In this document: piece after piece, positions 1-41,068 of the stretch
How the letters are laid out: every line of letters starts with the position of its first letter
Numbering within the stretch: the first letter of the stretch is position 1
NCBI GenBank assembly: GCA_947626755.1
Contig: CANQTP010000022.1
Span: 1-41,068 of the forward strand
DNA: 41,068 nt
From: an uncultured Clostridia bacterium
GTDB lineage: Bacteria; Bacillota; Clostridia; Oscillospirales; Ruminococcaceae
Direction: 5' to 3'
Position numbers and translations under genes: made by a program
Notes under the pieces: model-generated
What the model was told of the DNA's origin: nothing
Seen by the model: only the letters and a program-made list of their open reading frames with translations
Databases searched by the model: none

Positions 1-15
1 AAGAAGGATAAATAT

Positions 16-2604
16 ATGAAACTTAAAAAACTGCTTGCGGGGATAACCGCGGCGGCTCTTGCAGTTTCTGCAATGGCTTTTTCAAACCTTACGGCAAGCG
101 CGGCTGACTCCGGTATTGTAATAGGAACAATGCTTTTTGCTCAGGGCGATGAAGCCGGTGCATGGCAATGGATCACGGAAGTTCCAATTGACAGTGGAAC
201 TCATCAGGGAAGTTATACCTATGAGTGGGCAAAAATAGGCGATGCCGGTAAAGGAGGAGTAATAGAAGAAGGAATAAATGAAGAAGGCTTGCAGATAAGT
301 ATGAAAGGACATACTTATGCCGATAAAGCTGTGGAAATTGAAATCACTGAATTTAAAATTGGCGATACTGACAGACTTGAAACTATTGATACTAATCAGA
401 AAACATATTTTTCTATAAAAACTGATTCAGATCAAGAGGCGGGAGAAGTATTCGCAAAGTTTCCTCTCGGTATTAAAGATGCTGATATTGGTCAGGAAAT
501 GAATATCTCTTTTAAAATAACATTTGATCCGGCTTCATCAGATGAAGTAGCAGAACATACCGTTCAGTTCCCTGACGGAACAATAGCACTCAGCATGGAA
601 ATAGGAGATAATGGAAAAATAATACAGGCTTCTAATATGTTAAACGGTTTAACTGCAAGTGGTATATCTTTTGACACAACTACATACAAAGAAATAAAAA
701 ATTCAAAACTTGTATTGGAAGGATATAAGTTTGAAAAATGTTCCTTGGAAGGCGTTACAGCATCAGATGTGATAATTCATGTTCGTGCGATATATATGGA
801 TAAAGGAACAGAAAAAGAGACTGCTTTCTGGGATCAAAATATGGGCATGAGTAATATAGAAGGTTTATTTTCTAATATGTATGGTGCGGCAAGCGTAAGC
901 AATGATGCTATATTAACTGATATTTCGTGCGAGGTATGTATTGCGGACGGGAAGTTTGATATACAAAGTATGCCGAAGGATACTGTTATCATGATAAACA
1001 GAAATGAAAATGCAAAGACCCATACTATTCCTTTCTCTACAGATAAGATCAAACTGACAGTAGGCGTTCCCAAATGGGAAGGCGCAGAATCTGAAGAATT
1101 TGATAAGTACGCAAGTATCTGGCAGGAAGTAGATGTTGCAGAGCTAAAGCTCGGCGAAACAACATATGAAAGCGTAATGAATGATGACTTTTACATTAAA
1201 GGCATTAATTATGTAAGCTGCTCATTAGAAGAAGTAAACCCATCGGATATAGATGTAACTCTTTTTGTTAAATTTGGTGATAAAACTAAATTTGAAAATG
1301 CGGAAGAGGATAAAGATGCAATATTCTTCAAAAAAGCCGGTAATATGACTTACAGCCAGGTAGGCGGTCCGTTATCTTCATTCGAGATTCAAGATGCATC
1401 AGGATTTGGCACAGACACTAAACCTGATGGCAATGATGTTATAATTGAGATCGGATATGAGATCTTTATTCCCGGCAATCCGTACGATATGGACAACATT
1501 GATGAAGTTATTATCAACGTTGCTGAAGAACAAAAAGAACCTGAAGAAACAATTTACACTTATGAAGGTCAGACAGAACCTAAGCCGATCGAAGAAGGCA
1601 ATACTTGGTGTCAGATAGCTGTTTCATTTGATGATCTTTTCGGAGATCTTGACCAGACCAAGTTGGTTTCAATTACATTTTCAGGTGAAAATTTAAATAA
1701 AGTCGGATATAGCAGCATTAAAGAAGGTCAATGGCATGAGGAATCTGCAACAAACGGTGAGGTAACACTTACTAAGGAAGATCTTGCAGATATTAACGGT
1801 ACATCAATACAGGTCGCAGGAAATGACTGCACGCTTGTAAAATGGGTAGCAAAAGCAACAGCTAAGAAGAGCTCCGGCGGATCTGCCGATACTCCTTCAA
1901 CAACTCCCGATGAAAATGATACACCTGTTGCTCCTAAAGTAAGCAGTAATAAGCACCAGGGTATCGGTATGCCCCCTGTTATCATCAATCAGAAATCCGC
2001 ACCTGCAGCAAGCGCAGGCGAAGCAGCAGCAAGCGGAAGCACTTCCGTTACACTCGGCGATTCCACAACAGTTTCCAAGGACGTTATTGATTCTGTTTCG
2101 GGCAAGGACAGTGTAGAATTCAAGCTTGCAAACGGCGCTTCTTGGGAGATCGAAGGCGTTGATTTATCAAAGGCTGAAGGCATGGATCTGGGCATAGTTC
2201 TTGATACCAAGACAGCAACAGCAGCTCAGCTTGAAGAAGTTGCAAAGGACAACGATACATTCCAGTTCTCGCTTAACTACAGCGGCGATTTCGGATTCTC
2301 CGCAGTAGTAAATATCCCCGTTGATGCTAAGTACAACGGAAAATATGCAAATCTCTACTGGTTCAATAATGGAAAGTTCGATTTTGTGGGAAGCTCCAAG
2401 GTAGAAGGCGGAATTGCAGACTTCACAATGAAGCACGCTTCCGACTATGTGATCGTATTTGACGATGAAGCTTACGGTGAGGACGTTTCCTCGGGCGCAG
2501 GCATTTATGAAGAAGAAAGCGAAACTTCCGCTCCCGCTGCAGTAGTCGTAACATTTGCAGCTCTTGCAGTATCGGCAGTAATTCTTAAGAAGAGAGTTTT
2601 CTGA
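16..2604 (+). CDS. Large secreted surface protein with C-terminal membrane anchor
   Basis: An 862-residue protein of no family I can name. Residues 1-29 form a signal peptide ending at an A-S-A site. Two central segments share a similar pattern (CSLEGVTASDV near 240 and CSLEEVNPSDI near 400), suggesting diverged repeat modules. A Ser/Pro/Thr/Asp linker around 620-670 leads to a C-terminal beta-rich domain (about 675-820). A hydrophobic stretch followed by KKRVF ends the protein, as in a single-pass membrane anchor; no LPxTG motif is seen. AAGGA at 4-8 serves the ATG. The first 1.5 kb is visibly more AT-rich than the C-terminal coding part, so the N-terminal modules may be faster evolving or acquired. 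A role in adhesion or substrate contact is inference only. Confidence 0.8.
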   Translation: MKLKKLLAGITAAALAVSAMAFSNLTASAADSGIVIGTMLFAQGDEAGAWQWITEVPIDSGTHQGSYTYEWAKIGDAGKGGVIEEGINEEGLQISMKGHTYADKAVEIEITEFKIGDTDRLETIDTNQKTYFSIKTDSDQEAGEVFAKFPLGIKDADIGQEMNISFKITFDPASSDEVAEHTVQFPDGTIALSMEIGDNGKIIQASNMLNGLTASGISFDTTTYKEIKNSKLVLEGYKFEKCSLEGVTASDVIIHVRAIYMDKGTEKETAFWDQNMGMSNIEGLFSNMYGAASVSNDAILTDISCEVCIADGKFDIQSMPKDTVIMINRNENAKTHTIPFSTDKIKLTVGVPKWEGAESEEFDKYASIWQEVDVAELKLGETTYESVMNDDFYIKGINYVSCSLEEVNPSDIDVTLFVKFGDKTKFENAEEDKDAIFFKKAGNMTYSQVGGPLSSFEIQDASGFGTDTKPDGNDVIIEIGYEIFIPGNPYDMDNIDEVIINVAEEQKEPEETIYTYEGQTEPKPIEEGNTWCQIAVSFDDLFGDLDQTKLVSITFSGENLNKVGYSSIKEGQWHEESATNGEVTLTKEDLADINGTSIQVAGNDCTLVKWVAKATAKKSSGGSADTPSTTPDENDTPVAPKVSSNKHQGIGMPPVIINQKSAPAASAGEAAASGSTSVTLGDSTTVSKDVIDSVSGKDSVEFKLANGASWEIEGVDLSKAEGMDLGIVLDTKTATAAQLEEVAKDNDTFQFSLNYSGDFGFSAVVNIPVDAKYNGKYANLYWFNNGKFDFVGSSKVEGGIADFTMKHASDYVIVFDDEAYGEDVSSGAGIYEEESETSAPAAVVVTFAALAVSAVILKKRVF

Positions 2605-2636
2605 GAATAATAAAATTTCCCGATTTTCTTGAAAAC

Positions 2637-2677
2637 AAAAAGGGCGTTGCGCGAGCAGCGTCCTTTTTGTTTTTTTA
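2637..2677 (+). terminator. Intrinsic terminator after the surface protein gene
   Basis: A 14-bp stem (2637-2650 with 2655-2668, two G:U pairs) with a GCGA loop is followed by a T run. Confidence 0.9.
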
Positions 2678-2680
2678 TGC

Positions 2681-2709
2681 TTGCAAAACTTTTAATGCTG
2701 TGGTATAAT
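2681..2709 (+). promoter_or_regulatory. Sigma-A promoter of the Rpn-like gene
   Basis: TTGCAA at 2681-2686, a 17-nt spacer and TATAAT at 2704-2709 preceded by TGG, giving an extended -10. AAGGAGG at 2725-2731 follows. Confidence 0.85.
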
Positions 2710-2740
2710 GTAATTAAAGAGGATAAGGAGGTCATTCGTC

Positions 2741-3601
2741 ATGGAACATAATATAATTTCACCGAAAAATGACATAATTTTCAAGGCACTGTTCGGGCGT
2801 AACGATGATATCCTTATGAATTTTCTTTCGGATACGCTTAGTATACCATTGTCGGAGATCGAGGGACTGAGAGTAGCAAATTCGGAGATCGTTCCCACAA
2901 CGTCCGACGGAAAACTTACAAGGCTTGACATCAGGCTTTCCACTACGACCCGTGATATAGACATTGAAATGCAGAAGGCAAAGGAAAGCGCTTATCGTGA
3001 ACGCATACTTTGCTATTGGGCGAATATGTTCAGTGAGGGCATAAAAAAGGGAGAAAGCTATTCTGAACTCAATCAGACGATCTCTCTTAATATTCTTGAC
3101 TTCAATATGTTTGACTGTGAAGAATATCAGTCAATGTTCATGATCTATGAGAAAACGAGACGCGAGCTGTTTTCCGATAAACTTGCACTGTATTTCTTTG
3201 AACTTCGCAAAGTAGGAAACAGTGTTGATGTAAACGACCGCAAGAAACTGTGGTTACAGCTTATAAATGCCAATACCTCAAAGGAGTTGAAAGATTTGGA
3301 AAATACTAACATTCCTATAATTCAAAAGAGTGTTGATACAATTTACGAGCTGAATGATGACGCCGCTATCCGTGAGATGATAAGGATCCGTGAAGAAGCA
3401 GATCTGCGTGAAAGATCGCTGCTTTTCGATGCAAGAACAGAAGGCAGAGCAGAAGGTATTGCAAAAGGCAGAGCAGAAGGTATTGCAAAAGGCAGAGCAG
3501 AAGGCAGAGCGGAAAGAGATTCCGAGATACTTTTGCGGCTGAGATCACTTGGAATATCCGAAGATAAGATAAAAGAAATATTAGGCAGGCATAAATTCTG
3601 A
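2741..3601 (+). CDS. Rpn family PD-(D/E)XK nuclease / putative transposase
   Basis: 286 residues of the Rpn (recombination-promoting nuclease)/PDDEXK_2 family. The N-terminus carries the family signature (SPKNDIIFKALFG). The nuclease core is visible as LDIR followed by DIEMQ, the expected D...ExQ arrangement, with YWANMFSEGIKKGESY after it. The C-terminus is a repeated charged helix (GRAEGIAK units) encoded by a 24-bp tandem repeat. Known members raise RecA-independent recombination in E. coli and are common in variable copy number in Firmicutes; mobility of this copy is not shown. The gene is monocistronic, with its own promoter and terminator. Confidence 0.88.
   Translation: MEHNIISPKNDIIFKALFGRNDDILMNFLSDTLSIPLSEIEGLRVANSEIVPTTSDGKLTRLDIRLSTTTRDIDIEMQKAKESAYRERILCYWANMFSEGIKKGESYSELNQTISLNILDFNMFDCEEYQSMFMIYEKTRRELFSDKLALYFFELRKVGNSVDVNDRKKLWLQLINANTSKELKDLENTNIPIIQKSVDTIYELNDDAAIREMIRIREEADLRERSLLFDARTEGRAEGIAKGRAEGIAKGRAEGRAERDSEILLRLRSLGISEDKIKEILGRHKF
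3443..3502 (+). repeat. 24-bp tandem repeat, 2.5 copies, inside the Rpn-like gene
   Basis: Units at 3443-3466 and 3467-3490 are identical, with a 12-nt partial third unit at 3491-3502. Each unit encodes GRAEGIAK, so copy-number change would keep the frame. Confidence 0.9.
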
Positions 3602-3609
3602 GATGATCT

Positions 3610-3650
3610 GAGGGCAGGAAACAGCATTTTGCGTTTCCTGCCCTCTTTAT
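3610..3650 (+). terminator. Terminator between convergent genes
   Basis: A 13-bp stem (3610-3622 with 3633-3645) followed by TTTAT sits between the Rpn-like gene and the convergent HAD gene. It is better formed for the plus strand; on the minus strand it has no T run. Confidence 0.8.
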
Positions 3651-4147
3651 CAGTCAAATCTGTTGAAGCGCTGCGGAAGAAAGGGTTTTTCCACGGCGCG
3701 TTTTATCCTGAACGGTATGCTTGTTTCCGGTTCGATGGGGGAAACAAATATGGAACGTATCCCCGCAAAGTTTGCTCCCATAACATCGGTAAAGATCTGA
3801 TCTCCCACAGCGCAGACCTGATCTTTGCGGAGTTTCAGTTCGCGTATTGCCTTGTTGAAACCTATCGGCAGCGGTTTTGCTCCCCGCGGGACAAAGTGCA
3901 GTCCGAGGATCTTTGCGAAAGGTATCACCCGCTCCGCCTTGTTGTTGCTTACGATAAGAAGCTTTATCCCGTGGCTTTTCATGTCGGCGATCCAGTCAAG
4001 AACACCGTCCGCGGGAACGGGATTATTGTGCGTGGTAAGCGTGTTGTCAAGATCGAGGATAAGCGCTTTTATCCCGTGTGCGTCCAATGACGCGGGGGTT
4101 ATTTCAAGAACAGATCTTAACGCAAATGTTGGCTTGAATACCGCCAT
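3650..4147 (-). CDS. YqeG family HAD-IIIA type phosphatase
   Basis: 165 residues. Motif I is DLDNTLTTHN (residues ~32-41), motif II is the VSNN segment, and motif III/IV is VGDQIFTDVMGAN, the pattern of YqeG/phosphatidylglycerophosphatase-like HAD proteins. Length fits the family. In bacteria this family is usually near translation or cell-wall genes, and its substrate is not settled. It lies 55 nt downstream of typA on the same strand, so the two may be partly cotranscribed. AAGGAG precedes the ATG. Confidence 0.88.
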   Translation of the reverse strand: MAVFKPTFALRSVLEITPASLDAHGIKALILDLDNTLTTHNNPVPADGVLDWIADMKSHGIKLLIVSNNKAERVIPFAKILGLHFVPRGAKPLPIGFNKAIRELKLRKDQVCAVGDQIFTDVMGANFAGIRSIFVSPIEPETSIPFRIKRAVEKPFLPQRFNRFD

Positions 4148-4174
4148 TGAAAAACTCCTTCCGTATTATAAACA

Positions 4175-4197
4175 GCGGGCGGGATCTTCCCGTCCGC
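4175..4197 (-). terminator. Weak hairpin between typA and the HAD gene
   Basis: A 10-bp stem (4175-4184 with 4188-4197, one G:U) with a 3-nt loop. On the minus strand only a weak T-rich stretch follows, so it probably attenuates rather than stops typA transcription. Confidence 0.5.
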
Positions 4198-4202
4198 AGC
4201 AA

Positions 4203-6023
4203 TTATTTAAGTTTTGCTTTCTGCTTTGCCCGCAGAGCGTTGTCAAGTATGCGCTTTCTTATGCGTATTGATTTCGGGGTAATTTCAAGAAGTTCATCAT
4301 CGGCAATAAATTCCAGACTGTCCTCAAGAGAAAGTTTTCTTGGAGGAACAAGCCGCAGGGCATCGTCCGAGCCGCTTGCTCTTGTATTTGTAAGATGTTT
4401 CTTCTTGCAGACATTTACGACCAGATCTTCGGATTTGGGGGAAGCGCCTATTACCATTCCTTCATAGACCTGCGTTCCCGCGCCTATGAACAGTGAACCG
4501 CGCTCCTGTGCGTTGAAAAGTCCGTAAGTAACGGCTTCTCCTGTTTCAAAGCAGATGAGAGAACCTGTATTTCTTCTGGGGATCTCGCCCTTGTAAGGCT
4601 CATATTTTTCAAATACCGAACTGATGACTCCTTCGCCCTTGGTATCGGTGAGAAACTCCGACTTGTAGCCGAAAAGTCCTCTTGAAGGAATGAGAAATTC
4701 AAGTTTCATGCGGCTTCCCGCAGGGTGCATGGACTGAAGTTCCGCTTTTCTTGAACCAAGCTTTTCCATTACTGCGCCCACAGAATCCTCGGGAACATCT
4801 ATTACAAGCCGCTCGATAGGCTCGCACTTAACGCCGTCTATTTCCTTATAAAGCACTCTCGGAGTTGAAACCGAAAGCTCGTAGCCCTCACGGCGCATGG
4901 TTTCGATGAGAATGGAAAGGTGCATCTCACCTCGTCCCGCAACGATAAAGCTGTCGGTGTTTTCTGTCTCAGAAACACGCAGGGAAACGTCCCGCAGTAT
5001 TTCCTTGAAAAGCCTTTCGCGGAGCTGTCTGGAAGTGACGAATTTTCCTTCCCTGCCTGCAAAGGGACTGTCGTTTACCGAGAATGTCATTTCAACTGTC
5101 GGTTCGGAAATTTTAACAAAGGGAACAGGTTCATAATGATCCACATCGCAAAGCGTATCGCCTATGGTAATTTCTTCAATTCCCGAGATCCACACAATAT
5201 CGCCGACCTTGGCTTCTTCGGCAGGAATGCGGTTGAGTCCTTCGATCTGATAAAGAGTCACAACTTTGCTGTTGAAGGGCTTTCGGTTTTCGTGGTAATC
5301 GCCTACAATAACGGGCTGATTTACCTTTATTGTGCCGCGCTCCACACGTCCGATACCGATCCTTCCCACATAGTCGTTATAGTCTATGGAAGAAATAAGC
5401 ATCTGCATAGGCGCGTCGGGATCGCCCTCGGGAGCGGGAATGTGGTCAAGGATAGTTTCAAACAGCGGAACAAGATCCTTGCCTTCCTCGTACTGGCTTA
5501 GAGAAGCCGTTCCCGAACGTCCCGAGCAGAAAAGTATGGGACTTTCGAGCTGCTCCTCGCTGGCGTCAAGATCAAGGAGAAGTTCAAGGACTTCATCGCC
5601 TATCTCGTCAAGACGCGCATCGGGACGATCTATTTTATTCACAACAATAATGATCCTGTGACCGAGTTCAAGAGCCTTTTGCAGTACAAATCTTGTCTGG
5701 GGCATACAGCCTTCCGCCGCGTCGACAAGCAGCACAACGCCGTCCACCATTTTCAGGACGCGCTCCACCTCGCCGCCGAAATCTGCGTGTCCCGGGGTGT
5801 CAATGATGTTAATTTTCACGTCTTTATACATGACAGCGGTATTTTTTGCAAGAATGGTGATACCTCTTTCCCGCTCCAGATCGCCCGAGTCCATAACTCT
5901 TTCGGCGACAGTCTGATTTTCGCGGAAAGCGCCCGCTTGTTTCAGCATTTCGTCCACGAGGGTGGTTTTTCCGTGGTCAACGTGTGCGATTATGGCAACG
6001 TTTCTCAGGTCGTTTCTAACCAT
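4203..6023 (-). CDS. typA: Translational GTPase TypA/BipA
   Basis: 606 residues, the normal TypA length. G1 is [10 protein letters not shown] near residues 14-23, the switch II motif is DTPGHADF, and G4 is NKID. The LepA/BipA C-terminal domain follows, with the typical motif [14 protein letters not shown]. TypA is a ribosome-associated GTPase involved in 50S assembly at low temperature and stress. The SD AAGGAAGG precedes the ATG. A possible weak promoter (TTGCTT-16-TATAAA) overlaps the tRNA terminator upstream. Confidence 0.97.
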
Positions 6024-6071
6024 AAAAATTTCCTTCCTTGTGTTCTTTATAGTAATTGAAATATTCCAAGC

Positions 6072-6105
6072 AAAAAATTACGTCCTGCATATCAGCAGGA
6101 CGTAA
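6072..6105 (-). terminator. Terminator of the tRNA unit
   Basis: A perfect 11-bp stem (6078-6088 with 6095-6105) and 6-nt loop are followed on the minus strand by at least six Ts (A run at 6072-6077). Confidence 0.93.
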
Positions 6106-6106
6106 C

Positions 6107-6190
6107 TGGTGGAAGAGGGTGGATTCGAACCACCGAAGCCGAAGCAACAGATTTACAGTCTGCCCCCTTTGGCCGCTCGGGAACTCTTCC
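6107..6190 (-). tRNA. tRNA-Tyr (GTA), CCA encoded
   Basis: The minus strand folds as a class II tRNA: acceptor GGAAGAG/CTCTTCC, anticodon loop CTGTAAA (anticodon GTA), a long variable arm, the T loop GGTTCGAATCC, and an encoded CCA at 6107-6109. Confidence 0.97.
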
Positions 6191-6213
6191 ATAGAACGAG
6201 GATAAGCATAAAA

Positions 6214-6289
6214 TGGAGCTGGTGGACGGACTCGAACCCCCGACCTGCTGATTACAAATCAGCTGCTCTACCAACTGAGCTACACCAGC
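6214..6289 (-). tRNA. tRNA-Thr (TGT), CCA encoded
   Basis: Acceptor GCTGGTG/CACCAGC, D arm AGCTCAGTTGGTAGAGC, anticodon loop with TGT, T loop GGTTCGAGTCC, and an encoded CCA at 6214-6216. It is transcribed first, followed by tRNA-Tyr 23 nt downstream. Confidence 0.97.
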
Positions 6290-6317
6290 GCAATGCTTGT
6301 CCTTGAACGACTTAATA

Positions 6318-6346
6318 AGTATACCACTTAGCGCATGATTTGTCAA
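6318..6346 (-). promoter_or_regulatory. Promoter of the tRNA-Thr/tRNA-Tyr unit
   Basis: On the minus strand TTGACA (6341-6346), a 17-nt spacer and TATACT (6318-6323) lie about 29 nt upstream of tRNA-Thr. Confidence 0.9.
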
Positions 6347-6423
6347 GGGGATTTATGATGTTTTACAATTTGTTAATAACTTTCCGCAAATGAAAACCGC
6401 TTGCGATTTTAACCGTTTTGTAA

Positions 6424-6452
6424 TTGACTTTGGGAAGTAAATGTTATATAAT
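6424..6452 (+). promoter_or_regulatory. Promoter of the GHL10/amidase operon
   Basis: TTGACT (6424-6429), a 17-nt spacer and TATAAT (6447-6452). It would be inside the gene if translation began at the upstream in-frame TTG, which supports the ATG at 6493. Confidence 0.85.
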
Positions 6453-6492
6453 TAAAGTATATCATAAATTTTTACCGTTTAAAAGAGGGATT

Positions 6493-8088
6493 ATGCGACT
6501 TTTTTACTGCTTTTTTGCTGTTTTGATAATTTTGTTGACAACTTCCTGCAAGTCTGTTTCGGAGGATAATTCGGCGCTGCCCGACATTCCATCTGCGGCG
6601 GCTCCTTTGTCCGAAACGGAGATCACCTCCGAAGCGGAAATCACTTCCGTTACGAGAATTAATTCCGCTGCGGAAATCACATCCGAAACGGAAATTACTT
6701 CCGTTACGGAAATTACTTCCGAATCTTCGGAAACAGCTTCCACGATTTCCGAAACTGCCGCCGATGAAACTTCTTCCGCGGTTTCTGAAACAGAATCCGC
6801 AGAAACCGTTCGGGAAATGTCGGAAACTCCCACAGAAACCACGAAAACGGTCCCCGAAACGGAAATTCCGGAAACAACCACGACGCCAAAAACGGAAACT
6901 TCCGCTCTTACCTTGCAGTATGAAAGTCCCTATGAAAGCGAACTTCCGGAAACAAGACCCGCCGCAAGTTACGGCAGCAGAAACTACAAAGCGTTGAATT
7001 TCCGCGAGCAGAAAGGCTTCTGGATAACATATCTGGAATATATGTCCATTCTGAAAAACAAGTCGGAAAGTTCCTTTGCAAAGTCGGTAGGGGAATACTT
7101 CGACAATATTTCCGCACTGGGTTTTAATACAGTCTATGTTCAGGTGCGGGCTTTCGGGGACGCTTACTACGATTCGGAACTTTTCCCCGCAGGTGAACAG
7201 TATAACGGAACTATCGGTTCGGGAAGCGGCTTTGATGCTCTTGGAATAATGGTAAAAGCCGCCCATGAACGAGGACTTTCCGTCCATGCGTGGGTAAATC
7301 CCATGCGGCTAATGACTTCCGCGCAGATAGAAAATATTTCCGATAAATACCAAATTAAAAACTGGTACGACAATAAAAACGGAACTTACATAGTAAAATC
7401 GGGGGACAGGTGGTATCTTAACCCTGCATATGACGAGGTAACGGAACTTATTGCCGACGGTATTTCCGAGATAGTTTCGGGGTACGATGTGGACGGAGTT
7501 CAGATAGACGACTATTTCTATCCCACAGCGGCGGCGGATTTCGACAAAGCCGCATATTCCGCTTCGGGAACGGCTCTTTCCCTTTCCGACTGGCGGCTTG
7601 AAAATGTCAACAAGCTTGTGAAAAAGCTTTACAAAGCGGTTCATTCCGCAAATTCCACAGCCGTTTTCGGAATTTCTCCGCAGGGAAGCGTTGAAAATGA
7701 CTACAAAGCCTTTGCGGACGTCCGCACATGGTGTTCACAAAGCGGCTATTGCGACTATATCCTGCCGCAGGTGTATTTCGGATTTGAAAATGCAACGCTC
7801 CCATATGCGGACGTTATTTCCGAATGGAGCGGAATGGTAAAAAATTCAAACGTGAAACTTGTAATAGGTCTTGCGGCGTACAAGATAGGAGTTACTGACA
7901 ATTACGCAGGCGCAAAGGGCAAAAACGAATGGACGGAGAACAATGACATTATCTCCCGACAGATGAAACTTGCAGAAACTCTGGGGAATTACGGCGGAGT
8001 GGCACTTTACAGATACGAGTCGGTTTTTGCGCCTGCTTCCGATGTTTCAAAGGCAGTAAGCAAAGAGCTTGAAAATATAGAGAAGTAG
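6493..8088 (+). CDS. GHL10-type glycoside hydrolase-like lipoprotein
   Basis: 531 residues from ATG 6493, chosen because a consensus promoter overlaps the longer reading and AGAGGGA precedes this ATG. A hydrophobic segment ends in a lipobox (LTTSC, Cys near residue 19), so the protein is probably membrane-lipidated and extracellular. About 130 residues of Ser/Thr/Glu-rich linker (ETEITSVTEITSE-type units) follow. The globular part resembles GHL10 (glycosyl hydrolase-like 10, PF02638): GFWITYLEY, NTVYVQVRAFGDAYYDS, VHAWVNPMRL, and DGVQIDDYFYP with acidic residues at the barrel strand ends. Related proteins are linked to cell-wall or polysaccharide processing; the substrate is unknown. It is followed after 32 nt by an amidase fusion, probably in one operon. 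Confidence 0.87.
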   Translation: MRLFYCFFAVLIILLTTSCKSVSEDNSALPDIPSAAAPLSETEITSEAEITSVTRINSAAEITSETEITSVTEITSESSETASTISETAADETSSAVSETESAETVREMSETPTETTKTVPETEIPETTTTPKTETSALTLQYESPYESELPETRPAASYGSRNYKALNFREQKGFWITYLEYMSILKNKSESSFAKSVGEYFDNISALGFNTVYVQVRAFGDAYYDSELFPAGEQYNGTIGSGSGFDALGIMVKAAHERGLSVHAWVNPMRLMTSAQIENISDKYQIKNWYDNKNGTYIVKSGDRWYLNPAYDEVTELIADGISEIVSGYDVDGVQIDDYFYPTAAADFDKAAYSASGTALSLSDWRLENVNKLVKKLYKAVHSANSTAVFGISPQGSVENDYKAFADVRTWCSQSGYCDYILPQVYFGFENATLPYADVISEWSGMVKNSNVKLVIGLAAYKIGVTDNYAGAKGKNEWTENNDIISRQMKLAETLGNYGGVALYRYESVFAPASDVSKAVSKELENIEK

Positions 8089-8120
8089 AACACAAGATCA
8101 AAAAGAAAGGACTGCGGGAT

Positions 8121-11100
8121 TTGAAGATAAATAAAATTTTCGGAATACTTACCGCTGCGGCAATGCTTGTCCCCATAGGCGCGGATCCTGTCATATCAGG
8201 CGGTCTGACAGTTTTCGCGGAGGACGATCCGGGGCAGATAACCGTTATCGAGCCACAGGCGGATATAGGTCGGGACGAGGATCTTCCCGACTTTGAAGAA
8301 CCTGATTTCCTGCCGATGTACAGTTTCCCCGATAATATGCGGGGAGCGTACATTACTCCCGGTATAGATTATGCGGTTGTAAACGATGGGGAAACTCTGA
8401 CCGATGAGGAAATTTCCCAAAGCGTTGAGAAAATGCTTGACACCGCCGAGGAAAATAAGCTGAATTCCATTATTATCCGCACCGACTACAAGGGCGAATC
8501 TTTCTACAATGCGGACATCAATGCAACTGTGGAACGTCCTCTTGCGGAATATGCCATCGACGCGGCTAAGGAGCGGGGATTCTACGTTTACTTGAATTTC
8601 AGCCTTGAACACGTCCTCGGTCAGCTTGAAGATATGGACTTGCAGTCAAGGATCGACAGGCTTGCAATAATCGTTCACAGCTTTACGGTGAAATATCCCG
8701 TTGACGGCATAATTCTGGACGGCTACTATTCTTCAAAGACCGATTCTGCGCTTAACGACTATGTAAACAACGGTTCGGGAATAGGTTTTGACAACTGGCT
8801 CATGGATAACGGCGCGTATACCTTCAGCCTTGCGGCGGACGCGGTAAGACGAACAAACAACACCGTTCCTGTGGGAATTGCCATTAACGACGTCTGGGCA
8901 AATTACACCACCAACGAAAAGGGGTCGGAAACTTCCGTAAGCTTTGAAGCGCTTACCGACGGCTATGCGGACACCGTAAGCTACATTCGCAAAGGCTATG
9001 CGGATTTCATTATGTTAAAAGCGGAAGGCTCAATTTCCGACAGCGATATTCCATTTAATGAAATAGTGGGCTGGTGGAATTCCTATGCGGAAGAAGCGGA
9101 CATTCCGCTGTATGTTCACCATATCAATGAACAGATCTGCACAGACGCAGAGGGTTGGGGTTCGCCCGATCAGCTTGTAAAACAGGTCATCGCCGCTTCT
9201 GATTTTGACAAATACGGCGGAAGCGCTTTCAACTCGCTTTCTTCATTGAACAGCAATATTATGGAGTCAACTTCCGTTCTTATGAAACATTATGACGACA
9301 CCATCGACCTTGAGGGACTCAATAGCGAACTGGAAATGACTCTTCCCCAAAAGACCACTTTCAAAACGGAAGAACCAACGGTAATTTTCGCGGGCTCGTT
9401 TGACCCGAATTTCCCCGTTTACTATCAGGGAAAGGCGATAGAACTTAACGAAGCGGGACGTTTCTACTTTACCGAAGAACTGGACGTTGGCGTAAATACT
9501 TTTAAATTCCAGAGCAAGGCGAAAGTTATCACCTACAAGATAACCCGTACCGTAAATGTATTGAAAAGCGTTTCACCAACAGACGAGATCATGCGCGTTG
9601 AGGAACAGTCCACAATTGCCCTCAGCGCAATTGCCTACAAAGGCTCTACAGTTTCCGCAAAGGTAAACGGCAAGAGCATTTCCCTGAAACCTGTTGACGG
9701 ACAGCTTGACGAACTGGATCCCAACTCCAACTACACCATGTACACGGGATATTACACCGCCCCCGCTGGAAAGCGCGGCGAGGACATCGACCTTGGAAAT
9801 GTGGAGTTTTTCGGAACATATCCCACTAAAACAGGTGATATAAACGAATCCCGCACAGGTTCGCATATTATAGTAAATGCCCTTGCGGAGATCCTCAACG
9901 ACTACAGCGGAAGCCTTATCCGCGTAAACAGCGACAACACAATGGTGTATAATTACAAATCCACCACAACAAGTCCTTCTCCCGACTGCACAAGACTTCC
10001 TGCGGGAACTCTTGACTATATCGTAAAATCCGTTACTTACAGCGAGATCGACTACTATCTTACAAATTCGGGAAAACGTATCCGCAAGGACGCTGTTACC
10101 GTTCTGGAAAATAAGCCGCTGGGCAGCAATCCCATAAGCGTTTCCGCTGCGGGAAAGGACGGAACGGACACGGTGATAAAACTGAAAACTTCCGTTAAAA
10201 CGCCGTTTTCCATAACCTACGGCGGAGTTTCGTACAGCGAGGGCGGAAACGGAAATTACTACGTATCTTCCTTTGATTCGGGATACATCACCATTACATT
10301 TGACTATGTAACAAGCATTTCCTCGGGAGATATATCCTTCCCCGACAGCGCAGTGTTCACTTCGGGGAAATGGAGCAGTTCGGGATCGGAAGAGCTGAAA
10401 CAGGCAAAACTTACCCTTTCCCTGCGGCAGAACGGAATTTTCGGGGGAATAACTTCCACATACGACAGCGAAGACAATCTTGTCCTGCGTTTCAACGGCT
10501 GCCGAAACAGCGTAAACGGCGCAACAATCGTAATTGATCCGGGACACGGCTACACGGGACGTTCCGCATTCGACCCCGGCGCTGTCGGACACATCAAGGA
10601 ACAGGAAGCCAACCTTGCAATTGCAAAATACATTGAGCAGATACTTTCCGACAAGGGCGCAAATGTTATCCGCTTCAAGACCGAAAGCGAAACTTACCCC
10701 ACCGAGGACAGATCGGCAACGGCTCGTCAGTATTCGCCTGATATGTTCGTCTCCATACACTGCAACGCCGCCGCAAGCGAAAGCGGCACAGGCGCGGAAG
10801 CGCACTATTTCATGCCGTTCTCGCAGCCGTTGGCAAAGTACATTTCCGAAGAACTGGGCAGCTACATAAAGAGTGAGATCCACTCGGACGGTTACGGAAA
10901 CCGCGGCGAAAAGTACAACTATTTCTGGGTAACGCTTCAGCAGGATTTCCCGTCGGTGCTTGTGGAAACGGCATTCGTAACAAATTATGACGAAGCCATG
11001 GCACTGGCAAATTCCAAATCCCAGAAAAAATTTGCGCAGGCGATAGTCCGCGGAATAGAAAGATATTTTGAGCGGACGAACTATTCCTGCTTCGGCGACG

Positions 11101-11330
11101 GTCAGGCAAGCTGGACGAACACAGGCGGAGAAGTTCCCGCAGACGAGCCTGCATATCCTCCCGCCGAAACTTACGATCCGTCGGAAGTGGTAACGACTGT
11201 TCCCGAACAGGATTATGCTGATCCTTGGGAAACTTTCACGGCTTCCGAAACCGATGGCAGCGGCATGACGCAGGAACCGCCCGATAATATTGATCCAAAC
11301 GACCCATATTATCAATTCTTTTATTCATAA
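8121..11330 (+). CDS. Secreted GHL10-like barrel fused to N-acetylmuramoyl-L-alanine amidase
   Basis: 1069 residues from a TTG start with AAAGGA at 8106-8111. A signal peptide ends near residue 34 (V-F-A). Residues ~70-420 look like a GHL10-type TIM barrel (MRGAYITPGIDYA, NSIIIRTDY, GFYVYLNFSLEH, DGIILDGYYSS). The middle (~420-790) is beta-rich with no family I can name. Residues ~800-975 are an amidase_3 zinc domain with all expected residues: H809 in DPGHG, E827 in KEQEANL, H880 in SIHCNA and E949 in VETAFVTN. The tail is rich in Pro, Glu and Thr. The amidase should cut the MurNAc-L-Ala bond of peptidoglycan. The barrel may recognise or cut an attached glycan (inference). Confidence 0.9.
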   Translation: MKINKIFGILTAAAMLVPIGADPVISGGLTVFAEDDPGQITVIEPQADIGRDEDLPDFEEPDFLPMYSFPDNMRGAYITPGIDYAVVNDGETLTDEEISQSVEKMLDTAEENKLNSIIIRTDYKGESFYNADINATVERPLAEYAIDAAKERGFYVYLNFSLEHVLGQLEDMDLQSRIDRLAIIVHSFTVKYPVDGIILDGYYSSKTDSALNDYVNNGSGIGFDNWLMDNGAYTFSLAADAVRRTNNTVPVGIAINDVWANYTTNEKGSETSVSFEALTDGYADTVSYIRKGYADFIMLKAEGSISDSDIPFNEIVGWWNSYAEEADIPLYVHHINEQICTDAEGWGSPDQLVKQVIAASDFDKYGGSAFNSLSSLNSNIMESTSVLMKHYDDTIDLEGLNSELEMTLPQKTTFKTEEPTVIFAGSFDPNFPVYYQGKAIELNEAGRFYFTEELDVGVNTFKFQSKAKVITYKITRTVNVLKSVSPTDEIMRVEEQSTIALSAIAYKGSTVSAKVNGKSISLKPVDGQLDELDPNSNYTMYTGYYTAPAGKRGEDIDLGNVEFFGTYPTKTGDINESRTGSHIIVNALAEILNDYSGSLIRVNSDNTMVYNYKSTTTSPSPDCTRLPAGTLDYIVKSVTYSEIDYYLTNSGKRIRKDAVTVLENKPLGSNPISVSAAGKDGTDTVIKLKTSVKTPFSITYGGVSYSEGGNGNYYVSSFDSGYITITFDYVTSISSGDISFPDSAVFTSGKWSSSGSEELKQAKLTLSLRQNGIFGGITSTYDSEDNLVLRFNGCRNSVNGATIVIDPGHGYTGRSAFDPGAVGHIKEQEANLAIAKYIEQILSDKGANVIRFKTESETYPTEDRSATARQYSPDMFVSIHCNAAASESGTGAEAHYFMPFSQPLAKYISEELGSYIKSEIHSDGYGNRGEKYNYFWVTLQQDFPSVLVETAFVTNYDEAMALANSKSQKKFAQAIVRGIERYFERTNYSCFGDGQASWTNTGGEVPADEPAYPPAETYDPSEVVTTVPEQDYADPWETFTASETDGSGMTQEPPDNIDPNDPYYQFFYS

Positions 11331-11334
11331 AGCC

Positions 11335-11367
11335 AAAAGCTCCCGCAGATAAAACGGGAGCTTTTCC
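11335..11367 (+). terminator. Terminator after the amidase fusion
   Basis: An 11-bp stem AAAAGCTCCCG (11335-11345) pairs with 11355-11365, then TTTTCC. Confidence 0.88.
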
Positions 11368-11396
11368 TTGACATTTGTGCTGTAACGTGCTAAAAT
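11368..11396 (+). promoter_or_regulatory. Promoter upstream of the symporter remnant
   Basis: TTGACA (11368-11373), a 17-nt spacer and TAAAAT (11391-11396). It now leads into a decayed gene. Confidence 0.7.
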
Positions 11397-11419
11397 AATT
11401 AATGTTACAGCTTTAATAA

Positions 11420-11713
11420 TTTCAAACTATACTCGGTTGGAGCTACTATTCGGAAAGATGTCTTGCATATCTTACAAATGCAAAGAAAGGCGTAACTACG
11501 ATTTATCGCTGGATATACATAGCGGCTGTTTTCATAGGTCCGTACATGACTGTGGAAGCGGTGTGGAACATCGCGGATATTTTCAACGGTCTGATGGCTC
11601 TGCCGAATATAGTCGCACTTGTAGTTCTTTCGGGAGTAATGGCGCGGGAATCCAAGGAATACTTTGCCCGTGAAAAGCATTTGAAGAAATTAGTAAATAA
11701 TAACAGATCCTGA
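11420..11713 (+). pseudogene. 3' remnant of an AGCS sodium:alanine symporter
   Basis: The frame from 11420 to the TGA at 11711-11713 encodes about 97 residues that match the C-terminus of alanine/glycine:cation symporters: FQTILGWSYYSERC, then a membrane segment with AAVFIGPYMTVEAVWNIAD, then FNGLMALPNIVALVVLSG, then an RESKEY tail. The family is normally about 450-500 residues, so most of the gene is missing. The frame has no start codon or ribosome site, and a stop lies just upstream (11417-11419). A promoter upstream and a terminator downstream remain. I read it as an internal deletion that joined the promoter region to the 3' end. Confidence 0.85.
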
Positions 11714-11725
11714 AATTGAAAATAT

Positions 11726-11766
11726 CTGCGGAAATGCTTTGCATATAAGCATTTCCGCAGTTTTTA
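11726..11766 (+). terminator. Terminator after the symporter remnant
   Basis: A perfect 12-bp stem (11726-11737 with 11749-11760) is followed by TTTTTAT. Confidence 0.92.
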
Positions 11767-11817
11767 TATGTGCTTCGGCTGAAAATGTTAATAAAATGTA
11801 AAATATTAAAAATGCCC

Positions 11818-11845
11818 TTGACAAAACATCGGCTTGTGTTATAAT
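11818..11845 (+). promoter_or_regulatory. Promoter of the redox cassette
   Basis: TTGACA (11818-11823), a 16-nt spacer and TATAAT (11840-11845), about 55 nt upstream of the glutathione peroxidase ATG. Confidence 0.88.
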
Positions 11846-11899
11846 AAAAATATAGATTGTGCGCAATTAAATTTTACAAAATTAAAAGGAGAGATTTCC

Positions 11900-12439
11900 A
11901 TGAGCATTTATGATTTTAATGTAAAAACACAGGACGGAAACAGCATACCCCTTGAAAATTATAAAGGACAAGTCCTGCTTATAGTCAATACCGCTACGGG
12001 CTGCGGCTTTACCCCGCAGTACAGCGAACTTCAGGATCTGTATGAACTCCATCAGAAAGACGGTCTGGAAATACTTGATTTCCCCTGCAACCGGTTCAAC
12101 GAACAAGCTCCCGGCAGCGATGAGGAGATACACAGTTTCTGTACAGGACGTTACGGCATTACTTTCCCCCAATTCTCAAAAATTGATGTCAACGGCGAGA
12201 ACGCTTCTCCGCTTTATAAGTATATTACCGAAAATACAACTTTCGGCGGGTTCAGCGGTCCTATGTCACTGATATTGACTCCTATCGTCAAAAAGATGGA
12301 TAAGGACTACAAGAACAACGGCAATATAAAGTGGAATTTCACAAAGATCCTTGTTGACCGCGAGGGAAATATTGTCGGACGTTTTGAACCTACAGAGTCC
12401 ATGGATAAAGTAAAAGCCAAAGTTGAGGAGGTATTGTAA
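11900..12439 (+). CDS. Glutathione peroxidase family protein
   Basis: 179 residues from ATG 11900, which has AAAAGGAGA just upstream; a longer in-frame reading overlaps the promoter. It reduces peroxides. The catalytic tetrad is intact: Cys35 in TGCGFTPQY, Gln in the FPCNRFNEQAPG motif, and Trp-Asn in KWNFTKILVDREG. A cysteine replaces selenocysteine, as is usual in bacteria, where thioredoxin rather than glutathione is the likely reductant. It is the first gene of a four-gene cassette, and its stop overlaps the next start (TAATG). Confidence 0.95.
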   Translation: MSIYDFNVKTQDGNSIPLENYKGQVLLIVNTATGCGFTPQYSELQDLYELHQKDGLEILDFPCNRFNEQAPGSDEEIHSFCTGRYGITFPQFSKIDVNGENASPLYKYITENTTFGGFSGPMSLILTPIVKKMDKDYKNNGNIKWNFTKILVDREGNIVGRFEPTESMDKVKAKVEEVL

Positions 12440-12705
12440 TGTTCCATTACGACTATAAAACCGAAAACACCTGTTCTCAGCTGATAAGCCTTGATCTGGA
12501 CGGAGATATTATCCACAATGTAACTTTTATGGGCGGCTGCAACGGAAATCTGAAAGCAATTCCTCTGCTTATTGAGGGTTGGACGGTGGATCAGGTTGAA
12601 AGCAAGCTCTCAGGCGTTCTTTGCGGACGCAGACCCACTTCCTGCGCGGATCAGCTTGCAAAAGCGGTACGCGAAGCCTATAACGCGGAGCAGCAGGCTT
12701 CGTGA
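12439..12705 (+). CDS. TSCPD domain protein (TIGR03905 type)
   Basis: 88 residues. The sequence holds the Cys-rich TSCPD pattern: NTCSQ, FMGGCNGNL, VLCGRRPTSCADQLA. In larger proteins this domain is the C-terminal zinc-binding part of class II (B12) ribonucleotide reductases. Stand-alone copies have no settled function but are common in Clostridia. The start overlaps the stop of the peroxidase gene by one base, so translation is probably coupled. Confidence 0.92.
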   Translation: MFHYDYKTENTCSQLISLDLDGDIIHNVTFMGGCNGNLKAIPLLIEGWTVDQVESKLSGVLCGRRPTSCADQLAKAVREAYNAEQQAS

Positions 12706-12729
12706 ATTTACGGGAAAGGAGCTGTTTTT

Positions 12730-13137
12730 ATGAAAATTGCAGTAAGATATTATTCAAGAGGGGGAAATACAAAAAAGATCGTGGAAGCAATTGCAGAAGC
12801 CGTTGGCGTGGAAGCAAAAACGGTATCTGAACCGCTGACCGAAGATGTAGATATTCTGTTTCTCGGCAGTGCGCCGTATGCTTTCAACGTAGATGATGAA
12901 GTTAAAAAATTCATCGGCAATATAAATGTTTCTGTGGGGAAAGCAATAAATTTCAGCACGTCCGCCGTTATAAGTTCTACCCGCAAGTATGTGGAAAAAC
13001 TGTTTGCGGAAAAGAATATCCCTGTTGCAAAAGAAGAATTTTCTTGTCGGGGCGTTTTTGCAATGCTGCATAAAGGAAAGCCCGACGAAAACGACTGCAA
13101 AGCGGCAGCCGATTTTGCAAGAAAAATTACAGAATAA
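12730..13137 (+). CDS. Flavodoxin family protein
   Basis: 135 residues, short for a flavodoxin. The N-terminal FMN-phosphate loop is visible as YYSRGGNTKKIVEAIAEAVG, and LGSAPYAF fits the second flavin loop. Probably an FMN electron carrier or small oxidoreductase supplying electrons in the cassette. AAAGGAG precedes the ATG. The next gene follows after 14 nt. Confidence 0.88.
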   Translation: MKIAVRYYSRGGNTKKIVEAIAEAVGVEAKTVSEPLTEDVDILFLGSAPYAFNVDDEVKKFIGNINVSVGKAINFSTSAVISSTRKYVEKLFAEKNIPVAKEEFSCRGVFAMLHKGKPDENDCKAAADFARKITE

Positions 13138-13151
13138 AGGTGGTAATTAAA

Positions 13152-13604
13152 TTGGGGGATAAATACGAAGCACTTAAACTTAAAAATCAGCTTTGCTTTC
13201 CGCTTTACGCCTGTTCAAAAGAAATAGTAAAGGCGTATAAACAATACTTAGACGAAATTGATCTCACATACACCCAATATATCACAATGATGGTGATGTG
13301 GGAGCATAAGGAACTCCGCGTAAAAGATGTGGGAAAATATCTTTATCTGGATTCGGGAACGCTTACGCCGCTTCTGAAACGTCTTGAGGAAAAGGGATAT
13401 ATCAAAAGGCAGCGTTCCGCGGAAGATGAGCGGGATCTTATCGTTACCATAACGGAAAGCGGTGAAGCGCTGAAAGAACGAGCGGTAAAAGTGCCTGAAA
13501 AGCTTGGCGCGTGCGTTGATCTTGATGCAGAAAAGGCACAGGCTTTATACAGCATACTTTACGAGATCATCGGCAAACTTACCGCGCATGAAAATGATAA
13601 ATAA
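13152..13604 (+). CDS. MarR/OhrR-type regulator
   Basis: About 150 residues from TTG 13152, which has AAGGTGGT 8 nt upstream; a GTG at 13140 overlaps that SD and is less likely. Winged helix of the MarR family: QYITMMVMWEH, VGKYLYLDSGTLTPLLKRLEEKGYI, RSAEDERDLIVTIT. The N-terminal QLCFPLYAC places a Cys where OhrR has its peroxide-sensing cysteine, with a second Cys six residues on. It is the last gene of the peroxidase/flavodoxin cassette and is a good candidate to repress it in response to peroxides (inference). Confidence 0.9.
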   Translation: MGDKYEALKLKNQLCFPLYACSKEIVKAYKQYLDEIDLTYTQYITMMVMWEHKELRVKDVGKYLYLDSGTLTPLLKRLEEKGYIKRQRSAEDERDLIVTITESGEALKERAVKVPEKLGACVDLDAEKAQALYSILYEIIGKLTAHENDK

Positions 13605-13605
13605 A

Positions 13606-13654
13606 AATTGCAGACTGTCAGAAACATTTTCAGAGCATGAGACAGTCTGCAATT
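13606..13654. terminator. Bidirectional terminator between convergent operons
   Basis: A perfect 14-bp stem (13606-13619 with 13641-13654) with T-rich flanks on both strands, between the MarR gene and the convergent M14 gene. Confidence 0.9.
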
Positions 13655-13657
13655 ATT

Positions 13658-14584
13658 TTATTCTTTTATTATCTTAAAGCAAACGGTGTTTTCATTTATA
13701 AGCGGCGAATTATATTCAAAATACACTATTCCCGAAAAATTGGTTCGGATAAGCGAGATCGTTTCCCCGTCAAACGGGTCGGTGATTTTTCCGATAATGT
13801 CATTTTCATTCACAAAGCCGCCTATTTCCGCTGTGCTTACAAAGATCCCCGCCGCATCTGAATGTATCTGCGCGATGTTGGATTCGGGAATTATTTCGGT
13901 AACATAGCCTGAACGCACTTTTTTGGTGATGATCCCCGTGTTGTACAGAAAGCGGAGTATTGCTTCAAGAGCCGTTTCCGCCGATTTAACATCAATGGAA
14001 TCCGTTGCCGATGCGTAGACTGAAAACGCTTTTGTTTCCCAGATCTGCCAGTTGTAATTCAGAGTCGTGGTGTCATACGGGCGTGGTTCTCTTACAATTC
14101 CGTACTCCATTCCGAAAAGTTTCATAAGTTCTTTGTCGGTAAATCCTGTTTCCATCATTTTCACATGGGCAAGGAAATTTCCCGGCTGATAAAAACTTGC
14201 AAGCTGTATCCCGTATTCGTAGCCCTGCAAGTCGGAAAAAACTCCGTCCGCGATCCGCTGTGTAGTCTCTCCCATATCGTAGCCCGGGAACATTCTGTTT
14301 ATATCGGTGTTGTCCATTGTCCAGAAACGTTTCCCGATATTCATTGAATAGTAATTCACGCAGGGAATTACGGTTATTTCATTATCGGGAGCAATTTGCC
14401 CCTTTTCTTCAAGTTTCTTTAATTCGCGGATAAGCTGCGAGCAGACGTACATCTGCTGAATTTCATTTCCCCGAAGCGCACCTACTATCGCTGCGGCTTT
14501 TTTGCCTTTCCCGAAGCGAAAAGCGGTAACGTCCAGATTTTCACGGTAGGGAGATTTTAATGTGTAAATTATTTCTTTTGTCAT
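13658..14584 (-). CDS. M14/aspartoacylase-like protein lacking zinc ligands (pseudoenzyme)
   Basis: 308 residues, paralogous to the gene upstream (14581-15525). The fold markers of the succinylglutamate desuccinylase/aspartoacylase family are kept: DINRMFPG (residues 94-101) and a C-terminal beta domain (SDAAGIFVSTAEIGGFV...DPFDGE). The catalytic positions are changed: the first zinc His is Arg38 (GALRGNE), the second zinc His aligns with Gln127 (GIQLASF), and the catalytic Glu aligns with Tyr in AFSVYAS; only Glu41 remains. It is therefore unlikely to be a zinc hydrolase and may bind ligand or partner the active paralogue. Its ATG overlaps the upstream stop by 4 nt (ATGA), so translation is coupled. 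Confidence 0.85.
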   Translation of the reverse strand: MTKEIIYTLKSPYRENLDVTAFRFGKGKKAAAIVGALRGNEIQQMYVCSQLIRELKKLEEKGQIAPDNEITVIPCVNYYSMNIGKRFWTMDNTDINRMFPGYDMGETTQRIADGVFSDLQGYEYGIQLASFYQPGNFLAHVKMMETGFTDKELMKLFGMEYGIVREPRPYDTTTLNYNWQIWETKAFSVYASATDSIDVKSAETALEAILRFLYNTGIITKKVRSGYVTEIIPESNIAQIHSDAAGIFVSTAEIGGFVNENDIIGKITDPFDGETISLIRTNFSGIVYFEYNSPLINENTVCFKIIKE

Positions 14585-15525
14585 ACTGTTTCCCCTCCAT
14601 TTTCGTCTGCCTGCAAAATTCTTGCAAGCAGCGATCCGCCGTAAACTACGGGATATTCCCGAAGCGTGAAGATCATTCCGTCGCAGACCGCTTTTATATC
14701 GGCGGCTGCTTTTCCCGTCAATGGGTCAAGTACCTGCCCTATAAGCTGTCCTTTTTTAACATGATCTCCGAACTCCGCGCAGGGGACGAATATCCCCGCC
14801 GCATCAGAATTCACAAACCCCACCGAACGGTTAAGGGAAACTATCGGTTCGCGGACGGAAACCGTCTGACCGCTCCACATGCCGATATTTTTCATAAGAT
14901 TGAAAACCCCGTCTAAAAGCTGAAAGCAGTATTCCTTTGTAATTCTCATTCCCACGCCCATTTCCACAACAAGAGTTTTTGTTCCCATTGAATTAAGAGT
15001 GTGAGCAAGAGTGGATTCAAGGACAGTGGCGGATTCGTGCACCCATATAAAATCAACATTCAGCATTTTTGCATATGGGACAAGCGTTTCCGCCGTGGAA
15101 ACATTTATCCGCGTCTGTGGGATCTCTTTCAGGAAAATATTGCTTGAATGTACATCAATGCAGATGTCCGAACCGTGCAGATCGTCGATTATTGCAGCGG
15201 CAATAGTCTCGGGCATAGTTCCCTCTTTCGACCCGGGGAACACCCTGTTCATATCAAGGTCAAAAAGCGGGATCCCGCGGGTTATAGAATCAATTCCCAG
15301 AGGATTCAGAGCGGGGTAAATATCCACCGTTCCGTCAAGAAATTCGATATTCTCCTGAATACGATTTCCTATAAGATATGCAAGATACTGCCCTTCAAGT
15401 TCATCGCCGTGTATTCCCGTAACGATGCTGAGACGGGTCTTGCCGCTGCCGTTTTTAATGCTGTTCTTGCGTATTTTCAGCTTTTCATTTACCGCAAGGG
15501 CAGCCTGCGCTATGGTCTTTATCAT
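14581..15525 (-). CDS. Succinylglutamate desuccinylase/aspartoacylase family zinc hydrolase
   Basis: 314 residues. Zinc ligands are visible as His39 and Glu42 (GIHGDE) and His126 (DVHSSN); the catalytic Glu is Glu188 (VVEMGVG). DMNRVFPG (residues 91-98) supplies the substrate-binding Asn-Arg. A C-terminal beta domain carries SDAAGIFVPCAEFG. The family removes acyl groups from amino acids (N-acetylaspartate, N-succinylglutamate) or trims C-terminal residues; the substrate here is unknown. It lies fourth in the ATP-grasp/alpha-E/transglutaminase operon, 69 nt after the transglutaminase gene, and overlaps the inactive paralogue that follows. Confidence 0.9.
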   Translation of the reverse strand: MIKTIAQAALAVNEKLKIRKNSIKNGSGKTRLSIVTGIHGDELEGQYLAYLIGNRIQENIEFLDGTVDIYPALNPLGIDSITRGIPLFDLDMNRVFPGSKEGTMPETIAAAIIDDLHGSDICIDVHSSNIFLKEIPQTRINVSTAETLVPYAKMLNVDFIWVHESATVLESTLAHTLNSMGTKTLVVEMGVGMRITKEYCFQLLDGVFNLMKNIGMWSGQTVSVREPIVSLNRSVGFVNSDAAGIFVPCAEFGDHVKKGQLIGQVLDPLTGKAAADIKAVCDGMIFTLREYPVVYGGSLLARILQADENGGETV

Positions 15526-15558
15526 GTGAAATTTTCTCCCTGTAATAATATTAAGGTC

Positions 15559-15593
15559 AAGCCGCGCAAAGACCGGCTTTGCGCGGCTTTTTT
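15559..15593. terminator. GC-rich hairpin inside the ATP-grasp operon
   Basis: A 13-bp stem (15559-15571 with 15577-15589) lies between the transglutaminase gene and the M14 pair. The T run is on the plus strand although the genes run minus, so it would not be a canonical terminator for the operon. It may block antisense transcription or stabilise RNA ends. Confidence 0.6.
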
Positions 15594-15594
15594 C

Positions 15595-16377
15595 CTACGC
15601 AATTTCTTCAAGTTTTGAGGAAATAAGCTGTAACTGCTTTGTGTATGTGCCGAACATTACTCCCCTGTCAATGGCGCAGTCTCCGAAATCACGTCCTTGG
15701 GAAAGTATTAAATAATCCTCATTTGCAGGACGGTCATTTGCGGGATCTATTCCCACCCATTTTTCGCCGTCCCAGACTTCCACCCAGCCGTGAGTTTCGC
15801 CGTCACAGCAGGCAAGTCCCGCAGCGTATCGGCAGGGAATTCCGTCCATTCGCAGCATTGAAAGAAGTATGTGCGCGTAATCCTGACAAACTCCCGCTTT
15901 CAGCCCGAAAGCTTCTGCGGCGGTGGTTTTTATGGTGGTAACGCCTTTCTCGTAACGTATCTGTTCGGAAATCTTTTCGGAATAGAACATAGCCTTTCCG
16001 TAAGGGTCGGAACAGGAACATTTTTCCGCGGAAAAGCGGTGAAATTCACTTAAAGCAACATCAGGCTTTGTAAAATGCGTCTGATAGCGGTAGCATGGCA
16101 TAAAATCGGTTTTCGGCTTGGAAATGTCTATTTCCGCAATGCCGTTTATCTCAAAATCCAGAAAGCGATGTTCTTTTTGCAGGAAACCGCTTGTCACCGT
16201 GTTTCCGAAAGCGTCCACTGTGTCCCGCGTTGACGCAAAAGGGGAAATTTCCGCACCGAAAGCCGTTATATGCTGAGCGGGACTTTCCACAGGTGTGAAC
16301 CGAAGCGCAAAGGAATGATCATGTACATAGTCGTCAAAAGTAAGTTTTGTGGAAAATGAAAATTTAAGTTTTTTCAT
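15595..16377 (-). CDS. Transglutaminase-like protein of the ATP-grasp/alpha-E cluster
   Basis: 260 residues. The N-terminal beta region (~1-110) fits the bacterial transglutaminase-like N-terminal domain. The catalytic triad is clear: Cys164 in GVCQDYAH, His196 in ETHGWVEVW and Asp211 in GIDPAND. Such proteins are papain-fold peptidases or amide transferases and are known neighbours of alpha-E and circularly permuted ATP-grasp genes. There is no signal peptide, so it acts in the cytosol. It overlaps the alpha-E gene by 4 nt. Confidence 0.92.
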   Translation of the reverse strand: MKKLKFSFSTKLTFDDYVHDHSFALRFTPVESPAQHITAFGAEISPFASTRDTVDAFGNTVTSGFLQKEHRFLDFEINGIAEIDISKPKTDFMPCYRYQTHFTKPDVALSEFHRFSAEKCSCSDPYGKAMFYSEKISEQIRYEKGVTTIKTTAAEAFGLKAGVCQDYAHILLSMLRMDGIPCRYAAGLACCDGETHGWVEVWDGEKWVGIDPANDRPANEDYLILSQGRDFGDCAIDRGVMFGTYTKQLQLISSKLEEIA

Positions 16378-17093
16378 GCCGTTTTCCTTCCTTTCCGATC
16401 CACCGGGTCAAAAAGCTTTCCAAGCGCAGTAAGCACTTGATTTTCCCGACCTTTGCAGCAGTTTTCCGACTCGATTATCTCCACAAGCACCGAAAGCTGT
16501 TCGGTATTGTAGCGGTAAGGCGTGTTCTTGGGGATCTTGGAAAGATTCCTGCAAAGCCGTTCAAATTCCCTGTTTATAAGTTCACCGTTGTATTTCAGCC
16601 GAACGCAAAGTTCCAGACGTTCCACGGCTTTCCCGCAAAGGATAATGTTCTTTATTTCCTCATCATAAACATAGTCGTAAATGCAGCCCCAGAAGCTGAA
16701 TATGGTATCTTCCACGGGCAGGAGCGAAACTACAAGTCCGCTTTTTGAAGCGTCCGCCTTTTCAAGTCTGTCCATGGCAAGCTGCAAATAGGCAAGTGCT
16801 TCTGTGGAAATTTCCTCACGGAGCACAATTCCGTTATCATAAGCACGTTCCAGACTGTACGCCGCGGAATAGCAGTTTTCCCGCCCGAAAATAAAGCTTT
16901 GCAGGAACTTTTCGGGACTTCCGAAATCGTCCGACAGCCCGAAACATTCCAGATATTTTATATAATGTTTCGGATCGCGGTCGATCAGTTTATCGTAAAG
17001 CCGCTCCAGTGATTTTAATGTGGTAAATACCCTTTCTGTGTACCGCCCCAGCCAGTAAAGACGGTCACCGTGTTCTAACGAGATAGTACCCAT
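16374..17093 (-). CDS. Alpha-E domain protein
   Basis: 239 residues from ATG 17093. A longer reading from 17177 would run far into the ATP-grasp gene, and GGGAGGAGG lies before this ATG. The sequence starts MGTISLEHGDRLYWLGRYTERV, the family hallmark, and is almost wholly helical. Alpha-E proteins have no proven activity; they occur with circularly permuted ATP-grasp and transglutaminase genes and are thought to belong to a peptide- or amide-forming system (predicted by comparative genomics in the amidoligase literature). The start overlaps the ATP-grasp 3' end by 19 nt. Confidence 0.92.
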   Translation of the reverse strand: MGTISLEHGDRLYWLGRYTERVFTTLKSLERLYDKLIDRDPKHYIKYLECFGLSDDFGSPEKFLQSFIFGRENCYSAAYSLERAYDNGIVLREEISTEALAYLQLAMDRLEKADASKSGLVVSLLPVEDTIFSFWGCIYDYVYDEEIKNIILCGKAVERLELCVRLKYNGELINREFERLCRNLSKIPKNTPYRYNTEQLSVLVEIIESENCCKGRENQVLTALGKLFDPVDRKGRKTA

Positions 17094-18424
17094 GTATCTT
17101 TGAAACCTCCTCCCTGAGATGAGTTTACAACGAATGAATCGGGATTCCGCGAAAATCTTGTAAGTCCCGACGCCCATACCTTTGTTTTTTCGCCCGAAAG
17201 CACGAATGCCCGCAAGTCTGCTTTCCGCATGACTTCTCCGCCGTTTTCGAGAATAGGCAGATCAAGGAAATCTATTACTTCCTGCGCTATGAACCGTCTC
17301 GGTTCGCGGATAATAGTCTGTCTGAAATCTTCCAGCGCCTTTTCGTCCAGATCCCGTCCGAAAACAACGCCGTAACCGCCTGCTTCCGCAACGTCCTTTA
17401 TAACGAGTTTTTCAAGATTTTTCAGAACGTACTCCCTGTCCTCATTGTAGAAAGGCAGATATGTAGGCGCATTTTTCAGGATAGGTTCTTCGCCGAGGTA
17501 GTATTTTATCATTTTCGGAACGAAATAGTAAATGCCTTTATCGTCTGCAACGCCGTTGCCGAGAGCGTTTATTACTGCAACATTTCCCGAGCGATAAGCT
17601 TCCATAAGATTGGGAATACCTATCAATGACGTTGGTTCAAAAGTCAGCGGGTCAAGGTATTCGTCGGAAATGCGGCGGTAAAGCGCGCCGATCTTTGTTT
17701 TTCCGCCGGAATAGGTTTTCTGGTAAAGAACATTGTCCTCAACAAAAAGCTCATCATTCTGAACAAGCGCCGCTCCGGTAAGCTCCGCAAGATAGGAATG
17801 TTCAAAATACGCAGCATTGTAACGTCCCGGAGTGAGAATAGCGTTAATGCCGCCGCGGTTTGCGTAGTCCATTGTTTCTTTCAGGAGTTTTGCATAGTTG
17901 CGGTTGTCGATGATGTCATTCCCCGAAAATGCCGCAGGGGACGCCGCGCGGGTAAGTTCCCTTGCAATAAGGGGATAGGACGCGCCCGAAGGTATGCGGA
18001 GATTATCTTCAAGAATGTACCATTCTTTGTCTTTGCCCTGAACAAGATCTATTCCCGAAATGTGACTGTAAATTTTATTGGGCGGAGTTATCCCTTCGCA
18101 TTGGGGAAGATACCCGCTGGAAATATACACGAAATTTTCGGGAACGATGCCGTCGTTTATGATATTCTTTTCGTGGTAAATATCATAAAGAAATCTGTTA
18201 AGAGCGTCAACACGCTGGATAAGACCTTTCTCGATACCCTGAAAATCCTCGGCGGGGATAATTCTCGGTATCGGATCGAAAGGAAAAAGCTGTTCTTTGA
18301 ACTGTCCGTTCTTATATATTCCGAACTTCACACCATACCTGCGGAGAAGTTCGTTTATTTCGCTTGCGTCAGCAACAGGAGTAACAGGTTTGCTGCGGCA
18401 AACGGTCGTATCGGCAATGGTCAT
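17075..18424 (-). CDS. Circularly permuted type 2 ATP-grasp protein
   Basis: 449 residues from ATG 18424, with AAAGGTGGG upstream; a longer reading to 18487 passes back through a terminator-like hairpin. Family signatures: YGVKFGIYKNGQ, FPFDPIPRIIP, NRFLYDIYHEKNI, GIDLVQGKDKEWYILEDNLRIPSG, and a late AEAGGYGVVFG glycine-rich segment followed by FIAQEVIDF. The family should activate a carboxylate with ATP and ligate it to an amine. It is the first gene of the five-gene minus-strand operon. The substrates are unknown. Confidence 0.93.
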   Translation of the reverse strand: MTIADTTVCRSKPVTPVADASEINELLRRYGVKFGIYKNGQFKEQLFPFDPIPRIIPAEDFQGIEKGLIQRVDALNRFLYDIYHEKNIINDGIVPENFVYISSGYLPQCEGITPPNKIYSHISGIDLVQGKDKEWYILEDNLRIPSGASYPLIARELTRAASPAAFSGNDIIDNRNYAKLLKETMDYANRGGINAILTPGRYNAAYFEHSYLAELTGAALVQNDELFVEDNVLYQKTYSGGKTKIGALYRRISDEYLDPLTFEPTSLIGIPNLMEAYRSGNVAVINALGNGVADDKGIYYFVPKMIKYYLGEEPILKNAPTYLPFYNEDREYVLKNLEKLVIKDVAEAGGYGVVFGRDLDEKALEDFRQTIIREPRRFIAQEVIDFLDLPILENGGEVMRKADLRAFVLSGEKTKVWASGLTRFSRNPDSFVVNSSQGGGFKDTWVLSR

Positions 18425-18441
18425 AACTTTCCCACCTTTCC

Positions 18442-18480
18442 AAAAAAATAAAAGACGCCCCGAAAATTCGGAGCGCCTTT
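18442..18480 (-). terminator. Terminator-like hairpin in the leader of the ATP-grasp operon
   Basis: On the minus strand a 13-bp stem (18468-18480 with 18451-18463, two G:U pairs) is followed by a T-rich run (plus-strand A-rich 18442-18450). It ends just before the SD of the ATP-grasp gene. It is either the terminator of the upstream orphan gene, 160 nt away, or an attenuator in the operon's own leader. A TATAAT at 18495-18500 lies just upstream, without a good -35. Confidence 0.75.
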
Positions 18481-18641
18481 GCTTCATTGTCTTTATTATA
18501 AAACCATCTTTTGCATATCACGTTATAAAATTTAAAATTTTTTGTGAATTCTGCAATTTTTAACTTGGATTTATGCAAATTTTCTCGGAATCAATTGCAA
18601 TATGCTTTCGCATTTGAAATAATTCCCCCGAAATCCTGCAA

Positions 18642-19493
18642 TTATGCTTTTTTGAGATCGCCGCTGCTGCGGGTGGAAATGAGTTCGCGGGCATATCTGT
18701 CGCGGCTTTCTTCGTAAGCGGCTTTTGCCTTTGCACGTCTGACTTTGCGGGCTTCGGGAGTGTTCTCCGCCTGTTCCTTTGTGATCTTCGGCTTTTCCTC
18801 GGGACGGTGCTTTTCCTTTTGCTGAACGCCTTTTTCGTCCTTGACAGCAGGCTTGCTTTCCTGTTCCTTGGCTTTGTCGTTGGCGTCTTTGCAGCGCTTT
18901 TCCTCGGACTTTGCCTTTTCCATGTCCTTTTCCGCTTTGAGTTTTTCGCGTTCGGTGGGAAGTGCCGCATAATCGCCGCTTTTTACAAAATCCACAGTTT
19001 CCTTTTCGATAGCGGACATCTTCTGCTGTTCGCTCATGACCGCGCTCAGCTTTTTCTCCTGCGGGATATGCGGATCGTTCATTACCGAATTTACATTTGC
19101 CAGTGACCTTGCGGCATGGGACATCTTAAAGCGCATGACCTCTTCTTTTGTGCGGCATTTTTTCAGTTCTCGGGCATATGCCGCCCGTTCCGCTTCAACT
19201 TCCATCGCCTGAGCGTAAGCAACGGGATCTTTTCTTTGCAGATAGCTTTTCTCCGATGGTGAAAGCCTTCCGCCGCAGGACATCTTTGTGCGTATTCCCG
19301 TAAGTATTTTATCGCCATTTTTATCCTCGGAGTTGTTTTTTGAAAGCTTATTTTTCTGTTCTTCGATCCATTCATTGACGGATCTTATGCCGTTTGCGGA
19401 AAAATCTCCGCTTTCCTTTTTCTGCTGCCATTTTTGCTGCATATTTATGCTTTTAACATAGTTATTTACTGAATTCATTGCGGTAATATCCAT
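18642..19493 (-). CDS. Highly charged helical protein, unknown function
   Basis: 283 residues with no family I recognise. The N-terminus starts MDITAMNSVNNYVKSINMQQ, without signal peptide or membrane segment. A middle part has LSPSEKSYLQRKDPVAYAQAMEVE followed by RAAYARELKKCRTKEEV. From residue ~170 on it is a Lys/Glu-rich coiled-coil-like tail. A strong SD (AAAAGGGGG) and a compact intergenic position support a real gene. The LSPSEKxYL-type segment resembles parts of small Clostridial hypothetical proteins, but I cannot assign a role. It is on the same strand as the ATP-grasp operon, 217 nt upstream and separated by a hairpin. Confidence 0.75.
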   Translation of the reverse strand: MDITAMNSVNNYVKSINMQQKWQQKKESGDFSANGIRSVNEWIEEQKNKLSKNNSEDKNGDKILTGIRTKMSCGGRLSPSEKSYLQRKDPVAYAQAMEVEAERAAYARELKKCRTKEEVMRFKMSHAARSLANVNSVMNDPHIPQEKKLSAVMSEQQKMSAIEKETVDFVKSGDYAALPTEREKLKAEKDMEKAKSEEKRCKDANDKAKEQESKPAVKDEKGVQQKEKHRPEEKPKITKEQAENTPEARKVRRAKAKAAYEESRDRYARELISTRSSGDLKKA

Positions 19494-19742
19494 AAAAAAG
19501 CCCCCTTTTCATTCCTTATAATATATATCGGCAGGAATTTCAGAAACTTTAGGTTTTTCGGGAGAATTCAGCGTTTTGCACAATTACGGAAAATATCCCC
19601 CGCCACTTTGAGAACGGAGGATATTTGTTCAGAATGTTTCTACTATTGTGTATCCCTGTATGTCAATAAAAATAATGCCGCATTTTTCAAAACAATTCCC
19701 ATATCAAAAGCCTTAATCGTTTCCGTAAAATTCAACAAAAAA

Positions 19743-19773
19743 TTACAATGAATTTTCTGAAAATTCATTGTAA
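19743..19773. repeat. Perfect 14-bp inverted repeat
   Basis: TTACAATGAATTTT at 19743-19756 pairs with 19760-19773 across CTG. It could be an operator for the exporter operon or a terminator without a T run. Confidence 0.8.
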
Positions 19774-19857
19774 ATGTCCATGTGAAAATTTTGTGAAACC
19801 CCTTTTATTTTTCGTATTTATATGATAAAATAAGTGGTACTCGTTTACAGGTTTTTT

Positions 19858-19895
19858 AAGGCAATACCGCGCAAAAAACGCTTGCGCGCTGCCTT
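19858..19895 (+). promoter_or_regulatory. Leader hairpin next to the SD of the ABC exporter gene
   Basis: AAGGCA (19858-19863) pairs with TGCCTT (19890-19895) and GCGCAA (19869-19874) with TTGCGC (19882-19887). The SD AAAGGGGG at 19900-19907 starts 4 nt later. No T run follows, so a translational or RNA-stability role is more likely than termination. Confidence 0.55.
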
Positions 19896-19913
19896 TGCGA
19901 AAGGGGGATATTT

Positions 19914-21668
19914 ATGTTCCAGATAAAATGGATATGGGAAAATCTTAAAGGCTACCGCGGAAAATACATACTTGCCCTCTGCCTGACTGTGATCTCGCAG
20001 ATGATGTATATTTCCAACCCTGTTTTCAGTCAGCAGATAGTCGATACTTTTATCTACAGCGACAACGCCGCAGAAAATCTCCAAAACAACAGCCGCCTGC
20101 TGATAATGCTCTGCTGCGGAATGGTGCTGTTTACCCTGACAAGGACTGTTATCCAGTTCAACACCAATATGCTTTACGAAAAATGCTCTCAGGGTATGCT
20201 TGCAAAGATCAGGAATTTCCTTTTTGCCAACGTTCAGCGACAGGATATGACTTTCTACGACAGGAACCGCACAGGCGATATTATGACCCGTCTGTCAGGC
20301 GACATAGACATGGTGCGTCACAGCGTTGCATGGATCATAAAGACCCTTCTTGAAAGCCTTGTGCTTTTCACGACTACTACTATATACTTCTTCTATCTTG
20401 ACCCGCTGATGGCTCTCTGTCTGCTGGCGCTTACTCCGCTTATCTTTATTATTTCGGGAATTTTCCGCAAGGAAGTGGGTCCCAAATATGTTGCTCTCCG
20501 TGAAAAACTTTCCGATCTGAACACAAGAGCGCAGGAAAATATTGCAGGAAACCGCGTTGTACGAGCATTTGCCCGCGAGGATCACGAAATAGAACTCTTT
20601 CAGGAGAAAAACTCCGACTACGCAAAGGCAAACAAGGATTCCGCCATGACTTGGCTGAAATACTTCCCGTTTATCGAAACTACAGCGCAGGGACTTACCG
20701 TTGTTCACCTTATCGCAGGAGGATTGTTCGTTATTTCGGGACGGCTCACCATGGGCGAATTTGTAGCATTCAGCGGTCTTATCTGGACGCTTTCCAACCC
20801 TATGAGAAATGTTGGTACGCTTGTCAACGACCTGCAAAGATTCCTTGCTTCCGCTTCAAAGATAATCGAAGTTTACTATTCCCGTCCGTTTATCGTTGAC
20901 CGCGCAGACCACAAGGAAATGCCCGAACATCTTGACGGCAGCGTGGAATTCAGGAACGTTACCTTCGGTTACGGCGATAACATTGTCCTTGATGATGTAA
21001 GCTTCACCATAAATTCAGGAGAAACAGTTGCCATTATGGGCGAAACGGGTTCGGGAAAAACTTCCCTTGTGAACCTTATCCCGCGGCTTTACGATCCGCA
21101 GAAGGGCGAAGTTCTCGTTGACGGTGTAAATGTCCGCTTTATCGAGCTTGAAAAGCTCCGCAAAAACATCGGCATGGCTATGCAGGACGTTCTTCTCTGG
21201 TCGGACACCATCGAGGGAAATATTTCTTTCGGAAACAGCGATATGCCCGATGAGGACGTTTACCGCTTTGCAAAAGCTGCCGATGCGGACGGATTTATTC
21301 ACGATCTGAATGAAGGCTATGACACGATCGTCGGCGAACGGGGCGTGGGACTTTCGGGCGGACAGAAGCAGAGACTTTCCCTTGCAAGAGCGTTGGCGAT
21401 ACGTCCTGCAATACTTATTCTTGACGACACCACTTCCGCCGTGGATCTGGAAACGGAAAAGCACATTCAGGAAAATCTTGCAGACCTTGATTTCAATTGC
21501 ACAAAAATAATCATTGCACAGAGAATTTCCTCCGCCAAAGACGCGGACAAGATAATCATTCTCAAAGGCGGAAAAATTTCCGAAATGGGAACTCATGACG
21601 AACTTATTAAAAACAAGGACGGCTATTATAGGGAAATTTACGATCTCCAGCAGGGAAACATCGAGTAA
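19914..21668 (+). CDS. ABC exporter half-transporter, degenerate-NBD subunit
   Basis: 584 residues with six predicted membrane helices (~20-300) and one nucleotide-binding domain. Walker A is GETGSGKTS, the signature LSGGQ, and Walker B AILILDDTTSAVD. Asp replaces the catalytic Glu after Walker B, and the H-loop has Gln (IIIAQRISS). This is the pattern of the degenerate subunit of heterodimeric exporters such as TM287/288, BmrCD and LmrCD. The partner is encoded at 21969. The substrate could be drugs, lipids or peptides; nothing here decides it. Confidence 0.93.
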   Translation: MFQIKWIWENLKGYRGKYILALCLTVISQMMYISNPVFSQQIVDTFIYSDNAAENLQNNSRLLIMLCCGMVLFTLTRTVIQFNTNMLYEKCSQGMLAKIRNFLFANVQRQDMTFYDRNRTGDIMTRLSGDIDMVRHSVAWIIKTLLESLVLFTTTTIYFFYLDPLMALCLLALTPLIFIISGIFRKEVGPKYVALREKLSDLNTRAQENIAGNRVVRAFAREDHEIELFQEKNSDYAKANKDSAMTWLKYFPFIETTAQGLTVVHLIAGGLFVISGRLTMGEFVAFSGLIWTLSNPMRNVGTLVNDLQRFLASASKIIEVYYSRPFIVDRADHKEMPEHLDGSVEFRNVTFGYGDNIVLDDVSFTINSGETVAIMGETGSGKTSLVNLIPRLYDPQKGEVLVDGVNVRFIELEKLRKNIGMAMQDVLLWSDTIEGNISFGNSDMPDEDVYRFAKAADADGFIHDLNEGYDTIVGERGVGLSGGQKQRLSLARALAIRPAILILDDTTSAVDLETEKHIQENLADLDFNCTKIIIAQRISSAKDADKIIILKGGKISEMGTHDELIKNKDGYYREIYDLQQGNIE

Positions 21669-21673
21669 CAGAC

Positions 21674-21901
21674 AAAAAAAAGAAGTCCCTTATCAGGGAC
21701 TTCTGGGCATTTTCTTTCGGTCAGAGACCTATCCGATTGTTGGTAAATGCGCAACCATTATCAAGCTCTGTCCTGCACGGCGTATCGGAGCATTACAGGA
21801 CTTCATCACTTCACGGAACTGCTACGACTGTTAAGTTTCGTCAGCCCGACCGGAAACTCCTGTTCCCTGCATAATATGCAGCATTACTGCCGCATATTTC
21901 T
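21674..21901 (-). ncRNA. Structured small RNA, family uncertain
   Basis: The minus strand carries a complete stand-alone RNA gene of about 228 nt. A consensus promoter (TTGACT-17-TATAAT) puts the 5' end near 21901. The 3' end is an intrinsic terminator with a 9-bp stem (21696-21704 with 21681-21689) and seven Ts. Within it I see a 5' hairpin (about 21873-21896, 10 bp), a possible long-range pairing of TTTC(C)GGTC near the 5' side with GACCGAAA near the 3' side, and an internal GTCCTG...CAGGAC hairpin. No open reading frame of note lies on this strand. It is not a tRNA, tmRNA, RNase P or SRP RNA. A raiA-type RNA or a 6S RNA are the families I would test first; I cannot assign either. Confidence 0.8.
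21681..21704. terminator. Terminator hairpin of the small RNA
   Basis: AGAAGTCCC (21681-21689) pairs with GGGACTTCT (21696-21704). The T run (seven plus-strand As, 21674-21680) is on the minus strand. On the plus strand it is followed by GGGCATTTTC, so the exporter mRNA may read through. Confidence 0.88.
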
Positions 21902-21907
21902 ATTAAT

Positions 21908-21936
21908 ATTATACATCAATCGTTTTTTAAAGTCAA
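21908..21936 (-). promoter_or_regulatory. Promoter of the small RNA
   Basis: On the minus strand TTGACT (21931-21936), a 17-nt spacer and TATAAT (21908-21913). Confidence 0.88.
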
Positions 21937-21968
21937 TAGATATTTCCGATAACGGAAAGGAGAAACCT

Positions 21969-23753
21969 ATGGCAAGAAATAAATATGATATAGACGAACA
22001 GCTTGAATCCCCTTTTGACATACGGCACATGAAGCGGGCTATGGTCTACGTTTCCCGCTACAAATGGAAAATGATACTTTCCCTGTCCCTGAGCGCGGCT
22101 GCTGTAATTATCGGACTTTTCGGTCCTGTGATCACGCAGCACGCCATCGACGTTGCGATCCCAAGCGGTGACAAAAAGCAAGTCCTGCTTATGGGCGGAC
22201 TTCTCCTGCTGACTATAATTGTAAACGTTATATTCGCAACTATACGTTCTCGGATAATGACTAAAGTCGGTCAGGATATTATCTTTGACATAAGAACGGA
22301 TCTTTTTGAACATCTTCAGCGGCTTTCGTTTGAATATTACGACAGCCGTCCCCACGGAAAGATCCTTGTCCGCATAATCAACTATGTAAACAGCGTTTCC
22401 GATACCCTTTCAAACGGTATCATAACATTTATTCTGGAACTTTTCAACCTTGTTTTCATAACAGTGTTCATGTTCGCAATGCACTGGAAAATGGCGCTTG
22501 TTATACTTGCGGGCGTTCCCGTGCTGATGACTTTCATACTTATTATAAAGAATAAGCAGCGCCGCGCATGGCAGGCAGTTTCAAACAAAAGCTCCAACCT
22601 TAACGCCTATCTGCATGAAGGTATAGTCGGCGTAAAAGTTACGCAGCTTTTCTGCCGCGAAGAAGAAAACGATGCTATCTTTGCACGTCTTTCCGAAGCT
22701 TACCGCAAGGACTGGATGAGAGCCGTTACATACAACAATCTGCTGTGGCCTACAGTCGATACCATTTCCGCAACGATCTCCGCGGCAATTTATATGGTGG
22801 GACTTCTTGTCCTCGGACCCGCTTCTATTTCGCTCGGAACTATCGTGGGAATGTCGGGATACGCTTCCCGCTTCTGGCAGCCGATACTTAACCTTGCGAA
22901 CCTGTTCAACAATTTTATAAACGCAGTTTCCTACCTTGAAAGGATCTTCGAGACTCTTGACGAACCTATCCGCGTAAACGACAAGGAAAACGCGGAGGAA
23001 CTTCCGCCCATTGAGGGAAATGTCCGCTTTGACAACGTTACATTTGCCTACGATGAAAGCAAGACCGTTTTGCAGGATCTTTCATTCAGCGTCAAGAAGG
23101 GACAGAGCGTTGCCCTTGTAGGTCCTACGGGAGCGGGAAAAACTACTATTGTAAATCTTATTTCAAGATTCTATGATGTGAACAGCGGAGCAGTCCTGAT
23201 AGATGAGCATAATGTTTCCGATGTGACTTTAAAGTCACTGCGTTCGCAAATGGGAATAATGCTTCAGGACAGCGTTGTTTTCAGCGGAACTATTGCCGAT
23301 AATATCCGTTACGGAAAACTTGACGCTACCATGGACGAGATAGTCGCCGCCTGCAAGACCGTCCGCGCTGATGAGTTCATACGGGAATTTCCCAAAGGCT
23401 ACGACACCGAGATCACAGAAGGCGGCTCAACGCTTTCACAGGGACAGAAACAGCTCATTGCCTTTGCAAGAACACTTATCAGCGATCCGAAGATACTTGT
23501 CCTTGACGAAGCCACGTCCTCAATTGACGCAAAGACCGAAAAACTTCTGCAAGAAGGCTTGGAGCGGCTTCTTGAGGGAAGAACGTCCTTTATCATTGCT
23601 CACAGACTTTCCACAATACAGAACTGCGACAAGATAATGTATGTTTCCAACCTCGGCATAACCGAAAGCGGAACGCATGAAGAACTTCTTGCCAAGAAAG
23701 GCGATTACTGGAAACTCTGCAACGCACGTAACGAAACGGAAACTGCTTGTTGA
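21969..23753 (+). CDS. ABC exporter half-transporter, canonical-NBD subunit
   Basis: 594 residues from ATG 21969 with AAAGGAG upstream; the longer reading from 21747 crosses the small-RNA gene and lacks an SD. There are six membrane helices (~45-340) and an NBD with Walker A GPTGAGKTT, signature LSQGQ, Walker B ILVLDEATSSID and H-loop IIAHRLST. The catalytic Glu and His are present, complementing the degenerate partner at 19914, so the two should form one heterodimeric exporter. The signature LSQGQ deviates from LSGGQ, as often in the canonical subunit. Confidence 0.94.
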   Translation: MARNKYDIDEQLESPFDIRHMKRAMVYVSRYKWKMILSLSLSAAAVIIGLFGPVITQHAIDVAIPSGDKKQVLLMGGLLLLTIIVNVIFATIRSRIMTKVGQDIIFDIRTDLFEHLQRLSFEYYDSRPHGKILVRIINYVNSVSDTLSNGIITFILELFNLVFITVFMFAMHWKMALVILAGVPVLMTFILIIKNKQRRAWQAVSNKSSNLNAYLHEGIVGVKVTQLFCREEENDAIFARLSEAYRKDWMRAVTYNNLLWPTVDTISATISAAIYMVGLLVLGPASISLGTIVGMSGYASRFWQPILNLANLFNNFINAVSYLERIFETLDEPIRVNDKENAEELPPIEGNVRFDNVTFAYDESKTVLQDLSFSVKKGQSVALVGPTGAGKTTIVNLISRFYDVNSGAVLIDEHNVSDVTLKSLRSQMGIMLQDSVVFSGTIADNIRYGKLDATMDEIVAACKTVRADEFIREFPKGYDTEITEGGSTLSQGQKQLIAFARTLISDPKILVLDEATSSIDAKTEKLLQEGLERLLEGRTSFIIAHRLSTIQNCDKIMYVSNLGITESGTHEELLAKKGDYWKLCNARNETETAC

Positions 23754-23767
23754 ACGGAGAAAATATC

Positions 23768-24700
23768 ATGAAAATATACTGTTACGGAATGATAGTTATT
23801 TCAAACAGTTATCTGCTTGATGAATTTCCCAAGCCTGATGAGTATTCGGAAATAAAGCAGAGCTATCGTTTTCCCGGCGGGGAAACGGGAACTTGTGCAG
23901 CAGTGCTTGCATCATTGGGCGCAGATGTCAGAATGGACGGCACCCACATCGGCGCGGATACTGCCGCGCTTGTGCGGGATTTTTACAAAGACCGTTCCGT
24001 GGATCTTTCCTCGCTTTGCTTTGACAGCAATTTTAAAGGACTTGAAGATCATATATGGATCTCAGGAAACGTCCGCACACCTTTCGGAACGTTCGGGAAA
24101 TTCTATTCCGAAGCGTTTGAAACGGGAGTGCGTCATTGGAACGCTCCAAAAGAAGCGGATATTGCAGAATGTGATGCGGCAGCCGTTGATCCATACTTCC
24201 GCGAGGATTCGGACAAAGCCGCGGAATTGTGTCTGAAACATCAAAAGCCTTATGTTACCATAGACTGCGGGTATGACAGCTTTATACACAGGAATTCTGC
24301 CGTTACGGTAATTTCGTGCGAAGGGCTGCGGGATATTTACAAGGACTGTTCCCGTGAGGAAATGTTCTCGCTGTTCAGGGAGAACGGCGGCGGACTGACT
24401 GTAATTACAAACGGCGGCAATGAACTTCTTTACGGAAGAAAAGGCGGAGAAACAAAGCGTTTTATGCCGTACAAGGTGAATGCCGTCAGCACGCTTGGAG
24501 CGGGGGACAGCTTCAAGGCAGGCTGCGCATATGCGCTTGCGGCGGGAATGTCAGATGATGAACTTATACGCTTTGCAAGCGGGTGTGCGGCTGCGGCGAT
24601 CTCGCGCTATCCCATGCAGCTTGCTCCTCCGACTGTGGGCGAAATAGAAGATATTATAAAAAGCCAAGGCAGCCGCACACAGCAATGCGGCTGCCTTTAA
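23768..24700 (+). CDS. PfkB family carbohydrate kinase
   Basis: 310 residues from ATG 23768 with GGAG 7 nt upstream; an in-frame TTG at 23747 overlaps the ABC gene and lacks an SD. PfkB motifs: PGGETGTCAAVLASLG near residue 37 and the ATP/anion-hole motif TLGAGDSFKAGCAYALAAG near 240, with the catalytic Asp in GAGD. It phosphorylates a sugar or nucleoside, unidentified. It follows the exporter pair by 14 nt, so it is probably cotranscribed. A 12-bp hairpin (24666-24677 with 24686-24697) lies over its last codons. Confidence 0.9.
   Translation: MKIYCYGMIVISNSYLLDEFPKPDEYSEIKQSYRFPGGETGTCAAVLASLGADVRMDGTHIGADTAALVRDFYKDRSVDLSSLCFDSNFKGLEDHIWISGNVRTPFGTFGKFYSEAFETGVRHWNAPKEADIAECDAAAVDPYFREDSDKAAELCLKHQKPYVTIDCGYDSFIHRNSAVTVISCEGLRDIYKDCSREEMFSLFRENGGGLTVITNGGNELLYGRKGGETKRFMPYKVNAVSTLGAGDSFKAGCAYALAAGMSDDELIRFASGCAAAAISRYPMQLAPPTVGEIEDIIKSQGSRTQQCGCL
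24666..24697 (+). terminator. Hairpin at the 3' end of the PfkB gene
   Basis: AAGGCAGCCGCA (24666-24677) pairs with 24686-24697. It lies inside the coding end and is followed by TAAGGAG rather than a T run, so it is a weak terminator candidate. Confidence 0.5.
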
Positions 24701-24708
24701 GGAGAAAT

Positions 24709-24756
24709 ATGAAAAACCAAAATTTGGATATTCGTCAGAGGTATTTTATGATCTGA
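24709..24756 (+). CDS. Very short ORF with strong SD after the PfkB gene
   Basis: A 15-codon frame (MKNQNLDIRQRYFMI) with TAAGGAG 4-5 nt upstream, immediately after the kinase stop. It overlaps the end of the convergent GH5 gene. It may be the stump of a lost downstream gene or a chance frame. No function is proposed. Confidence 0.3.
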   Translation: MKNQNLDIRQRYFMI

Positions 24757-25685
24757 TCCAATACCCCGCTGAGATGTTCGTCCGAAAGTCCGAAATCTTT
24801 TTCTTTATAGTTCCAGACCGCACGACCGATATCCATTTTCGTGAATGCCGCGTTTATCGCCTTGAACCATTCGATAGTATCCTTTGCGGGAACAACGTCT
24901 ATGACTCCGTATTCGCCGCAGTAAAGAACGGTGTTGTTCTTCGCCGCAGCTTCCGCAGCTTCCGCAAAACGTTTTTCAAAGAATTCGGGAGTAATGCCCG
25001 TTTCGGAAAATGCTATGCGCTTGCTCTGATCCATTTCCTTTACCCAAGTTGCGCCCTGATGTGTAAAGTCAAGAGGATCGTAACAGTGGCAGTTGTAAAC
25101 TACCTTGTCGTCATAAGGAGGATCAAGATCCTTTACGGCGTCGGGACTGTTTTTCCAGTACCCTCCCACAAGGACTATCGTATCGGGAGCATTTTTGCGG
25201 AGACGTTCCATTGCTTTCTTGGCAATGGCGTTCCATTTTTGGCAGAATTCCCGATCGGTAACTTCGTTGAGAAGTTCAAAAGCAACTCGGTCGGAATACT
25301 TCCCGTAGCGCGCGGAAATTCTGTCCCAGAGCTTGTAAAAGCGCTCCTGATATTTTTCGCTGTCAAAGAATCCGCTTTCGTTTTCAAGATAGTCAAAGGA
25401 AAATCCCGCAGTCTTGTGGAGGTCTATTATCATATTGAGACCGGTTTCTCCGCACCAGTCAAGGGCTTTGTCAAGATATGCAAAGCCGCTGTCATCGGGA
25501 GTTCCGTCCTCTTTTTCAAGAAGTTCATAGTCAACAGGAATACGAACATGATCCGCACCCCATGAAACTATTTTTTCAAGATCCGCCTTGCAGATAAAGC
25601 TGTCATAGCGTTCCTTGGTATGATCGCACTGGGAAAGCCAGCCGCCTAAATTTACGCCTTTTTTGTAACCGTTAAAACCGTTCAT
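24735..25685 (-). CDS. GH5 family glycoside hydrolase, cytosolic
   Basis: 316 residues from ATG 25685, with AGCAGGA 9 nt upstream; the longer reading has no SD. A TIM barrel of the GH5 cellulase type: KKGVNLGGWLSQCDH, VRIPVDYELLE, NMIIDLHKTAG, the acid/base Glu in ELLNEVTDR, and the nucleophile Glu in YCGEYGVIDV. There is no signal peptide, so it probably acts on imported oligosaccharides (beta-1,4-glucan or mannan type). It follows a solute-binding lipoprotein and an esterase on the same strand. Confidence 0.92.
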   Translation of the reverse strand: MNGFNGYKKGVNLGGWLSQCDHTKERYDSFICKADLEKIVSWGADHVRIPVDYELLEKEDGTPDDSGFAYLDKALDWCGETGLNMIIDLHKTAGFSFDYLENESGFFDSEKYQERFYKLWDRISARYGKYSDRVAFELLNEVTDREFCQKWNAIAKKAMERLRKNAPDTIVLVGGYWKNSPDAVKDLDPPYDDKVVYNCHCYDPLDFTHQGATWVKEMDQSKRIAFSETGITPEFFEKRFAEAAEAAAKNNTVLYCGEYGVIDVVPAKDTIEWFKAINAAFTKMDIGRAVWNYKEKDFGLSDEHLSGVLDQIIKYL

Positions 25686-25727
25686 GTGCATATTCCTGCT
25701 TTCTGTGAAAAGATTTCCCCATTTAAG

Positions 25728-25750
25728 GGGAGCGGGGAAAGTTTCCCCGC
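25728..25750. repeat. Hairpin between the binding-protein and GH5 genes
   Basis: A 10-bp stem, GAGCGGGGAA with TTCCCCGCTC, without a T run on the minus strand. It could protect the abundant binding-protein mRNA from 3' decay, giving unequal expression of the two genes. Confidence 0.55.
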
Positions 25751-25791
25751 TCTGCCTGAGAGATGGCAATTGTATGGAAATTTAGAAGTTA

Positions 25792-27219
25792 TCAAAGCTC
25801 GTTTTCAATGCGGGTGTTGAGTTCATCAATATCAGTCTGAGCTTCCATATTTATGGATTCTCTTGTTGATGCCCAATCAGCTCCGCTGAAGGAAGCCTGC
25901 TTGATAGCGTCATCAATATCGTGAGCAACGCCTGCGCCGTTTATATCACCGGAGAGACCGCCTACAAAGCTGATCATCGGGTGTTCTGCGGTAAGATCGT
26001 CAACAGTGTGCATCATTTCTATCATTTCTTCTGTCCAGCCGTAATCCTCGCGGTACTGCTTTTCTGTGATAGCCTTGCTTTCATCACTGTTGCCTGCGGT
26101 TAGTATGCACTTCATGTAAGCAGCAGCGCCTTCGGGGTTGGCAGCACCCTGGCAGAGAGCGTAAGCGTCCATGCTGGAAGGCAGATAGTAAGCGTCAGCA
26201 GAAGGATCCTTAGGCATCGGAACGAACATGATGTCGCCGGGATCGCCGAACTTTGTATTATATGCGGGATCGCCCCAGAGCGCCCATGTACCGATAGGCA
26301 GGAAGAGAGTCTTGCCTTCGCCGATACGCTCAGCGTGTTCTGTCCAGTCGAACTCAGCCTTAGGAAGGGGCAGATCGTTTATTTTAAGGTCGTACATGAA
26401 GTTTTCTGCACGCTCTACTTCTGCGCTTGCAAGGTTATTTACCAGTTTGCCGTCCTTCATGCCGACAGGAGCAACGCCTGTTGTAAGGAGCAGTGCTCTT
26501 TCAAAATACCAGCTGTCGTAAGCGAATTTATCTTCTTCACGGCTGCAGTAATCCTGACACATCTTCTTGAATGTATCCCATGTCCAGTTGCCGTCAGCAA
26601 CGAGCTGAGCAGGATCGTCAAGACCGTTGTCCTCGATGGTGTTCTTATTGTATACCATAACGCACTGTGAATATGTTCCTACAGCAGCAACATAGTGTTT
26701 GCCTTTGAGAACGTGCATTTCGGAAAGTGCTTTTGCGCCGGGAACGCCTGACCAGAGAGCCTCGTCGTTAAAGTCAAGATAATCGTCCCAAGGCTGGAAT
26801 TTTCCTTCAAGAACTCTGCTGGGGAATGTATCGAATTCCTGAGCGGGGAACATATCGGGAGCATCACCGCCGATAAGCATTGTAGCAAGTTTGTCATAAC
26901 GTTCATCGTATGTACAGGGGATATATTCAATTTTTCCGCCGTACTGTGTTTCAAACATTTCGAGAGCAGGCATCTTAGGCTTGCCGTCCGCAGGGTTGAT
27001 GTCGTATGTAGCCAGCCAGCGGACTGTGGGATTTTCAAGAGTTTCAGCATCTTCTACTACTACATTTTCGAGAGCAGCTTTATCCTCTTCGTTCAGTTCC
27101 TTGGGAGCGGTGGAAGCTGTTGTAACTTCGGCTTCGCCCGAGTCGCCGCCCGAGCAGGCTGTCATTGAACCGAGCAGTGCAAGTGCGGAAGCAAATGCGA
27201 GAATCTTTTTGGTTTTCAT
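25792..27219 (-). CDS. Extracellular solute-binding lipoprotein (sugar ABC importer type)
   Basis: 475 residues from ATG 27219, preceded by AAAGGAGAAGTG. The signal sequence ends in a lipobox (SMTAC, Cys near residue 22), followed by a Gly/Ser/Glu/Thr linker. The body has family-1 binding-protein features (ALEMFETQYGGKIEYIPC, DAPDMFPAQEFDTFPS, LPSSMDAYALCQGAANPEGAAAYMK). It should capture an oligosaccharide for an ABC importer. No permease or ATPase gene lies nearby, so partners must be elsewhere. The promoter has TATAAT at 27283-27288 with a poor -35. The neighbouring GH5 and esterase suggest a plant beta-glycan fragment as ligand (inference). Confidence 0.92.
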   Translation of the reverse strand: MKTKKILAFASALALLGSMTACSGGDSGEAEVTTASTAPKELNEEDKAALENVVVEDAETLENPTVRWLATYDINPADGKPKMPALEMFETQYGGKIEYIPCTYDERYDKLATMLIGGDAPDMFPAQEFDTFPSRVLEGKFQPWDDYLDFNDEALWSGVPGAKALSEMHVLKGKHYVAAVGTYSQCVMVYNKNTIEDNGLDDPAQLVADGNWTWDTFKKMCQDYCSREEDKFAYDSWYFERALLLTTGVAPVGMKDGKLVNNLASAEVERAENFMYDLKINDLPLPKAEFDWTEHAERIGEGKTLFLPIGTWALWGDPAYNTKFGDPGDIMFVPMPKDPSADAYYLPSSMDAYALCQGAANPEGAAAYMKCILTAGNSDESKAITEKQYREDYGWTEEMIEMMHTVDDLTAEHPMISFVGGLSGDINGAGVAHDIDDAIKQASFSGADWASTRESINMEAQTDIDELNTRIENEL

Positions 27220-27369
27220 ATAGATCACTTCTCCTTTAAACATTTTACCGATCGTCTTATCGGCGCTTTTCGTTTTACTGTAATTATACTTTACCACAAA
27301 CGAGGGGAATAAAATATCATTTTTATGACTTTTATATCGTAATTTTGCTGTAATTTTATTACAGTTCCA

Positions 27370-28419
27370 TCATATAACATTTTTCCTGATAAAATCCGTA
27401 AGTTCCCGCGCCATTTCGTCATGTTCGGGAATGCGGGGGTGTCCGGGAGTTGCCGCGCCGTTGCGGCTGAACATATTGTGGAAGGTCTTTATCCCCATGC
27501 CGTTAAGTTCATCGGCAATTTCCCAGATAGCGTTGTCCCAGTCGGGGTCGTGCATGAGAACTGTGGTAGTGAGGACAAACTTGGCGGTCTTGTAATGACT
27601 TTCCAGATCTTTCACAATTTCAATGTACTTGTCTTTCCACTTTCTGCGGTATGCGGAGTCGGAAATGTTCCTGTCGTTTTCCTGCGTTACGGGATTGTGC
27701 TGATCGTTCTGCCCCACGGCGATGATAACAATATCGGGAGTGTATCTTGAAAAGTCCCACTTGGTAACTTCTCCCGCTTCGGGGAAATAGCAGGTCTTGT
27801 CGTAAACGCTTTCCAGACCGAGAGTGTCGGGGTAATGGAAATATCCCGTTCTGTCGAAAAGCGCGATGCCGCCCTGACTGTTGTTATGTATCTGTGCGCC
27901 GATGTTCCGCGCGGTCTGCATAACAAAGCTGTGCCATACATTGTCGTAAATGCTGTTGTGGTTTTCGGGATCGTTCTTGCCTGTGAAATCAACCGCTTCG
28001 CAGACTTCGCCCGCGCATACGCTGTCGCCGAAAACTTCCATTTTCAGTGACGGGAGCGGGTCGGGCATAAGGAATTCTCCGTCCGTTTCAAATGCTCTTA
28101 TGTTTATAAAATAATTTGAGGAATAACGCTTGTAAATTATTGCTTCATGCTCGGTGTTTTCAAGTCCTTCCGCGATAACGGAAGTCATGACCCTGCCGTT
28201 GTTTTCGGGAGAAAGAGGTAAAGCCGACATTCTGCCGTCAAGGATCACCCCCAGTGAGACCTGTCCCCAATAGACTGTGGTATCGTGTTCCAGAAGAAGT
28301 TTTGTGCCGCTGAATCTCAGCTTTATCTGCGAACCTACAAAATAAAGCCGCGTTCCGTTATTGTCACGGTCATACCTTCCCATGTAAAGTGTTTTGCTGT
28401 CGCTGTGTGGAATTTTCAT
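27370..28419 (-). CDS. SGNH esterase of CE2-like architecture, cytosolic
   Basis: 349 residues from ATG 28419, with AAAGGG upstream. The N-terminal ~120 residues look like a jelly-roll domain, followed by an SGNH hydrolase: Ser in VFGDSVCAGE, Asn in AVGQNDQHNP, and His in the C-terminal GHPRIPEHDEMA. This order matches carbohydrate esterase family 2, which removes acetyl groups from plant polysaccharides. There is no signal peptide. Promoter on the minus strand: TTGATA-17-TAAAAT. Confidence 0.87.
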   Translation of the reverse strand: MKIPHSDSKTLYMGRYDRDNNGTRLYFVGSQIKLRFSGTKLLLEHDTTVYWGQVSLGVILDGRMSALPLSPENNGRVMTSVIAEGLENTEHEAIIYKRYSSNYFINIRAFETDGEFLMPDPLPSLKMEVFGDSVCAGEVCEAVDFTGKNDPENHNSIYDNVWHSFVMQTARNIGAQIHNNSQGGIALFDRTGYFHYPDTLGLESVYDKTCYFPEAGEVTKWDFSRYTPDIVIIAVGQNDQHNPVTQENDRNISDSAYRRKWKDKYIEIVKDLESHYKTAKFVLTTTVLMHDPDWDNAIWEIADELNGMGIKTFHNMFSRNGAATPGHPRIPEHDEMARELTDFIRKNVI

Positions 28420-28452
28420 ATCGCCACGCCCTTTCAAATTTAATTACAAGTA

Positions 28453-28481
28453 ATTTTACCACATATTAAAAAAATTATCAA
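28453..28481 (-). promoter_or_regulatory. Promoter of the CE2-like esterase gene
   Basis: On the minus strand TTGATA (28476-28481), a 17-nt spacer and TAAAAT (28453-28458). Confidence 0.7.
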
Positions 28482-28547
28482 GCAATAATTAATAAAATAA
28501 GTAAAAAAGTTATAAAAAATGTCATTATTTATATGTGTAAAATAATG

Positions 28548-28553
28548 TATAAT
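28548..28553 (+). promoter_or_regulatory. Possible -10 box of the GH9 gene
   Basis: TATAAT at 28548-28553 in an AT-rich divergent region, about 70 nt upstream of the GH9 start, without a good -35 box. This suggests an activated promoter. Confidence 0.5.
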
Positions 28554-28565
28554 TAGAATAAGCAG

Positions 28566-28606
28566 AATTGTAAACTTATTTATCCGATCTTTAAAAATTG
28601 TAAACT
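28566..28606. repeat. Direct repeats in the GH9 leader
   Basis: AATTGTAAACT occurs at 28566-28576 and again at 28596-28606, a 30-bp period (about three helical turns), just upstream of the GH9 SD. Confidence 0.75.
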
Positions 28607-28624
28607 CGGCAAGGGGGCGGTACT

Positions 28625-30232
28625 ATGGTAAAAAAGATAATGCTCAATCAGGTGGGCTATATCAATAAAATGCCTAAGATCGCCTATCTTACAGGCTCGG
28701 CGGACTATTTCCAGATAGTCAGGGCAAAAGGCGGAAAAACCGTCTTTTCGGGAACGCCGTCCGATCCCGTTTACGACCAAGCTTCGGGGGATAACGTTTC
28801 AATGCTGGATTTCTCCGATCTTGATGAGAACGGCGAATTCTATATCCGCAGCGGACTGAAACGCTCGGGAACTTTCACAATATCCGACTATCCCTACAAG
28901 GCTCTGAAACTCAGCCTGCTGAAAGGTTTCTATTACAGCAGATGCGGGGAACTTGACGGCAGTTTTGCAGGAGAATATCTCCACGGACAGTGCCACAGCG
29001 ACCTTGTTCCCACATTTGAAAACAACTTCGTAAGACTGGACGTTTCTGGCGGCTGGCACGATTCCGGCGGATACGGAAAATACACCGTCTGCACCTGCAC
29101 CGCACTGGGACATCTGCTTTACGCTTACAGCCTGTTCCCCGACAGATTCTCCGAAAGTTCCGATATTCCCGAATCGGGAAACGGCATTCCCGATATTCTC
29201 AACGAATGCCGCGTCGGTCTTGAATGGCTCATGAAAATGCAGACCCGCGACGGCGGCGTTTACCATAAAGTCGCGCCTATGACTTCAACTCCCATCGTAA
29301 TGCCCGAGGACGACGATGTTATAAGATATGTTTTCCCACGCTCCCATCAGGCGGCAGCTTGTTTCTGCGCCGTAACTTCGCTGGCTTCGAGGATATTTTC
29401 TCCCTTTGACGAGGAGTTTTCAAAAAGCCTTAATGAAGCTTCGATAAACGCTTGGATCTGGCTGATAAACAATCCCGACTACAAACCCTTCGTGAACCCG
29501 CCTACAACTGTGATAAGCGCGGCAGGAGATTTTTTCGACAACAACAACGATGATGATATGTTCTGGGCGGTATGCGAACTTTACGAAACTACAGGCGATG
29601 AGTCTTTCCACGATATTATAAAAGAACTTTACAGAAATGTGAAGCTTACGGGATTCCTGAACCGCGACAACGGCGGCTTCGGAGCGCTTTCCTATATGTT
29701 CGGGGAACGTCCCGCGGACGAGAAAGTCATTTACGAGATAAAATCGCAGATGCGCCTCCGCGCCGATACTCTTTGCAGTCTCAGCAGACACAGCGGTTAC
29801 GGAACGGCAAAATCCGATGAGGACTACATACGCGGCAGCAATATGTATTCCATGACGGACAGTATGCTCCTGATAATGGCATACAAAATTTTTGACTGTG
29901 AGGAATATATTACCACTGCTTATGAACAGCTCGGCTACGTTCTCGGAAAGAACCCCATGGGCATATGTTTTGTGACGGGAATCGGCAGCGACAGTGTAAA
30001 ACGTCCCCATCACAGACCTTCAGAGGCGGACGATGTGGAAGATCCTGTTCCGGGGCTGCTTGTTTGCGGACCGAATAAGCGTTCTCAGGATAAATTCACC
30101 CGTTGGAACATTCCCTCGGAAGAAGCTCCCGCAAAATGTTACTATGACATAGTTTACAGCTTTTCCACCAATGAAGCAACCATCTACTGCAACTCGGCGG
30201 CAATTTTCGTAACGGCATATTTTGATGCTTAA
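28625..30232 (+). CDS. GH9 family glycoside hydrolase with Ig-like N-domain, cytosolic
   Basis: 535 residues. The N-terminal ~90 residues (MLNQVGYINKMPKIAYLTG) form the CelD_N Ig-like domain, then the (alpha/alpha)6 GH9 barrel. The GH9 His signature is RPHHRPSE, and the acid Glu517 is in STNEATIYCN. The catalytic base region reads GGWHDSGGYGKY: Asp146 is present, but the second Asp of the usual DAGD motif is Gly149. There is no signal peptide, so the substrate is probably an imported cello- or xyloglucan-type oligomer. GGGGGCGG lies before the ATG. Confidence 0.9.
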   Translation: MVKKIMLNQVGYINKMPKIAYLTGSADYFQIVRAKGGKTVFSGTPSDPVYDQASGDNVSMLDFSDLDENGEFYIRSGLKRSGTFTISDYPYKALKLSLLKGFYYSRCGELDGSFAGEYLHGQCHSDLVPTFENNFVRLDVSGGWHDSGGYGKYTVCTCTALGHLLYAYSLFPDRFSESSDIPESGNGIPDILNECRVGLEWLMKMQTRDGGVYHKVAPMTSTPIVMPEDDDVIRYVFPRSHQAAACFCAVTSLASRIFSPFDEEFSKSLNEASINAWIWLINNPDYKPFVNPPTTVISAAGDFFDNNNDDDMFWAVCELYETTGDESFHDIIKELYRNVKLTGFLNRDNGGFGALSYMFGERPADEKVIYEIKSQMRLRADTLCSLSRHSGYGTAKSDEDYIRGSNMYSMTDSMLLIMAYKIFDCEEYITTAYEQLGYVLGKNPMGICFVTGIGSDSVKRPHHRPSEADDVEDPVPGLLVCGPNKRSQDKFTRWNIPSEEAPAKCYYDIVYSFSTNEATIYCNSAAIFVTAYFDA

Positions 30233-30287
30233 AAAAGTAAAAATGAGGTATCCTCATAAAATAAAATTTCAGAAAAGGAATGGTAAA

Positions 30288-31589
30288 ATGAGTCACAAAT
30301 TCAGCAAATGCCTTTCTTCGGCAGCAGCAATGCTGCTCTGCGCGTCAATGTTTTCCGCCTGTATTTCCTCGGAGGACGGCGAAACAGAAGTTGTCGGCGG
30401 TGAAACCACATCGGCGGCAGCGGAAATTTCTCAGCCTGTAACGCTTGCGTCGGATACGTCAAACGATGTTGATCCAAGCGTTCCTGTAGATCTTAATGAA
30501 GGAGTGTCGGATAAAATGTACAACAGAGCTATCATGAGCAAGGGCAACCAAGCGCGTCTTGCGGCTGCAATGAAAAAGGCAAAGAACGGCGAGAAGATCA
30601 CCGTGGGAGTTATAGGCGGTTCCATAACTCAGGGAAGTCTTGCTTCGATCCCCGCAAACTGCTACGCTTCAAAATTCAACGACTGGTGGCAGAATAAGTT
30701 CCCCGGAAACGTTGAGTTTGTAAACGCAGGCATAGGCGGAACTAACAGCTATCTCGGCGTTCACCGTGTGGACGAGCAGCTTCTTTCCTATAAGCCCGAT
30801 GTGGTAATTGTAGAATTTTCCGTTAATGATACCGACAAGGTCATGAACAAGTATTCCTACGACAGCCTTGTAAGAAAGATCCTTGGCTGCGAGTCAAACC
30901 CTGCTGTAATGCTCCTGTTCACGACTATGGAGGACGGAACAAGCCTTCAGGACACTCACAAGGAGATCGGCGAAGCCTATGATCTTCCTATGATAAGCTA
31001 TCATGACGCTGTTTTCCCCGAAGTAAAAGCAGGTACTCTCAAATGGACGGACATTTCTCCCGATAACATTCACCCCAACGATGCGGGACACGACATTATA
31101 AATCAGATCATCAGCCGCTATCTGGACGAACTTTACAACAACCTTGATTCTGTCACCGAAGAACCCGCTCCATTTGCCGCAGAACCTCTTACAAAGGACT
31201 ACTACGCAAATGCCAAGATGCTCAGCGCGGCGGACATTACCGCAACTGTTTCGGACGGATTTGAAGTTGTGGAAAAGGATTTCTACGATCAGTTCCACAA
31301 CAACTGGAAATCCACAGCAGGCGGAAGCCTTACCTTTGAGGTAGAATGCAGCAATCTGGGATTCTTCTTCATGTGTACCACAGACGGCAAGAGCGGTCAG
31401 TATGAAGTTTACGTTGACGGTGCAAAGAAAGGAACGCTCAACGCCGATTTCACAGGCGGCTGGGGAAATTACGGAAACACTCAGCAGGTGCTTTTCGCAG
31501 CGGACAACGTAAAACACACCGTTGAACTCAAGCCCGCGGCGGGAAGTGAAAATAAAGGCATTACAATTCTCGGACTTATGGCGTCATAA
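30288..31589 (+). CDS. SGNH/GDSL hydrolase lipoprotein
   Basis: 433 residues from ATG 30288, preceded by AAAAGGA; a longer reading overlaps the GH9 region without SD. Signal sequence with lipobox (MFSAC, Cys near residue 25), then an acidic Thr/Ser/Glu linker. SGNH motifs: Ser in VIGGSITQGS, Asn in VEFSVNDTD, and Asp/His in DNIHPNDAGHD. The last ~110 residues form a jelly-roll-like domain (GGSLTFEVEC...GQYEVYVDGAKKG). Likely a surface acetyl-esterase acting on plant or own-surface glycans, downstream of GH9. Confidence 0.9.
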   Translation: MSHKFSKCLSSAAAMLLCASMFSACISSEDGETEVVGGETTSAAAEISQPVTLASDTSNDVDPSVPVDLNEGVSDKMYNRAIMSKGNQARLAAAMKKAKNGEKITVGVIGGSITQGSLASIPANCYASKFNDWWQNKFPGNVEFVNAGIGGTNSYLGVHRVDEQLLSYKPDVVIVEFSVNDTDKVMNKYSYDSLVRKILGCESNPAVMLLFTTMEDGTSLQDTHKEIGEAYDLPMISYHDAVFPEVKAGTLKWTDISPDNIHPNDAGHDIINQIISRYLDELYNNLDSVTEEPAPFAAEPLTKDYYANAKMLSAADITATVSDGFEVVEKDFYDQFHNNWKSTAGGSLTFEVECSNLGFFFMCTTDGKSGQYEVYVDGAKKGTLNADFTGGWGNYGNTQQVLFAADNVKHTVELKPAAGSENKGITILGLMAS

Positions 31590-31604
31590 TTGATAAAAAT
31601 TACC

Positions 31605-31638
31605 TGCCTGCCGTGATACTGCGGCAGGCATATTTTTT
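31605..31638 (+). terminator. Terminator after the SGNH lipoprotein gene
   Basis: TGCCTGCCG (31605-31613) pairs with 31622-31630, followed by TATTTTTT. Confidence 0.88.
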
Positions 31639-31647
31639 GGAGGGAAC

Positions 31648-32103
31648 ATGATAAAAAAGATAATGTTCGTATGTCACGGCAATATCTGCCGTTCGCCGAT
31701 GGCTGAATTTATAATGAAAGATCTGCTCCGCCGCGAACTGCCGGGTGAGGATATTTTCATTGCCTCCGCGGCGACAAGCACAGAGGAGATCGGCAATCCC
31801 GTATATCCTCCCGCAAAAGCGGAACTGAAACGCCACGGCATTTCCTGCGAAGGAAAGCGTGCGATCCGTCTGGAAAGAAGCGATTATGATAAATACGATC
31901 TCTTCGCTCTTATGGACGAAAACAACATGATAAACATAGCTCGCATATTCCCTGATGATCCGCAGCACAAAGTCCGCAAGCTGCTTGAATTTGCAGGTCG
32001 GGACGATGATGTGGCGGATCCTTGGTTCACTCGTGATTTTAAAGCCGCTTACAATGACATTCTGGAAGGCTGCACAGGACTTCTGAATTACATAAAAAAT
32101 TAA
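31648..32103 (+). CDS. Low-molecular-weight protein tyrosine phosphatase
   Basis: 151 residues, normal length. The P-loop VCHGNICRSPMAE has the nucleophile Cys and Arg, and the general acid Asp is in DPWFTRDF. It dephosphorylates phosphotyrosine, or phosphoarginine in YwlE-type members. GGAGGG precedes the ATG. No tyrosine kinase gene is seen in the window, though an exopolysaccharide operon lies 4 kb downstream. Confidence 0.95.
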   Translation: MIKKIMFVCHGNICRSPMAEFIMKDLLRRELPGEDIFIASAATSTEEIGNPVYPPAKAELKRHGISCEGKRAIRLERSDYDKYDLFALMDENNMINIARIFPDDPQHKVRKLLEFAGRDDDVADPWFTRDFKAAYNDILEGCTGLLNYIKN

Positions 32104-32146
32104 AACAGCACCGCGCAAAGATCTGCTTTGTGCGGTGCTGTTTTTT
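32104..32146. terminator. Bidirectional terminator
   Basis: A 17-bp stem (32104-32120 with 32126-32142, one G:U) has T-rich flanks on both strands. It separates the phosphatase gene from the convergent ABC operon. Confidence 0.93.
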
Positions 32147-34038
32147 CAGTCAAGCTCCGAAATGCCGTTGTAAAGATCCGCATAACGTCCTCCTGCGGCA
32201 AGAAGTTCCTCGTGCGTTCCCCGTTCAACTATCCTGCCTTGTTCCAGAACCATTATCGCATTTGCGCGGCGGACTGTTGAAAGCCTGTGTGCAATTACAA
32301 ATGTGGTGTGATTTTCCATAATGGCGTCCATGCCCTCTTCAATGTGCTTTTCGGTAAGGGTATCAACGGAACTTGTAGCTTCGTCAAGGATAAGTATGGG
32401 CGCTTTGGAAATTGCCGCGCGGGCTATGTTCAGAAGCTGCCGCTGTCCTTGGGAAAGATTTGCGCCGTCATTTTCCAGAACGGTGTCATAGCCGTTTTCA
32501 AGATGTTCTATAAATGCGTGTGCGGAAGCTGTCTTTGCGGCGGAAATGACTTCCTCGTCGGTGGCGTCAAGACGTCCGTAACGGATATTTTCACGTACTG
32601 TTCCTGTGAAAAGGTGCGTATCCTGCAAGACCATTGCAATATTGGAACGCAGGAAATTGCGGTCTATTTTTTCGATGTTTACTCCGTCAATGGTAATAGT
32701 TCCCTCGCTGATGTCGTAGAATCTTGAAAGCAGATTGGTAACGGTGGTTTTTCCCGCGCCTGTCGAACCCACAAAGGCAATTTTCTGCCCCGGCTTTGCA
32801 TAAAGGGAAATATCATGCAGGACAGTCACGCCGGGAACATATCCGAAGCTGACATTTTCCAGAACAATATGTCCTTTCATGGTTTCCATGGGAACAGTCT
32901 CGGCGTTTTCCGCTTCCGACTCCGAATCGAGGATCTCAAAAACTCTCTCCGCGCCCGCAAGCGCGGAAAAGATGGTATTCATCTGCATTGCAACTTCATT
33001 TATGGGGCGGTTGAACTGCCTTGTGTAGTTCAGCGAGACTGTCAGTCCGCCGATGTCGAAACCGCGGGTCACGACCAGTATCCCGCCAACGCAGGCGGAG
33101 ATGGCATATACCATGTTGCAAAGCTGATGTGTGACGGGTCCCATAATTCCCGAGCGGAACTGCGCCCGTTCCTGTGAAGCGCAGAGTCTGCCGTTAAGAT
33201 AGGAAAATTCATCAATGGCGGCTTCTTCGTGGTTGAAAATTTTCACGACTTTCTGCCCCGAAATGGTTTCCTCGCTGAATCCGTTCAGCATTCCCAGATT
33301 TTTCTGCTGCGCGGAATATGCGCTGCGTCCCTTTTTCATGATGATCCTGCTGAGGAACATGAACAGGGGAGTGCAGACAATGGTTATTCCGCCGAGAATG
33401 GGATTTGTCACAAGCATGAGAATGATAGTTCCCAGAACGGTGACTGCGCCTGAAATTATCTGTATAAGCGTGGTGTTCAGCATTTCGCCTACCGCGTCGG
33501 TGTCGTTGGTGAAACGTGACATAATATCGCCTGTGGAATTCATGTCAAAATATCTTACAGGCATGCTTTGCAGCTTGTCGAAAAGTTCCGCTCTCATTCT
33601 TGCAAGAGTCCGCTGTGAAGCAGTAAGCATAAGCCGCTGCTGGAGCCACTGGGTAATTACAGAAATTGCGTAAATCACTGCAAGAAGTATCAGCCACATT
33701 CCCAGACCGTGAAAACGTCCTTCGGGCAGCGGATCGGCTTCGTCAAAGTATATGAAACGATTTATTATCGGTCTTAAAAGATAGGAAGCAATAAGTGTGG
33801 AGACTGTGCAGAGAAGCGAGCAGATAATTGCGGTAACGATAAACTTTCGCTCCTCGGAAACGTATTTCATCAGACGGATCGCGGAAGCTTTTAAATCCTT
33901 TGGTTTTCCGTGAGCGCCCATAGCGCGGTCACGTCCGCCGCCGCGCCCAAGATCCATCTGCTTTTTGTCCTGAGTGACCTTTGTGCCGCCGTATTTGGCT
34001 TCAATGCGGGCGGCTCTTTCATTTTCGGAAATGTTCAT
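32146..34038 (-). CDS. ABC exporter half-transporter, canonical-NBD subunit (second pair)
   Basis: 630 residues. An N-terminal cytosolic extension of about 60 residues rich in Gly/Arg/Lys (MDLGRGGGRDRAMG) precedes six membrane helices. NBD: Walker A GSTGAGKTT, signature LSQGQ, Walker B ILILDEATSSVD, H-loop VIAHRLST. The catalytic Glu is present. Its ATG overlaps the upstream gene's stop (ATGA at 34035-34038), so the pair is coupled. It is paralogous to the pair at 19914-23753. Confidence 0.94.
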   Translation of the reverse strand: MNISENERAARIEAKYGGTKVTQDKKQMDLGRGGGRDRAMGAHGKPKDLKASAIRLMKYVSEERKFIVTAIICSLLCTVSTLIASYLLRPIINRFIYFDEADPLPEGRFHGLGMWLILLAVIYAISVITQWLQQRLMLTASQRTLARMRAELFDKLQSMPVRYFDMNSTGDIMSRFTNDTDAVGEMLNTTLIQIISGAVTVLGTIILMLVTNPILGGITIVCTPLFMFLSRIIMKKGRSAYSAQQKNLGMLNGFSEETISGQKVVKIFNHEEAAIDEFSYLNGRLCASQERAQFRSGIMGPVTHQLCNMVYAISACVGGILVVTRGFDIGGLTVSLNYTRQFNRPINEVAMQMNTIFSALAGAERVFEILDSESEAENAETVPMETMKGHIVLENVSFGYVPGVTVLHDISLYAKPGQKIAFVGSTGAGKTTVTNLLSRFYDISEGTITIDGVNIEKIDRNFLRSNIAMVLQDTHLFTGTVRENIRYGRLDATDEEVISAAKTASAHAFIEHLENGYDTVLENDGANLSQGQRQLLNIARAAISKAPILILDEATSSVDTLTEKHIEEGMDAIMENHTTFVIAHRLSTVRRANAIMVLEQGRIVERGTHEELLAAGGRYADLYNGISELD

Positions 34039-35768
34039 ACTGCCGCCTCCTCGTCATTTTCACATTGTGAATAATATATGTCTCTGTATTCTTTGCAGTT
34101 TTTCATAAGCTGTGAATGTTCCCCGCAGCCTACTATCTTTCCGCTGTCCATAACGATTATCTTGTCCGCGTCTATGACCGAGGAAATTCTCTGGGCGATT
34201 ATTATTTTCGTAACTCCGTCAAGCTGTTCCCGAAGCGCTTTTCTTATGGAAGCGTCCGTGGCGGTGTCAACTGCGCTGGTGGAATCGTCAAGGATCATGA
34301 TTTTCGGAGATTTTAACAAAGCACGGGCAATGCAGAGACGTTGTTTCTGTCCGCCTGAAAGATTTCCGCCGCCCTGTCCGATCTCCGTTTCGTAACCGTC
34401 GGGAAATGCGGAGATAAACCCGTCCGCACTGGCAATTTGGCAAACTTTTACCATTTCTTCATGGGAAGCGTTTTCATTTCCCCAGCGGAGATTTTCTGCC
34501 ACTGTTCCCGAGAAAAGCGTATTCTTCTGCAAAACTACCGAAACATTTTCCCGCAGTTCATGCAGAGAAAGTTCCTTGACGTTCACGCCGTCAACAATAA
34601 CTTCTCCCTCGTCCGCATCGTAAAGTCGGGAAATAAGCGAAACGAGGGTGGATTTTCCCGAACCCGTGGAACCTATTATTCCAACCATTTCGCCCGAATT
34701 TATCTTAATGTTTATATTGTCAAGAACGGGATCTTTGCGGTTTTTGAAATATCTGAAAGAAACGTTCCTGAACTCAACATTTCCGCTTTCGATCTTATGG
34801 GAAGCATTTTCGCTGTCGGAGATGTCCGGAACGGTTTTAAGCACTTCCGAAACACGTCTGTCCGAAGCTGCCGCACGCGTTCCCTGCAAAAAGATATTTG
34901 CAAGAAAATTCAGCGCGGTAAGTATCTGCGAAAGATAGGTTATAAACGCTGTCAGAGTGCCTATCTCCATATTGCCCACCATAATTTTTCTGCCCGCGAA
35001 CCACACCACAAGCAGGGTTGTAACATTTACCGCCAATGCGGAAACAGGCTGCATTAAGATCATCATTTTAAGTGCGGAAACGGTCTTTTCCATAAGTTGC
35101 CCATTGATAACGCGGAATTTTCCCTTTTCGTGTTCTTCGCGTACAAAGGAACGTATTACCTTGGTGTTTGTGACGGCTTCGCCGACGCCTGTGTTAAGAG
35201 CGTCAATGCTTTCCTGCATTATGGTGTACCGCGGAGAAGCGAATTTGATTATAAGATATGTAGCAACCGCAAGGAACGGCACTATTATGAAAATTACCCA
35301 AGCGATGTCGGGACTGAGCCTGAATGACATTATCAGCGCGCCGATAAGCATTACGGGACTTCTGAAAAATCCTCTCAGCAGGCTTTGCAGGAACGTCTGT
35401 ATCTGGGTAATATCGTTTGTTACGCGGGTTATAAGCGAACCCGTTGAAAAGCGGTCGATGTCCGAAAAGGAGAAAGTCTGTATCTTTTCAAAAACGTCCT
35501 TGCGGAGTCCTGCGGCAGTCCGAGCCGCTCCCCGTATGCTGAAAAATGCTCCCAGAACGCCTGTTGCAAGCATTGCAAGGGCAATTATCACCATGTAAAT
35601 GCCGTATTTCAGGATATAGGGAATATCCCCGTTTGCCGCACCGTTGTTGATGATGTTTGCATTAATGAACGGCAGGATAAATTCTCCGCTTGCCTCTAAT
35701 ATCATGAACAGCGGACCCAGCAGAAAACAGTAAAAATTTGCCTTTATATGCTCTTTGTACTTGCTCAT
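34035..35768 (-). CDS. ABC exporter half-transporter, degenerate-NBD subunit (second pair)
   Basis: 577 residues with six membrane helices and an NBD. Walker A is GSTGSGKST, signature LSGGQ, Walker B IMILDDSTSAVD with Asp for the catalytic Glu, and the H-loop has Gln (IIIAQRISS). Same degenerate pattern as the gene at 19914, again encoded first. Promoter TTGCTT-17-TATAAT with an extended -10 and an inverted repeat over the -35. Confidence 0.94.
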   Translation of the reverse strand: MSKYKEHIKANFYCFLLGPLFMILEASGEFILPFINANIINNGAANGDIPYILKYGIYMVIIALAMLATGVLGAFFSIRGAARTAAGLRKDVFEKIQTFSFSDIDRFSTGSLITRVTNDITQIQTFLQSLLRGFFRSPVMLIGALIMSFRLSPDIAWVIFIIVPFLAVATYLIIKFASPRYTIMQESIDALNTGVGEAVTNTKVIRSFVREEHEKGKFRVINGQLMEKTVSALKMMILMQPVSALAVNVTTLLVVWFAGRKIMVGNMEIGTLTAFITYLSQILTALNFLANIFLQGTRAAASDRRVSEVLKTVPDISDSENASHKIESGNVEFRNVSFRYFKNRKDPVLDNINIKINSGEMVGIIGSTGSGKSTLVSLISRLYDADEGEVIVDGVNVKELSLHELRENVSVVLQKNTLFSGTVAENLRWGNENASHEEMVKVCQIASADGFISAFPDGYETEIGQGGGNLSGGQKQRLCIARALLKSPKIMILDDSTSAVDTATDASIRKALREQLDGVTKIIIAQRISSVIDADKIIVMDSGKIVGCGEHSQLMKNCKEYRDIYYSQCENDEEAAV

Positions 35769-35787
35769 AAAAACACCTCACATTACC

Positions 35788-35816
35788 ATTATATCACAAT
35801 TTTTCATTTCAAGCAA
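35788..35816 (-). promoter_or_regulatory. Promoter of the second ABC exporter operon
   Basis: On the minus strand TTGCTT (35811-35816), a 17-nt spacer and TATAAT (35788-35793) with an upstream TGA (extended -10). Confidence 0.8.
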
Positions 35817-35836
35817 GAGAAAATTTGTTTGAAATG
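35805..35836. promoter_or_regulatory. Inverted repeat over the -35 box, probable operator
   Basis: CATTTCAAGCAA (35805-35816) and TTGTTTGAAATG (35825-35836) match at 11 of 12 positions as an inverted repeat with arm centres 20 bp apart. It covers the -35 element, a good place for a dimeric repressor. Confidence 0.6.
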
Positions 35837-35930
35837 TATTTTATGAACAAAATATAAACAAATTATATATATATATATGCTTTTCCACAAATTACTTGGA
35901 TTTTTTTGTAGTTTTTCTTCATTTTTGTTA
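35837..35930. other. AT-rich intergenic stretch between divergent operons
   Basis: No gene is seen. It has a TA dinucleotide run near 35866-35879 and several A and T tracts, as expected for an upstream promoter region. Confidence 0.6.
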
Positions 35931-35959
35931 TTGACATTCGCTTTATTGTGTTGTATAAT
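35931..35959 (+). promoter_or_regulatory. Promoter of the exopolysaccharide operon
   Basis: TTGACA (35931-35936), a 17-nt spacer and TATAAT (35954-35959): a full consensus. The leader to the first ATG is about 130 nt. Confidence 0.92.
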
Positions 35960-36096
35960 ATAGCTATATGTCATTTATTCTATATTTCTTATTGCAGAAG
36001 ATACTATATAAAATAAGATCAATTCCATAGTTTTGGAGAAAATTTTTCGGATCGTAAGCGGCAGGAAGGCTTGATCTTTCGGAAGGAGGCGGGAAT

Positions 36097-36786
36097 ATGA
36101 GTGAGGAAGTGCTTGCGGGAACGGCGGTTTCGGACGAGCCGTTGATGATAACCGTTGCCAAAACTTTGAAAAGACATGAACTTGGGAAAAAACAGCAAAA
36201 ATATCTTTTCATAAAAAGAGCAGCGGACTTTTGCGTTTCCTTCGTTTCGCTTGTGATCCTTGCGATCCCGTTTCTGATAATAGCAATTATTCAAAAGATA
36301 GCTGATCCGAAAGAGCCAATATTTTTCGTGCAGGAACGTGTTGGAAAAGGCGGAAAGATCATAAAAATTACCAAATTCAGGAGTATGAAAAGTTCCGCGC
36401 CGGCATACTGTTCCACAAGCAATTTCACCAATGATGGTGAATACATAACGCCCTTTTGCAGGTTTTTAAGAAATTCAAGCATTGACGAATTGCCGCAGTT
36501 GTTTCAGGTTTTTACCGGGAAAATGTCCCTTATCGGTCCCCGACCGCTTATCCCGCAGGAGGAAAATGTACATAAAATGCGTGAAGAAGCAGGAATTTAT
36601 CAGCTTCGTCCGGGAATTACCGGCTGGGCGCAGGTAAATGGCAGGGATCATGTTGAGGACAGCGACAAGGTAAAACTTGATCTTGAATATCTGGAAAATC
36701 TGGGTTTTAAGCTTGATTTGAAAATATTTTTTTTGACGATAAAAAAAGTGCTCAAAAAGGCGGATATTGAGGAAAATATAAAGTAA
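36097..36786 (+). CDS. Undecaprenyl-phosphate sugar-1-phosphate transferase (priming)
   Basis: 229 residues of the bacterial sugar transferase (monotopic PGT) family. One hydrophobic segment (~48-68) precedes the catalytic domain: QERVGKGGKIIKITKFRSMK, SIDELPQLFQVFTGKMSLIGPRPLIP and RPGITGWAQVNGRD. It loads the first sugar phosphate on the lipid carrier to begin an exopolysaccharide or O-glycan. GGAAGGAGG precedes the ATG. First gene of the operon. Confidence 0.95.
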   Translation: MSEEVLAGTAVSDEPLMITVAKTLKRHELGKKQQKYLFIKRAADFCVSFVSLVILAIPFLIIAIIQKIADPKEPIFFVQERVGKGGKIIKITKFRSMKSSAPAYCSTSNFTNDGEYITPFCRFLRNSSIDELPQLFQVFTGKMSLIGPRPLIPQEENVHKMREEAGIYQLRPGITGWAQVNGRDHVEDSDKVKLDLEYLENLGFKLDLKIFFLTIKKVLKKADIEENIK

Positions 36787-36805
36787 TTTTAAGGACGATG
36801 AAAAC

Positions 36806-37963
36806 ATGAATGCACTAATGATCGCATCCACTGCTTCAATGATAGATCAATTCAATATACCAAACATTAAGTTGTTGATTAATCTTGGATATAAAGTATA
36901 TGTTGCGTGCAATTTTAAATCAGGAAATACGTGCAGTGATAAGGAAATAGAAAATCTAAAAAACAAGTTGATCAGTATTGGCGTTGAATATATTCATATT
37001 GATTTTGACAGAAATGTTTATAATTTTATTGAAAACAACAAAGCTTACAAACAAGTGAAAAATATTCTGAGTGAAAAACATTTTGATTTGGTGCATTGTC
37101 ATACGCCAATAGGCAGCGTATTGGCAAGACTTGCGGCAAGAAAATACCGTAAAATCGGCACAAAAGTAATTTACACAGCGCACGGATTTCATTTCTTTAA
37201 AGGCGCACCTATGAAAAACTGGCTGCTTTATTATCCTGTTGAATGGCTTCTTGCATGGTTTACGGACGAGCTTATTACAATAAATAAAGAGGATCACGCT
37301 CTTGCTCAGAAGTATATGCACGCAAAACACGTTACATATATTCCGGGTGTTGGTGTTGATACGAAAAAGTTTTCAAGGGATAATTTTACCGATGAAATGC
37401 GACAGGATAAACGCAGAGAACTTGGAATTCCCTGTGAAAAATTTATTTTATTATCTGTAGGTGAACTCCAAAGCCGTAAAAATCATATAGTGGTCATCAA
37501 CGCGCTTTCAGAATTGAAAAATCCGGATATTGTTTATTTCATAGCAGGGATCGGAGAATTGCATGACACATATCAACAACTTATTGATAAAAACGGAATG
37601 TCGGACAATATTAAACTTTTAGGTTACAGATCGGATATAAAAGAATTATGTCTTGCGGCAGATTGTTTTGTTCACCCATCGATAAGAGAGGGCTTGGGGA
37701 TAGCGCCTCTTGAAGCAATGGCGTGTGGCTTACCGTTGATTTTGGCTGATATAAATGGGATCAAAGATTATGCTGAAGATGGTATTACCGGTTGCTGCGT
37801 TGATCCGCGGTCTGTTGATGAAATGAAAAATGCTATTGTAAAAATGTATGAGGATAAAGATTTCAGGAAAAAATGCAGTGAGAATAATTTGAAAATAGCC
37901 AAAAAATTTGATATATCAAATACGCAAAAAATTATGACAGAAATATATAAAATAAAGAGGTAA
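36806..37963 (+). CDS. GT4 family glycosyltransferase
   Basis: 385 residues with a GT-B fold. N-terminal domain with FDLVHCHTPIGSVLARLAARK and VIYTAHGFHFFKG; C-terminal nucleotide-sugar domain with LLSVGELQSRKNHIVVI and HPSIREGLGIAPLEAMACGLPLI (EX7E region). This is the usual second step after a priming transferase. Base composition is more AT-rich than the upstream glycanase region. Confidence 0.94.
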   Translation: MNALMIASTASMIDQFNIPNIKLLINLGYKVYVACNFKSGNTCSDKEIENLKNKLISIGVEYIHIDFDRNVYNFIENNKAYKQVKNILSEKHFDLVHCHTPIGSVLARLAARKYRKIGTKVIYTAHGFHFFKGAPMKNWLLYYPVEWLLAWFTDELITINKEDHALAQKYMHAKHVTYIPGVGVDTKKFSRDNFTDEMRQDKRRELGIPCEKFILLSVGELQSRKNHIVVINALSELKNPDIVYFIAGIGELHDTYQQLIDKNGMSDNIKLLGYRSDIKELCLAADCFVHPSIREGLGIAPLEAMACGLPLILADINGIKDYAEDGITGCCVDPRSVDEMKNAIVKMYEDKDFRKKCSENNLKIAKKFDISNTQKIMTEIYKIKR

Positions 37964-37969
37964 AGCAAA

Positions 37970-38695
37970 GTGGTAACAGTACGCGAACTTGCACAAAAAA
38001 CAATGACGCCTGAAAAGAAGGCAAGTGCAAAAAATGATTTATTTGCATTTTATATAGGGCGTCCTATCAGCTATGTGTTGACATTGCCTTTTCTTGCATT
38101 AAATATCAAGCCGAATACGGTATCGTTTATTTCATTTTTTCCGTCAATAGCCGGGTTTATATTATTAAGCTTCGGAACAAATAAAATATGTCAGATAATC
38201 GGCGTTCTATGCTTTATACTGTGGAATTTTATGGACGGCGTTGACGGTAATATTGCAAGATACACAAACCGCACATCAACACTGGGAACTCTTTGGGACG
38301 CGGCATCTGGATATTTTGCAATGATGCTGATGTATTTTTCAGCAGGAATAAGCGTCGTTAATACGCCGGCGTCAGAATTTGATATTATTCCTTTTGATGA
38401 CCATATTTTCATTGTGCTTGCAGGGTTGACGTCAATATTTACACTGTATTCGAGGCTTGTTATGCACAAGAAAATGGTTCTGCTTTCCGAAAAGGCAGGA
38501 GAAAAGCTAAGCGATAAAAGCAAATATTCCGGAATAAAGCTTATTGCCTTGAATCTTACTTCACCGTCGGGATTTATGCAGATCATTATGCTTATTTCCG
38601 TTATATTCGGGCTTACAAGATATTTTGTGCTTGCGTATTTTATAATTCATTTTATGGCAACTGTCTACTCGCTTGTATCATTACTCAAAGAGTAG
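37970..38695 (+). CDS. CDP-alcohol phosphotransferase-like membrane protein
   Basis: 241 residues from a GTG start 6 nt after the glycosyltransferase. There are several membrane helices. The family motif D-x2-D-G-x2-A-R-x8-G-x3-D-x3-D is seen at D89, D92, G93, A96, R97, G106 and D110 with exact spacing, but the last Asp is Gly114 (WDAASGYF). That residue is thought to be the catalytic base. The protein may belong to a variant subfamily in surface-glycan loci, or be inactive. The next gene makes a CDP-alcohol type donor, which fits the family. Confidence 0.88.
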   Translation: MVTVRELAQKTMTPEKKASAKNDLFAFYIGRPISYVLTLPFLALNIKPNTVSFISFFPSIAGFILLSFGTNKICQIIGVLCFILWNFMDGVDGNIARYTNRTSTLGTLWDAASGYFAMMLMYFSAGISVVNTPASEFDIIPFDDHIFIVLAGLTSIFTLYSRLVMHKKMVLLSEKAGEKLSDKSKYSGIKLIALNLTSPSGFMQIIMLISVIFGLTRYFVLAYFIIHFMATVYSLVSLLKE

Positions 38696-38721
38696 ATATT
38701 TACGTACCCGGAGTGTGAAAA

Positions 38722-39438
38722 ATGGTAACAGCAATAATAATTGCCGGGGGATCCGGCGCAAGAATGGGACAGGATATTCCCAAACAATTTATAAATGTTT
38801 ACGATAAACCTGTTCTGATATATACTCTGGAAAGTTTTCAGAACCACCCTAATGTGGATTCCATTGAAGTTGTTTGCATAGACGGCTGGCATGACATTGT
38901 CCGTGCATATGCAAAACAGTTCAATATTACAAAATTACAGTGGATAGTTTCCGGGGGAGAGACCGGTCAGGAATCGATAAGGAACGGCGTCTACAATCTT
39001 GAAGGAAAATGTTCCGATGATGATATAATAATCATTCATGACGGAATACGCCCGATGGTAGATGAGACCGTACTTTCCGATGTTATTATAAAATGTGAAA
39101 AATACGGAAATGCCGTAACTTCGCTTCCGTATAATGAGCAGATATTTGTTGTAGATGATGAAATTTCAACTACAAAATACATACCGAGGGAAACACTCCG
39201 CAGAGTATCAACTCCGCAGGCTTATAAGTTCGGAAAACTTGACCGCGCATATCATGAAGCTTACGAAAAAAAGATAGGAATTTACGGCTCGTCTTACACA
39301 AATACAATGATGGTCGAACTCGGTGAACGTCTTTATTTTGCGGCGGGTTCGGATAAGAATATAAAACTTACCACTAAAGACGATCTGGAAATGTTCAAAG
39401 CATATTTAAAAGCCGATAAAGACAGTTGGCTGAAATAG
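38722..39438 (+). CDS. IspD/TarI-like cytidylyltransferase
   Basis: 238 residues. The nucleotide motif is IIAGGSGARMGQDIPKQF, followed by SGGETGQESIRNGV and IHDGIRPMVDE; TPQAYKFGKL is also typical. The family makes CDP-ME in isoprenoid synthesis (IspD) or CDP-ribitol in teichoic acid synthesis (TarI). Its place between a CDP-alcohol phosphotransferase and an SDR in a glycan operon favours a TarI-like role in making a CDP-polyol. Confidence 0.92.
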   Translation: MVTAIIIAGGSGARMGQDIPKQFINVYDKPVLIYTLESFQNHPNVDSIEVVCIDGWHDIVRAYAKQFNITKLQWIVSGGETGQESIRNGVYNLEGKCSDDDIIIIHDGIRPMVDETVLSDVIIKCEKYGNAVTSLPYNEQIFVVDDEISTTKYIPRETLRRVSTPQAYKFGKLDRAYHEAYEKKIGIYGSSYTNTMMVELGERLYFAAGSDKNIKLTTKDDLEMFKAYLKADKDSWLK

Positions 39439-39449
39439 CAGGTGAAAAT

Positions 39450-40517
39450 ATGAATATTATCGAAAATAAAAAATATCTTGAAGATGTTGACTATATTTCA
39501 AAATTACCGCTGCCGTGGGAAAAATTGCAGAACAGTTCCGTTCTTATATCAGGTGCGGCAGGAATGATAGGAAGCTGCTTTATTGACACGATAATGTATA
39601 AAAACCGATCCGGTCTTAATTGTAAAATTTATGCTTTGGGAAGAAACTCCGAAAAGGCAGCGCAAAGATTTTCATACTGCTTTGACGATAAAAATTTTTC
39701 GTTTACGGACCATGATATAAATAAACCGCTTGATACAAAAAAATTTGATCGCGCCGATTATGTTCTGCATCTTGCAAGCAACACGCACCCGGTAGCCTAT
39801 GCCACAGATCCGATAGGAACAATATCCGCAAACATAACAGGAACTCAGAATATGCTTGAATTTGCGGCGGAATGTAATTCAAAAAGAGCAGTGTTTGCAT
39901 CATCAAATGAAATTTACGGTGAGAACCGCGGCGATACGGAAAAATTTGACGAAAAATATTGCGGATATATTGATCCCAACACGTTAAGGGCAGGATATCC
40001 TGAAAGCAAACGCTGCGGCGAAGCACTTTGTCAGGCGTATATAAAACAAAGATCGCTTGATGTTGTTATTCCGAGATTTACTCGCACATATGGTCCTACA
40101 ATGCTGATGAGCGACACAAAAGCAATAAGTCAATTCATAAAAAAAGGTATTGCGGGCGAGGACATTGTTCTTAAAAGTGCGGGTACGCAGTATTATTCAT
40201 ATACATATGCAGCTGACGCTGTTTCGGGGTTGCTTACGGTTTTGCTGTGCGGGAAATGCGGCGAAGCGTATAACATTTCCGATGAAAGATCGGATATTAT
40301 GCTTAAAGATCTTGCAGAACTTATAGCAAAAATATCCGGAACAAAGGTCGTATTTGAGATACCCGATGAAACGGAAAAAGCAGGTTACAGCAAAGCTACA
40401 AAAGCACGTCTGGACAGCGAAAAACTTCAAAAACTGGGCTGGAATGCAAAGTTTGACATAACTGCGGGGATAGGCAGAACGATAAGTATTTTAAGTGAAA
40501 TGAAAGGAAATATATAA
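39450..40517 (+). CDS. NAD-dependent epimerase/dehydratase (extended SDR)
   Basis: 355 residues from ATG 39450 with AGGTGA upstream; a TTG at 39426 overlaps the cytidylyltransferase gene. The NAD motif is GAAGMIGS (GxxGxxG) near residue 38, and the active-site motif is YPESK. It resembles dTDP-glucose dehydratase/UDP-sugar epimerase type proteins. SDRs next to IspD/TarI-like genes may make the sugar or polyol phosphate that is activated; the actual reaction is not clear. Confidence 0.92.
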   Translation: MNIIENKKYLEDVDYISKLPLPWEKLQNSSVLISGAAGMIGSCFIDTIMYKNRSGLNCKIYALGRNSEKAAQRFSYCFDDKNFSFTDHDINKPLDTKKFDRADYVLHLASNTHPVAYATDPIGTISANITGTQNMLEFAAECNSKRAVFASSNEIYGENRGDTEKFDEKYCGYIDPNTLRAGYPESKRCGEALCQAYIKQRSLDVVIPRFTRTYGPTMLMSDTKAISQFIKKGIAGEDIVLKSAGTQYYSYTYAADAVSGLLTVLLCGKCGEAYNISDERSDIMLKDLAELIAKISGTKVVFEIPDETEKAGYSKATKARLDSEKLQKLGWNAKFDITAGIGRTISILSEMKGNI

Positions 40518-40518
40518 A

Positions 40519-40554
40519 ATGGCTTATAAGCGAATGGAAGTGAAATACAAATGA
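40519..40554 (+). CDS. Very short ORF overlapping the next glycosyltransferase start
   Basis: An 11-codon frame (MAYKRMEVKYK) with AAAGG upstream, whose TGA overlaps the next ATG (ATGA at 40551-40554). It may couple translation to the next gene, be a degenerate remnant, or be chance. Confidence 0.3.
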   Translation: MAYKRMEVKYK

Positions 40555-41068
40555 AAAAAGTTGTGCTTACATCTCCAAGTGTTTTAGAACGTGGAGGATT
40601 GCAGGCTTTTTTAAAAAACTGGATAAATTGTAATTATAATGAGTCAATCAAATATATATGGTATTTACCACATGGCATAAAAGACAGAGAATATGCTAAG
40701 GAATTTGAAAATTTTGGTGTAGAATTATACGCAGAAATGCCAGAACAGCAAAAATTTAAACTTATATTTAAAATTATGCAAGATATATCCCAAATCATAA
40801 AAAATAATGTTGACATTGTACATATCAATACCGGAAGTATATTATATGCCGCACTGACCGCATTTATTGCTAAATGTTATAAAATATCTATAATAATTAT
40901 ACATTCACATAGTGCAGGTGGTCTTGTTAATAAATCAAGGATCAAAAAAATCATTTATACAATATGCAGGTTTTTTATAAATTTGTGCGCTACAAAAAAA
41001 GCAGCTTGTTCAAAGTTAGCTGCAGAAGCACTTTTTGGAAAAAAATATGCTAAGGATGCAATTATTAT
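40551..41068 (+). CDS. GT4-type glycosyltransferase, N-terminal part (cut by window edge)
   Basis: The open frame runs from ATG 40551 through the window end without a stop, at least 172 residues. The N-terminus (MKKVVLTSPSVLERGGLQAF) is typical of GT-B glycosyltransferases, and NNVDIVHINTGSILYAALTAF and IIHSHSAGG match the GT4 N-domain. Very AT-rich. It continues the exopolysaccharide operon. Confidence 0.85.
   Translation, partial: MKKVVLTSPSVLERGGLQAFLKNWINCNYNESIKYIWYLPHGIKDREYAKEFENFGVELYAEMPEQQKFKLIFKIMQDISQIIKNNVDIVHINTGSILYAALTAFIAKCYKISIIIIHSHSAGGLVNKSRIKKIIYTICRFFINLCATKKAACSKLAAEALFGKKYAKDAII

Follow-up and report, generated by a model that had tools for sequence, protein, structure and literature searches.

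A drum RNA gene between two ABC exporter genes of an uncultured Clostridia bacterium, and the association of drum RNAs with the predicted endoribonuclease PBECR4

An RNA gene antisense to an exporter operon

The window analysed here is a stretch of 41,068 nt from the genome of an uncultured Clostridia bacterium of the family Ruminococcaceae. It encodes two proteins that each carry the Pfam domains PF00664 and PF00005 of ABC exporter subunits and, between their genes on the opposite strand, a transcription unit consisting of a sigma-70 promoter, a folded RNA and an intrinsic terminator (Table 1). A preliminary description of this DNA had claimed a promoter, a folded RNA without a gene and a seven-T terminator at 21674-21936 between two exporter subunits. 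All of these elements were located there, and no open reading frame of at least 80 aa was present on the minus strand of the transcript (21901-21673). Elsewhere in the window, a pair of genes for tRNA-Tyr and tRNA-Thr was found at 6107-6289 on the minus strand.

The promoter was the top-scoring of four promoter-like sites in 21000-22600, where 2.2 (sd 1.4) are expected in shuffled sequence, so the site count alone is not above chance. Terminator-like sites numbered two against 1.6 in shuffles. The transcript folded with -75.7 kcal/mol; 200 shuffled sequences averaged -60.05 (sd 4.76; z -3.29), and one of them was equally good. The unit as a whole lies clearly beyond chance because the RNA matched the Rfam drum family (RF02958) with 79.4 bits against a gathering score of 43 (E 1.8e-13), and its identity as a drum RNA is near certain. 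The preliminary description had named raiA-type and 6S RNAs as the first families to search for with Rfam covariance models. The search bore out the structured RNA and replaced both proposed families with drum: neither raiA nor 6S RNA gave a cmscan match in 21600-22000 up to E 10. Five further sub-threshold cmscan matches in this interval (E 0.16 or worse) resembled chance hits.

The drum RNA was reportedly described by Weinberg et al. in 2017, and Rfam types it as an sRNA gene. In its genome of 3.3 Mb, Rfam detected no drum other than the window copy. Drum was present in 8 of the 21 genomes of the genus and, in a sample of the class, in 19 of 391 genomes, in 18 of these above the family cut-off.

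Table 1. Features of the drum RNA gene and its surroundings in the window.
Feature	Position	Strand	Remarks
ABC exporter subunit 1 (context)	19914..21668	+	PF00664 + PF00005
Intrinsic terminator	21673..21704	-	10-bp stem at 21704-21681, seven T directly 3'; overlaps the final 3 nt of the Rfam match
Drum RNA core (RF02958)	21702..21811	-	full model length, 1-112
PK2 span	21704..21752	-	21752-21746 pairs with 21710-21704
PK1 span	21733..21788	-	21788-21784 (CCGAU) pairs with 21737-21733 (AUCGG)
Drum helix P2 and loop	21770..21801	-	12/12 pairs vary on both sides (alignment A4)
5' domain	21812..21901	-	90 nt, not in the Rfam drum model; alignment A6, 14 sequences
Hairpin C of 5' domain	21818..21845	-	loop GAAACUUAACA; L012 and L094a fit poorly (2/14)
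Hairpin B of 5' domain	21852..21867	-	GGGAAC-AGGA-GUUUCC, 6 pairs
Hairpin A of 5' domain	21873..21898	-	fold and alignment A6
Sigma-70 promoter	21908..21936	-	TTGACT (21936-21931), 17-nt spacer, TATAAT (21913-21908); 11/12 consensus matches
ABC exporter subunit 2 (context)	21969..23753	+	PF00664 + PF00005; start 21969, not 21747 as in the ORF list

Structure of the drum RNA and its 5' domain

The drum fold was evaluated on an alignment of 69 drum matches, 65 of them distinct (A4). With both pseudoknots included, 88.4% of cells were paired; shuffles reached 69.0%, and sliding the structure along the alignment gave no more than 43.7%. In pseudoknot PK1, formed between the P2 loop and a downstream stretch, all five pairs were changed on both sides and 92.9% of cells were paired. 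The three core pairs of PK2 likewise all varied on both sides, with 76.4% of cells paired, and two further PK2 pairs reached only 57.4%. As the model to which A4 was fitted contains P1, P2, P4 and PK2, not PK1, the latter is the least biased of the elements counted. The drum k-turn is described as folding with Mg2+ and binding L7Ae in vitro (PMC8191799), and mentions of drum in the literature covered here treat the RNA as an example of a fold or of a k-turn.

The 5' domain was analysed on 14 sequences, picked by eye within the genus and at four further loci (A6). RNAalifold predicted 18 pairs, 11 of them with pair-preserving changes on both sides, and all six pairs of hairpin B were intact in all 14 sequences, four of them by way of changes; structure kept through compensatory changes in relatives had been anticipated in the preliminary description and was recovered here. 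The domain was common to most drums of the genus and occurred in some other Clostridia. Twelve drum loci (L001, L003-L013) of the genus were inspected by eye: ten showed the domain, L012 among them only partially, and the same reading found L008 and L011 to be without it. Drums of other families carried a shorter 5' hairpin at this place, as judged by eye from the flanks. The window RNA shares the full-length match, the helices and the k-turn region with Rfam drum and differs from it in the added, covarying 90-nt 5' domain and in being an orphan copy. Compared to drum as known, the two loop pseudoknots and a partner protein family, PBECR4 (PF18813), are documented here.

The exporter site

Orthologues of exporter subunit 2 (at least 84% identity) were found in 20 of the 21 genomes of the genus. 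The drum model detected a drum at two of these 20 loci, in the window genome (G000) and in that of a related species (G018), and none at the other 18, where twelve spacers were short and six measured about 100-200 nt. Among 35 drum loci, exporter genes stood beside the drum only in G000 and G018 (flanks of about 1.5 kb per side). Because of these two distributions the antisense position looks like a by-product of insertion, and the coupling between RNA and exporter envisaged in the preliminary description finds no support.

Between G000 and G018, none of 197 sites of the RNA (21705-21901) differed and the promoter hexamers were kept, compared to differences at 118 of 458 fourfold sites (26%) of the flanking genes (p 2.7e-21). 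The RNA was also better kept than the remainder of the unit, in which 5 of 97 sites differed (p 0.004); with this low number, the unit may in its entirety have undergone some recent exchange. In neither genome did Pfam or a profile of 47 sequences, taken to E 10, find a PBECR4.

Linkage of drum and PBECR4

Starting from the RNA, a PBECR4 coding sequence began at most 70 nt after the drum in 17 of 35 Rfam-found drum loci, and all five neighbouring proteins tested matched PF18813 with 98-137 bits (cut-off 27). Among the other 18 loci, L024 carried a 38-aa PBECR4 remnant and L035 had only 64 nt of sequence after the drum, too short to judge. A small gene 84 nt after the orphan drum L007 presumably resembles an MNT-type nucleotidyltransferase.

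Starting from the protein, ten proteins from drum loci served to fetch 83 PBECR4 loci: 78 from genome contigs (out of the best 80 of 96 relatives), 4 of 21 hits on plasmids and one contig of viral origin. These loci were searched with a drum model derived from 25 drums. A drum lay at most 150 nt upstream of PBECR4 in 76 of the 83, a sample that leans to linkage since its queries were taken from drum loci, and all 84 drum model matches were on the strand of the gene. Of the non-linked loci, three (L097, L115, L116) were truncated by the beginning of their contig; L139 had a drum match that overlapped the PBECR4 protein match, L083 had its nearest drum 1.5 kb upstream, and in L122 and L130 the drum model found no drum. 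Linked loci included Treponema, Lactobacillus, a viral contig and plasmids of Enterococcus and S. suis. Horizontal transfer is suggested by two of the pairs (L096, L102), which were in MAGs labelled Treponema, a genus that does not belong to Bacillota.

A class sample collected by Pfam alone provided a fairer test of linkage. Its 29 PBECR4 places comprised 11 with a strong drum, 7 with a weak drum-like match (six of 17-32 bits, and a drum of 32 bits beside the fragment L065), 7 with tandem repeats and 4 with neither (L047, L049, L061, L062). The feeblest drum call, L059 with E 0.067, could be chance. We regard the link between drum and PBECR4 as very likely. A literature search that took in neither bioRxiv nor most subscription articles retrieved no mention of it, and it may already have been published.

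At seven loci (L084, L106, L120, L136, L142, L143, L144) truncated PBECR4 frames of 70-145 aa were found beside drums of 72-87 bits; at these loci the protein degenerates and the RNA persists. Two or more neighbouring drums were seen at L101, L113, L125, L129, L153 and G013:C164, with PBECR4 beside some of them. On Enterococcus plasmids, one PBECR4-drum pair adjoined TIR/AAA genes (L148) and another an AbiH gene (L149), as in defence islands.

Operon layout

The layout was surveyed in 75 examinable drum-PBECR4 pairs, with expectations derived from base shuffles. A promoter with at least 9/12 consensus matches lay within 170 nt before the drum in 74 pairs (23.2 expected). Both hexamers were perfect (12/12) in 55 pairs, mostly 33-36 nt before the drum. 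Longer distances from the -10 box to the drum were measured in L125, L138 and L140 (82-83 nt, with a longer 5' domain), in L145 (94 nt) and in the window (96 nt). A terminator-like hairpin separated drum and PBECR4 in 52 of the 75 pairs (3.8 expected), and a promoter in the gap between them was found in two.

One promoter followed by an RNA, a Rho-independent terminator and a toxin gene is the layout described for type III toxin-antitoxin systems (PMC5086642). Like ToxIN, CptIN and TenpIN in that description, drum-PBECR4 pairs combine a promoter, a pseudoknotted RNA (all five PK1 pairs covarying), a terminator and a gene for a small predicted endoribonuclease, so that at the family level RNA, terminator and putative toxin gene stand under one promoter. 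Drum differs from the type III antitoxins in being a single compact unit of about 110 nt and not a series of short tandem repeats, although a distant PBECR4 clade does have repeats (see below). At the window locus the RNA stands alone, with no toxin gene downstream.

PBECR4 and its distant clade

A structure model of PBECR4, built with 47 sequences (A3), had a mean pLDDT of 93.1. H43 was invariant in all 47 and lay inside helix 40-44 of the model; a conserved His in an N-terminal helix is what the active-site rule given for PBECR proteins predicts (PMC5512222). The PF18813 matches above cut-off and this conserved helix His are those of a BECR-fold RNase, and RNase activity is accordingly a prediction for PBECR4. 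A Foldseek search against PDB gave no usable match, and VIA returned weak rows, mostly RelE/HigB/ParE, RegB and CDI toxins. A PBECR4 profile found no relative among PDB sequences, its one hit being an unrelated nanobody (E 0.26). The putative toxin is a family other than those of ToxIN, CptIN and TenpIN. PADLOC (3 proteins) and NCBIfam (3 and 7 proteins) did not recognise PBECR4.

In a tree that combined nine PBECR4 proteins lacking drum with 71 drum-linked ones and five whose drums are weak, eight of the nine drum-less proteins formed one clade with support 1.0; L062 was placed elsewhere. Self-matches at shifts of 52-65 nt were found in the leaders of L046, L048, L051, L052, L053 and L064 and were stronger than in any of 60 shuffles. 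The repeat in the L041 leader was marginal by this measure (1 of 60 shuffles as good) and was also visible by eye, and the same comparison detected no tandem repeat in the leaders of L047 and L062. No Rfam match was found in the leaders of the nine drum-less loci scanned. Upstream of PBECR4 in L061 were two tandem units, each able to form an H-type pseudoknot, in which stem 2 differs between the units yet pairs in both; the self-match exceeded 60 of 60 shuffles, narrowly.

The repeat leaders of L041, L046, L048, L051, L052, L053 and L064 are candidates for a new family of RNAs. An array of pseudoknots preceding an RNase gene is the classical form of a type III antitoxin. By this analogy, the strongest indirect argument that PBECR4 may be a type III-like toxin family, of which drum would be the antitoxin in another form, comes in our view from the clade with repeat RNAs.

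Drum RNAs in viral genomes

Searches of IMG/VR with three patterns yielded 59 viral stretches, of which the drum model confirmed 14; the remaining 45 had no drum match above 16 bits. Together with L146, reached through its PBECR4, there were 15 viral drum records of up to 184 kb, several of them near-duplicates, falling into about six groups. No PBECR4 was seen in 13 of the 15, records that may be fragments since none was rated 90% complete. tRNA genes lay near the drum in 11 of these 13, and none were found in L219 and L229 within the stretch examined. L153 carried three drums beside tRNA genes, and L215 (IMGVR_UViG_3300022753_000048) one drum and 28 tRNA genes, one with anticodon CTA. L225 encoded portal and terminase genes and a drum with a PBECR4 containing a stop. 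The drum of G076 (L029) lay 3' of an endolysin-type gene, and four drums of G295 lay 3' of genes with a C-terminus similar to that of this gene.

A tblastn search with one PBECR4 protein gave no match in 50,697 phage records. By blastn, the 1.2-kb drum/tRNA stretch of L153 matched 518 phage records; among the 20 matches listed, most were on annotated tRNA genes and none was annotated as drum. That viral drums occur without PBECR4 speaks for an action in trans. With tRNA genes nearby, they look as if they served counter-defence, and this neighbourhood is a hint that tRNA may be what PBECR4 cleaves.

Proposed function

Layout and precedent make it probable that drum is, at the family level, the RNA antitoxin of PBECR4. 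In this module drum would be the RNA half and PBECR4, a predicted BECR-fold endoribonuclease, the protein half. One promoter would yield much drum RNA and, by occasional read-through of the terminator, little PBECR4 mRNA, and the folded drum would bind and block PBECR4, as in type III systems and in AbiF/RCd22. The abiF-motif RNA of the latter (RF03085) is described as acting both in cis and in trans (PMC12373285). Drum is similar to it in being a computationally found RNA that has a promoter and a terminator and precedes a gene that is toxic in that system and predicted to be so here; it differs in the protein family and in having one drum fold compared to two short motifs (PMC12373285). A phage-borne RNA mimic of the ToxIN antitoxin is also on record, the pseudo-ToxI of phage PhiTE (PMC3475682).

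At the window locus, a drum gene with its own promoter, 5' domain, two-pseudoknot k-turn core and terminator would have been inserted antisense into an ABC exporter operon, at a site common to two related species. Such an orphan would most likely act in trans and render the cell tolerant of PBECR4 arriving with plasmids, prophages or islands; the orphan drums of large phages could give the phage the same protection. We consider this reading as a whole, with a self-contained inserted drum gene, a drum-PBECR4 toxin-antitoxin family and an orphan antitoxin acting in trans, a good deal better than even, and the chances that the window copy presently serves as a stand-alone antitoxin as about even.

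The window RNA might instead be a functionless remnant or passenger left by a drum-PBECR4 module since lost, which would fit the lack of a detected PBECR4 in its genome, the common occurrence of decayed PBECR4 next to drums, and the fact that the whole unit is better kept than fourfold sites, explicable by recent exchange. Against the complete identity of 197 RNA sites at 26% fourfold divergence between two species, with promoter hexamers kept and no PBECR4 remnant found in the window genome, we consider a relic fairly unlikely. Drum could also be a cis-acting, riboswitch-like attenuator of PBECR4, in which a signal would open the terminator and orphans would be relics. No second promoter was found between drum and PBECR4 in 73 of the 75 pairs, and 52 have a terminator there, which speaks for such a leader; yet the window drum has its own promoter and terminator, no gene on the same strand after it and an identical sequence in two species, 13 viral records (possibly fragments) have drum without PBECR4, the other PBECR4 clade has tandem-repeat RNAs at this place, and Rfam types drum as an sRNA gene. 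This explanation appears unlikely. That the chief partner of drum is another component of the cell, with PBECR4 exploiting or targeting drum, seems very unlikely given that linkage seen from the PBECR4 side is near-universal, if in a biased sample, and that the other clade has repeat RNAs, even though no PBECR4 hit directly follows 18 of the 35 drums located by Rfam and the k-turn is reported to bind L7Ae in vitro (PMC8191799). An antisense regulator of the exporter operon, for which the position between both subunits would speak, is most improbable with 18 of 20 orthologous sites free of drum and no such exporter gene in the flanks of 33 of 35 drum loci.

If drum acts as the antitoxin of PBECR4, the two might constitute a widespread, unrecognised toxin-antitoxin and phage-defence system, whose antitoxin also circulates alone, as a chromosomal vaccine against PBECR4 from outside (the window copy) and as counter-defence in the tRNA arrays of large phages; in our estimation this broader picture could equally well be right or wrong. 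The gene partner, the operon layout and the phage-borne orphans would make drum a testable toxin-antitoxin system. If true, the logic of type III systems would extend to a toxin family outside ToxN, and drum would exemplify an RNA antitoxin that hosts and phages alike retain on its own.
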